A stretch of DNA of 41,753 bases, from contig JADGOO010000105.1 in NCBI GenBank assembly GCA_017882905.1, forward strand, positions 1-41,753, read 5' to 3'. The notes under the pieces were generated by a model. That model saw only the letters and a program-made list of their open reading frames with translations, ran no database searches and was not told the origin of the DNA. The stretch comes from Acidimicrobiia bacterium (GTDB lineage: Bacteria; Actinomycetota; Acidimicrobiia; IMCC26256; PALSA-610). This document shows positions 1 to 41,753 of this stretch, in pieces (position 1 is the first letter of the stretch; every line of letters begins with the position of its first letter). The position numbers and the translations under genes are program-made.

Positions 1-500
1 GCAGGAGCGCGTCCTGGCCGGCGCCGGGCACGTAGATCAACAGGTCGTCGAGGCCGTCGCCGTTGAAGTCGCCGGCCGAGATCTGGTACGGGCCGTTCAG
101 CGTCATGACGCCGCCCGTGAACGTGCGGTTCGCCGCGCCGAACCACAGGTAGTCCTGACCCGGGCCCGCCGCGTAGAACAAGATGTCGTCGCGGCCGTCA
201 CCGTTGTAGTCACCCACGACGAGCTTGAACGCGCCGTTGATCGTTGTGGTGGTCCCGGTGAACGTGCGATTGCCGTTGCCCCACCAGATGTAATCCTGTG
301 CGGTGCCCGCTTGATAGAAGAGCAAGTCGGTGCGGCCGTCGCCGTCGAAGTCGCCGCTCACGACCTGCGTGAAGACACCATTGACCGTGACCGCCTTGCC
401 CGAGAAGCCGCTCGGGCCGCCGTACCAGAAGCCGTCTGGTGCGGCGCCGCTGCCGTACCAGAAGATGTCGCTGTATCCGTCGCCGTCGAAGTCGCCGGTC
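1..500 (-). repeat. Coding FG-GAP repeats, about 140-147 bp period
   Basis: The plus strand shows the complement of the GDxNGDG codons near 51, 199, 336 and 479, spaced about 138-147 bases. The intervening text (NRTFTG, WYG/WWG/WFG) also repeats. These are in-frame protein repeats of the secreted protein rather than a DNA element. Confidence 0.8.
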
Positions 501-1231
501 ACGAGATGCGAGTAGGCGCCGGTGACGGCCGGCGCGGCAGCCGGGTTGAAGGCCGCGCTCTGCGACGGCACAGCGGTCCACACACCCGAGTCGGGGATTC
601 TGTCCCATTGCGCACCGTGCGCGTTGGCCACACCGGTCACTGCACCGGCCCAATCGAACGTGCCGCGCACCTCCGTCGCCGACACCGTCACTGCTGCGTA
701 GTTGGTGCCTGTTCCGCGCGTCACGGGAAGCATCCGGAGTGCCATCACGCTGCACGCCGAGTTGAGCAGGAAGTACTCGCCGACCAGCGCGTTGGCGCTC
801 GACGACCAACCCATGACGACCGCGTAATCGACGCCGCCGCAGCCGGTCGTCAGATCTCGATCGGTGTTGAAGTCGATCTCGGCCCACGCGAGCTTCGAGC
901 TGGCGAACGACGCGTGCGTCGAGATCCAGTACTGCCAGTTGTGGTGGACGCAGTCGTACGACAGCCCGTACTGCGTGACGTCGATGCCTCCCGTCGTGTC
1001 ACCGGCGGCGTCGGGATGGCTGTACGTGTAACAGGTGGTCGCCAGCGTCGAGGTCGCGAGCTGGTGCCGCGCCGGCTCGGCGTGCGTGAGGGCCGCGCGC
1101 ATCGCGACCAACGCGTCGTCGTGGCTGCGGGCGTGGCCCGGCGCCGCAGTGGCACCGTTCGACGCGACGTTGAGCGAGCCCATGAGCGCGGCGCACACCA
1201 CGAGTGCCGCCACGCGCCGATTTGTCCCCAT
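1..1231 (-). CDS. Secreted FG-GAP/VCBS repeat protein (3' end outside window)
   Basis: The minus-strand frame starting at ATG 1231 stays open for at least 410 codons and leaves the window at base 1. A GGTGGAGA element sits about 7 bases before the ATG. The N-terminus (MGTNRRVAALVVCAALMG) is a signal peptide ending near the Ala-rich ATAAPGHA. A cysteine-containing domain of about 230 residues follows; I do not recognise it. The C-terminal half has at least four FG-GAP-type repeats of 46-49 residues, each with a calcium-loop motif: GDFDGDGYSD, GDFDGDGRTD, GDYNGDGRDD and GDFNGDGLDD. Such repeats form beta-propeller blades in extracellular proteins. It is transcribed divergently from the HAD gene. 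Surface binding or structure is inferred; no catalytic motif was seen. Confidence 0.88.
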   Translation of the reverse strand, partial: MGTNRRVAALVVCAALMGSLNVASNGATAAPGHARSHDDALVAMRAALTHAEPARHQLATSTLATTCYTYSHPDAAGDTTGGIDVTQYGLSYDCVHHNWQYWISTHASFASSKLAWAEIDFNTDRDLTTGCGGVDYAVVMGWSSSANALVGEYFLLNSACSVMALRMLPVTRGTGTNYAAVTVSATEVRGTFDWAGAVTGVANAHGAQWDRIPDSGVWTAVPSQSAAFNPAAAPAVTGAYSHLVTGDFDGDGYSDIFWYGSGAAPDGFWYGGPSGFSGKAVTVNGVFTQVVSGDFDGDGRTDLLFYQAGTAQDYIWWGNGNRTFTGTTTTINGAFKLVVGDYNGDGRDDILFYAAGPGQDYLWFGAANRTFTGGVMTLNGPYQISAGDFNGDGLDDLLIYVPGAGQDALL

Positions 1232-1382
1232 CCAGGTCTCCACCAGATCGCGGCGGCGCCCGCGCGCCACAAGCGGCTGCTGCACAGAAGGCTAAGAGGC
1301 GCTCCCGCGGCCCGCAACGCACTGTGACAGCGGTCATCCGCCCGAAGCAGGCCCGCATTCGCGCACCGCATACCGTGGCCCC

Positions 1383-2105
1383 GTGTCCGCTCCGAAAGCC
1401 ATCCTGCTCGACAGTGGCGGCGTGTTCCTCGTGCCGTCGCACGACCGCATTCTCGGCGCGTTCGCTCGAACCGGTTCGCCGCATGCCCCGAATGCCGAGG
1501 ATCTCGACGCCGCGCACTACTGCGCGGCGGCGACCTTCCACGTGGACCTCGACGTGGAAGCCGACTGGGGCGGGTGCTGGACGGGCTACCTGCACGCCTA
1601 CGTCGACGCGTGCGGCACACCCGACGACTGGCGGGCCGAGGTGCACCAGCATCTCGACAGCGAGTTCGCCGACGCCGCGCTCTGGCTGCGCACGATCCCC
1701 GGTTGCCGTGAGGGCCTGCGCGCGCTCGCCGCCACGGGCGTGCGCCTCGGCGTGGTCTCGAACGCCGACGGCATGATGGGCCAACGGCTCCACGAGCTCG
1801 AGATCCTGCAGGTCGGGCCGGGGCTCGGCGTGCAGGTGGAGACAGTCGTCGACTCGGGTTCGGTCGGCGTGATGAAGCCCGACCCGCGCATCTTTGCGAT
1901 GGCCCTCGACGCCATGGAGCTCGACGCCGGCGACGTGTGGTATCTCGGCGACATGCCGGCCATCGATGTGGTGGGCGCGCGCCGTGCGGGCGTGCGACCG
2001 TTCGTGATGGATCCGCTCGGCTTGCACGGCACCGCCGGCTACGACGCGGTCGCCGACCTCGACGAGCTCGCGTCGCGCGTGCAGGCCGAAGCGCGGGCGG
2101 CCTGA
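1383..2105 (+). CDS. HAD-superfamily hydrolase
   Basis: A 240-residue haloacid dehalogenase-fold protein, probably a phosphatase of the YihX/epoxide-hydrolase-N-like subgroup. Motif I is LLDSGGV with nucleophile D10; the second Asp of DxD is Gly12, as in DxGG/DxGN members. Motif II is VVSNAD with S126. Motif III is K165 in VMKPDP. Motif IV is YLGDMPAID with D190 and D195. The helical cap lies between residues 20 and 100. The start is GTG with no Shine-Dalgarno site; TACCGT ends 6 bases upstream (1371-1376), fitting a leaderless transcript. The next gene begins one base after the stop. The substrate cannot be told from sequence. Confidence 0.9.
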   Translation: MSAPKAILLDSGGVFLVPSHDRILGAFARTGSPHAPNAEDLDAAHYCAAATFHVDLDVEADWGGCWTGYLHAYVDACGTPDDWRAEVHQHLDSEFADAALWLRTIPGCREGLRALAATGVRLGVVSNADGMMGQRLHELEILQVGPGLGVQVETVVDSGSVGVMKPDPRIFAMALDAMELDAGDVWYLGDMPAIDVVGARRAGVRPFVMDPLGLHGTAGYDAVADLDELASRVQAEARAA

Positions 2106-2106
2106 C

Positions 2107-2604
2107 ATGCCCGGCGATCGACGGTTCAGCCTCGAATCAGCTCGGCAGGCCGCCGCCACCGACGAGCTCGCGCTGTGGGTGGGCGAGTTCCTCGCGAGCC
2201 GAGGCAGTGACAACGTGGTCCTCGCGGCCGCGCTCGCGCAACGACCGCACTGGTGGCTCGGCCCGCGGTCCATCCCGGTCGGCGAGCTCGTGCGACTCGC
2301 CGGGCCCGACGACGAAGACGTGCTCTGCCCTGTCGACCACGACGCATGGGAGCACGACATCGACGCGATGGAAGCCAGCGTCGAGCACGGCTGGGAACCG
2401 CCGCCGCTCCTCGTCGAGCACCGCGACGGCCGTCTGCTCCTGCAAGACGGCAACCACCGTTACGAGGCGCTCGTTCGGGCCGGCGCCACGCACGCGTGGG
2501 CGATCGTCTACTTCGACGATGCCGACGAACGCGACCGCTTCGGCGCCGGGTTCGACAGCGCCGCCGAGGCCGAGATCACCAGAGCGACACCCGATCGTCG
2601 CTGA
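2107..2604 (+). CDS. ParB/sulfiredoxin-fold domain protein, unknown function
   Basis: A 165-residue soluble protein starting one base after the HAD stop, so probably co-transcribed and translationally coupled. Residues about 98-121 (PPPLLVEHRDGRLLLQDGNH and the following RYEALVRAG) resemble the ParB N-terminal/sulfiredoxin fold, where a short strand precedes DGNHR and a helix. That motif binds nucleotides or DNA in characterised relatives. There is no helix-turn-helix and no ParA partner, so chromosome partitioning is unlikely. The last 29 bases overlap the end of the convergent cysteine dioxygenase-like gene. The assignment rests on the DGNHRYEA motif only; the function is unknown. Confidence 0.8.
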   Translation: MPGDRRFSLESARQAAATDELALWVGEFLASRGSDNVVLAAALAQRPHWWLGPRSIPVGELVRLAGPDDEDVLCPVDHDAWEHDIDAMEASVEHGWEPPPLLVEHRDGRLLLQDGNHRYEALVRAGATHAWAIVYFDDADERDRFGAGFDSAAEAEITRATPDRR

Positions 2605-3067
2605 CTTCCTCGGTGCGTGACGCGACCACGCGGCCGTGGTCGTCGCGGAAGAAGTCCATCGTCCGCAGCACCGGCGAGTACACGTGGATGGACAGCGCGG
2701 GCACGTCGTCGAGGTTGGCGAGCGCGTGGATGCGGCCCGGACGGCAGCGGGCGACAAAACCGGTCGGCAGCACGCGCCAGCCCGGCTCTTCGACGTCGTC
2801 GGCGTGACGAGCGTCGCGGCCCGTCTCGACGAGCTGACCGCGCACGACGCGCAGCGCGCAGTCGGACTCCGCGTGGTCGTGGAGCGCGATGCCCGTACCG
2901 GGCGGCCACCCGACGAGCCAGGCGCTGTAGGTGGAGGCGACCGCGATGTGCGATGCCCACCGGTGCGTCGCGCCGCGCTGGATGTGGCGGCGCCAGAGGC
3001 GCGGGTGCAATGCGATCTCGTTGGCGATGTGGTCGAGTCCCATGCGGGGCGTTGCGGCGCTGGTCAA
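2576..3067 (-). CDS. Cysteine dioxygenase-like cupin
   Basis: A 163-residue protein of the type I cysteine dioxygenase family, which oxidises cysteine to cysteine sulfinate with a mononuclear iron. H63 and H65 (ALHDH) and H114 (GRIHAL) match the three iron-binding histidines. C70 (HAESDC) and Y130 (IHVYSP) fall where mammalian enzymes have the cross-linked Cys-Tyr pair. I chose TTG 3067 because GGGAGGTG lies at 3074-3081, six bases upstream; a TTG ten codons earlier lacks such a site. Transcription follows the lemA gene after a 197-base gap. It may feed sulfinate/sulfite to the nearby sulfite-oxidase-like enzyme, which is an inference. A related thiol dioxygenase with another substrate is possible. 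Confidence 0.85.
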   Translation of the reverse strand: MTSAATPRMGLDHIANEIALHPRLWRRHIQRGATHRWASHIAVASTYSAWLVGWPPGTGIALHDHAESDCALRVVRGQLVETGRDARHADDVEEPGWRVLPTGFVARCRPGRIHALANLDDVPALSIHVYSPVLRTMDFFRDDHGRVVASRTEEVSDDRVSLW

Positions 3068-3148
3068 CGAGTCCACCTCCCGGACAATTCGTGTCAACTG
3101 CCTTTGAGCAGTCTTCCAGTCGATTCGCGTCCCGAACCACGCGATGGC

Positions 3149-3162
3149 GGAACCTTGGTTCC
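3149..3162. repeat. 14-bp dyad in the lemA / dioxygenase gap
   Basis: GGAACCTTGGTTCC has 6-bp perfect arms around TT. It lies about 80 bases upstream of the dioxygenase start, in the only gap of this minus-strand gene run. It has no T-run, so it looks more like an operator than a terminator. Its role is unproven. Confidence 0.35.
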
Positions 3163-3264
3163 TTCTTCACCATTGCGGCGCACCGGTGGCCGGGCTCACA
3201 GCCCGTCTCGACAAGGCCACCACACTCCGCGTCGGATCAACCACACTTCGTCGGTTCCATCGGG

Positions 3265-3831
3265 TCACGCAGGTTCGTCGGATCCGAGGGTGGGGGCGGC
3301 CCGGTCGGCCTCGGCCACGGTGAACGGCTCGGCCGGAAGGAAGCGGCGCCCGGCCAGGAGCATCCCCGGAAACGTCTGGATGGCAGTGTTGTAGTCACGC
3401 ACGTTGGCGTTGAAGACCCGGCGGGCCACGGCGATCCGGTCCTCGATGTCGGTGAGCCGGCGCTGCAGCGCGAGGAACTGCTCCCCCGCCTTCAGGTCGG
3501 GATACTGCTCGGCCACGGCGAGCAACCGTTGCACACCCGCCACCAGCTCACCCTCGGTCGCCGTGCGCGCGGCAACCGTGGGCGCGGCCACGACCGCAGC
3601 CGTACGCGCCGCGACCACCTCGTCGAGCACCGTTCGCTCGTGGCTCGCGTACCCGCGCACCACCTCGACGAGGTTCGGCACGAGATCGTGGCGCCGCTCG
3701 AGCTCGGTGTCGACGAGCGCCCAGCTGTTCGTGACCGCGTTGCGGGCGCGCACGAGCATGTTGAACACCACGATCGCGCCGAGCGCGACCACCACGACCA
3801 GCGCGGTGACGACCGCGAGCGCGGCCGTCAC
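3265..3831 (-). CDS. lemA: LemA family protein
   Basis: A 188-residue LemA-family membrane-anchored coiled protein. One N-terminal membrane segment (about residues 3-24) is followed by the family signature NSWALVDTELERRHDLVPNL. A long helical region follows, including VAEQYPDLKAGEQFLALQ, normal for LemA (about 185 residues). The start is GTG, overlapping the upstream stop as GTGA (3828-3831), so the two genes are translationally coupled. Family members often sit beside a larger membrane partner, as here. Molecular function is not established for the family. Confidence 0.93.
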   Translation of the reverse strand: MTAALAVVTALVVVVALGAIVVFNMLVRARNAVTNSWALVDTELERRHDLVPNLVEVVRGYASHERTVLDEVVAARTAAVVAAPTVAARTATEGELVAGVQRLLAVAEQYPDLKAGEQFLALQRRLTDIEDRIAVARRVFNANVRDYNTAIQTFPGMLLAGRRFLPAEPFTVAEADRAAPTLGSDEPA

Positions 3832-4523
3832 GTCGGCGGGTAGGTGGTGTAGACGACGGCCGGCACGTGCTCGTGGAAGTGGCCCGCGAAGTCGAGCAGC
3901 GAGAACCACTCGTCGGGCGGCACGCGATGCACCGCCACGAGCAGGAACGGTCCGAACAGCTCGATCGCGGCCGTCTTCATGTCCTTCGCCAACAGCCACT
4001 CCATCATCGCTGCGTCGATGAGCGAGAACGCGAAACGTTGGTCATCGCAGTGCACGCGGAAGGTGCGATTGAACTCCTGCGACTCGAGCTCGACGTCGTG
4101 GATGCCGAGGTGGCTCCCCAATCGGGTCAGCACGTTCTCTCGACCGATCGTGAGATGCGGGCCGGCCATCGGCAGCGTGAGCATCACACAGGTGAAGCGC
4201 GAGTAGCTGCGATTGCGCGTCATCGAGCCCTGGCTGTTCATGCTCGACGACTCCTCGTAGTACTGGTAGTCGAAAAGCTGCACCGGACAGCTCTCGCGCA
4301 CACCAGTGAGGAAGTCGCGCGTGGATCGTCCGTCGCCACGATGGAACAACGCGAACGGCATCGCGAGCACGTTGCCGGGGTCGTGCGCGGTGTACCGCAA
4401 CCCGAGCTGCAAGCCGAGCTGTCCGAGCTCGGCGATGCGGCGTTGGCGCGCACGGAACGAGAGGTACGCCACGGCGCCGGCAACCACGATGCCGACCCCG
4501 ACGATCGCGCCGAGTCCGCCCAT
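3828..4523 (-). CDS. Membrane-anchored protein of unknown function (LemA partner)
   Basis: A 231-residue protein with one N-terminal membrane helix (about residues 4-22) and a basic RARQRR stop-transfer segment, then a soluble domain. It resembles the DUF3137-like proteins encoded beside LemA, but I cannot confirm the family. Visible features are FDYQYYEESSS around residue 85 and the acidic IHDVELESQEFNR segment around residue 143. It starts 6 bases after the molybdoenzyme stop and overlaps lemA by GTGA. The context suggests a two-protein membrane complex with LemA. Confidence 0.85.
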   Translation of the reverse strand: MGGLGAIVGVGIVVAGAVAYLSFRARQRRIAELGQLGLQLGLRYTAHDPGNVLAMPFALFHRGDGRSTRDFLTGVRESCPVQLFDYQYYEESSSMNSQGSMTRNRSYSRFTCVMLTLPMAGPHLTIGRENVLTRLGSHLGIHDVELESQEFNRTFRVHCDDQRFAFSLIDAAMMEWLLAKDMKTAAIELFGPFLLVAVHRVPPDEWFSLLDFAGHFHEHVPAVVYTTYPPT

Positions 4524-4529
4524 GCGCGT

Positions 4530-5141
4530 TCAGTCGCCCCAGAAGCGCTGCTCGCGGAACGGATCGCCGTAGCTGTGGTAGCCGTTCTGCTCCCAGAACC
4601 CGGCCTGGTCGGTGTCGGAGAGCTCGATGCCCTCGAGCCACTTCGCCGACTTCCAGAAGTAGAGGTGCGGCACCACCATGCGCACCGGGCCGCCGTGCAC
4701 TGCCTCGAGCGGTTCGCGGCCGTGCTCCCACGCGATGAGCACGTCGTCGCGCAGGCAATCGGCGAGGGGCAGGTTCGTGGTGTATCCGTGCGCTGCGTGC
4801 TCGATCACGTACGCCACGGTCGCGGCGGGTTGCGCGAGCGCGACCACGTCGCGGAAGCGCACGCCCTTCCAGGTGGTGTCGAAGCGCGACCACTTCGTCA
4901 CGCAGTGGATGTCGAACGTGAGCTCCACCGGTCCGAGCGCTTCGAGGTCGGCGAACGTGAGGGTGACGGGGTTCGCCACGTTGCCGAACACGGAGAGCCG
5001 ATAGTCGGCCCGCTCGATGTGCGGCACGTCGCCCACGTGGAGCACGGGGAAGCGGTCGGTGTGGTACTGGCCGGGAGGCAGTCGCTCGGGGTCGATCCCC
5101 GCGTCGATCAGCTTCTGGCGGTTGCGCTGGAAGAAGCTCAC
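4530..5141 (-). CDS. Sulfite-oxidase-like molybdopterin oxidoreductase
   Basis: A 203-residue single-domain protein of the sulfite oxidase/YedY (MsrP) molybdopterin fold. C80 in the motif FDIHCVTKWSR is the expected molybdenum-ligating cysteine. Cofactor-binding segments around VHGGPVRMVVPHLYFWKSAKW complete the fold. There is no signal peptide or Tat motif, so it is probably cytoplasmic, unlike YedY. It starts at GTG 5141 with GAGGGA 7 bases upstream. The gene follows the Rrf2 regulator and its leader contains the 18-bp tandem repeats. Sulfite oxidation is a plausible role given the neighbouring dioxygenase and sulfite exporter, but relatives act on diverse oxyanions and sulfoxides. Confidence 0.9.
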   Translation of the reverse strand: MSFFQRNRQKLIDAGIDPERLPPGQYHTDRFPVLHVGDVPHIERADYRLSVFGNVANPVTLTFADLEALGPVELTFDIHCVTKWSRFDTTWKGVRFRDVVALAQPAATVAYVIEHAAHGYTTNLPLADCLRDDVLIAWEHGREPLEAVHGGPVRMVVPHLYFWKSAKWLEGIELSDTDQAGFWEQNGYHSYGDPFREQRFWGD

Positions 5142-5159
5142 GTTCGTGTCCCTCGCCGC

Positions 5160-5249
5160 GATGTCAGTGCGACGGCCGATGTCGGTGCGACGGCCGATGT
5201 CGGTGCGACGGCCGATGTCGGTGCGACGGCCGATGTCAGTGTGACGTCC
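5160..5249. repeat. Five tandem 18-bp repeats with internal dyads
   Basis: Units start at 5160, 5178, 5196, 5214 and 5232. The plus-strand consensus is GATGTCGGTGCGACGGCC. Copies 2-4 are identical; copy 1 has one change, and copy 5 has three. Each unit holds an 11-bp dyad, GTCG-GTG-CGAC. In copy 5 the arms are GTCA and TGAC, so both sides changed together and pairing is kept. The array fills most of the 94-base gap between the Rrf2 stop and the molybdoenzyme start, and copy 5 contains the Rrf2 stop codon. It may be an operator array or RNA hairpins in the leader. Confidence 0.95.
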
Positions 5250-5694
5250 AATTGTCGGGGTTGGCCACGAGACGTTGCACCGACTTCGGAAGCTTGTTCT
5301 GCGCGAGGTCGGCCAACGTCACCTTCTCGAGCACCTCGCGGATGCTGCCCCTGAGGGCGACCCACACATCGCCGAGCGCGGTGGCGGCGCCGTCGTAGCG
5401 CAGCTGCTCGGGGCGCACGCCCTGTACGGCCGCGAGCGGGCCCTCCACCGCCCGGATCACGTCGGCGACCGACACCTTCGCCGCAGGCTGCGCGAGCAGG
5501 TAGCCCCCTTCGGCGCCGCGCTGGGTCCGGATGATCCCGGCCCGGCGCAGCTCGCGCAGGATGTTCTCGAGGAAGTTCTGGGGGATGTGTTGGGCGCGGG
5601 CCAGTGCCTCGCCCTTGACCGGCACGCCCGGCTCCGCCGCGGCGAGCTCCGCCGCCGCCCGCACCGCGTAGTCGGCCTTCGCTGTGATCCGCAC
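5236..5694 (-). CDS. Rrf2-family transcriptional regulator
   Basis: A 152-residue Rrf2-type winged-helix repressor. The typical N-terminus is RITAKADYAVRAAAELA, and the recognition region includes FLENILRELRRAGIIRTQRG and EGGYLL. There are no cysteines, so no IscR/NsrR-type Fe-S cluster; this resembles the cysteine-metabolism regulator CymR. I placed the start at GTG 5694, where GGGGAGAA lies 8 bases upstream and family homology begins; a longer frame to 5799 adds unrelated sequence. It is divergent from the TauE-type exporter with a 23-bp dyad between them, and upstream of the molybdoenzyme. Sulfur-responsive control of both arms is inferred. Confidence 0.92.
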   Translation of the reverse strand: MRITAKADYAVRAAAELAAAEPGVPVKGEALARAQHIPQNFLENILRELRRAGIIRTQRGAEGGYLLAQPAAKVSVADVIRAVEGPLAAVQGVRPEQLRYDGAATALGDVWVALRGSIREVLEKVTLADLAQNKLPKSVQRLVANPDNWTSH

Positions 5695-5808
5695 GGGCGC
5701 ATTCTCCCCGATCGGGCCCGTGTGGCGCGCACCCCCGGACTTGAGACCACTCGAGGCCGCTGTGACAACCGCCCCTCGAGCCGGGAATGGGCCTTGCACC
5801 CCGATACA

Positions 5809-5831
5809 TTGTCCACTTAACTAGTTGACAA
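5809..5831. promoter_or_regulatory. Dyad operator between rrf2 and tauE-like genes
   Basis: TTGTCCACT and AGTTGACAA form a 9-bp inverted repeat with one mismatch and a 5-base spacer. It lies 115 bases upstream of the regulator start and 64 bases upstream of the exporter start. The right half, ACTAGTTGACA, matches 9 of 11 bases of ATTAGTTGAGA at 6906-6916 before the ABC importer. This placement suits an autoregulated operator for the Rrf2 protein. Confidence 0.6.
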
Positions 5832-5895
5832 GGTCGCCTATGCGGCCGGATCGCCGCAGATCCCTCCCGCTGACCGCCCTCACGACCGGGACACC

Positions 5896-6798
5896 ATGCA
5901 CATCGACGCATCCATGGCGCTCGCCGGCCTCATCGTCGGCTTCATCATCGGTCTCACCGGTATGGGTGGCGGCGCGCTGATGACCCCGGTGCTGGTGATC
6001 ATCTTCGGCATCAGCCCGGCCGCGGCCGTCTCGTCCGACGTGGTCACATCGCTCGTGCTCAAGCCCTTCGGCGGTACCGTTCACGCCCGCCGCGGCACCG
6101 TGAACTGGCGACTCGTGCGCTGGCTCATGCTTGGGTCGATCCCGATGGCGTTCCTCGGCGCGTTCCTGCTCGACGACCTCATCGGTGCCGGCAACGGCGA
6201 CCGCATCAAGACGATCCTCGGGTGGGTGCTGCTCGTCGCGGCGGGTGCGATCGTGGCCAAGATCCTGTTGCAACGACGCCGGCCCGCACTCGTCGCCGGT
6301 CAGATGATGGACCAGTCGCTCATCCGCCCGATCCCCACGCTGTTGATCGGCGCGGTCGGCGGCTTGATCGTCGGCATGACGTCGGTGGGCTCGGGCTCAC
6401 TCATCATCGTGATGCTCATGCTGATGTACCCCACGCTCTCCTCGCGCGAGATGGTCGGTACCGATCTGGTGCAGGCGATCCCGCTGGTGGGCGCGGCCGC
6501 CATCGGTCACGCGATCTTCGGGCAGCCGCAGCTGAGCGTGATCACGTCGGTGCTCATTGGTGCGATCCCAGCCGTCATCCTCGGCGCGCACTTCTCGTCG
6601 AGGGCGTCCGACCGCTTCATCCGCCCTGTGCTCGTCGCGGTGCTCGCGGTGTCGGCGCTCAAGCTGCTCAACGTGAGCAACCGCTGGCTGCTGGCCGCCA
6701 CCATCGTCGGCGCCGTCGCGGTTGGCGTGGTGTTCGTGCGAGGCCGCCGGGCACGCGCTGGCGCGCCCGTGATCTCCGAGGTCGTGCGCGCGGCCTGA
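5896..6798 (+). CDS. TauE/SafE-family sulfite/anion exporter
   Basis: A 300-residue polytopic protein of the TauE/SafE family (about eight membrane helices), exporting sulfite, sulfoacetate or related anions. The family-type N-terminus reads GLIVGFIIGLTGMGGGALMT. The second half repeats this as GLIVGMTSVGSGSLIIV near residue 157, reflecting the internal duplication. The ATG start has only a weak GGGA upstream. It is divergent from the Rrf2 gene and precedes the ABC importer by 132 bases. Removal of sulfite from cysteine or sulfonate oxidation fits the neighbourhood; the substrate is inferred. Confidence 0.9.
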   Translation: MHIDASMALAGLIVGFIIGLTGMGGGALMTPVLVIIFGISPAAAVSSDVVTSLVLKPFGGTVHARRGTVNWRLVRWLMLGSIPMAFLGAFLLDDLIGAGNGDRIKTILGWVLLVAAGAIVAKILLQRRRPALVAGQMMDQSLIRPIPTLLIGAVGGLIVGMTSVGSGSLIIVMLMLMYPTLSSREMVGTDLVQAIPLVGAAAIGHAIFGQPQLSVITSVLIGAIPAVILGAHFSSRASDRFIRPVLVAVLAVSALKLLNVSNRWLLAATIVGAVAVGVVFVRGRRARAGAPVISEVVRAA

Positions 6799-6867
6799 GC
6801 CGCCCCTCACAACTGGCGTGACGATCCCCTCGTCAACGAGGCGAACGTCACGCCATTTCGGCGCGGT

Positions 6868-6916
6868 TTGCATTTGTTCTCGACTTTGCCTATCTTCTCA
6901 ATCGTATTAGTTGAGA
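6868..6916 (+). promoter_or_regulatory. Promoter and dyad upstream of the ABC importer
   Basis: A possible -35 TTGCAT (6868-6873) and -10 TATCTT (6891-6896) are 17 bases apart. TCTCAA (6896-6901) and TTGAGA (6911-6916) form a 6-bp inverted repeat over the expected transcription start. The right arm lies in ATTAGTTGAGA, close to the half-site before the TauE-type gene. This suggests repression by the same Rrf2 regulator. Confidence 0.45.
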
Positions 6917-6930
6917 TTGAGGAGTGATCT

Positions 6931-8012
6931 GTGCGTACTCGTTCCCGTTCCCTGGCGTTCGCTGCCACCGCTGTCGCACTGGGCGTGTTGGCGTCGGCGT
7001 GTGGTTCAAGCAGCAGCACCAGCTCGTCGACGACCGCCGCGAGTGGTGGTGGTTCGTCGTCGACGGCGAGTTCGGCGCCGGCCACGCTCAAGCTCGGTTA
7101 TCTCGGCAACGTGACGCACGCGCCGGCGATCTACGGCATCGAGAGCGGTTCGTACGCCAAGGCGCTGGGCGCGAACGTGACACTCAAGACGAGCGTGTTC
7201 AACGCCGGCACCGACGCCGTGACCGCACTGCTGTCGGGCGCGATCGATGCGTCGTTCCTCGGCCCAGGGCCGGCCACGAGCGCGTACACGAAGGGCAACG
7301 GCAACTACGTAGTCGTGTCGGGCCTCGCCTCAGGTGGCGCCGAGCTGGTGGTCAAGGCGTCGATCACCAAGCCCGCGGATCTGAAGGGCAAGAAGATCTC
7401 CAGCCCCCAGCTCGGCAACACCCAAGACATCGCGTTGCGCTGGTACCTCAAACAGCAGGGCTTCAGCACCGACACGACCGGTGGCGGTGACGTGCACGTG
7501 GTCCCCCAGGCCAACTCGCAGACCGTCACGGCCTTCCAGACGGGCGACATCGACGGCGCCTGGGTCCCTGAGCCCTACGCCACGAAGCTCATCTCCGAGG
7601 GTGGCAAGGTCCTCGTCAACGAGGCCGACCTGTGGCCGAACAAGCAGTTCGTGACCACGGTCCTGGTCGTCAACAAGACCTACCTCAAGGACCACGCCGA
7701 CGTGATCAAGAACCTCATCACCGCCACCTCGGCGGCGATCACCACGCTCGGCACCGACCCGAGCGGATCAGCGAGCGTGGTCGCGGCGGGCATCACCAAG
7801 GCATCGGGCAAGACGTTCAAAGCCTCCCAGGTGACCGCCAGCATCAAGAGCATCAGCTTCACGCTCGACCCGATCGCCTCGTCGCTGCTCACCGTGGCCG
7901 ACCACGCCGTGGCCCTCGGCCTGCAAAAGAAATCGGACCTCTCCGGCATCTTCGACCTCAGCATCGTGAACCAAGTCCTCCAGAGCCAAGGCAAACCCGC
8001 CGTCAAGAGCTC

Positions 8013-8016
<4 letters not shown>
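6931..8016 (+). CDS. ABC transporter substrate-binding lipoprotein (sulfonate/nitrate/taurine type)
   Basis: A 361-residue periplasmic-binding-type lipoprotein of the SsuA/TauA/NrtA family. The signal peptide ends in the lipobox LASAC with C24 as lipidated residue, followed by a Ser/Thr-rich linker to about residue 50. The binding domain begins KLGYLGNVTHAPAIYG and contains ALLSGAIDASFLGPGPAT and GDIDGAWVPEP, typical of this family. The start is GTG with GAGGAG 7 bases upstream. The stop overlaps the ATPase start by ATGA. The sulfur context favours a sulfonate ligand, but nitrate- or thiamine-precursor-type ligands cannot be excluded. Confidence 0.92.
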
Positions 8017-8817
<801 letters not shown>

Positions 8818-8828
<11 letters not shown>

Positions 8829-9705
8829 CAGAGCACTCCTCGAACGCGAGCTCGCCGGCCTCGACGCCCTCGCCGCCGCCCTCCCCACCAAGAAGAGCCT
8901 CGGCCGCCGCACCTGGGACGCCGTATGGCCCCCCGCCGCCGCCGCCGCCCTCTTCCTCGCCTTCTGGCAGATCGTCGTCTACACCCACTGGCGACCCGAA
9001 ACCGTGCTGCCCTCCCCCTTCACCGTGCTCGACTCCCTCAAAGGCAACCTCGGCACGCTCACCCAAGCCAGCGGCCGCACCCTGTTGCGCGGCGCCAAAG
9101 GCTTCGCCGTATCGATCGTGATCGGCACCATCGTCGGTCTCGCCGCCGCCAGCTCCAAGATCGTGCGCACCGCCATCGGCTCCATGGTCACCGGCCTACA
9201 AACCATGCCCTCAGTCGCCTGGACACCCCTCGCCATCGTGTTGTTCCAAGCCGGCGGCGGCGACGCCGCCAAAACCGAAAGCGCCATCCTGTTCGTCGTG
9301 GTGCTCGGCGCCGCGCCCTCCGTCGCCAACGGCCTCCTCGACGGCATCGACAACATCCCACCACTACTGCTACGCGCCGGCCGCTCCCTCGGCGCCCGCG
9401 GCCTCGTATCACTGCGCCACGTGATCATGCCCGCCGCGCTCCCCACCTTCATCTCCGGCCTCAAACAAGCCTGGGCATTCGCCTGGCGCGCCCTCATGGG
9501 CGCCGAACTCATCGTGTTCTCCATCGGCACCGTCTCACTCGGCCAACAACTCGAAGCCAGCCGACAACTCCCCGACTTCCCCGGCCTCTACGCCGACATG
9601 ATCGCCGTATTCCTCGTCGGAGTCGTCATCGACAAGCTCATCTTCGCCAAAATCGACAAGACCATCCGCCGCCGCTACGGCCTCATCGACACCGCCACGA
9701 GCTAG
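8818..9705 (+). CDS. ABC transporter permease (SsuC/TauC type)
   Basis: A 295-residue inner-membrane permease of the BPD_transp_1 family with about six helices; the first is near residues 38-58 (AAAAALFLAFWQIVVYT). The EAA-like loop lies around LRAGRSLGARGLVSLRHVIM, where the ATPase docks. The start overlaps the ATPase gene by 11 bases. The stop TAG sits in CTAG (9702-9705), which also provides the stop of the convergent cyclophilin gene. It is the last gene of the importer operon. Confidence 0.93.
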
Positions 9706-10175
9706 CGGTCTCGCTCTTCGACGGTCACGGAGCGCATCACGTCGCCCACCTGCACTGCCTCGGCGAGCTCCATGCCCTCGACCACGTAGCCGAACAGGTT
9801 GTAGTCCTTGGTGAGCTTGCGCCGGCAGTCGTCGATGCAGATGAAGAACTGGCTGCCGTTCGTGTGCTTGCCGGAGTTGGCCATCGCCACGGCGCCGAGC
9901 GTGTACTCGCCCACCACGGGCTCGTCACGGAACTTGTAGCCCGGTCCGCCCCGACCGCTGCCCTCCGGGCATCCGCCCTGGATCACGAAGTCGGGCACGA
10001 CGCGATGGAACGTGAGGCCGTCGTAGTAACCCTGCCGCGCGAGGCCCACGAAGTTGTTCACCGTGTTCGGCGCGAGCTGCGGGTCGAGGTCCATGACGAT
10101 CTTCCCGGCGTCGAGGGTGATCGTGGTGCGATAGATCTTGGAACCGTCGATCTGGTACTCCGGCATGTCGGCCAC
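9702..10175 (-). CDS. Peptidyl-prolyl cis-trans isomerase, cyclophilin type
   Basis: A 157-residue cyclophilin-domain protein that isomerises X-Pro bonds. Visible motifs are the FHRVVPDFVIQGG core with the catalytic Arg, then ANSGKHTNGSQFFI and LFGYVVEGMELAEAV. No signal peptide is present, so it is cytoplasmic. I chose GTG 10175 with AAGGAG five bases upstream; an ATG three codons in is possible. It begins 10 bases after the ccmI-like stop, so it is probably the last gene of the cytochrome c maturation transcript. Its link to cytochrome assembly is only positional. Confidence 0.93.
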   Translation of the reverse strand: MADMPEYQIDGSKIYRTTITLDAGKIVMDLDPQLAPNTVNNFVGLARQGYYDGLTFHRVVPDFVIQGGCPEGSGRGGPGYKFRDEPVVGEYTLGAVAMANSGKHTNGSQFFICIDDCRRKLTKDYNLFGYVVEGMELAEAVQVGDVMRSVTVEERDR

Positions 10176-10185
10176 GGATGCTCCT

Positions 10186-10995
10186 TCAGGGCTTGGTAGT
10201 GGTCGTGGTGGTCGCGTGGGTGGTCGTCGAGCTGGTGACCGGTTGTGTCGCCCCGGCAATGAGCTGGGTCGCCATCTCGCGCCGGGCGACCTCGGACTTC
10301 GGCGCCGCCTTCAAGTACTCACGCAACAGCGGCACCGCCTGGCCCGGATCATTGCGTACGGCGAGCAGCAGCACACCCTTGTACAGGATCCCGTTGAGAT
10401 AGTGCGGATCAAGGGCAAGGGCGCGGTCGAGGTACTGCTGCGCAGTGTCGACGAGCTCGGTGTCGCCACTCGCACCGATCTGCTGAGTGAGCAGCCAACC
10501 GAGCTCGCCGAGCGGCTCCGGGCGCTTGCGGTCCTTCTTCGACGCGGCGAGGAACTGGTTCGCCGCCAAGTTGAAGTTGCTCTCGGCCTCGAAGCGCAGA
10601 CCGGCGTCCATGTGACCCTGGAACGTGTCGGGGATCGTGCCGCTCACCGTCGACGGCGGCGCGCTGTTGCCCGTGATCGTCTGGCCCGGTGCGCGCGTGC
10701 CGGCCGACTCGGCGAGCGCGAACGCGGCTCCTGCAGCGAAGACGACCGCGAGCGCGATGAACAGCGCGCGCCGCTGTGCCGGGATCGGCGGGCGCTTCGG
10801 CCGGTCGTCGCGACCGGAGCGCAGCGCGCGCAGCACCTCGGCGGCACGAGCCGTGTAGTCGGAGTGCAGCGTGGTGTACGTGCCCTCGTCGATCCCGCCG
10901 TCGGCGCGCTCACGCTCGAGGTCGTCGAGCGACTTGAGGAGGAACTCGCGCTCGGTCTCGAGCGCGGCAAGCTGGTCGTCGGTGAGTCGAGCCAT
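10186..10995 (-). CDS. ccmI: TPR-containing cytochrome c biogenesis protein, CcmI-like
   Basis: A 269-residue membrane protein. A cytoplasmic helical region (DDQLAALETEREFLLKSLDD) precedes one membrane helix at about residues 78-96 (LFIALAVVFAAGAAFALA). A tetratricopeptide-type domain follows around residues 125-235 (AANQFLAASKKD, AQQYLDRALALDPHYLNGIL) and a Thr-rich tail. This matches CcmI/CycH, which chaperones apocytochrome c. ATG 10995 shares one base with the ccmH stop. The protein is shorter than proteobacterial CcmI (about 400 residues). It closes the ccm cluster before the cyclophilin gene. Confidence 0.85.
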   Translation of the reverse strand: MARLTDDQLAALETEREFLLKSLDDLERERADGGIDEGTYTTLHSDYTARAAEVLRALRSGRDDRPKRPPIPAQRRALFIALAVVFAAGAAFALAESAGTRAPGQTITGNSAPPSTVSGTIPDTFQGHMDAGLRFEAESNFNLAANQFLAASKKDRKRPEPLGELGWLLTQQIGASGDTELVDTAQQYLDRALALDPHYLNGILYKGVLLLAVRNDPGQAVPLLREYLKAAPKSEVARREMATQLIAGATQPVTSSTTTHATTTTTTKP

Positions 10996-11450
10996 CAGCC
11001 GTCGCTGCGCGCCTCGGCGACGAGCGCCTCATCGTCGGGACTGGCCACCCGCCGCGGATCACGGCGATTGCGCGCGTAGGCCGCTCCGAGGCCGGCGACG
11101 GCCAGCACGAACGCCACGACGGGCAACCCCCACGCCACCAGCCCGAGCCCGCTCGCCGCAGGGAGCAGCGAGCTGTCGGGGTAGCTGCGCTGGATCGCCG
11201 CGATGATCTCGTCGTCGCTCTTGCCGGCGCGCACCTCCTGCAGCACGAGCGCGCGGATCGAGCGTGACACGTCGGAGTTGCTGTCGGCCACCGACTCGCC
11301 GCCGCAGATCGGGCACTTGAGGCGTTGATCGATCGAGTCGGCCCGGCTGCGCGCGGTGGCCGGGCCGCTCCTCGTCGCAACGACGAGCAGCGTGGCGACA
11401 GCGATGCCGAGCACGACCCACAGCGCCAGGCGGGCGCGTGAACCCTTCAT
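10995..11450 (-). CDS. ccmH: Cytochrome c maturation thiol protein CcmH
   Basis: A 151-residue protein of the CcmH/CcmL family. An N-terminal membrane anchor (about residues 8-26) precedes the redox motif LKCPICGGESVADS, near residues 45-50. A helical domain follows, and a second membrane helix at about 103-124. It reduces the CXXCH cysteines of apocytochrome before haem ligation. The ATG overlaps the ccmG stop (ATGA, 11447-11450). The short form lacks the fused TPR region of enterobacterial CcmH, which is supplied by the next gene. Confidence 0.94.
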   Translation of the reverse strand: MKGSRARLALWVVLGIAVATLLVVATRSGPATARSRADSIDQRLKCPICGGESVADSNSDVSRSIRALVLQEVRAGKSDDEIIAAIQRSYPDSSLLPAASGLGLVAWGLPVVAFVLAVAGLGAAYARNRRDPRRVASPDDEALVAEARSDG

Positions 11451-11983
11451 GCGCTCGCCTTGTAGGCCTCGATCAGCGACTCGAGCTTGGCGAGATCGAT
11501 CGGCCCCGAGATCCAGTTGCGGACCACGCCGTGCTTGTCGATCACGAACGTCTCGGGCTGTCCGGTGACGCCGTACGCAAGCGCGGTGCGCTCACCCGGA
11601 TCGAACGCGACCGGAAAGGTGATCTGCTCGGTCTGCACGTAGTCGGTGATGTCGCGCTGCGCGTGCACATCGTGCACGATCCCCACGTAGGCCACGAGCG
11701 GGTCGGTGCGGTACGTGGACCACAGCCGCTGCAGATCGCCGAGCTCCTGTTGGCACGGGATGCACCAGTCGTTCCAGTAGTTGATGATCACGACCTTGCC
11801 CGCGTCGGCTTGCAGGTCGACCTTGCCGCCTCCGAGCGCGGGCAGGCTGAACGCGGGCGCCGGATGCTTGACAAGCGCGCCCCCGCTCGTGTCGTGGCTG
11901 CGGCCGAGGGACGCGGCGAGCACGATGACCAAGCCGATCACCACGACCGCCACGCAGGTGACGACCCAACGAACTCGTGTCAC
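11447..11983 (-). CDS. ccmG: TlpA/ResA-type thiol-disulfide oxidoreductase (CcmG role)
   Basis: A 178-residue thioredoxin-fold protein anchored by one N-terminal membrane helix (about residues 6-26). The active site is NYWNDWCIPCQQELGDL (CxxC near residues 77-80), with a later cis-Pro segment GVTGQPETFVID. It works outside the membrane, passing electrons to the cytochrome maturation thiols. The GTG start overlaps the ccmF stop (GTGA) and the stop overlaps the ccmH start (ATGA). The position between ccmF and ccmH supports the CcmG role. Confidence 0.93.
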   Translation of the reverse strand: MTRVRWVVTCVAVVVIGLVIVLAASLGRSHDTSGGALVKHPAPAFSLPALGGGKVDLQADAGKVVIINYWNDWCIPCQQELGDLQRLWSTYRTDPLVAYVGIVHDVHAQRDITDYVQTEQITFPVAFDPGERTALAYGVTGQPETFVIDKHGVVRNWISGPIDLAKLESLIEAYKASA

Positions 11984-13995
11984 GTGCCCGCTCCGACGGT
12001 GGCGAGCTCACGTTCCGGCGGCGCGACGGCGTCGGGCTGCTTGCGCTTCGCCGGCACGAGGCACAGCAACGTGCCGAACGCCATGATCCCGCCGCCGAGC
12101 CAGAGCCACATCATCAGTGGGTTGATGCCCACCTGCAGCGTGACGCGACCCTGATCGTCGGGTGCTTCGATCAGCGACAGGTACACGTCGTTGAGCAGAC
12201 CCACGTGCACCGACGGTGTGCCGATGCCCTGGTTGCTGCCGGGGAAGGTGGAGATCGCGGGTGCGTACACGCCGAAGTCGTCACCGCCGTGGCGCACGTG
12301 CACGCGCACCTTCAACGTGGCCTTCTGCGGCGACCGCACGATCGAGCTACCGAGATAGGTGAGCTGGTGGCCGGCGATGGTGACGGTCTGGTTCTTCTTG
12401 AGCTGCACCTCGCGACGCGTGCCCCAGCTCTGCGAGCCGGCGATCGCGATGGCGACGACGACCACGCCGGTGTGCACCACGAGACCACCCCACTTGCGCG
12501 GGTTGGATCGCACCGTGCGGGCCAGCGCGGGAACGGTGCGCTCGTGGTACGCGCGGCGCCGAGCTCGTACCGCGATGGCGAAGTTGCGGACGATGCCGGC
12601 CACGCAGAACGCACCCAGACCCACCGCGATCACAGGGCCCAGACCGCGGTAGCCGAGCACCACCACGAACGCCATCGCCACCACGCCGCACACCGCCGGA
12701 ACCTGGAGGCGTTCACGGAGCACCTCGCCGGCCGTCGCCCGCCACGGCAACACGGGTGCCACGGCCATCATGAACAGCAACGCCAGCCCGATGGGCAGCG
12801 ACATGCGGTCGAAGTAGGGCGCGCCGATCGAGATCTGCTGGTTGTTCAACGCTTCGACGAGGAGCGGGAACACGGTGCCCGTGAGCACGACGAGCGCGAA
12901 CGCGGCGAACAACAGGTTGTTGGCGAGGAACGCCGATTCGCGCGACACCAGCGAGTCGATGCGACCCGGGGTACGCAGGCGATCACCGCGCCACGCGATG
13001 AGACCGAGGCCGCTGGCGACGATCACGCCGAGGAACGACAACAGCCACGGCCCGATGTCGCTCTGACTGAACGCGTGCACCGAGTTGATGACGCCCGAAC
13101 GGGTGAGGAACGTGCCGAGGATCGTGAGACTGAACGTGGCGATGATCAGCGAGATGTTCCAGACGCGCAGCATCGCCCGGCGTTCCTGCACCATCACCGA
13201 GTGCAGGAACGCGGTGGCGGTGAGCCACGGCAGGAACGATGCGTTCTCGACCGGATCCCAGCCCCAGTAACCGCCCCAACCGAGCACCTCGTAACTCCAC
13301 CACGCGCCCAGCACGATGCCGACCGTGAGGAAGCCCCAGGCGATCAACGACGCCCGTCTGGTGTCGGCGAGCCAACCCTCACCGAAGCGGCCGGTGATGA
13401 GCGCGGCGATCGCGAACGAGAACGGGATCGTCATGCCCACGTACCCGGCGTAGAGCATCGGTGGGTGGAACGCGACGAGCGGGTGGTTCTGCAGCAATGG
13501 GTTCGGTCCGTTGCCGTCGAACGGAATGAGCCCGCTCTGGGTGGCAAACGGGCGCGCTGGGCCCACCATCAACGCGAAGAAGAAGAGGCACACGAGGTAC
13601 TGCACCAGCAGCGCCCATGACACGAGCGCATCGCGGCGCCGCCGCCGGAACGCGAGCATCGTGATCGCCACGTACGCGCACAGGATCACGACCCACAAGA
13701 TGATCGAGCCTTCGAGCGCGCCCCATGCCGCGGTGAACGTGAACAGCCCCGGCGTGGCGTTGGCGACGTTGTTCGCCACGTACTTGATCGCGTAGTCGTG
13801 ACTGAACAGCGCCCATTCCATCGCCACGAACGTGAGCACGGCAGCTGTGCACATCGGCGCGACGAAGCGCCGGCCCGCGTCGACCAGGCGGGAGTTGCGG
13901 CGCGCGAGCCCGAGCCCGAGTGTGCCCGCGCCGAGCGCGGCCGATACGGCGCCGCCTACGACTGCGAAGTCGCCGAGTGCCCCGGGGCCGGCCAT
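11980..13995 (-). CDS. ccmF: Cytochrome c haem lyase subunit CcmF
   Basis: A 671-residue polytopic membrane protein, close to the usual 640-670. The WWD haem-handling motif reads GWGGYWGWDPVENASFLPWL, with membrane segments throughout and a periplasmic domain near the C-terminus. It ligates haem delivered by CcmE to apocytochrome with CcmH. It starts at ATG 13995, three bases after the ccmE stop, and overlaps ccmG by GTGA. No gap or frameshift was seen. Confidence 0.96.
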   Translation of the reverse strand: MAGPGALGDFAVVGGAVSAALGAGTLGLGLARRNSRLVDAGRRFVAPMCTAAVLTFVAMEWALFSHDYAIKYVANNVANATPGLFTFTAAWGALEGSIILWVVILCAYVAITMLAFRRRRRDALVSWALLVQYLVCLFFFALMVGPARPFATQSGLIPFDGNGPNPLLQNHPLVAFHPPMLYAGYVGMTIPFSFAIAALITGRFGEGWLADTRRASLIAWGFLTVGIVLGAWWSYEVLGWGGYWGWDPVENASFLPWLTATAFLHSVMVQERRAMLRVWNISLIIATFSLTILGTFLTRSGVINSVHAFSQSDIGPWLLSFLGVIVASGLGLIAWRGDRLRTPGRIDSLVSRESAFLANNLLFAAFALVVLTGTVFPLLVEALNNQQISIGAPYFDRMSLPIGLALLFMMAVAPVLPWRATAGEVLRERLQVPAVCGVVAMAFVVVLGYRGLGPVIAVGLGAFCVAGIVRNFAIAVRARRRAYHERTVPALARTVRSNPRKWGGLVVHTGVVVVAIAIAGSQSWGTRREVQLKKNQTVTIAGHQLTYLGSSIVRSPQKATLKVRVHVRHGGDDFGVYAPAISTFPGSNQGIGTPSVHVGLLNDVYLSLIEAPDDQGRVTLQVGINPLMMWLWLGGGIMAFGTLLCLVPAKRKQPDAVAPPERELATVGAGT

Positions 13996-13998
13996 CGC

Positions 13999-14469
13999 TC
14001 AGGCACCGGGCTGACGACACGACGCCATGCGCGTGTCGTCACCGAGCTGGTGGGCCTTCGACGAGTAGTCGCTGCCGTGGCGTCGAGTGAGACCGTCGGC
14101 TTCGAGCACCTTGCCCTGCCACCGACCGGCGACCACGAGTGGCGTGCAGCCCTTGAGGGTCTGAGGCGCATCGGCCGGACCCAGATGCACCGCGAGCGTG
14201 GCATTGCCGTCCGACAGCTCGAAATCGCGGCCGTGCACCGTGCCGGGCACCACGAGGCCACCCACGCGCAGATGCTTGCCGTGGTCGCCCGAACGCTCCG
14301 CCACGGCCTGCTTCACAGGCATCCAGTAATCGATGTTCGTCGCGAGTGACGTGATCATCCACACGACCGCGCCCGCGCACACGACCGCGAGCACGATGTA
14401 GCGAGCTTTGAACCGCTTCGACGGCGTGACGGGCGCGTCGGGATCGCCCGTGGTCATGTCGGCCTTCAC
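13999..14469 (-). CDS. ccmE: Haem chaperone CcmE
   Basis: A 156-residue haem chaperone. An N-terminal anchor (ARYIVLAVVCAGAVVWMI) is followed by an OB-fold domain (LRVGGLVVPGTVHG, PLVVAGRWQGKVLEADGL). The haem site reads RRHGSDYSS, giving H-x3-Y as in the classic E. coli protein rather than the Cys variant of some other bacteria and archaea. I chose GTG 14469, which overlaps the ccmD stop as GTGA and has GGGGAG 8 bases upstream; ATG 14457 is an alternative. It receives haem from CcmC and passes it to CcmF. Confidence 0.93.
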   Translation of the reverse strand: MKADMTTGDPDAPVTPSKRFKARYIVLAVVCAGAVVWMITSLATNIDYWMPVKQAVAERSGDHGKHLRVGGLVVPGTVHGRDFELSDGNATLAVHLGPADAPQTLKGCTPLVVAGRWQGKVLEADGLTRRHGSDYSSKAHQLGDDTRMASCRQPGA

Positions 14470-14651
14470 GAAACCCGCTCCCCTGCGCTTGCTCCCGCGT
14501 CGGCGGCGATAGCCGCCTGCGGTGCGCCACCGGCGGCCGCGCCGAGGCGATCGGCGCGCCGCAGCTTGCGCAACAGCCACGTGGTGTAGCTGCCCAGCAC
14601 TCCGGCGGTGAGCAGGTAGCCCGTGGCCACATACGGCCAGTTGCGGTCCAT
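14466..14651 (-). CDS. ccmD: Small membrane protein CcmD
   Basis: A 61-residue protein with one membrane helix (PYVATGYLLTAGVLGSYTTW) followed by a basic stretch (LLRKLRRADR), the expected plan of CcmD. It releases holo-CcmE from CcmABC. Its ATG shares one base with the ccmC stop and its stop overlaps the ccmE start. The sequence is little conserved, so the call rests on size, topology and position. Confidence 0.85.
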   Translation of the reverse strand: MDRNWPYVATGYLLTAGVLGSYTTWLLRKLRRADRLGAAAGGAPQAAIAADAGASAGERVS

Positions 14652-15433
14652 CAGATACTGACCGCCTCACGAGGACGTGCGCCCGCTGCCGCGACCCGCT
14701 GCGCGATCGCGGCTTCGAGCTCCCGCTCGGCCAGACCCTCTTCGACCGCGAGGAGCTGCACACGGCGCAGCACGAGGTACGCGTAGAGCACCGTGAACGC
14801 GGCGACGCCGAGCAGCAAGGTGGCCTGCATGCTCGTGTCCTGGATGTGGATCTGCATCTTCGCGTTGAAGACCGAACCGTCTTGGTGCAGCGTGGTCCAC
14901 CACGACACCGAGAAGTGCACGATCGGCACGTCGGCGAACGCGATCAGCGCGGCGATCGAGCTGCGCATCGCGCGTTGCTCGGGCGAGCCACCCACGCGGC
15001 GCAGAGCCAGATAGCCGAGGTACAAGAAGAACAGCACTGCGGTGGTGGTGAGGCGCGCGTCCCATGCCCACCACTGACCCCAGATCGGCTTGCCCCACAA
15101 CGACCCGAGCGCGAGCGTGAGGCCAGTGAAGATCACGCCGAGCTCGGCCGACGCGCCGGCCAGCAGGTCCCAGTGCAGCGCACGCGTGCGCGGGAACAGC
15201 CAGAGCAGCGATGCCAGCGCGGTGACACCGAACGCCAAGTACGCGAGCCACGCGGACGGCACGTGCAAGAACAACAAGCGGTAGGCATCGCCTTGGCCGG
15301 TGCCACGCACGAACGCATCGCGGCCCCCGTCGGCGGGCACCACGAACAGCGCCATCACCACAGTGGCCCCGACCGCGAGCGCGGCGACGGCACCGAGCGC
15401 CGTCTGCCAGACACTCCGCGATTGCGCGCTCAC
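14651..15433 (-). CDS. ccmC: Haem transporter permease CcmC
   Basis: A 260-residue polytopic protein of the CcmC/CcsA family. The tryptophan-rich haem motif is WGKPIWGQWWAWDARLTTTA near residues 115-134, with flanking His-containing loops (LHVPSAW, VHFSVSWWTTLH). It presents haem to CcmE. I placed the start at GTG 15433, overlapping the ccmB stop (GTGA) with GGAGG just upstream; a longer frame to 15520 lies inside ccmB. It shares one base with ccmD. Confidence 0.95.
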   Translation of the reverse strand: MSAQSRSVWQTALGAVAALAVGATVVMALFVVPADGGRDAFVRGTGQGDAYRLLFLHVPSAWLAYLAFGVTALASLLWLFPRTRALHWDLLAGASAELGVIFTGLTLALGSLWGKPIWGQWWAWDARLTTTAVLFFLYLGYLALRRVGGSPEQRAMRSSIAALIAFADVPIVHFSVSWWTTLHQDGSVFNAKMQIHIQDTSMQATLLLGVAAFTVLYAYLVLRRVQLLAVEEGLAERELEAAIAQRVAAAGARPREAVSI

Positions 15434-16104
15434 GCTTCCTCCAACAACGACTCGAAGGCCACGATCCCTGCAGTCACGTAGACCGCTGCGAACACGACCA
15501 GCAGCTGCACCCACGGCCACGCGTCGCCGGTGCTTCCGGTCAACGCGTCGTCGAAGGCTCTCGTGGCACCCAACAGCACCGGCGCAGTCACCGGCAGGAC
15601 CAGCAGCGGGACCAGCGTCTCACGAACGCGCAGCCCTGCGGCCAGGATGCCGTAGACGGTACCGGTCGCCGCGATACCGCAGGTCGCGGCCACTGCGGTG
15701 GGGATCAGCACCTCGAGCCCGCGCACGTTCACGTTGTAGAGGCCGAACGTTCCGATGAGCAGCACGACCTCGAGTGCGAGCAGCTCGAGGACGATGGCAC
15801 CCGCCTTGCCGAGGAACACCGACGCACCGTCGATGCCCGAGAGGCGCAGCGCGTCGCGCGCACCGTGCTCCGACTCCACCGCGAAGCTGCGCGACACCGC
15901 GAGCACCGCGGCAAGCAGGACCGCGATCCAGAACAGACCGGGAGCGACGTTGGGGAGCAGCCGGCTCTGCGGATCGAGTGCGAACGCGAAGAGCAACAAC
16001 ACGAGCACGCCGAACGGCAGGATCTGGCCGAGCGTGACGCGCGACCGCGCCTCGATCCGCAGGTCCTTGCCGGCCACCGCGAGCGCGTCACTGAGGATCG
16101 TCAC
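15430..16104 (-). CDS. ccmB: Haem exporter permease CcmB
   Basis: A 224-residue membrane protein with about six helices, matching CcmB length (about 220). It begins SDALAVAGKDLRIEARSRVT, a typical N-terminus, and contains FWIAVLLAAVLAVSRSF. It pairs with CcmA to form the ATPase-driven module that releases holo-CcmE. The GTG start overlaps the ccmA stop and the stop overlaps the ccmC start, both as GTGA. Confidence 0.94.
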   Translation of the reverse strand: MTILSDALAVAGKDLRIEARSRVTLGQILPFGVLVLLLFAFALDPQSRLLPNVAPGLFWIAVLLAAVLAVSRSFAVESEHGARDALRLSGIDGASVFLGKAGAIVLELLALEVVLLIGTFGLYNVNVRGLEVLIPTAVAATCGIAATGTVYGILAAGLRVRETLVPLLVLPVTAPVLLGATRAFDDALTGSTGDAWPWVQLLVVFAAVYVTAGIVAFESLLEEA

Positions 16105-16799
16105 GAGACGGCGGCCTCGACCTTGGTGCCCTGCGCCACGACATCGCCGTCGATCGTCTCGAGCACACCACCGTGGAGCAGGCCGGCATCGACGACCACT
16201 TCCCGGTGCGCCAGCGCGCGGGCCCGCTCGAGCTCGTGCGAGGCAAGGATCACGGTGCGGCCCTCCGACGACGCGGCGGCGAGCAGCTCGTCGAGCAGAG
16301 CGCGACCGTCGGCATCGAGACCGGCGTGCGGCTCGTCGAGCAACAACAGCCGCGGCGCGCGGGCGAACGCGACGGCGAGCGCGAGGCGGCGGCGTTGACC
16401 GGCCGAGAGGCGACGGTGCGTGATCCCCGACTGTGCCGCGAGCCCGAGGCGCTCGATCGCGGCGTCGGCCTGGCGCACATCGGCGCCGGCGCTGCGCAGG
16501 CCGAAGCGAACGTTCTCGCGCACCGTGAGGTCGTCGTAACAGCCTGTGTCGTGGCCGACGAGTGCGAGATGGCGGCGGTGGGAGCGCCGGTCGCGCCGCA
16601 GATCCACGCCGAGCACGGTGGCGGATCCCGAGCGCAACGGCAGCAACCCGGCGATCAGCCGCAACAACGTGGTCTTACCGGCGCCGTTGGGGCCGCTGAG
16701 CAGCACGATCTCGCCCGCTGCGACGTCGAGGTCGGCTCCGGCGAGCGCCGGAAAGCGGCCGAGCACGCACACAGCCGAACGAGTGCTGACGACGGGCAA
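16101..16799 (-). CDS. ccmA: Haem exporter ATP-binding protein CcmA
   Basis: A 232-residue ABC ATPase, first gene of the cytochrome c maturation operon. It has a Walker A (GPNGAGKTTLLRL), signature (LSAGQRRRLALA), Walker B (LLLLDEPHAGLD) and H-loop (ILASHELERA). The start is TTG 16799 with GGGAGG about five bases upstream. A possible -10 TAGACT (16845-16850, minus strand) would give a leader of about 40 bases. It is divergent from the sortase gene. With CcmB it powers release of haem-loaded CcmE. Confidence 0.94.
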   Translation of the reverse strand: MPVVSTRSAVCVLGRFPALAGADLDVAAGEIVLLSGPNGAGKTTLLRLIAGLLPLRSGSATVLGVDLRRDRRSHRRHLALVGHDTGCYDDLTVRENVRFGLRSAGADVRQADAAIERLGLAAQSGITHRRLSAGQRRRLALAVAFARAPRLLLLDEPHAGLDADGRALLDELLAAASSEGRTVILASHELERARALAHREVVVDAGLLHGGVLETIDGDVVAQGTKVEAAVS

Positions 16800-16970
16800 C
16801 GCGCCTCCCTGGCGGACGCGACGAACCGCCGCGCCGAGACCGCCAGTCTACGAAGCACACCCAGGCCGGGCCGAAAGGCCGGGGCGGCAGATCTCAGGAG
16901 CACGTGGCGTTCGCCGCACCGGAGCGATCGCGCCCAGGAGGGCCGTCCCGACCCCCTATCGTCATCGGCG

Positions 16971-18002
16971 ATGCGGGAGACGGTGCGACGCACGTTGGGG
17001 GGCATCGGCCGCACGCTGATCGCCACGGGCATCCTGATCCTGGCGTTCGTCGTCTATGAGCTGTGGGGCACGGGATGGTTCACCGCCCGGGAGCAGGCCC
17101 ACCTGAAGGCCCAGTTCCGCCAGGAGATCCTGGCCCGGCTCCACACCCCCACCACTACGGCGCGCTCCACCACCACCGCGCCGGCCTCGGCATCGACCAC
17201 CCCGCCCACAACCGCTGCGGCCCAGCCGGTCGACAGCCGCCAGATCGCGGCGCTGCTCAGTCATGTGAAGGAGGGCGACCCGATCGGCATCATCCACATG
17301 CCGTGGAGCGACTACGCCGTGGTCGAAGGCACGAGCCGCGACGACCTGAAGAAGGGGCCCGGCCACTACATGGACACGCCCTATCCGGGCCAGTTCGGCA
17401 ACGCCGCCATCGCCGGCCACCGGACCACGTTCCTGCACCCCTTCTACGACCTCGACTCGCTCAAGGTGGGCGACACCTTCACGATCGACATGCTGTGGGG
17501 CAAGTACACGTACCGGGTGGCCACCGCGCCCACGCCGGTGCGGCCGACCGACGCCTACGTGGCCCGCACGGGCGCTCCCACCCAGACCGATCCGAACCGG
17601 CCCGATACCCGGCCGAGCACGCAACCGTGGCTCACGCTCACCACGTGCAACCCGCGCTTCTCGGCCGCGCAGCGCCTCATCGTGCAGGCCCAGCTCGTGA
17701 TCGCCAAGAGCCCGCCGCCCGTGCGCTACGCGCCGCCCACCACCCCGAGCACCGTGCCCGGGACCAAGGCGGGCAGCGGCAACCTCGCCGCGGAGTCCGG
17801 GTTGGGGCTCCAGGGCGACGCGAACAGCAAGGGCCCGGCCGTGCTCTGGGGCATCTTCGTGGCGATGATCGGAGCGCTGTGGTGGTGGGTGTACCGCCAC
17901 TGGCGCCACCCCGCCATGTGGGCGGCCGGCCTGGTTGCCTTCCTGCCCGTGCTCATCGGGTTCTACGTGTACCTCGAGCGGGTGCTGCCCGCGGGCTACT
18001 AG
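16971..18002 (+). CDS. Class E-type sortase with C-terminal membrane helices
   Basis: A 343-residue sortase. The N-terminal membrane helix is at about residues 13-30. A Thr/Ser/Pro-rich linker (60-85) and the catalytic beta-barrel follow. H150 (AGHRTT), C226 (TLTTCNPR) and R235 are the catalytic residues, in the pattern of actinobacterial class E sortases. Two further membrane helices are predicted near 289-307 and 316-335, which is longer than the minimal enzyme. ATG 16971 has no Shine-Dalgarno site; TATCGT ends 8 bases upstream, fitting a leaderless transcript. No LPxTG/LAxTG substrate gene was seen nearby. Confidence 0.92.
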   Translation: MRETVRRTLGGIGRTLIATGILILAFVVYELWGTGWFTAREQAHLKAQFRQEILARLHTPTTTARSTTTAPASASTTPPTTAAAQPVDSRQIAALLSHVKEGDPIGIIHMPWSDYAVVEGTSRDDLKKGPGHYMDTPYPGQFGNAAIAGHRTTFLHPFYDLDSLKVGDTFTIDMLWGKYTYRVATAPTPVRPTDAYVARTGAPTQTDPNRPDTRPSTQPWLTLTTCNPRFSAAQRLIVQAQLVIAKSPPPVRYAPPTTPSTVPGTKAGSGNLAAESGLGLQGDANSKGPAVLWGIFVAMIGALWWWVYRHWRHPAMWAAGLVAFLPVLIGFYVYLERVLPAGY

Positions 18003-18032
18003 CCGCCCCGAACGGATCAGCTCGGTGACACG

Positions 18033-18986
18033 GTGACACCCTCGCCCGATTCCGTGCGGACCGCGGCGGCGCGCATCGCCGCGTTCGTGCACCGCACTCC
18101 GGTGCTGCACTCCACGCTCATCGACGAGTGGGCCGGCGCGCACGTGCTGTTGAAGGCGGAGCACCTGCAGCGCGCCGGCGCGTTCAAGTACCGCGGTGCC
18201 ACGAACGCGGTGCAGTCGCTCGCGGCGCAGGTCGCGACGAAGGGTGTCGCCGCGCACTCGTCGGGGAATCACGCCGCCGCGCTCGCGCTCGCGGCGCGCA
18301 CACGTGGCATTCCCGCGCACATCGTGATGCCGGCGAATGTGGCTCCCGTGAAGCGCGCCGCCGTCGCGGCATACGGGGCACGCATCATCGAGTGCGAGCC
18401 CACCGAGGCAGCCCGCATCGAGACGCTGCGCGCCGTGGTCGCCGAAACCGGTGCCGTCGAGATCCATCCGTTCGACAACGACGACGTGATCGCCGGCGCA
18501 GGAACCGCGGCACTCGAGCTGCTCGACGAGGTGCCCGGCCTCGACGCGATCGTCGCCCCACTGGGCGGCGGCGGCCTGCTGTCGGGGACGGCCCTCGCCG
18601 CCCGGAGCGCCGGAGGTGGCGTGGTGGTGTGGGGCGCCGAGCCCGCCGGAGCCGACGATGCCGCACGGTCACTCGCAGCCGGTCGGCTCATACCGCAGAC
18701 GGATCCCCGCACGATCTGCGACGGTCTGCTCACGTCGCTCGCGCCCCGCACGTTCGCCATCGTCTCGGAGCTCACTGCGGGGGTGATCGTCATCGACGAC
18801 GACGCCACCCGCGCCGCCTTGCACATGCTGCTCACCCGCACGAAGCAGCTGATCGAACCGAGCGCGGCGATCGCCCTCGCTGCCGTGCGCGCCGAACCGT
18901 CGCTGGCCGGCCGCCGCGTGGGCGTGGTGCTGTCGGGCGGCAACGTCGATCCGGCCCGGCTGGCCGAGCTGGCGCCCCCCACCTGA
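18033..18986 (+). CDS. Threonine/serine dehydratase or racemase (PLP fold II)
   Basis: A 317-residue fold-type II PLP enzyme. The Schiff-base lysine is K52 in AFKYRGATNAV. The phosphate/substrate loop is SSGNHAAALA near residue 75, and the Gly-rich cofactor loop is PLGGGGLLSG. It matches catabolic threonine dehydratase and serine/aspartate racemase, which produce 2-oxobutyrate or pyruvate, or D-amino acids. There is no C-terminal ACT domain, so it is not the allosteric biosynthetic IlvA form. GTG is the start, 30 bases after the sortase stop. Substrate choice cannot be read from sequence. Confidence 0.9.
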   Translation: MTPSPDSVRTAAARIAAFVHRTPVLHSTLIDEWAGAHVLLKAEHLQRAGAFKYRGATNAVQSLAAQVATKGVAAHSSGNHAAALALAARTRGIPAHIVMPANVAPVKRAAVAAYGARIIECEPTEAARIETLRAVVAETGAVEIHPFDNDDVIAGAGTAALELLDEVPGLDAIVAPLGGGGLLSGTALAARSAGGGVVVWGAEPAGADDAARSLAAGRLIPQTDPRTICDGLLTSLAPRTFAIVSELTAGVIVIDDDATRAALHMLLTRTKQLIEPSAAIALAAVRAEPSLAGRRVGVVLSGGNVDPARLAELAPPT

Positions 18987-18992
18987 GGGGCT

Positions 18993-19007
18993 CCGCTTTC
19001 GCAGCGG
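18993..19007. terminator. Weak hairpin between convergent genes
   Basis: CCGCT and AGCGG pair around TTCGC in the 25-base gap between the dehydratase and the crotonase gene. It could serve both strands, but the stem is only 5 bp and no T-run follows. Confidence 0.3.
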
Positions 19008-19011
19008 CGCG

Positions 19012-19788
19012 CTACTCGCCGCGAAAGATCGGCGCGCGCTTCTCGGCGAAGGCGGCCATGCCTTCGCGCAGGTCGGCACTCGCGAACGCCTGCTTCTCGA
19101 GCGCGGCGATCTCGGCGCGCCCTTCGTCGGTGAGCGGCCCGGCGGCCACGAGGTTCAAGGCCCGCTTGTGGCCTTGCACGGTGAGTGGCGCCAGCTGCGC
19201 AATGTGGTCGGCGAGGGCCAGCGCGGCATCGAGCGCGTCGTCGGTGACCCGTTGCACGAGGCCGATGCGCAACGCCTCGGCGCCGTCGACCTCGCGGCCG
19301 GCGATCAGGAAGTCGCGCGCGAGGCCGTGACCCATGAGCTGCGCGAGCCGCGCGATGTTCGCGGCCGACAGGAGCACACCGAGACGGCCGCCGGGGATCG
19401 CGAGCCGCGCACGCGGTGTGGCGACGCGGAGGTCGCACGCCACAGCGAGCTGCAAGCCGGCGCCGATCGCAGGCCCGTTCAGCGCCGCGATGACGGGTGC
19501 CGGATGGTCGACGATGGCGTCGAGCAAGATCTCGAACGCGGGCCGGAACGTGTCGGTCCCGCCATGTTCCGCGTCGCCGTCGGCGAACCGGGTGGCGAGA
19601 TCGGCACCGGCACAGAACGCGTTGCCGGCGCCCGTGATCACGATGGCGCGCAGGCTCCGATGGCCCCACAGGTGGGCGGTCATCTGCTCGCACAGCACGG
19701 CGTTCAGGGCGTTGCGACGATCGACACGGTCGATCGTGACGAGACCGACGTGCCCGCGCGGCTCGAACTGGATCGACGCGATCGTCAC
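19012..19788 (-). CDS. Crotonase-superfamily protein (enoyl-CoA hydratase-like)
   Basis: A 258-residue crotonase-fold protein. The oxyanion-hole segments are AGNAFCAGADLA and NGPAIGAGLQLAVACDL. The two hydratase glutamates of the family are not present: the position equivalent to GGGCEL reads GAGLQL, and that of PEILLG reads PGGRLG. It may therefore catalyse another crotonase reaction (isomerase, hydrolase, decarboxylase) or act on an unusual substrate. Its ATG overlaps the biotin-carrier stop by ATGA. It is annotatable as enoyl-CoA hydratase/isomerase family with no defined substrate. Confidence 0.88.
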   Translation of the reverse strand: MTIASIQFEPRGHVGLVTIDRVDRRNALNAVLCEQMTAHLWGHRSLRAIVITGAGNAFCAGADLATRFADGDAEHGGTDTFRPAFEILLDAIVDHPAPVIAALNGPAIGAGLQLAVACDLRVATPRARLAIPGGRLGVLLSAANIARLAQLMGHGLARDFLIAGREVDGAEALRIGLVQRVTDDALDAALALADHIAQLAPLTVQGHKRALNLVAAGPLTDEGRAEIAALEKQAFASADLREGMAAFAEKRAPIFRGE

Positions 19789-20003
19789 GTGTCGTCGACG
19801 CGCGCGATCAGGTCACCTTCGTGGACGGTTCCGCCCGCTTCGACCAACAGGTCGTACAGCGTGCCCGGCACCTCGGTGACGACCGGGATCTCCATCTTCA
19901 TCGACTCGAGGATCACGATCTCGTCGCCCTCGGCAACGAACTGGCCGACTTCGGCGCGCACCTGCCACACGTTGGCGGTGATCTCGGCCCGGATCTCGTG
20001 CAT
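19785..20003 (-). CDS. Stand-alone biotin carrier protein
   Basis: A 72-residue biotinyl/lipoyl domain with the biotinylation motif ESMKME (K36) in ILESMKMEIPV and the hammerhead TYDLLVEAGGTVHEGDLI-type second half. The size and sequence resemble the 71-residue mycobacterial carrier TB7.3. ATG 20003 has no Shine-Dalgarno site; TAACGT ends 8 bases upstream (minus strand, 20012-20017). It probably carries carboxybiotin for the adjacent carboxyltransferase, with a biotin carboxylase encoded elsewhere. Overlap with the crotonase gene suggests coupled translation. Confidence 0.93.
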   Translation of the reverse strand: MHEIRAEITANVWQVRAEVGQFVAEGDEIVILESMKMEIPVVTEVPGTLYDLLVEAGGTVHEGDLIARVDDT

Positions 20004-20029
20004 GGATGGGGACGTTAGCGACCGCGGCG

Positions 20030-21601
20030 TCACACCGGCAGGACTCCGTGCTTGCGCCAGGGTCGATCCACGCGCTTGTCGGCCGTGATCGACAGGCCGC
20101 GCCAGATCGCGGCGCGGGTGTCGGCCGGGTCGATCACATCGTCGAGTCGCGCGTGGCCGGCGGCGATGTAGGGATCGATGTTGGCGCGGATCTCCTCGGC
20201 GAGCTCGAGGCGCCGCCGGGCGCGCTCGTCGTCGTCGTCGATCGCCGCGAGCGTGCGCCGGTGGATGATGTTGACCGCACCGTCGGGGCCCATCACCGCG
20301 ATCTCGGCCGTGGGCCAGGCGACGATGTAGTCGGCCTCGTACGCGAGGCCGTTCATCACGAAGTAGCCCGCGCCGTAGCTCTTGCGCAGCACCACCGAGA
20401 TCTTGGGCACGGTGGCTTCCGAGACCGCGAACAGCATCTTGGCCCCATGGCGGATGATGCCCTGCTTCTCCACCGCACTCCCCACCACGAAACCGGGAAC
20501 GTCGTGGAGGAACACGAGCGGGATGTTGAACGCATCGCAGAGCCACACGAAGCGCGCCGCCTTGTCGGCCGCGTTCACGTCGAGCGCGCCTCCGAGCCCG
20601 CCGATCGGGTTGTTGGCCACGATGCCCACCGGCATGCCCCCGACCCGCGCCAGACCCGTGGTGAGGTTCTTGGCCCAGTCGGGCTTGATCCACAGCACCT
20701 CACCGTCGTCGACCACGGCCCGGACGACCTTGCGCATGTCGTACGCGCGCCGCGGGGCGGTCGGAACGATGTCGTAGAGCTCGGGCGTGCGGCGGTCGAC
20801 CGGATCGGCGCAGTCACGAACCGGCGGCCGCTCGCCGTTGTGCTGCGGGAAGAACGAGAGGTACTCGCGCACGACGCGCAGGCACGCCTCGTCGCTCTCC
20901 ACCTCGAGATCGGCGACGCCGCTCACCTTCGTGTGCACGGCGCTCCCGCCCATCTCCTCCTCGGTGACGTCTTCGCCCACCGCGGCCTTCACGAGATGAC
21001 GGCCGCCGAGCGCCATCGACGACGTGCCCTTCACCATCGGGACGAAGTCGGCGAGCGCTGGGATGTACGCCGTGCCTGCCGCGCAGTGGCCGAGCATCGC
21101 GGCGACCATCGGCACCACACCGCTCATCGCGACCTGCTCACGGAACAAGGCGCCCGCGCCTGCGAACGTGGAACCGCTCGTCGACTGGATGCGGGCACCC
21201 GCGCTGTCGAGCAGCCAGATCATGGGGATCCGCTGGCGGAGAGCGTGCGCACGCATACGTGCGATCTTGTCCTCGCCGACCGCGCCCATCGACCCGGCCA
21301 TCACCGTGAAGTCGTACGCCGCAACCGCGACGAGGCGGCCGTCGATGCGCCCGACTCCCGTGACGACGCCGTCGGCCGCGAGATAGCGATCGCCGAGCCC
21401 GGCGTCCATGTGGTCGGCGAGCAGGCCGTACTCCACGAACGAGTCGGAGTCGAGCAGCCAAACGAGTCGAGTTCGGACGGTCTGCTTGCCGAGGTCGTGC
21501 TGGCGGGCGACGAGATCCGCGCCGCCCATCTCGAGCGCACGCGACTTGCGCGCCGCGAGATCATCGACGAGTGGACCCCACTGATGCTGTTCGTCGGGCA
21601 C
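20030..21601 (-). CDS. Acyl-CoA carboxylase carboxyltransferase (beta) subunit
   Basis: A 523-residue carboxyltransferase of the propionyl/methylcrotonyl/acetyl-CoA carboxylase beta family. The N-terminal half has TRLVWLLDSDSFVEYGLLAD and the CoA-site region DSAGARIQ. The C-terminal half has NNPIGGLGGALDVNAADKAA, FLHDVPGFVVGSAVEKQGII and RKSYGAGYFVMNG. The GTG start is one base after the upstream crotonase stop. The biotin carboxylase/alpha subunit is not in the window. It probably works with the 72-residue carrier. The acyl substrate (acetyl, propionyl, longer or aromatic) is not determinable here. Confidence 0.94.
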   Translation of the reverse strand: MPDEQHQWGPLVDDLAARKSRALEMGGADLVARQHDLGKQTVRTRLVWLLDSDSFVEYGLLADHMDAGLGDRYLAADGVVTGVGRIDGRLVAVAAYDFTVMAGSMGAVGEDKIARMRAHALRQRIPMIWLLDSAGARIQSTSGSTFAGAGALFREQVAMSGVVPMVAAMLGHCAAGTAYIPALADFVPMVKGTSSMALGGRHLVKAAVGEDVTEEEMGGSAVHTKVSGVADLEVESDEACLRVVREYLSFFPQHNGERPPVRDCADPVDRRTPELYDIVPTAPRRAYDMRKVVRAVVDDGEVLWIKPDWAKNLTTGLARVGGMPVGIVANNPIGGLGGALDVNAADKAARFVWLCDAFNIPLVFLHDVPGFVVGSAVEKQGIIRHGAKMLFAVSEATVPKISVVLRKSYGAGYFVMNGLAYEADYIVAWPTAEIAVMGPDGAVNIIHRRTLAAIDDDDERARRRLELAEEIRANIDPYIAAGHARLDDVIDPADTRAAIWRGLSITADKRVDRPWRKHGVLPV

Positions 21602-21602
21602 G

Positions 21603-22385
21603 TCAGCGGCCCTTCCAGCGCGGCGTGCGCTTCTCTGCGAACGCGGCGACGCCCTCGGCCGCGTCTTCAGTGTTCGTGGTGAGCGTGAGCATCCCCTGCA
21701 GGTATGCGAGCGCCGCGTCGGCGTCGGGTTGCTCGAGGGTTCGGTAGAACGACTCGCGGCCCCACCGCATCACGAGGGGCGACTTCGCGGCGAGGGCACT
21801 CGCCAGCTCCTCCACGGCCGAGTCGAGCTCGGCGGCCGGCACGACGCGGGTCACGAACCCGACGCGCTCAGCCTCTTCGGCGTGCACTCGCCGCCCCGTC
21901 ATCATGAGCTCGAGCACCTTCTTGGGCGGGAGCGTTCGCAGCAGCGGCACTGTGATCATGTACGGCCAGAGCCCCACGTCGATCTCCGGCGTGCCGAACA
22001 CCGCGTCGTCGGCGGCCACGATCAGATCGCACGCGCAGGCGAGGCCGAAGCCGCCGGCGAGCGCGTAGCCGCGCACCTTGGCCACGATCGGCTTGCCGAT
22101 CGACCACATCGTGCGGAACAGGTCGGCGAGGAGCCCGCGGCTCTCGTGCACCGCCGCAAAGCCTGCGTTGTCGGCGATGCCACCGAGGTCGGCTCCGGCA
22201 CAAAAGGCCCGGTCGCCGGCGCCGGCGAGCACCACGACGCGCACGTCGTCGTCGAGGCCCGCCCGGGTCATCGCGTCGCACAGACCGCGCATCACGGCGT
22301 ACGACATGGCGTTGCGCCGCTCGGGCCGGTTGATCGTGATGCGCGCGATCCCGGCGCCTTGTTCGTAGAGCACCTCGTCCGTCAC
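21603..22385 (-). CDS. Enoyl-CoA hydratase/isomerase family protein
   Basis: A 260-residue crotonase-fold protein. The oxyanion-hole motif is AGDRAFCAGADLGG. The segment YALAGGFGLACACDL lacks the first hydratase Glu (Gly instead), while TPEIDVGLWP keeps the second. I chose GTG 22385, where homology begins and TACGAT ends 6 bases upstream (22392-22397, minus strand); GTG 22427 gives 14 extra residues without homology. It is first in a minus-strand run with the carboxyltransferase, biotin carrier and second crotonase. The substrate is unknown. Confidence 0.9.
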   Translation of the reverse strand: MTDEVLYEQGAGIARITINRPERRNAMSYAVMRGLCDAMTRAGLDDDVRVVVLAGAGDRAFCAGADLGGIADNAGFAAVHESRGLLADLFRTMWSIGKPIVAKVRGYALAGGFGLACACDLIVAADDAVFGTPEIDVGLWPYMITVPLLRTLPPKKVLELMMTGRRVHAEEAERVGFVTRVVPAAELDSAVEELASALAAKSPLVMRWGRESFYRTLEQPDADAALAYLQGMLTLTTNTEDAAEGVAAFAEKRTPRWKGR

Positions 22386-22444
22386 ACCGCGATCGTAGAG
22401 CGGAGTCCGCGATTGACGGCGTGCCACTCAGTACCCTCGCCGTG

Positions 22445-23176
22445 ATGAGCAAGTTCCTGCTGATCGGCGTGGCGCTCGCGCTCGTGGTGCCGCTCCTCTC
22501 CCGCGGCAACTACGCGCGCCTCGTCTTGATGCAATGGCGCTGGCGCTCGTTGCTGGCCCTCGGCGTCGTCGCGCAGCTGCTCGCAGGCTGGTCGGCGCTG
22601 TCGTGGAGCCTCGGCTTCGGTCTCCTCGTCGCGTCGTACGTGCTGCTCATCGGGTTCTGCGCCGGCAACGTGATCCACCGGGGCATGGCCGTGATCACCA
22701 TCGGGATCGCGGTGAACTTCGCTTCGATCCTGCTCAACAGCGGGATGCCCGTGCACGTGCCACCCGACTGGGAGGCGCGCGGTGGCATCGCCACCACGGT
22801 CAAGCACCACCCGCAGGACTCCCGCGACCGCGTCCCGGGGCTCGGCGATGTGATCGTGCTCCGTGCGCTCGACGAGGCGATCAGCTTCGGTGACCTCATC
22901 CTCGTGGTCGGCTTGTGCGACCTCACCTTCCAGGCGAGCCGGCGCCGGCGCGGTGGCCGCGCCGAGCGACGACGCGCCCCCCGCGCCCTGCGTCTGCCGA
23001 TGCCCGCGCGCCTGGGGGCGCCACGGCCTCGCGTCGCGCCCACCACTATCGACCTCACCTCCGACGAGCGCGTCCCAGCGCTGGTCAACGGTGGCCGCCA
23101 CCCCGGCGGCGAGCCCACCGACGAGGCGACCGACGGGCCCGGCGACGGGCCCATGGAGCGCGTCGAGCACGCGTAG
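22445..23176 (+). CDS. DUF5317-like membrane protein
   Basis: A 243-residue actinobacterial membrane protein. About four to five helices occupy residues 1-165 (KFLLIGVALALVVPLL, LLALGVVAQLLAGW, GLLVASYVLLIGF, MAVITIGIAVNFASILL). The conserved ILLNSGMPV and LGDVIVLRALDEAISFGDLI segments follow. The last 75 residues are Arg/Pro-rich and probably cytoplasmic. ATG 22445 (or GTG 22442) follows TACCCT at 22432-22437, fitting a leaderless transcript, divergent from the crotonase gene. The family assignment is by recalled motif; function is unknown. Confidence 0.8.
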   Translation: MSKFLLIGVALALVVPLLSRGNYARLVLMQWRWRSLLALGVVAQLLAGWSALSWSLGFGLLVASYVLLIGFCAGNVIHRGMAVITIGIAVNFASILLNSGMPVHVPPDWEARGGIATTVKHHPQDSRDRVPGLGDVIVLRALDEAISFGDLILVVGLCDLTFQASRRRRGGRAERRRAPRALRLPMPARLGAPRPRVAPTTIDLTSDERVPALVNGGRHPGGEPTDEATDGPGDGPMERVEHA

Positions 23177-23199
23177 ACACGGCGCGTACTGTCACGGTC

Positions 23200-23235
23200 G
23201 TGACGCAGCGCCCGCCCGTCGAACACTTCGCTTAG
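23200..23235 (+). CDS. Putative 11-codon leaderless ORF in frame with next gene
   Basis: GTG at 23200 opens MTQRPPVEHFA and ends at TAG 23233-23235. TACTGT (23187-23192) lies 7 bases upstream, the same arrangement as several other starts here, and GTCACG-GT-CGTGAC (23191-23204) is a dyad over the start. The ORF is in the same frame as the gene starting at 23248, with only TAG between. It may be a regulatory leader peptide, or the true N-terminus interrupted by a nonsense codon. Existence as a peptide is speculative. Confidence 0.35.
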   Translation: MTQRPPVEHFA

Positions 23236-23247
23236 CGCTCGCGCATC

Positions 23248-23937
23248 GTGGCGTCCCCCGAAGCGCTCGACCCCGTCGCCGTCGAGCGCGAGCTCTGCCG
23301 GCTGCCACCGATCGTCGTCGCGCATCTCGTGATCGATGACGGCGGGCGCATCATCGCGGTGCGCGTGGTGGCGACTGGCACCGACGATCTCGACCACCTG
23401 GCACGCGACGTGCAGTCGGTGGCACTCGCATCGTTCGGCCTGGAGCTCGACCGGCGCATCATCAGCGTCGCCCGACTCGACGACGACGCAGCGGCAGCGC
23501 ACGACCACAGCCACGAGACCGAGATCGCGCAGCCGACCAGCCCGGGTCCGGAGCTCGAGCGGCTGCGGATCGAGATCGACGGTCGCCAGGTGGTGGTGGG
23601 TGTCTCGTTGGTCTTCGCGGGCGTACGCGCGACGGGGCACACCGAAGGCACGGCGGCGGCGTCACTGCGCCCACGGATTGTCGCCGCGGCCACCGTCGAT
23701 GCGTTGCAGCAGCTCTCGGACGGCCGCGGCGGCCACTCGGGCCTCGACCTCGGCGACGCGCTGATCGTCCGGATCGGCGCCGACGACGTGGCCGTGGTGA
23801 CCTTGATGGATGCAGCATCGGCATCGGAGCGGGTGTTGACCGGGTCGGCCGTGGTCACCGATCGAGACGACGCGCCCGCGGTGGTGCGCGCCGTACTCGA
23901 TGCTGCCGCGCGCGGGTCGGGAACGAGCGCCGCGTGA
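23248..23937 (+). CDS. Conserved-looking protein of unknown function
   Basis: A 229-residue soluble, Ala/Asp-rich protein that I do not recognise. Two similar alpha/beta halves can be seen. The first is ELCRLPPIVVAHLVIDDGGR with HLARDVQSVALASFGLELD. The second is LERLRIEIDGRQVVVGVSLV with VDALQQLSDGRG and DALIVRIGADDVAVVTL. This suggests a duplicated small domain. GTG 23248 has no Shine-Dalgarno site and sits 12 bases after TAG 23233-23235 in the same frame. Its stop overlaps the glycosyltransferase start by GTGA, so the two are coupled. Confidence 0.75.
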   Translation: MASPEALDPVAVERELCRLPPIVVAHLVIDDGGRIIAVRVVATGTDDLDHLARDVQSVALASFGLELDRRIISVARLDDDAAAAHDHSHETEIAQPTSPGPELERLRIEIDGRQVVVGVSLVFAGVRATGHTEGTAAASLRPRIVAAATVDALQQLSDGRGGHSGLDLGDALIVRIGADDVAVVTLMDAASASERVLTGSAVVTDRDDAPAVVRAVLDAAARGSGTSAA

Positions 23938-25031
23938 GCCCGATCGCCACCGTCGTCTCGTACCGGCTCGGCGGAACCGACGGCGTCGCTGTGGAAGCGC
24001 GCAAGTGGTCGGGCGCGCTGCAGGCCTTGGGCTTCGAGGTGCGTCGCGTCGCGGGCGAGTTCGACGGCCCGGCAGAACCCGGCGACACGATGTTGCCGTT
24101 TCTCGCCATCGACGGCCCGCCGCCCGATGCCGCCGAACTGCGGCGCGCCGTGTCGGGCAGCGACCTGCTCATCGCCGAGAACATCTGCTCGCTCCCGTTG
24201 CGCGCCGAGGTCTCCCGTGCCGTGGCCGAGGTGCTCGCCGACCACGCGGCCGCGGGCGGCCGCGTCGTGCTGCGGCATCACGATCTGCCCTGGCAGCGCC
24301 GCCATCTGCGCGATCTCGCGGACGAGTTCCCTCCGCGCATCGCCGACGCGCTGCACGTGACGATCAACCTGCGGTCGCGACGCGAGCTCATCGCGCGGCG
24401 CTTCGAGCGCGTGGCCACGGTGCAGAACCACTTCGACTTCGACGCGGCACCCGGTGACCGCGAGGCGACGCGAACGCTGTTGGGCTTCGCCGAGAACGAC
24501 ATCGTGCTGTTCCAGCCCGCGCGCGCGATCGAACGCAAGAACGTGCCCGGCGGCGTGCGCTTCGCCACGGCGCTGGCGCGGCGCCTCGAACGGGTGATGC
24601 CCGATCGCACAGTCCGGTACTGGCTGAGCGGACCGGCCGAAGACGGCTACGGCCCCACGCTCGATCGCGTGCTCGAGCGGTGCCCCGTTCCCGTCACGCT
24701 CGGCCGCGGGCCCTCACCGGCCGACGGCTACGCGGCGTGCGACGTGGTGCTGTTCCCTTCGACCTGGGAGGGCTTCGGCAACCCGGTGATGGAGTCGATC
24801 TGGGCGCGCAAGCCCCTCGTCGTGTTCCCGTATCCGGTGCTCGCCGAGATCGTGGCGTGCGGGCTCGAGTTCTTCTCCACCGACGAGGTCGACGAGGTCG
24901 CTCGCTTTCTCGGCCGGCCCGACGCGGCGTACCTCGAACGGCAGGTGCGCCGCGCCCGACTCAACTTCTCGCTCGCCGACCTGCCGGGCGCGATCGGATC
25001 GGTCTTCGCAGAAGCAGGGTGGTCGTGGTGA
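23934..25031 (+). CDS. Family 4-type glycosyltransferase
   Basis: A 365-residue GT-B fold glycosyltransferase. The N-terminal domain starts VVSYRLGGTDGVAVEARKWS, a typical acceptor-side Gly-rich loop. The C-terminal donor domain has FQPARAIERKNV and the E-x7-E-type motif WEGFGNPVMESI, which binds the nucleotide sugar. No signal or membrane segment is present, so it acts in the cytoplasm, perhaps at the membrane. GTG overlaps the preceding stop and the stop overlaps the next GTG. The sugar and acceptor are unknown; glycolipid or wall polysaccharide synthesis is possible. Confidence 0.9.
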   Translation: MSPIATVVSYRLGGTDGVAVEARKWSGALQALGFEVRRVAGEFDGPAEPGDTMLPFLAIDGPPPDAAELRRAVSGSDLLIAENICSLPLRAEVSRAVAEVLADHAAAGGRVVLRHHDLPWQRRHLRDLADEFPPRIADALHVTINLRSRRELIARRFERVATVQNHFDFDAAPGDREATRTLLGFAENDIVLFQPARAIERKNVPGGVRFATALARRLERVMPDRTVRYWLSGPAEDGYGPTLDRVLERCPVPVTLGRGPSPADGYAACDVVLFPSTWEGFGNPVMESIWARKPLVVFPYPVLAEIVACGLEFFSTDEVDEVARFLGRPDAAYLERQVRRARLNFSLADLPGAIGSVFAEAGWSW

Positions 25032-25288
25032 GCAACGGTCCCGATCCCGTCGCAGTCCGTCGGGCCCGTGTCGTGCGCCTCGTGGGCCTCGGCAAACGAG
25101 CCGGCTACGGCGCGCTCCTCGTGGCGATCGGAGCATTCGCGTGCGGGGTCGCGCTGTCGTTCCCGCCGTGGACGGTGCTCGTGGCCACACTCGGGCTCGT
25201 GGTCTGCTGCATCGTGCTGCCGCCGGCCGTGGTCTTCGGCTACGCGGTGCGCGCCGCCGAGCGGGACGAACGCGCCGGCCTCTCCTAG
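25028..25288 (+). CDS. Small two-helix membrane protein
   Basis: An 86-residue protein with membrane helices at about residues 28-45 (ALLVAIGAFACGVALSF) and 50-73 (LVATLGLVVCCIVLPPAVVFGYAV), and charged ends. The GTG start overlaps the glycosyltransferase stop by GTGA, so it is part of the same operon. No family was recognised. Its stop TAG forms part of TAGCAT, the likely -10 box of the next gene. Confidence 0.8.
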   Translation: MSNGPDPVAVRRARVVRLVGLGKRAGYGALLVAIGAFACGVALSFPPWTVLVATLGLVVCCIVLPPAVVFGYAVRAAERDERAGLS

Positions 25289-25297
25289 CATCGCCAC

Positions 25298-26305
25298 ATG
25301 CGCTATCGCCGCCTCGGCACCAGTGACCTCCTCGTCTCCGAAGTCGCCCTCGGCACATGGACGTTGGCGAGCGACTGGTGGGGACGCGTCGACGATCCGC
25401 AGTCGTTCCTGCATGCGGCACTCGATTGCGGCATCAACTTCATCGACACCGCGCCCGTGTACGGCGAAGCCGCCGTCGGCGAAAGCATGCTCGCCGATCT
25501 CCTGCGCGATCACCGCGACGAGATCGTGCTCACGACGAAGTGCGGCTACGACATCGACGCGCCGCGCATCAAGGGCCAGGGTGAGCGTCCGCAGGACTTC
25601 TCGCCCGCGGGCGTGCGCCGCCAGCTCGACGAGAGCCTGCGCCGGCTCGGCACGGATCACATCGACCTGTACCAGCTGCACAACGTGCGCATCGACCCGA
25701 TCCGCGAAGACGCGCTCTGGGATGCGCTCGAGACGATGCGCAACGAGGGCAAGATCCGTGAGATCGGCGTCGCGCTCGGTCCGGCGATCGGCTGGGTGAC
25801 CGAAGGGATCGAAGCAGTCGACGCGCGACCGATCGTGTCGCTGCAGACGGTCTTCAACATCCTGGAGCAAGAGCCCGGGCTCACGTTCGCCGCGTGCAAC
25901 CGCGTGCGAGAAGGCGGCTGCTCGTTGATCTCCCGCGTCCCGCACGCGTCCGACACGCTGTCGGGCAAGATCACGCCCGACACGGTGTTCCCGCCCGGCG
26001 ATCATCGCGGGCATCGCAACGCCGACAACATGCTCGACAACTTCGAGAAGGCCGACACGCTGTCGTTCCTCTGGGCTCCCGAGACGGGCCGCACGATCGG
26101 CCAGGCCGCGGTCGCGGGAATCCTCGCGAACCCGGCTTTTGCGACCGTGCTCCCCACCGTGCTCACGGTCGACGAGCTGCGCGAGTACGCGGCGGCATCC
26201 GATCTGCCGTTCAGCGACGCCGAACGGGCCGAGCTCGATGCGCTGTGGTCGCGCAACTTCGACCACGTCGACCGCTTCACGATGCCGCTCAAGTCGAGCG
26301 TGTGA
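25298..26305 (+). CDS. Aldo/keto reductase
   Basis: A 335-residue AKR-superfamily NADPH oxidoreductase (TIM barrel). The catalytic tetrad is visible: D and Y in FIDTAPVYGEAAVGE, K in VLTTKCGYD and H in DLYQLHNV. The C-terminal domain (FLWAPETGRTIGQAAVAGIL, LPTVLTVDELREYA) matches the L-galactose-dehydrogenase/YajO-like group. ATG 25298 has no Shine-Dalgarno site; TAGCAT (25286-25291) ends 6 bases upstream. The substrate is unknown. Confidence 0.93.
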   Translation: MRYRRLGTSDLLVSEVALGTWTLASDWWGRVDDPQSFLHAALDCGINFIDTAPVYGEAAVGESMLADLLRDHRDEIVLTTKCGYDIDAPRIKGQGERPQDFSPAGVRRQLDESLRRLGTDHIDLYQLHNVRIDPIREDALWDALETMRNEGKIREIGVALGPAIGWVTEGIEAVDARPIVSLQTVFNILEQEPGLTFAACNRVREGGCSLISRVPHASDTLSGKITPDTVFPPGDHRGHRNADNMLDNFEKADTLSFLWAPETGRTIGQAAVAGILANPAFATVLPTVLTVDELREYAAASDLPFSDAERAELDALWSRNFDHVDRFTMPLKSSV

Positions 26306-26378
26306 GCGGGCGCATCCTGGCCGTCTCGGCGCACCGTTCCGGAGCCCGGCTCGCGGCGAACAGGTAGGTTCCGACCTC

Positions 26379-26993
26379 ATGCGCCTGCCCGCCGAGCAAC
26401 GCCGCCAGCAGTTGCTCGACGTGGCGCGCGACGTCTTCGCCGAGCGGGGATTCCACGCCACGTCGATGGACGATGTCGCGTTCGCGGCCGGCGTGACGAA
26501 GCCGGTCCTGTACCAGCACTTCCGCAACAAGCGCTCGCTGTTCATCGAGCTGCTCGAAGACGTGGGAACCGAGCTCCTGGGCCGCCTCGACGCCGCCACA
26601 CGCGAAGTGTCCACGGGCCGCGAGCGCGTGGAACGTGGCTTCGCCGCGTACTTCGGGTACGTGGTCGATCATCCCACCGCGTTCCGGCTGCTCTTCGGCG
26701 CATCGGTGCGCAACGATCCGGAGTTCGCAACGGTGAGCGAGCGCGTGGTCGACGCGGCGGCGTACGCGATCACCCCCCTCATCGCGATCGCAGTCGACGA
26801 CGAGCATCGACGGGTGCTCGCGAACGCGCTCGTCGGCATGGCCGAGGCCACGAGCCGCCGATCGTTCGCGGGCGATGACGCGACGCGTGACAAGCAGGCC
26901 GACGACCAGCGCGCCGAGCACCTCGCCCGTTGGATCGCCGAGATGGCGTGGTTCGGCTTGCGCGGTGTCCGGGCCGACGACGGCACCGATTAG
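26379..26993 (+). CDS. TetR-family transcriptional regulator
   Basis: A 204-residue TetR/AcrR repressor. The helix-turn-helix lies near residues 26-48 (HATSMDDVAFAAGVTKPVLY, then QHFRNKRSLF). The C-terminal ligand domain includes FAAYFGYVVDHPTAFRLLFG. I placed the start at ATG 26379, with TAGGTT ending 8 bases upstream; the open frame further upstream overlaps the reductase. It sits immediately before a 24-bp palindrome covering the promoter of the SDR/QueA-like/SufR-like operon, its probable target. The inducer is unknown, though a hydrophobic or acyl-CoA ligand is common in the family. Confidence 0.93.
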   Translation: MRLPAEQRRQQLLDVARDVFAERGFHATSMDDVAFAAGVTKPVLYQHFRNKRSLFIELLEDVGTELLGRLDAATREVSTGRERVERGFAAYFGYVVDHPTAFRLLFGASVRNDPEFATVSERVVDAAAYAITPLIAIAVDDEHRRVLANALVGMAEATSRRSFAGDDATRDKQADDQRAEHLARWIAEMAWFGLRGVRADDGTD

Positions 26994-27039
26994 CCCCGCT
27001 GCAGATCCCCGCTTCCCGACCGGTCGCGGTCTGCCGAAA

Positions 27040-27065
27040 TATAGCAAGTAGTCACTTGTTATAAT
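27040..27065 (+). promoter_or_regulatory. TetR-type operator over a TATAAT -10 box
   Basis: TATAGCAAGT and ACTTGTTATA form 10-bp arms with one mismatch around AGTC (27040-27063). The right arm runs into a perfect -10 TATAAT (27060-27065); the -35 region (AAATAT) is poor. Binding here would block RNA polymerase. The adjacent TetR gene is the obvious candidate. The SDR start lies 38 bases downstream of the -10 box and has a strong GGGGAGG site. Confidence 0.7.
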
Positions 27066-27102
27066 CGCCGGACCTGCGAACCACCGATCAGGGGAGGACC
27101 CC

Positions 27103-27795
27103 ATGGAGCAGCCGCAGCGCACCGCCATCGTCACCGGCGCGGCCCAGGGACTGGGCCTGGCGCTCGCCGAGACGCTCGCCGCCGAGGGCTGGGCCCTCGT
27201 GATCGACGCCCGCCGCGCCGACCGCCTCGCAGCCGCTCGAGATGCCCTCGCGGCGACGACGACCGTGATCGCGATCGCCGGCGACATCAGCGATCCGGCC
27301 CATCGCACCGAGCTCGCCGCCGCCGCTCGCGCCCTCGGAGCCGTTCGGCTCGTCGTGAACAACGCCAGCACGCTCGGCGTCTCGCCGCTCCCGGCACTCG
27401 CAAACGTCGATCCCGAGGTGCTGCGGCGCGTGTTCGACGTGAACGTCGTCGCGCCGATTGCGCTCGTGCGCGAGCTGGCCCACGACCTCGCCGCGGGCGC
27501 GACGATCGTGAACGTCACCTCTGACGCCGGCGTCGAGGCCTACCCGACTTGGGGCGGCTACGGCGCGAGCAAGGCCGCGCTCGAGCACGCGTCACGCGTG
27601 CTCGCGGTCGAGCATCCCGAGTGGCGCGTGCTCACCGTCGACCCGGGCGACATGCGCACCGAGATGCACCAAGACGCCTTCCCGGGCGAAGACATCTCCG
27701 ATCGTCCGCTCCCCGAACGCAGCGCAGTGGCGATCGTCCGTCTCGTCGACTCCGACCGCCCGAGCGGCCGCTATCTCGCACAGGAGGTGGCCTGA
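27103..27795 (+). CDS. Short-chain dehydrogenase/reductase (SDR)
   Basis: A 230-residue classical SDR. The NAD(P)-binding motif is TGAAQGLG (residues 11-18), followed by the NNAS motif near 87-90. The catalytic residues are S140, Y153 and K157 (GGYGASKAA). D35/R37 after the second strand (VIDARRADR) leave cofactor preference open. GGGGAGG lies five bases before the ATG. The stop shares one base with the QueA-like ATG (TGATG) and AGGAGG within its last codons serves as that gene's ribosome site. It is probably controlled by the upstream TetR protein. Confidence 0.93.
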   Translation: MEQPQRTAIVTGAAQGLGLALAETLAAEGWALVIDARRADRLAAARDALAATTTVIAIAGDISDPAHRTELAAAARALGAVRLVVNNASTLGVSPLPALANVDPEVLRRVFDVNVVAPIALVRELAHDLAAGATIVNVTSDAGVEAYPTWGGYGASKAALEHASRVLAVEHPEWRVLTVDPGDMRTEMHQDAFPGEDISDRPLPERSAVAIVRLVDSDRPSGRYLAQEVA

Positions 27796-28907
27796 TGACC
27801 ACGGCAACCGTTCCCACCACCGACAGCGCGCCGACCGGCGCGGCCCCGCTGTTCGAGCCGCTGCCGCTGGCGTTCCGCCTCGACGACGACCACGCCGCGC
27901 ACGAACCGCCGGAGGCACGCGGGGTGCCGCGCGACGGTGTGCGCCTCATGGTCTCGCCCGGCATCGATGCGCCCGTGCACGGCACCTTCGCCGCGCTCCC
28001 CGACGTGCTCGATCCGGGAGACCTCGTCGTGGTCAACACGTCGGGCACGATCGCCGCCGCAGTCGACGCAGAGCTCGACGACGGCACGCCGATCGTCGTG
28101 CACGTGTCGTCGCAGCTGCCCGGCGGGATCTGGACCGTCGAACCGCGCGAGCAGATCGACGGCGGCTCGACGCAACAGCTGCGCCTGGCCGATCGGCCGC
28201 AGCAGGTTCGCCTCGCCGACGGCACCCAGTTGGAGCTGCTGCACCACATGGCCGGTTCGCAACGCCTCTGGCTCGCCGTCGTCGACGACAACGCGGCGCT
28301 TCCAAGCACACTCGCCGCGGCCGGACGGCCCATCCGGTATCGCTACGTGCCGCGCGACTGGCCAATCAGCGATTACCAGACTGTGTTCGCCACCGAGCCG
28401 GGGAGTGCCGAGATGCCGAGCGCGGCACGTCCCTTCACCGATGCACTCGTCACGCGACTGGTGCGCCGCGGGATCGGCGTCGCTCCGATCACGCTGCACA
28501 CCGGTGTGTCGTCGCTCGAAGGCAACGAGCTCCCGTACCCGGAGCGCTACCGAGTTCCGGCCTCGACGGCGCGCGCCGTCAACACGGTCCACCGCGCCGG
28601 CGCACATGTGATCGCGGTCGGCACGACGGTCGTGCGCGCGCTCGAGACGGCCACCGACGCGAGCGGCACGACGCATCCCGCCGACGGCTGGACCGACACG
28701 GTGATCACCCCGGCGCGCGGCGTTCGGGCCGTCGATGCGTTGCTCACGGGCTGGCACGCTCCGGAGGCGACCCACCTCGCGATGCTCGAGGCCGTCGCCG
28801 GGCGCGCGGCGCTCGTGCGGGCCTACGACGCCGCGTTCGCGCAGGGCTATCTGTGGCACGAGTTCGGCGACAGCCATCTGCTCCAGCCGTACGCTGGCCG
28901 GTCGTGA
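27795..28907 (+). CDS. Divergent QueA-like (SAM:tRNA ribosyltransferase-isomerase family) protein
   Basis: A 370-residue member of the QueA fold, which in queuosine synthesis transfers ribose from SAM to 7-aminomethyl-7-deazaguanine in tRNA. Recognisable blocks are HGTFAALPDVLDPGDLVVVN, SDYQTVFATEPGS, HVIAVGTTVVRALETA, VDALLTGWHAPEATHL and EFGDSHLL. Several signatures differ: NNTRVIPARL reads NTSGTIAAAV, PTAGLHF reads PSAARPF, GTFQPV reads SSLEG, and NFHLP reads GWHAP. It lies in one operon with the SDR and the SufR-like regulator by 1- and 4-base overlaps. No other queuosine gene is present, so the reaction may differ from canonical QueA. Confidence 0.87.
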   Translation: MTTATVPTTDSAPTGAAPLFEPLPLAFRLDDDHAAHEPPEARGVPRDGVRLMVSPGIDAPVHGTFAALPDVLDPGDLVVVNTSGTIAAAVDAELDDGTPIVVHVSSQLPGGIWTVEPREQIDGGSTQQLRLADRPQQVRLADGTQLELLHHMAGSQRLWLAVVDDNAALPSTLAAAGRPIRYRYVPRDWPISDYQTVFATEPGSAEMPSAARPFTDALVTRLVRRGIGVAPITLHTGVSSLEGNELPYPERYRVPASTARAVNTVHRAGAHVIAVGTTVVRALETATDASGTTHPADGWTDTVITPARGVRAVDALLTGWHAPEATHLAMLEAVAGRAALVRAYDAAFAQGYLWHEFGDSHLLQPYAGRS

Positions 28908-29587
28908 ACCCCGGATCCGCCTCCGGTGCCGTGAGCATCGCCCCGTCGCTGTCGAGCGGTCAGCGGGCGGCGCTCGAGGCGGTCCGGCGCGTCGGCGACG
29001 CGAGCGCCAACGACGTCGCCGCGGCCCTCGAGATCACCGTGAGCGGCAGCCGTCAGCATCTCGACGCGTTGCTCGACGCCGGCCTCGTGGCCATCACCGA
29101 GACGCCGCATGCCGGCACACGCGGCCGACCGAAGCTCGTGTACCACGTCACCGAACGGGCCGCCCCGCTCTTCCCCAACGCGTACAGCGCGCTCGCCAAC
29201 GAGCTGCTGGGGTACCTCGCCGACGACGACCAGACCCTCGTCGATCGCGTCTTCGAACGCCGCCGCGAGAACCGGATCGCCAACGCACACGTGCGACTCG
29301 CACCCCTGAGGTCGTTCTCAGCGAAAGTCGCGGAGCTCGCCGCCATCCTCGATGAAGACGGCTACGTGGCCACGTGCGAGCAGATCGGTCGCGATCACTT
29401 CCGGATCGTCGAGCACAACTGTGCAATCGCGGCGGTGGCTTTGCGTTACGGGCAAGCGTGTTCCAGCGAGCTCGAGTTCATCCGCGCCGTGCTGAGCGAC
29501 GCGCGCGTGGAGCGGGTGAGCCACATGGTGCAGGGTGCGCGGCACTGCGCGTACGACATCGTGCGCGTACGTGCGAGGCGCGCCTGA
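28904..29587 (+). CDS. SufR-like winged-helix regulator with Fe-S-type cysteines
   Basis: A 227-residue DeoR/ArsR-like regulator of the SufR group. The winged helix is in residues about 17-70 (VGDASANDVAAALEITVSGS, RQHLDALLDAGLV, GRPKLVYHVTERA). The C-terminal part has VEHNCAIAAVALRYGQAC with C173 and C186 (C-x12-C), then C215. SufR proteins use C-x12-C-x13-C-x14-C; here the third cysteine position is Ala (A200) while the last (C-x28) is kept. The start is GTG 28904, overlapping the QueA-like stop (GTGA). It may sense iron-sulfur or redox status. No suf genes are nearby; its target is unknown. Confidence 0.88.
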   Translation: MNPGSASGAVSIAPSLSSGQRAALEAVRRVGDASANDVAAALEITVSGSRQHLDALLDAGLVAITETPHAGTRGRPKLVYHVTERAAPLFPNAYSALANELLGYLADDDQTLVDRVFERRRENRIANAHVRLAPLRSFSAKVAELAAILDEDGYVATCEQIGRDHFRIVEHNCAIAAVALRYGQACSSELEFIRAVLSDARVERVSHMVQGARHCAYDIVRVRARRA

Positions 29588-29710
29588 CGCAAGCGACCCT
29601 TGCATGGTGGCCTATCCTGGGATCCAGCCGCCATTGGGGCGACATGCACCCAGCCCGGTTGCGCGGGTCGGTCGGAATCTCGACCATTGAACTCGCAATA
29701 GGGAAGCTTC
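29588..29710 (+). promoter_or_regulatory. Desaturase leader region with hairpin
   Basis: The 123-base gap holds a possible -10 TATCCT (29613-29618) without a clear -35. GGTCG and CGACC (29670-29685) form a hairpin around GAATCT. AGGGAAG near 29700 is the ribosome site. A long leader would be compatible with temperature control, which is not shown. Confidence 0.3.
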
Positions 29711-30667
29711 ATGGCGATCGCACTTCGCACTTCTGTTCCGTATTCCCCCGCGCCTGCGCCCGTTCCCGAACCGGGCCCGACCCGTATGGGCCTCGCGATC
29801 GGCCGCACCGTGACGGCATTGCTTGTCGTTGGGCCCATTGTGGCGTTGGCGATCGCGGTGCCGTTGCTGTGGGGCCACGCCGTCAACCTGCTCGATGTGA
29901 TCCTCGCCGCCGCTTTCTACCTGGTCAGCGGGTTCGGCATCTCGGTTGGGTATCACCGGTTGTTCGCGCACCGAAGCTTTCGCGCTGCACGCTGGCTGAA
30001 GATCGCGCTCGCCGCAGCCGGCGCGCTGGCGGTCGAAGGATCGGCAGCAGGCTGGGTTGCGAACCACCGCCGTCATCACATGTTCAGTGACAAGCCGGGC
30101 GACCCGCACTCGCCGCACAACCACGGCACGGGCGCCGTCGCGCAGCTGCGCGGGTTCGCGCACGCGCACGTGGGTTGGCTCTTCCAGGCTGACCTCACCT
30201 CGGTGCAGCGGTATGCGCCCGACATGCTCGACGACCGCGACACGCGCATCATCGGCAAGCTCTTCCCGCTGTTCGCCGTCGCGTCGCTCGCCACGCCCTT
30301 CTTCCTCGGCTGGACGATCTCAGGAGCACTGCAAGGTGCGCTCACGGGCCTGCTGTGGGCCGGACTCGCCCGCATGATGCTGCTGCATCACGTCACGTGG
30401 AGCGTCAACTCGATCTGTCACATGTTCGGCAAGCAGCCCGCAACGCAGAACGATCGCAGCACGAACTTCGCTCCGCTCGCCCTCTTGTCGTTCGGCGAGT
30501 CGTGGCACAACTTCCACCACGCGCATCCTGCGTCGGCCCGCCACGGTGCCTTGGCCCATCAGGTCGACCCGTCGGCTGCGTTGATCCGCTTGTTCGAGCG
30601 CATGGGCTGCGCAACACGCGTGCACTGGCCGACCGAGGCCCAGATCGCGCTCTGCAACGTGAGCTGA
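29711..30667 (+). CDS. Acyl-CoA/fatty acid desaturase (membrane di-iron)
   Basis: A 318-residue integral-membrane desaturase of the delta-9 stearoyl-CoA type. The three histidine boxes are H82-RLFA-H87 (HRLFAH), H119-RR-HH123 (HRRHH) and HNFHH at 266-270, followed by HPASARHG. They bind the di-iron centre. Membrane helices flank them (IVALAIAVPLLWGHAV, LKIALAAAGALAVEG). It introduces a double bond into acyl chains and so adjusts membrane fluidity. It is convergent with a cold shock gene across a shared terminator; both fit a cold response. Confidence 0.94.
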   Translation: MAIALRTSVPYSPAPAPVPEPGPTRMGLAIGRTVTALLVVGPIVALAIAVPLLWGHAVNLLDVILAAAFYLVSGFGISVGYHRLFAHRSFRAARWLKIALAAAGALAVEGSAAGWVANHRRHHMFSDKPGDPHSPHNHGTGAVAQLRGFAHAHVGWLFQADLTSVQRYAPDMLDDRDTRIIGKLFPLFAVASLATPFFLGWTISGALQGALTGLLWAGLARMMLLHHVTWSVNSICHMFGKQPATQNDRSTNFAPLALLSFGESWHNFHHAHPASARHGALAHQVDPSAALIRLFERMGCATRVHWPTEAQIALCNVS

Positions 30668-30692
30668 TCTCTACTGAGTGCCCGTGACGCGA

Positions 30693-30722
30693 CGAGGCCG
30701 CCGGGTTTCCCCGGCGGCCTCG
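30693..30722. terminator. Bidirectional hairpin terminator
   Basis: A 13-bp perfect stem (CGAGGCCGCCGGG pairing with its complement) surrounds the loop TTTC, between the convergent desaturase and cold shock genes. No long T-run follows on either strand, as is usual in high-GC actinobacteria. Confidence 0.88.
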
Positions 30723-30739
30723 CACGTCATTGCGGCGTC

Positions 30740-30952
30740 TCAGATGACGCGAACGTTCTGAGCTTCTTCGCCCTTGCGACCCTTGGTGGTCTCGAACTCC
30801 ACGCGCTGGCCGTCCTGGAGGGTCTTGTAACCCTCAGACTGGATCGCAGAGAAGTGCACGAACACGTCGTCGCCCGTCTCACGCGAAATGAAGCCGAAAC
30901 CCTTTTCGGCATTGAAAAACTTCACAGTGCCTTGCTGCACAGAACAACTCAT
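30740..30952 (-). CDS. Cold shock protein
   Basis: A 70-residue cold-shock-domain protein (CspA family), a single-stranded RNA/DNA-binding beta-barrel that melts RNA structure. RNP1 is KGFGFIS and RNP2 is DVFVHFSAI. Full family length with no extensions. ATG 30952 is preceded by a gap of about 110 bases that could hold a leader; the -10 is uncertain (TAGTGT near 31000 on the minus strand). It is convergent with the desaturase gene. Confidence 0.96.
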
Positions 30953-31065
30953 TTCTCATACGCGGCCAGCCAAGGAAGTTCGACCGACTCGCATCCATCA
31001 CACTAGGGCCCCGGTGACCCATGCGGGTCATGCGCACCCCGCGAATCGAGCGAACTCACGCGATC

Positions 31066-31635
31066 TCACGCAGCGGAGGCGTCGATCGCGGCGATGATCG
31101 TGGCTGTGACCTGGGGAATTGGCGCGTTCGCGTCGATTGCCCGCAACAGTCTGAGGGCGCGATAGAAACCGAGCAGCGGTTGCGTCGCGTGGTGGTACAC
31201 GGCCAAACGGCGTTCGATGACCGAGTCACCATCATCGACGCGACCTTCGGCGGCACGGCCGGAAAGCCGCGAACGGGCCACCTTGTCGGAGAGGTCGAGG
31301 TACACCACGGCATCGACCGCGATGCCCGCAGGCGGTGCAGACGCACGCGCGCGTTGCGCCTGGGCGAGGGTACGCGGAAAGCCGTCGAGGATGTAGCCCT
31401 GCGCTCGGGCCGCGTCGTCGAGCGCTCCGGCAACGACCGAGAACACGAGCTCGTCGGGGACGAGCTCGCCATCGTCGATGAAGGACTTCACCTCTTCGCC
31501 GAGGGGCGTGTGCGCTGCGACCTCATGGCGGAGCAGATCGCCGCTCGAGACATGGCGAATGCCGTAATGAGCCGCGAGCACTTCGCCTTGCGTGCCTTTG
31601 CCGGAGCCGGGGACGCCGAGCAGAACGAGTCGCAT
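31066..31635 (-). CDS. adk: Adenylate kinase
   Basis: A 189-residue adenylate kinase (ATP + AMP to 2 ADP). The P-loop is GVPGSGKGT (7-15). The AMP-binding segments are SSGDLLR and GYILDGFPRTLAQAQ. The lid is short (LSGRAAEGRVDDGDSVIERR), without zinc cysteines, as in mycobacterial Adk of about 181 residues. I chose ATG 31635 with AGGA about 8 bases upstream; the open frame further upstream runs into the next gene. Usually adk sits beside secY and map in ribosomal protein clusters; here it stands apart, so a second adk may exist. Confidence 0.94.
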   Translation of the reverse strand: MRLVLLGVPGSGKGTQGEVLAAHYGIRHVSSGDLLRHEVAAHTPLGEEVKSFIDDGELVPDELVFSVVAGALDDAARAQGYILDGFPRTLAQAQRARASAPPAGIAVDAVVYLDLSDKVARSRLSGRAAEGRVDDGDSVIERRLAVYHHATQPLLGFYRALRLLRAIDANAPIPQVTATIIAAIDASAA

Positions 31636-31697
31636 CGAGTCATTCCTAGCCGTTGCCGACGCCGAGACTCGCTCGGCGCGGGGCGGGCGCGAGGCGC

Positions 31698-32180
31698 TCA
31701 GCCGCGCGTGCGCTTGATGCCGGCCTTGGCCAACACATCGGCCGGCACACCGGCGCGGCGCCACATGCCATAGGTGATGCCCTTGCGCTCGCCATAGGTC
31801 TTGGCGACCTTGGCGAAGGCGCCAGCCAGCGCCTTCATGTCGTGCGCGTCGGTGCGCTGCGACCCGGCCACTCGCTGTTCGAGCTCGCTGGCCTTGACGA
31901 TCGCGTCGAGTCGTGCGAGCCCCTTGGCGCTCGCAACCGTGGCCTCCGCGGCACGCAGCTTCGCTTGCAGGTCGGCGACCGAAACAGGGCGGCCTCGGCG
32001 CTTCGGCGTGTGCAGCGCATCGAGGTAGCTGCTCACGGCGCGGCGGGCCTGTTGCGACTGGGCCATCTTGCTGCGCGTTGCCGCCGACCTCGTTGTCTTT
32101 GTGGTCGACTTCTTCGCTGTCGACTTCTTGGCGGGAGCCTTCTTCGTCGACTTCTTCGCTGTCTTCTTCGTGGGCGGCAT
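31698..32180 (-). CDS. Lysine-tailed histone-like/DNA-binding candidate
   Basis: A 160-residue protein. Residues 1-38 are a low-complexity basic tail of KKxxAKK/KKST units (TKKTAKKSTKKAPAKKSTAK), like the histone H1-type tails of actinobacterial HupB. The rest is a compact helical domain (AVSSYLDAL, RGRPVSVADLQAKLRAAEAT, SELEQRVAGSQR). It ends in GMWRRAGVPADVLAKAGI, which resembles a helix-turn-helix but is unverified. The RRGRP at about residue 61 is an AT-hook-like motif. A role in nucleoid structure is inferred. Confidence 0.8.
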   Translation of the reverse strand: MPPTKKTAKKSTKKAPAKKSTAKKSTTKTTRSAATRSKMAQSQQARRAVSSYLDALHTPKRRGRPVSVADLQAKLRAAEATVASAKGLARLDAIVKASELEQRVAGSQRTDAHDMKALAGAFAKVAKTYGERKGITYGMWRRAGVPADVLAKAGIKRTRG

Positions 32181-32246
32181 TGCACCATTCTGCTTCGCGC
32201 GCCCCGGATATATCCAATTATCGAGGATTTTCCGCGCTCAGCACCC
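32181..32246 (-). promoter_or_regulatory. AT-rich promoter region of the lysine-tailed gene
   Basis: The gap contains the palindrome GGATATATCC (32206-32215). Read on the minus strand it offers TATATC as -10, about 30 bases before ATG 32180. The -35 is not clear. Confidence 0.35.
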
Positions 32247-33191
32247 TCACAGAGTCCGCAACCGCACCTGTTGCACCGAGTGATCTGCGCCTTTTTCGAG
32301 CACCAGCTGCGCACGGGAACGCGTCGGCGCGATGTTCTCCCGAAGGTTGATCCCATTGATGGAATCCCAGATGGACGAGGCCACTTCGCGGGCCTGTTCG
32401 TCGGAGAGACCGACAAAGTGGTGAAAAAAGGACTCGGGATCGCTGAACGCGGCCTGGCGCAGCGCCAGGAAACGCTCGATGTACCACTGCTTCACATGCC
32501 GTTCAGCTGCGTCGACGTAGATCGTGAAGTCGAAGAAGTCGGAGACGAATGGAGCGCTGTCATCGGCGCCTCGGGGAGGCGGCACCTGCAGCACATTGAG
32601 ACCCTCGACGATCACGATGTCGGGCGATCGGATCACGATCTGTTCGCCGGGCACGATGTCGTACACGAGGTGCGAGTACACCGGCGCGCGCACTTCGGTC
32701 GCTCCTGACTTGAGTGCGGCCAGGAACGAGACCAGCCCACGTACGTCGTAGCTCTCCGGAAACCCCTTGCGCGCCATCAGGCCGCGCGCCTCGAGCACCG
32801 CGTTCGCGTGCAAGAACCCGTCGGTCGTGATGAGATCCACGCGTGGCGTGTTCGGCCACCGACCGAGCAGGACCTGCAGGATCCTCGAGATCGTGCTCTT
32901 GCCCACCGCGACGCTTCCGGCCAGACCGATCACATACGGGACCCGTGGCGCGAGGGCACCGAGGAACGCGCTCGTCGCCTCGTGCAACCCTTGCGTGGCC
33001 GCGACGCGAAGGTTGAGCAGCCGCGAGAGCGGCAGGTACACATCGGCCACCTCGTCGAGGCTCATCTCCTCGTTGACGCCCTGCAGCTCCGCCAGCTCGG
33101 ATTCGGCCAACGTCAACGGGGTGTTCGCGCGCAGCCGGGCCCACGCCGTCCGGTCGAACTCGAGGTATGCCGGCAATCCCGCCTCGTCCAT
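32247..33191 (-). CDS. coaA: Type I pantothenate kinase
   Basis: A 314-residue pantothenate kinase, the first step of coenzyme A synthesis. The N-terminus has [20 protein letters not shown], the P-loop is [12 protein letters not shown] and further blocks are [20 protein letters not shown] and [12 protein letters not shown]. Length matches mycobacterial CoaA (312). I chose ATG 33191, nine residues before the conserved YLEFDR; GTG 33209 is an alternative. It is divergent from the semialdehyde dehydrogenase gene, whose CoA-dependent reaction uses the product, but that link is probably coincidental. Confidence 0.95.
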
Positions 33192-33228
33192 TCCACCATG
33201 ATGCGTCACATCTCTAGGCTGGACCGTC

Positions 33229-34716
33229 ATGCGAGCACTCACGCACTGGATCGGTGGCCGCGCGGCAGCTGGGACATCGGGGCGCGGCGGCATCGTGTTC
33301 GACCCCGCCACCGGCGAGGAGACGGCGACGGTGCCGTTCGCGAGCGCCGACGAAGTCGACTCGGCGGTGGCCTCGGCGGCGAACGCGTTCCCCGCGTGGC
33401 GGGCCACATCGTTGTCCCGACGCTCCGAGGTGCTGTTTCGCGTTCGCGAGCTGCTCGACGCACGCCGCAAGGAGCTCGCCGCCATCATCACGGCCGAGCA
33501 CGGCAAGGTGCCCGCCGACGCGCTCGGCGAGGTGGCGCGCGGCCTCGAGAACGTGGAGTTCGCGTGCGGGATCCCGCAGATGCTCCAGGGCGCCTACTCC
33601 GAGCAGGTCGCGGGCGGCGTCGACGTGTGGTCGGTGCGCCAGCCGCTCGGCGTGGTCGCGGGCATCACTCCCTTCAACTTCCCGACGATGGTCCCGTTGT
33701 GGATGCTCGCGAACGCCATCGCGTGCGGCAACGCGTTCGTGCTGAAGCCGTCGGAGAAGGATCCCAGCGCCTCGTTGTTCCTCGCCGAAGTGCTGCACGA
33801 AGCCGGCGTCCCGGCCGGTGTCTTCAACGTGATCCACGGTGACCGCGTTGCTGTCGATCGTCTGCTTGAACACCCCGACATCAGCGCCGTGAGCTTCGTG
33901 GGCTCCACACCAGTCGCGCGTCACGTCTACGAACGGGGCACGGCGAACGCCAAACGTGTGCAGGCGCTCGGCGGCGCCAAGAACCACATGGTGGTCCTCC
34001 CCGACGCGGATCTCGGCGCCGCCGCCGACGCGGCCGTGAGCGCCGCGTACGGATCGGCGGGCGAGCGCTGCATGGCGATCTCGGTAGTCGTCGCTGTCGG
34101 CGGCGTCGCCGACGCACTCGTCGACGCGATCGCGGGCCGGCTCGCCACGCTGCGCATCGGTCCGGGTTCCGATGCCGATTCCGAGATGGGTCCGCTCATC
34201 ACGCGCGAACACCGCGATCGCGTCGCGAGCTACGTGGCCGGCGCCGCGCAGGAAGGCGCCACCGTGGTGGTCGACGGGCGCCAGACTCGGTTCGAGGGCA
34301 ATGGCTTCTTCCTCGGTGCGTCGCTCATCGACCACGTGCAGCCGCACATGGCGGTGTACCGCGACGAGATCTTCGGGCCGGTGCTCACCGTGGTGCGCGT
34401 CGATTCGTTCGATGAGGCGCTCGCGCTCGTCGACGCCAACCCCTACGGCAACGGCGCCGCCATCTTCACGCGCGACGGCGGCGCGGCCCGCCGCTTCCAG
34501 CTCGAGGTGCAGGCCGGCATGGTCGGCGTCAACGTGCCGATCCCGGTGCCCGTGGCATCGCACTCGTTCGGCGGCTGGAAGAGCTCGCTGTTCGGCGACA
34601 CGCACATGTACGGCCCGGAGGGCGTGCGCTTCTACACGCACACGAAGGTGATCACGGCCCGTTGGCCCGACCCGGCCACGTCGACCATCGACCTCGGCTT
34701 CCCCCAGAACCGCTGA
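33229..34716 (+). CDS. mmsA: Methylmalonate-semialdehyde dehydrogenase (CoA-acylating)
   Basis: A 495-residue aldehyde dehydrogenase of the MmsA/IolA group, converting methylmalonate or malonate semialdehyde with CoA and NAD to propionyl- or acetyl-CoA. The catalytic cysteine is C281 in [11 protein letters not shown]. Other family blocks are [27 protein letters not shown]-type [10 protein letters not shown] and the C-terminal [15 protein letters not shown] 33229 follows TAGGCT by 8 bases with no Shine-Dalgarno site. The next gene, an aminotransferase, would make the semialdehyde from beta-alanine or 3-aminoisobutyrate. Confidence 0.95.
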
Positions 34717-34734
34717 CCGAACCGGAGCATCACC

Positions 34735-36078
34735 ATGACGACCGCCGACGATGTGCGCCGCAACGACCGCCGGCACGTGTTCCACTCGTGGAGCGCTCAG
34801 GCGCTGATCGACCCGCTGCCCATCGAAGGCGGTGAAGGCTGTTGGTTCTGGGACTACGACGGCAACCGCTACCTCGACTTCTCGAGCCAGCTCATCAACC
34901 TCAACATCGGCCACCAGCACCCGAAGCTCGTTGCCGCGATCCAAGAGCAGGCCGCGAAGCTCTGCACGATCGCTCCGAGCTTCGCGAACGAGGCACGCGG
35001 CGAAGCGGCGAGACTGATCGCCGAGCATGCGCCCGGCGATCTCGATTGCGTGTTCTTCACGAACGGCGGCGCCGAGGCCACCGAGAACGCGGTGCGCATG
35101 GCGCGGCTGCACACTGGTCGCCACAAGGTGCTCACGGCGTACCGCAGCTACCACGGGTCGACGCACGCGGCGATCGCGTTCACCGGCGACCCACGGCGCT
35201 GGCCGAGCGAACCGACCGCCGCTCCCGGCGTCGTGCACTTCATCGGGCCGTACCGCTACCGGTCGAGCTTCGGTGCCACGAACGACGCCGAGGAATGCGC
35301 CCGAGCGCTCGCGCACCTCGAAGAGATCGTGATGTACGAAGGTGCCGCCACGATCGCAGCCATCATGATCGAGACGGTCGTCGGAACCAACGGGATCCTC
35401 GTCCCGCCCGACGGCTATCTCGCCGGCGTGCGCGCCCTGTGCGACGAGCACGGGATCATGTTGATCTGCGACGAGGTGATGGCCGGCTTCGGTCGGTGCG
35501 GTGAGTGGTTCGCGGTCGATCGCTGGGCCGTGGTTCCCGATCTGATCACGTTCGCGAAGGGCGTGAACTCCGGATACGTGCCGCTCGGTGGCGTGATCAT
35601 GGCTCCCGCGATCGTGGCGACCTTCCAGGAACGTCCGTATCCCGGTGGCCTCACGTACAGCGGGCACCCACTCGCGTGCGCGTCGGCGGTCGCCTCGATC
35701 CGGATCTTCGAGGAAGAGGGGCTCGTTGAGCACTCGCGCCGCATCGGCGACGAAGTCCTCGGACCCGAGCTCCGAGCGCTCGCCGAGCGCCACCCGAGCG
35801 TGGGCGATGTGCGAGGGCTCGGGTGCTTCTGGGCGGTCGAGCTCGTACGCGACCGCGCCACACGCGAGATGCTCGTCCCGTACAACGCGTCGGGCGCGGC
35901 GGCGCAGCCGATGGCCGAGGTGCTCGCCGCGTGCAAGGCCAACGGCATGTGGCCCTTCACGCACTTCAACCGCGTTCACATGGTCCCGCCCATCATCGTC
36001 ACGGCCGAAGAAGCCAAGGCCGGTGTGGCCGCCCTCGACGCAGCGCTGGATGTCGCCGATCGCTTCACCACCTCCTGA
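34735..36078 (+). CDS. Class III omega-aminotransferase
   Basis: A 447-residue fold-type I PLP aminotransferase. The Schiff-base lysine is K275 in TFAKGVNSGYVPLGG. The cofactor-binding motif is ICDEVMAGFGRCGEW and the N-terminal block is GNRYLDFSSQLINLNIGHQH. It resembles beta-alanine:pyruvate and related omega-amino acid aminotransferases. GGAG lies 7 bases before the ATG and 18 bases separate it from mmsA, so they form one operon. Deamination of beta-alanine or 3-aminoisobutyrate to the mmsA substrate is the likely role. Confidence 0.93.
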   Translation: MTTADDVRRNDRRHVFHSWSAQALIDPLPIEGGEGCWFWDYDGNRYLDFSSQLINLNIGHQHPKLVAAIQEQAAKLCTIAPSFANEARGEAARLIAEHAPGDLDCVFFTNGGAEATENAVRMARLHTGRHKVLTAYRSYHGSTHAAIAFTGDPRRWPSEPTAAPGVVHFIGPYRYRSSFGATNDAEECARALAHLEEIVMYEGAATIAAIMIETVVGTNGILVPPDGYLAGVRALCDEHGIMLICDEVMAGFGRCGEWFAVDRWAVVPDLITFAKGVNSGYVPLGGVIMAPAIVATFQERPYPGGLTYSGHPLACASAVASIRIFEEEGLVEHSRRIGDEVLGPELRALAERHPSVGDVRGLGCFWAVELVRDRATREMLVPYNASGAAAQPMAEVLAACKANGMWPFTHFNRVHMVPPIIVTAEEAKAGVAALDAALDVADRFTTS

Positions 36079-36095
36079 GCGACGCATCGCTTCCG

Positions 36096-36767
36096 ATGAA
36101 CCGGTCGGCACCGCCGTACGTGCGCGACGGCATCGTCCTCGGCGCGGCCGTTGGCGTGTTCGGCGTGGCGTTCGGTGTACTGGCGGTCGCGTCGGGGCTG
36201 ACGGTCGGCCAGGCCAGCGCCATGTCGGTGTTGGTGTTCACCGGCGCCTCGCAGTTCGCGGCCGTGAGCGTCATCGGTTCCGGTGGCGGCGTGGCCACTG
36301 CAGTGGGGAGTGCGCTCCTGCTCTCGGCGCGCAACGGTGTATACGGGCTCGCGCTCGCCAAGCGATTGCCGGAACGGGGCGTGCGTCGATTCGCGGCCGC
36401 GCAGCTCGTGATCGACGAGTCGACCGCGATGGCCGTGGCGCAACGCGATCCTGCCGACCAGCGTGGCGCCTTCTGGGCAACCGGCCTTGCCGTGTTCGTG
36501 TTCTGGAACATCGGCACGCTGATCGGCGCACTCGGCGGGAACGCGATCGGCGACCCGAAGACGCTCGGTCTCGATGCCGCGTTCCCTGCCGCGTTCATCG
36601 CGCTGATGATCCCCGCGCTGCACGAACGACCCAAGCTGGCCGCCGCGCTCATCGGTGCGGCGATCGCGGTCGTCGCCGTGCCCACCACGAAGGCGGGGCT
36701 TCCGATCCTGTTGGCTGCGCTCGCGGCGCCGATCGTGCTCGTGACTCAGCGCTCGCGAGCACGATGA
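36096..36767 (+). CDS. azlC: AzlC-family transporter subunit
   Basis: A 223-residue membrane protein of the AzlC (LIV-E) family, the large subunit of branched-chain amino acid exporters. Motifs include GVFGVAFGVLAVASGLTVGQ, VFTGASQFAAVSVI and LLLSARNGVYGLALA, with about seven helices. I placed the start at ATG 36096, 17 bases after the aminotransferase stop. The stop overlaps azlD by ATGA. Export of an amino acid or homologue in the adjacent pathway is inferred. Confidence 0.93.
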   Translation: MNRSAPPYVRDGIVLGAAVGVFGVAFGVLAVASGLTVGQASAMSVLVFTGASQFAAVSVIGSGGGVATAVGSALLLSARNGVYGLALAKRLPERGVRRFAAAQLVIDESTAMAVAQRDPADQRGAFWATGLAVFVFWNIGTLIGALGGNAIGDPKTLGLDAAFPAAFIALMIPALHERPKLAAALIGAAIAVVAVPTTKAGLPILLAALAAPIVLVTQRSRAR

Positions 36768-37063
36768 GCTGGACGGCGATCCTGGTGCTCGCGTGTGGTG
36801 CGTACGCGTTCAAGGCGGTCGGGCTCATCGCCGGTGACCGCATCCGCGTGCTCGGGCGCGCCGAACCGCTGCTCGCGTTGCTTCCGCCCGCGTTGCTCGC
36901 CGCGCTCGTGATGGTGCAGACGTTCGACGGCGGCCGCACGCTGGTGCTCGATGCGCGCGCGATCGGCGTCGCCGCCGGAGCGGTCGCGGCGTGGCGGCGC
37001 GCGCCGTTCATCGTGGTGGTCGTGCTCGCCGCGGCGGCGACCGCGATCACCCGCGCCGTGTGA
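36764..37063 (+). CDS. azlD: AzlD-family transporter subunit
   Basis: A 99-residue membrane protein with three to four helices (AILVLACGAYAFKAVGLI, LLALLPPALLAALVMVQTF, FIVVVVLAAAATAI), the small partner of AzlC. The ATG overlaps the azlC stop (ATGA). The stop abuts the stop of the convergent acyl-CoA dehydrogenase gene with no bases between them (TGATCA). Confidence 0.92.
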   Translation: MSWTAILVLACGAYAFKAVGLIAGDRIRVLGRAEPLLALLPPALLAALVMVQTFDGGRTLVLDARAIGVAAGAVAAWRRAPFIVVVVLAAAATAITRAV

Positions 37064-38275
37064 TCAGCGCTCGAGCTTCAACGCGCGGTCGGCGAGGATG
37101 TTCTTCTGCACCTCGGTCGGACCGGCACCGATCGTGGTGTAGCGCTGCCATACGTAGTTGCGGGCCCAGACACCACCGTCGACTGCTTCGACCGCGCCTT
37201 TGGTGAGCGCGCCGGTGGGCCCGAGCACGTCGAGGGCCAGCTCGGCGAGCCACAGCGAGATGTAGCCCCATTGGAGCTTCGCGAGCGGCACCTCGGGCCA
37301 ACCCCTCTCCCCGCGCAACACCTTCGACAGCGCGCGAGCGATCAGCAGGCGCGTGTACTCGATCTGCGTGTGCAGCCGGGCGACGCGGTCACGGATCTGT
37401 GGGTCGTCGAGTGCTTCCGGGTTGACGGCCTTGGCGGTCTGCAACAGCTTCTGCAGGTCGCGCGACATCGAGATGGCCTGACCGGCGCTGCCCACGCGCT
37501 CCTTGCCGAGTGCGCCCATCGACACGAGCCAACCCTGGTTCTCGTCGCCGAGACGGTGCGCCACGGGGATGCGCGCGTCGTGGAACGTGACTTCACAGAA
37601 CAGCGAGTCGCCGGTGATCTCGCGGATCGGCCGCACCTCGATGCCCGCCGTCTCCATGTCGACGACGAACATCGTGATGCCTTCGTGTTTGCGCCCGCGG
37701 GCGATCGCGGTGGGGTCGGTGCGGAACAGGCACATGCCCCACTGGGCGATCTGCGCGCTCGAGATCCAGACCTTCTGGCCGTTGACCACGTAGTGATCGC
37801 CGTCGAGGATCGCCGTGGTGCGCAGGTTGGCAAGGTCGGAGCCTGCCTGCGGCTCGCTGAACATCTGGCACCAGTGCTCGCTCGCGTCGAGGATCGGCGG
37901 GAGCCAGCGGCCGCGCTGCTCGTCGGTACCCCAGTCGATGATGGCCGGGCCGATCTGCACGATGCCGTTGGCGTTGTAGATGCCGGGCGTGCGGTAGGTG
38001 GCCATCACCTGCGTGTAGATCACGCTCTGGCTCACGGTGGCGTCGCGCCCGCCCCACTGGGCGGGCCACAACGGTGCCGCCCACCGACCTTCGTCGAGCT
38101 TGCGCTGCCAGGCCTGGCGCTTCGCCATCGCGCCCATGATCCCGCGGCTCGGCGCGTCGTCGTCTGCACCGCCGTCGGTCTCCCACTCGTCGATGAAGGG
38201 CGGGAGCTCCTTGTCGAGGAACGCGACCAGCTCCGCTTCGAACGCGAGGTCCTCGGGCGACCACGAGAAATCCAC
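37064..38275 (-). CDS. Acyl-CoA dehydrogenase (large subunit-like)
   Basis: A 403-residue FAD-dependent acyl-CoA dehydrogenase. FAD/substrate motifs are MFSEPQAGSDLANLRTTA and GQKVWISSAQIAQWG. The C-terminal segment TIGAGPTEVQKNILA lies where medium-chain enzymes have YEGTSQIQ, and the catalytic Glu there is Ala/Gly. In the alpha2beta2 steroid-type FadE enzymes the base sits elsewhere, so loss of activity is not implied. GTG 38275 has TACGTT ending 6 bases upstream. It is divergent from a second, shorter dehydrogenase, suggesting a heteromeric enzyme. Confidence 0.92.
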   Translation of the reverse strand: MDFSWSPEDLAFEAELVAFLDKELPPFIDEWETDGGADDDAPSRGIMGAMAKRQAWQRKLDEGRWAAPLWPAQWGGRDATVSQSVIYTQVMATYRTPGIYNANGIVQIGPAIIDWGTDEQRGRWLPPILDASEHWCQMFSEPQAGSDLANLRTTAILDGDHYVVNGQKVWISSAQIAQWGMCLFRTDPTAIARGRKHEGITMFVVDMETAGIEVRPIREITGDSLFCEVTFHDARIPVAHRLGDENQGWLVSMGALGKERVGSAGQAISMSRDLQKLLQTAKAVNPEALDDPQIRDRVARLHTQIEYTRLLIARALSKVLRGERGWPEVPLAKLQWGYISLWLAELALDVLGPTGALTKGAVEAVDGGVWARNYVWQRYTTIGAGPTEVQKNILADRALKLER

Positions 38276-38284
38276 GGCAGGAAC

Positions 38285-38316
38285 GTACCCGAATTGCTGA
38301 CGGTAATGTCAGGTAC
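38285..38316. promoter_or_regulatory. Divergent promoter/operator of the dehydrogenase pair
   Basis: The 44-base gap serves two divergent genes. It contains the dyad CTGAC-GGTAAT-GTCAG (38297-38312) and a second pair, GTACC (38285-38289) and GGTAC (38312-38316). TACGTT (minus strand, 38282-38287) and TAATGT (plus, 38304-38309) are possible -10 boxes for near-leaderless transcripts. A regulator bound here could control both genes. Confidence 0.5.
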
Positions 38317-38319
38317 GCC

Positions 38320-39414
38320 ATGGAGTTCACGTTCTCACCTGATCAAGAGGCGCTGCGCACTTCGGTGCGCGCGTTCCTCGCGGCCGCGTGCCCGATCGCG
38401 TTCGTGCGCGCGCACTTCGAGAGCGAATCGGCCTGCCCGCCCGAGCTGTGGGCGCGCATCGTCGAGCTCGGTTGGCCGGCGTTGCTCGTTCCGTCCGAGC
38501 ACGGCGGCCTCGGTCTCGGCATCACCGACCTCGTGGTCGTGATGGAAGAGATGGGCCGCGCGCTGTTCCCTGGCCCGTATCTCTCCTCGGCGGTGCTTTC
38601 GGTGCTCGCCGCGCGCGAGCTCGGTCTCGACGATCGTCTCGCAGCACTCGCGGCGGGGAGCGAACGGGGCACCGTGGCCCTCGACGAGGCAGGCGTCGGC
38701 GACCCGATCGAGCGCATCCGCGTGCGAGCAACCGGCCGCGGCACCCGATACCGCCTCGACGGCGTGAAGCCGATGGTGCTCGACGCCAACACCGCCGACT
38801 GGGTGCTCGTCGCGGCCCGCAGCGCCGAAGGACTGCAGACGTTCCTCGTGGAACGACCCGAGTCGGTGCCCGCACCGAGCCTCGACCTCACGCGCAAGTT
38901 CGCGTCGATCACGTTCGCCGACACGCCCGCCACACCCGTGGGGCCGCCCGGCGATCACCGCGAGATCTGGCGGCGCGTCCGTGACGACGGCGCGATCGCG
39001 CTGGCCGCCGAGCTGATCGGTTCGAGCGAGGCCGCCAACGCACTTGCGCTCGAGTACGCGCAGGCGCGCGAGGTGTTCGGCCAACCGCTCTCGAAGTACC
39101 AGGTGACGCGCCACAAGGTGGTGGACCTGCTCCGCGAGATCGAGCTCGCCCGCGTCGGCGTCCACTACGCGGCATGGGCCAGCGATGTGGATGCACCCGA
39201 TCGCGCCGACGCCGTCGCCATGGCGAAGTCGTTCACCGCCGAGGCCGCCAACCACGTGGGCGCGGAGTGCATCCAGATCCACGGCGGCGTGGGCTACACC
39301 TGGGATTGTGATGCGCATCTCTACCTGCGGCGCGCCAAGGTGAACGACCTCCTGCTCGGCGCGCAGGGCTGGCAGCGCGAACGGCTCGCCGACTCGTACT
39401 TCGCGGCGTTGTAG
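38320..39414 (+). CDS. Acyl-CoA dehydrogenase (small subunit-like)
   Basis: A 364-residue acyl-CoA dehydrogenase of the short FadE type. The N-terminus is FSPDQEALRTSVRAFLAA and the C-terminal block is CIQIHGGVGYTWDCDAHLYL, as in actinobacterial steroid side-chain enzymes. The middle FAD region is weakly conserved, as in partner subunits. It begins 44 bases from the divergent 403-residue dehydrogenase. Formation of an alpha2beta2 enzyme with it is inferred from family precedent (FadE26-FadE27 type). The substrate is unknown. Confidence 0.92.
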   Translation: MEFTFSPDQEALRTSVRAFLAAACPIAFVRAHFESESACPPELWARIVELGWPALLVPSEHGGLGLGITDLVVVMEEMGRALFPGPYLSSAVLSVLAARELGLDDRLAALAAGSERGTVALDEAGVGDPIERIRVRATGRGTRYRLDGVKPMVLDANTADWVLVAARSAEGLQTFLVERPESVPAPSLDLTRKFASITFADTPATPVGPPGDHREIWRRVRDDGAIALAAELIGSSEAANALALEYAQAREVFGQPLSKYQVTRHKVVDLLREIELARVGVHYAAWASDVDAPDRADAVAMAKSFTAEAANHVGAECIQIHGGVGYTWDCDAHLYLRRAKVNDLLLGAQGWQRERLADSYFAAL

Positions 39415-39426
39415 AGCCTCGCTGCC

Positions 39427-40188
39427 GTGCGTGTCGCCGCCGTCCAGCACGACATCGTGTGGGAAGACCGCGCCGCGAACTTCGCGCGCCTCGCGCCGAT
39501 GATCGCAGCGGCGGCTGGGGCGGGCGCCCGCCTGGTGCTGCTCTCCGAGATGTTCTCCGTGGGCTTCAGCATGGACACCACGAAGGTGAGCGAGCCCCTC
39601 GACGGGCCGAGCGCCGACTTCCTCGCCGAGCAGGCCGCACGCCACGACTGCTGGGTCGGCGGATCGATCCCCGAGGTCGGCCCGGGCGACGCTCGCCCGG
39701 CCAACTCGTTCGTGCTCGCATCGCCGTCGGGCGCACGACACCGTTACGCGAAGATCCACCCGTTCACCTACGCACGCGAACACGAGGCGTATCGCGCCGG
39801 CGAGGGCTACACCACGGTCGACATCGACGGGATCCGCACGAGCTTGTTCGTGTGTTACGACCTGCGCTTCGCCGACGACCTGTGGGCGGTGGCGCGCGAT
39901 ACCGACCTGTACCTCGTACCCGCGAACTGGCCGGACAGCCGCCGGCATCATTGGCGCTCGCTGCTGGTGGCACGCGCGATCGAGAACCAGGCCTACGTGA
40001 TCGGCTGCAACCGCGTGGGGACCGCGGCCAAGCTGCGGTACTGCGGCGACTCGATGATCGTCGACCCGATGGGCGAGACGTTGGCGTCGGCGGCCGGGGG
40101 CGAGTCGATCCTGTTGGCCGACATCGACAGGGCGACGGTGCAGGCGACGAGAGAGCACTTCCCGTTCCTCGCCGACCGCCGCACCTGA
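39427..40188 (+). CDS. Nitrilase-superfamily amidase (omega-amidase-like)
   Basis: A 253-residue carbon-nitrogen hydrolase. The Glu-Lys-Cys triad is E41 (LLSEMFSVGF), K109 (YAKIHPF) and C143 (FVCYDLRF). FSVGF and the YDLRF context match omega-amidases (YafV/Nit2), which hydrolyse 2-oxoglutaramate or 2-oxosuccinamate. It starts at GTG 39427, 12 bases after the dehydrogenase stop, so it may be co-transcribed. Substrate is inferred from motif only. Confidence 0.9.
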   Translation: MRVAAVQHDIVWEDRAANFARLAPMIAAAAGAGARLVLLSEMFSVGFSMDTTKVSEPLDGPSADFLAEQAARHDCWVGGSIPEVGPGDARPANSFVLASPSGARHRYAKIHPFTYAREHEAYRAGEGYTTVDIDGIRTSLFVCYDLRFADDLWAVARDTDLYLVPANWPDSRRHHWRSLLVARAIENQAYVIGCNRVGTAAKLRYCGDSMIVDPMGETLASAAGGESILLADIDRATVQATREHFPFLADRRT

Positions 40189-40215
40189 CCCACCCCCACC
40201 CGAAACCCGAGCACT

Positions 40216-40232
40216 GGTCCTCCTGGAGGACC
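40216..40232. terminator. Hairpin after the amidase gene
   Basis: GGTCCTCC and GGAGGACC form a perfect 17-base dyad with a single central base (effective loop about 5-7). It lies 28 bases after the amidase stop. No T-run follows; it may be a terminator or an operator for the next gene. Confidence 0.5.
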
Positions 40233-40284
40233 GCATTCGGTCGTCGGGGAGGAAGAAAGCGCCCAGATCCTTAGACTCGGCACC

Positions 40285-41046
40285 GTGAACGCGGGCGACC
40301 TCCCCCACCGGCGCCGCGGGTTCGGGCGTCTCGGCGCCGGGGTGCAGCGGACCGAGCACATCACCAGCAAGATGATCGAACAAGGCGTGCTGCCGGTGTG
40401 GCGGCGCGCCACCGCGGGCGAGCCCCGTTGGCCCGTCTCGGTCGCCGTTGTCGCCGCCGTCGTGATGCAAGGCGCGCTGCCCCGCCAGGTGCAGCTCACC
40501 CATCCCTGGGTGCTCCCGGCCGTGGCATTGGTGTTGCTCGTCGCCATCGTGATCGCGAACCCCAGGCGCCTCACGCACGAGTCACCCACACTGCGCGTCG
40601 GCACCGGCGTGCTGATCGCTTGGATCACGGGCGCCAACGTGCTCTCCGCGGCCCGGCTCATCAACCGGCTGTTGAATGGCACGTTCCACGGCTCACCGGC
40701 CCGGCTCCTGGTCACGGGCGGCGCCATCTGGCTCACGAACGTGATCTGCTTCGCACTCTGGTACTGGCACTTCGATCGCGGCGGCCCCGTCGACCGCGCT
40801 CGGGGCACCGCCGAGTACCCCGACTTCCTCTTCCCGCAGATGCAGGACCGCGAGCTCGCGCCGCCCGACTGGGACACCGGTTTCGTCGACTACTTCTACG
40901 TGTCGTTCACCAACGCTGCCGCGTTCAGCCCCACCGACGTCCTCCCGCTGAAGCGTTGGGCGAAGCTCACGATGCTCGTGCAGTCGGCGGTGTCGCTCAT
41001 GACCCTGGCGCTCGTGGTAGCCCGCGCCGTCAACATCTTGAAATGA
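40285..41046 (+). CDS. DUF1345-like membrane protein
   Basis: A 253-residue polytopic membrane protein with about five helices (VSVAVVAAVVMQGAL, WVLPAVALVLLVAIVIA, VGTGVLIAWITGANVL, LVTGGAIWLTNVICFALWYW, LVQSAVSLMTLALVVARAV). The segment DYFYVSFTNAAAFSPTDVLP resembles the conserved DUF1345 signature. GTG 40285 has no Shine-Dalgarno site and TAGACT ends 7 bases upstream. The stop codon lies inside a hairpin. Function is unknown; a channel-like role is only speculation. Confidence 0.85.
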   Translation: MNAGDLPHRRRGFGRLGAGVQRTEHITSKMIEQGVLPVWRRATAGEPRWPVSVAVVAAVVMQGALPRQVQLTHPWVLPAVALVLLVAIVIANPRRLTHESPTLRVGTGVLIAWITGANVLSAARLINRLLNGTFHGSPARLLVTGGAIWLTNVICFALWYWHFDRGGPVDRARGTAEYPDFLFPQMQDRELAPPDWDTGFVDYFYVSFTNAAAFSPTDVLPLKRWAKLTMLVQSAVSLMTLALVVARAVNILK

Positions 41047-41081
41047 CGGTCGACGTCATGATCTGAGACGACAAACGTCTC
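41043..41081. terminator. Two consecutive hairpins at the DUF1345-like gene end
   Basis: ATGACG-GTCGA-CGTCAT (41043-41059) covers the stop codon and GAGACG-ACAAA-CGTCTC (41065-41081) follows. Both have 6-bp stems and 5-base loops. They may act as a terminator or be control elements for the FG-GAP gene that starts at 41132. Confidence 0.45.
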
Positions 41082-41131
41082 GAGGCGCCGCGCCGGCGCA
41101 AGTTTTCGGGGCGTGACGCCGATAGTCGGAC

Positions 41132-41753
41132 ATGCGTCGAGTCCTGGCCCTCCTGCTCGTCGCGGCCGGGGCGGCGACCGGCGTGGTCGCACACACCGCG
41201 CCCGGCGCGCAGGCCGCGGTGACCGCGCCGCTCGCGTGGGAGCACGCACTGGCGGGGCGCATCCACCTGTCGGCTCCCACCATCGCCGACGTGAACGGCG
41301 ACGGTCAGAACGAAGTGGTCGTCGGCGATCTCGCGGGCCTCGTGCACGTGTTCAAGGGCGACGGCAGCGGCGAGCTGCCCGGTTGGCCCCAGGCCGCCCG
41401 CGTCGACGGCGTGCACGCGACGGCGGTCGAGAGCGCGCCCGCAGTCGCTGATCTCGACGGCGACGGCAAGATGGAGATCATCGTCGGCGCCACCTCGACC
41501 TGGGTGGCGAACCAGCAGGGCGGGCTCGTGGTGTTCGACGCCAACGGCCACTTGCGCTGGCACTGGCAGGGCATCGACTACTCGACGATCTGGGGCGTCA
41601 ACTCGTGGCGCCACGACGGCTACACCGAGGGCGCCGCGGCAACGCCCGCGATCGGTGACGTGAACGGCGACGGGCACCCCGACATCGTGTTCGGCACGTT
41701 CGAAGCCAAGATCCACGCCCTCGACCGGTTCGGGCGCGAGCTGCCCGGCTTCC
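41132..41753 (+). CDS. Secreted FG-GAP/VCBS repeat protein (3' end outside window)
   Basis: The frame from ATG 41132 is open for 207 codons to the window edge. A signal peptide (RRVLALLLVAAGAATGVVA) ends near HTAPGAQA. At least three FG-GAP-type units follow: IADVNGDGQNEVVVGD, VADLDGDGKMEIIVGA and IGDVNGDGHPDIVFGT, with calcium-loop DxDGDG/DxNGDG motifs. The units are longer and more irregular than in the left-edge protein. It is probably an extracellular beta-propeller. A C-terminal catalytic domain may lie outside the window. Confidence 0.87.
   Translation, partial: MRRVLALLLVAAGAATGVVAHTAPGAQAAVTAPLAWEHALAGRIHLSAPTIADVNGDGQNEVVVGDLAGLVHVFKGDGSGELPGWPQAARVDGVHATAVESAPAVADLDGDGKMEIIVGATSTWVANQQGGLVVFDANGHLRWHWQGIDYSTIWGVNSWRHDGYTEGAAATPAIGDVNGDGHPDIVFGTFEAKIHALDRFGRELPGF

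What the first reader, a model, noticed from the sequence alone, without database searches (positions are those of the whole stretch)
27795..28907. QueA-like protein with altered signature motifs in an SDR / SufR-like operon
The fold blocks of QueA are clear, yet four of its most conserved signatures are changed (NTSGT for NNTRV, PSAARPF for PTAGLHF, SSLEG for GTFQPV, GWHAP for NFHLP). No other queuosine gene is in the window. The gene is locked by 1- and 4-base overlaps between an SDR and a SufR-like regulator, behind a TetR-type operator. It may be a SAM-dependent ribosyl or alkyl transferase with a new substrate.
Basis: partly seen in the sequence, partly recalled or inferred. Interest (0 to 1): 0.62.

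Follow-up and report, generated by a model that had tools for sequence, protein, structure and literature searches.

The report
Orphan QueA-like enzyme paired with SDR
This gene encodes a relative of a tRNA-modifying enzyme that sits in genomes unable to make that tRNA modification, is almost always joined to one particular dehydrogenase gene, and often lies beside redox-stress regulators, so it probably uses S-adenosylmethionine for an uncharacterised chemistry on something other than queuosine tRNA.

Summary
Confirmed and extended. The ORF at 27795-28907 (+) has the QueA fold (Pfam Queuosine_synth, 235.9 bits) but scores about half of both QueA equivalog cut-offs. Its genome (100% complete) lacks Tgt, QueF, QueG, QueH and a true QueC, so it cannot make queuosine. 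The four altered motifs are the fixed signature of a separate clade ("QueA2", my label): 62 of 296 sampled Actinomycetota genomes, plus Chloroflexota, Latescibacterota, Acidobacteriota, Bacteroidota, Deinococcota, Gemmatimonadota and, more distantly, Rhizobium plasmids. QueA2 and canonical QueA split at a 100%-supported branch. All 57 sampled genomes with the adjacent SDR subfamily also carry QueA2 (57 of 62 carriers; Fisher p 1e-55), and the SDR lies directly upstream in most loci. The third gene is not conserved: its place is taken by a SoxR-type MerR with SoxR-box promoters, a SufR-like regulator (this window), or a GAF kinase/NarL pair. Residues shared with QueA look like the SAM/catalytic core; switched residues lose conserved basic/His positions and gain Glu/His. 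Best reading: a redox-linked two-enzyme module in which QueA2 transfers a SAM-derived ribosyl/cyclopentyl group to a non-preQ1, probably small-molecule acceptor and the SDR does an NAD(P)(H) step. Substrate unknown. New subfamily; no functional study found.

The parts
27795..28907 (+). QueA2: QueA-like SAM-dependent transferase, 370 aa, clade signature NTS / SAEMPSAxRPF / GVSSLE / TGWHxP / WHEFGD
   Evidence: Pfam PF02547 235.9 bits; AlphaFold model pLDDT 89, QueA structures the only full-length matches, Z 26-27.5; separate clade
27103..27795 (+). SDR oxidoreductase of a subfamily found only with QueA2 in the sample (TGxxxGxG, NNAS, S-Y-K, C-terminal PGDMRTxMHQxAFPGEDISDRP)
   Evidence: Pfam adh_short 132 bits; all 57 genomes that have it also have QueA2; directly upstream in 44/54 and 68/78 loci
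28904..29587 (+). SufR-like transcription regulator (winged helix plus C-terminal EHNCA / ACSSE / HCAY Cys motif, possibly Fe-S); found with the pair in Acidimicrobiia and some Chloroflexota only
   Evidence: TIGR02702 87.6 bits, below cut-off 178.8; Cys motif in relatives; cluster in 8/78 named loci
26379..26993 (+). TetR-family regulator (FasR-like), start approximate; not conserved with the pair
   Evidence: TetR_N 68 bits; FasR model 110.8 bits, below its cut-off 330
27040..27063 (.). Imperfect palindrome TATAGCAAGT-AGTC-ACTTGTTATA in the promoter region of the SDR-QueA2 operon, candidate operator
   Evidence: 9 of 10 arm positions pair; 11 of 500 shuffles equal it

Best explanation
QueA2 and its upstream SDR are a two-enzyme module that is not part of queuosine synthesis. 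Shown by sequence: QueA fold with the conserved core shared with QueA; a separate clade with its own fixed residues; absence of Tgt and other late queuosine genes from carriers that lack canonical QueA; near-perfect co-occurrence and operon linkage with one SDR subfamily; frequent linkage to redox-type regulators. Inferred: QueA2 binds SAM and, like QueA, expels adenine and methionine while passing the rearranged ribosyl carbons (as an epoxy-cyclopentyl or ribosyl group) to a nucleophile on a non-preQ1 acceptor, most likely a small molecule; the SDR oxidises or reduces the acceptor before transfer, or the product after it, with NAD(P)(H). The module is probably switched on under redox stress: by SoxR-type activators in many species and, in this genome, perhaps through the SufR-like and TetR regulators. 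Its product could be a modified redox-active metabolite (detoxification) or a protective compound; the evidence does not say which.
For: No Tgt in the own genome. In 296 Actinomycetota genomes canonical QueA goes with Tgt (154 of 155), while 43 of 62 QueA2 carriers have neither, and the 19 with Tgt all have a separate canonical QueA. QueG is over its cut-off in 18 carriers, all of them among those 19, and QueH in none. SDR: 57/57 genomes with it also have QueA2, Fisher p 1e-55; operon in several phyla and in Rhizobium. QueA2 and QueA split with 100% SH-aLRT. Conserved in both: E250, GTTxxR, E284, H321, Y344, Y352, FGD; switched: loss of conserved K/R84, R89, K/R131, R353, H213, H245, H248, gain of E116, E206, E242, E245, E356, H103, H235, H327, H355, R212. 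Redox regulators: SoxR-type MerR with CX2CXCX5C in 17/19, and a TTGAC plus AAG-N4-CTT overlong-spacer promoter in 15/17 such loci versus 5/96 others; annotated soxR plus a SoxR box TTCAAGTTAACTTGAA in Rhizobium.
Against: No substrate, product or activity is known; SAM use is assumed from homology, and the QueA structures listed are without a known SAM complex. Net charge does not cleanly separate QueA2 from QueA in same-genome pairs, so loss of RNA binding is not proven. Regulators vary (two-component pair, TetR, none recognised), and many loci show no redox regulator. This window itself has no SoxR box. The SoxR-promoter pattern was drawn from the same loci it was counted in. Linkage counts in the named scan come from the 80 loci most similar to the query.
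Confidence: 0.58

Rival explanations
1. QueA2 still modifies RNA: it transfers the SAM-derived group to another tRNA (or rRNA) nucleotide, giving an undescribed nucleoside, and the SDR finishes the modification or is metabolically linked.
For: Same fold and core as a tRNA enzyme; overall charge similar to canonical QueA in several same-genome pairs.
Against: An obligate SDR partner would be unusual for RNA modification (general knowledge); conserved basic and His residues of QueA are lost; no Tgt partner in most carriers; linkage to redox regulators rather than translation genes.
Confidence: 0.2
2. QueA2 is no longer a ribosyl transferase: it uses the SAM pocket for another reaction (SAM cleavage or salvage, another group transfer, or a SAM-regulated non-catalytic role), with the SDR acting on a released carbonyl compound.
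For: Substitutions in the substrate-side motifs include new acid/His residues; no acceptor-making third gene is conserved.
Against: The core shared with QueA is invariant across phyla, which argues for retained chemistry.
Confidence: 0.19
3. It is a diverged but functional QueA acting on salvaged or imported preQ1 in tRNA.
For: Pfam membership; database annotation as QueA (e.g. SCO1804 in PMC4932002).
Against: No Tgt in the 100% complete genome nor in 42 other carriers; where Tgt exists a canonical QueA is also present; equivalog cut-offs missed; not inside the QueA clade.
Confidence: 0.03

Closest known systems
QueA, tRNA preQ1(34) S-adenosylmethionine ribosyltransferase-isomerase (EC 2.4.99.17, PF02547)
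   Same: Fold, domain layout, and about 45 positions conserved in both (GTTxxR, H321, Y344, Y352, FGD, E250, Q195).
   Different: Canonical QueAs of the phylum are 25-36% identical to it; equivalog cut-offs missed; over ten fixed substitutions; no Tgt or other late queuosine genes; paired with an SDR; separate clade.
SoxR-controlled stress or detoxification genes of non-enteric bacteria (general knowledge)
   Same: In many relatives: divergent SoxR-type regulator, SoxR-box promoter with overlong spacer, an oxidoreductase as first gene.
   Different: No SoxR box or MerR gene beside the pair in this window; I found no paper naming a QueA-type enzyme as a SoxR target.
Classical SDR family (PF00106)
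   Same: Cofactor motif TGxxxGxG, NNAS, Ser-Tyr-Lys.
   Different: Subfamily-specific SDAxxExYxGWGGYGxSKAAL and PGDMRTxMHQxAFPGEDISDRP; closest solved structure by sequence only 80 bits.

Membership tests
Queuosine_synth superfamily (PF02547) | Score over the Pfam gathering cut-off across the full domain | tested here: met
   235.9 bits vs 25, residues 26-363 of 370 on profile 5-322/322
Queuosine_synth superfamily (PF02547) | QueA fold | tested here: met
   AlphaFold model pLDDT 89.1; 1wdi, 1vky, 1yy3 at Z 26-27.5 (rmsd 8-9 A, domains shifted) and Foldseek E 1e-21 to 1e-22
QueA proper (EC 2.4.99.17) | Score over the curated equivalog cut-off | tested here: not met
   NF001140 167.6 vs 324; TIGR00113 127.8 vs 267.45
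QueA proper (EC 2.4.99.17) | Canonical signature motifs (N-T-x-V, AAPTAGLHF, GTF-P, TNFHLP, YRF-S-GDAM) | tested here: not met
   Replaced clade-wide
QueA proper (EC 2.4.99.17) | Genome carries Tgt so that preQ1-tRNA exists | tested here: not met
   No PF01702 match in the own genome, 14 of 14 controls positive
QueA proper (EC 2.4.99.17) | Tree placement inside canonical QueA | tested here: not met
   Clean split, SH-aLRT 100; with more outgroups 98
QueA proper (EC 2.4.99.17) | Transfers ribosyl carbons from SAM to preQ1-tRNA | not testable with these tools
   Needs biochemistry
Classical SDR (27103-27795) | TGxxxGxG, NNAG-like motif, Ser-Tyr-Lys | tested here: met
   Pfam adh_short 132 bits; motifs conserved over 93 members
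SufR (TIGR02702; 28904-29587) | Equivalog cut-off | tested here: not met
   87.6 vs 178.8 bits
SufR (TIGR02702; 28904-29587) | Fe-S ligand cysteines in the C-terminal part | tested here: inconclusive
   NCA in 11/11 cluster members and the full three-Cys pattern in 8/11; no cluster shown
SoxR regulon (regulation of the pair) | SoxR-type promoter upstream of the SDR-QueA2 pair in this window | tested here: not met
   The window is not among the promoter hits; present in 15/17 MerR-linked relatives and three Rhizobium loci

The most novel reading that the evidence does not exclude
QueA2-SDR is a widespread, redox-stress-linked pathway in which a QueA-fold enzyme uses SAM as a ribosyl/cyclopentyl donor to a small molecule: a second natural reaction for the QueA fold and a new class of SAM-derived metabolite in streptomycetes and many other bacteria.
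Probability: 0.45. Interest if true: 0.82.

Novelty: new variant of a known kind. Interest (0 to 1): 0.64.

Why it matters
QueA catalyses one of the oddest uses of SAM known, donation and rearrangement of its ribose, and has one recognised substrate. A large clade that keeps the core, lives without queuosine, and is tied to one SDR and often to redox regulators points to an unknown SAM-derived product in common soil bacteria, including Streptomyces coelicolor (most likely SCO1803-SCO1804, inferred from gene context). It also means that 'QueA' annotations in Tgt-less bacteria are misleading.

Tried and rejected
Degraded queuosine remnant: rejected, because the clade signature is strongly conserved. 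SDR-QueA2-SufR as the conserved unit: rejected, SufR-like genes are in 8 of 78 named loci. A third conserved enzyme near the pair: none found; other neighbours (SerB, chaplin, transglycosylase, DedA, xanthine-dehydrogenase-like protein) are lineage-local. Loss of RNA binding judged by overall charge: inconclusive. Full-length folds other than QueA: none listed by Foldseek or VIA-align; the other rows match mainly the small beta domain 86-177. Literature on the family, SCO1801-1804 or SoxR control of a QueA-like gene: nothing functional in the open-access library; subscription journals were not searchable. sco1803 appears once, as a Ser139Phe change in an S. coelicolor mutant with lowered RED production, where ccr1 was followed up (PMC11272600). 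The repeat finder missed the palindrome because of its seed length; a script found it. My gene calls in neighbourhoods use a simple codon-position GC model, so starts and small genes are approximate. A first, cruder model chose antisense ORFs and was discarded.

Full report
What is there. The window holds, on the + strand, a TetR-type regulator (about 26379-26993), a 109-base promoter region with a palindrome at 27040-27063, an SDR (27103-27795), the QueA-like gene (27795-28907) and a SufR-like regulator (28904-29587). The 1-base and 4-base overlaps are exact. Pfam gives Queuosine_synth at 235.9 bits over nearly the whole protein, but both QueA equivalog models stay at about half of their cut-offs. 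The AlphaFold model (pLDDT 89) matches only the three QueA structures over its full length.

Not a queuosine enzyme. The genome, 100% complete by the tool's estimate, has a single PF02547 gene and no Tgt, QueF, QueG or QueH; its best QueC-like stretch is 20.6 bits against about 200 for true QueC in some relatives. In 296 Actinomycetota genomes, canonical QueA and Tgt occur together (154 of 155 canonical carriers), while 43 of 62 QueA2 carriers have neither Tgt nor canonical QueA; the other 19 have both in addition to QueA2. QueA acts on preQ1 already placed in tRNA by Tgt (PMC5372724), so QueA2 cannot be doing that job in most of its hosts.

A separate clade. With the window protein as query, relatives fall into two groups with nothing between: 46-60% identity (186 bits and more) and, in the listed rows, 29-42% identity (at most 136 bits). 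A maximum-likelihood tree splits QueA2 and QueA with 100% SH-aLRT; Rhizobium plasmid proteins join QueA2 at 98% on a long branch. Comparing 118 QueA2 with 48 QueA sequences, about 45 positions are conserved in both, including E250, GTTxxR (276-281), E284, H321, P323, Y344, Y352 and FGD (357-359). By homology this should be the SAM-binding and catalytic core (inferred; I know of no SAM complex). QueA-only basic or His positions (84, 89, 131, 353; 213, 245, 248) are lost and QueA2-only Glu/His/Arg (116, 206, 242, 245, 356; 103, 235, 327, 355; 212) are gained. That is the pattern of a changed substrate, not of decay.

The SDR is the partner. Neighbourhoods of 54 sampled and 78 named loci put an SDR of one cluster directly upstream in 44 and 68, and within a few genes in 47 and 74; several of the exceptions are contig ends. 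The named loci include Acidimicrobiia, Rubrobacter, Streptomyces, Nonomuraea, Ktedonobacteria, Anaerolineae, Latescibacteria, Vicinamibacteria, Saprospiraceae and Thermaceae. Searching the SDR itself at E 1e-40 in the 296 genomes returned 57 genomes, every one a QueA2 carrier. The Rhizobium SDR overlaps its QueA-like gene by 4 bases and, among all neighbour proteins compared, matches only this SDR cluster. Two enzymes that travel this tightly very probably act in one pathway (inference).

Redox regulation. The gene next to the pair varies, but several alternatives look like redox sensors. One MerR cluster has 19 members, 17 of them with the SoxR cysteine motif CX2CXCX5C; 15 of 17 loci with it near the SDR have TTGAC followed by an AAG-N4-CTT palindrome before the SDR, the overlong-spacer layout of SoxR targets, against 5 of 96 other loci and none in shuffles (the pattern was taken from the same loci). 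In Rhizobium the divergent gene is annotated soxR, with TTCAAGTTAACTTGAA between it and the SDR. In this window and other Acidimicrobiia/Chloroflexota loci a SufR-like regulator with conserved Cys follows. In 36 of 78 named loci a GAF histidine kinase/NarL pair is nearby; 22 of 56 kinases of that cluster have a CxC...C pattern, whose meaning is unknown. In Streptomyces the pair lies by a chaplin gene and serB, most likely SCO1803-SCO1804 (inferred from context; SCO1804 is listed as QueA in PMC4932002; SCO1802/SCO1801 as a kinase/NarL pair in PMC9739842).

Most likely mechanism. QueA transfers an epoxycyclopentane moiety originating from SAM to the aminomethyl group of preQ1 in tRNA (PMC5372724), with release of adenine and methionine (general knowledge). 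I infer that QueA2 keeps this chemistry but offers another acceptor pocket, and that the SDR prepares the acceptor or processes the product with NAD(P)(H). The redox regulators suggest a role in handling redox-active compounds or making a protective one. Shown: family, fold, clade, absence of queuosine genes, SDR coupling, regulator linkage. Inferred: SAM use, group transferred, small-molecule acceptor, physiological role.

Verdict. It is a new subfamily with unknown substrate, well suited to a direct biochemical and genetic test in laboratory Streptomyces or Rhizobium strains.

Noticed in passing
L218:4923-10939 (Sinorhizobium meliloti GR4 pRmeGR4a) and L225:5686-15014 (Geobacillus thermodenitrificans T12 pGeo12a): Two further QueA-like genes on conjugative plasmids, each in a cluster with a diaminopimelate-decarboxylase-like gene and a CPBP protease, plus radical SAM enzymes or PqqD and thymidylate-synthase-like genes; looks like an unknown natural-product pathway using a QueA-fold enzyme. 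Both branch outside canonical QueA and QueA2.
   Followed up: partly
L216:3513-5798 (Rhizobium etli CFN 42 p42f), also L219 and L220: soxR, SoxR box, SDR and QueA-like operon on Rhizobium plasmids: a tractable system to test redox control of the pair.
   Followed up: partly
Actinomycetota sample, e.g. G008, G038, G050, G074, G100, G214: About twenty genomes carry Tgt without a QueA match, several with lower Tgt scores, suggesting queuine salvage or another Tgt function.
   Followed up: no
S. coelicolor sco1803 (PMC11272600): A Ser139Phe change in the probable SDR partner is among four mutations of a mutant with reduced undecylprodigiosin in co-culture; by position it may hit the catalytic serine. 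The paper pursued ccr1.
   Followed up: no
window 29711-30667 and 26379-26993: A DesA-like fatty acid desaturase follows the operon and the TetR regulator upstream scores best against FasR, so lipid-type genes flank the module in this genome.
   Followed up: no
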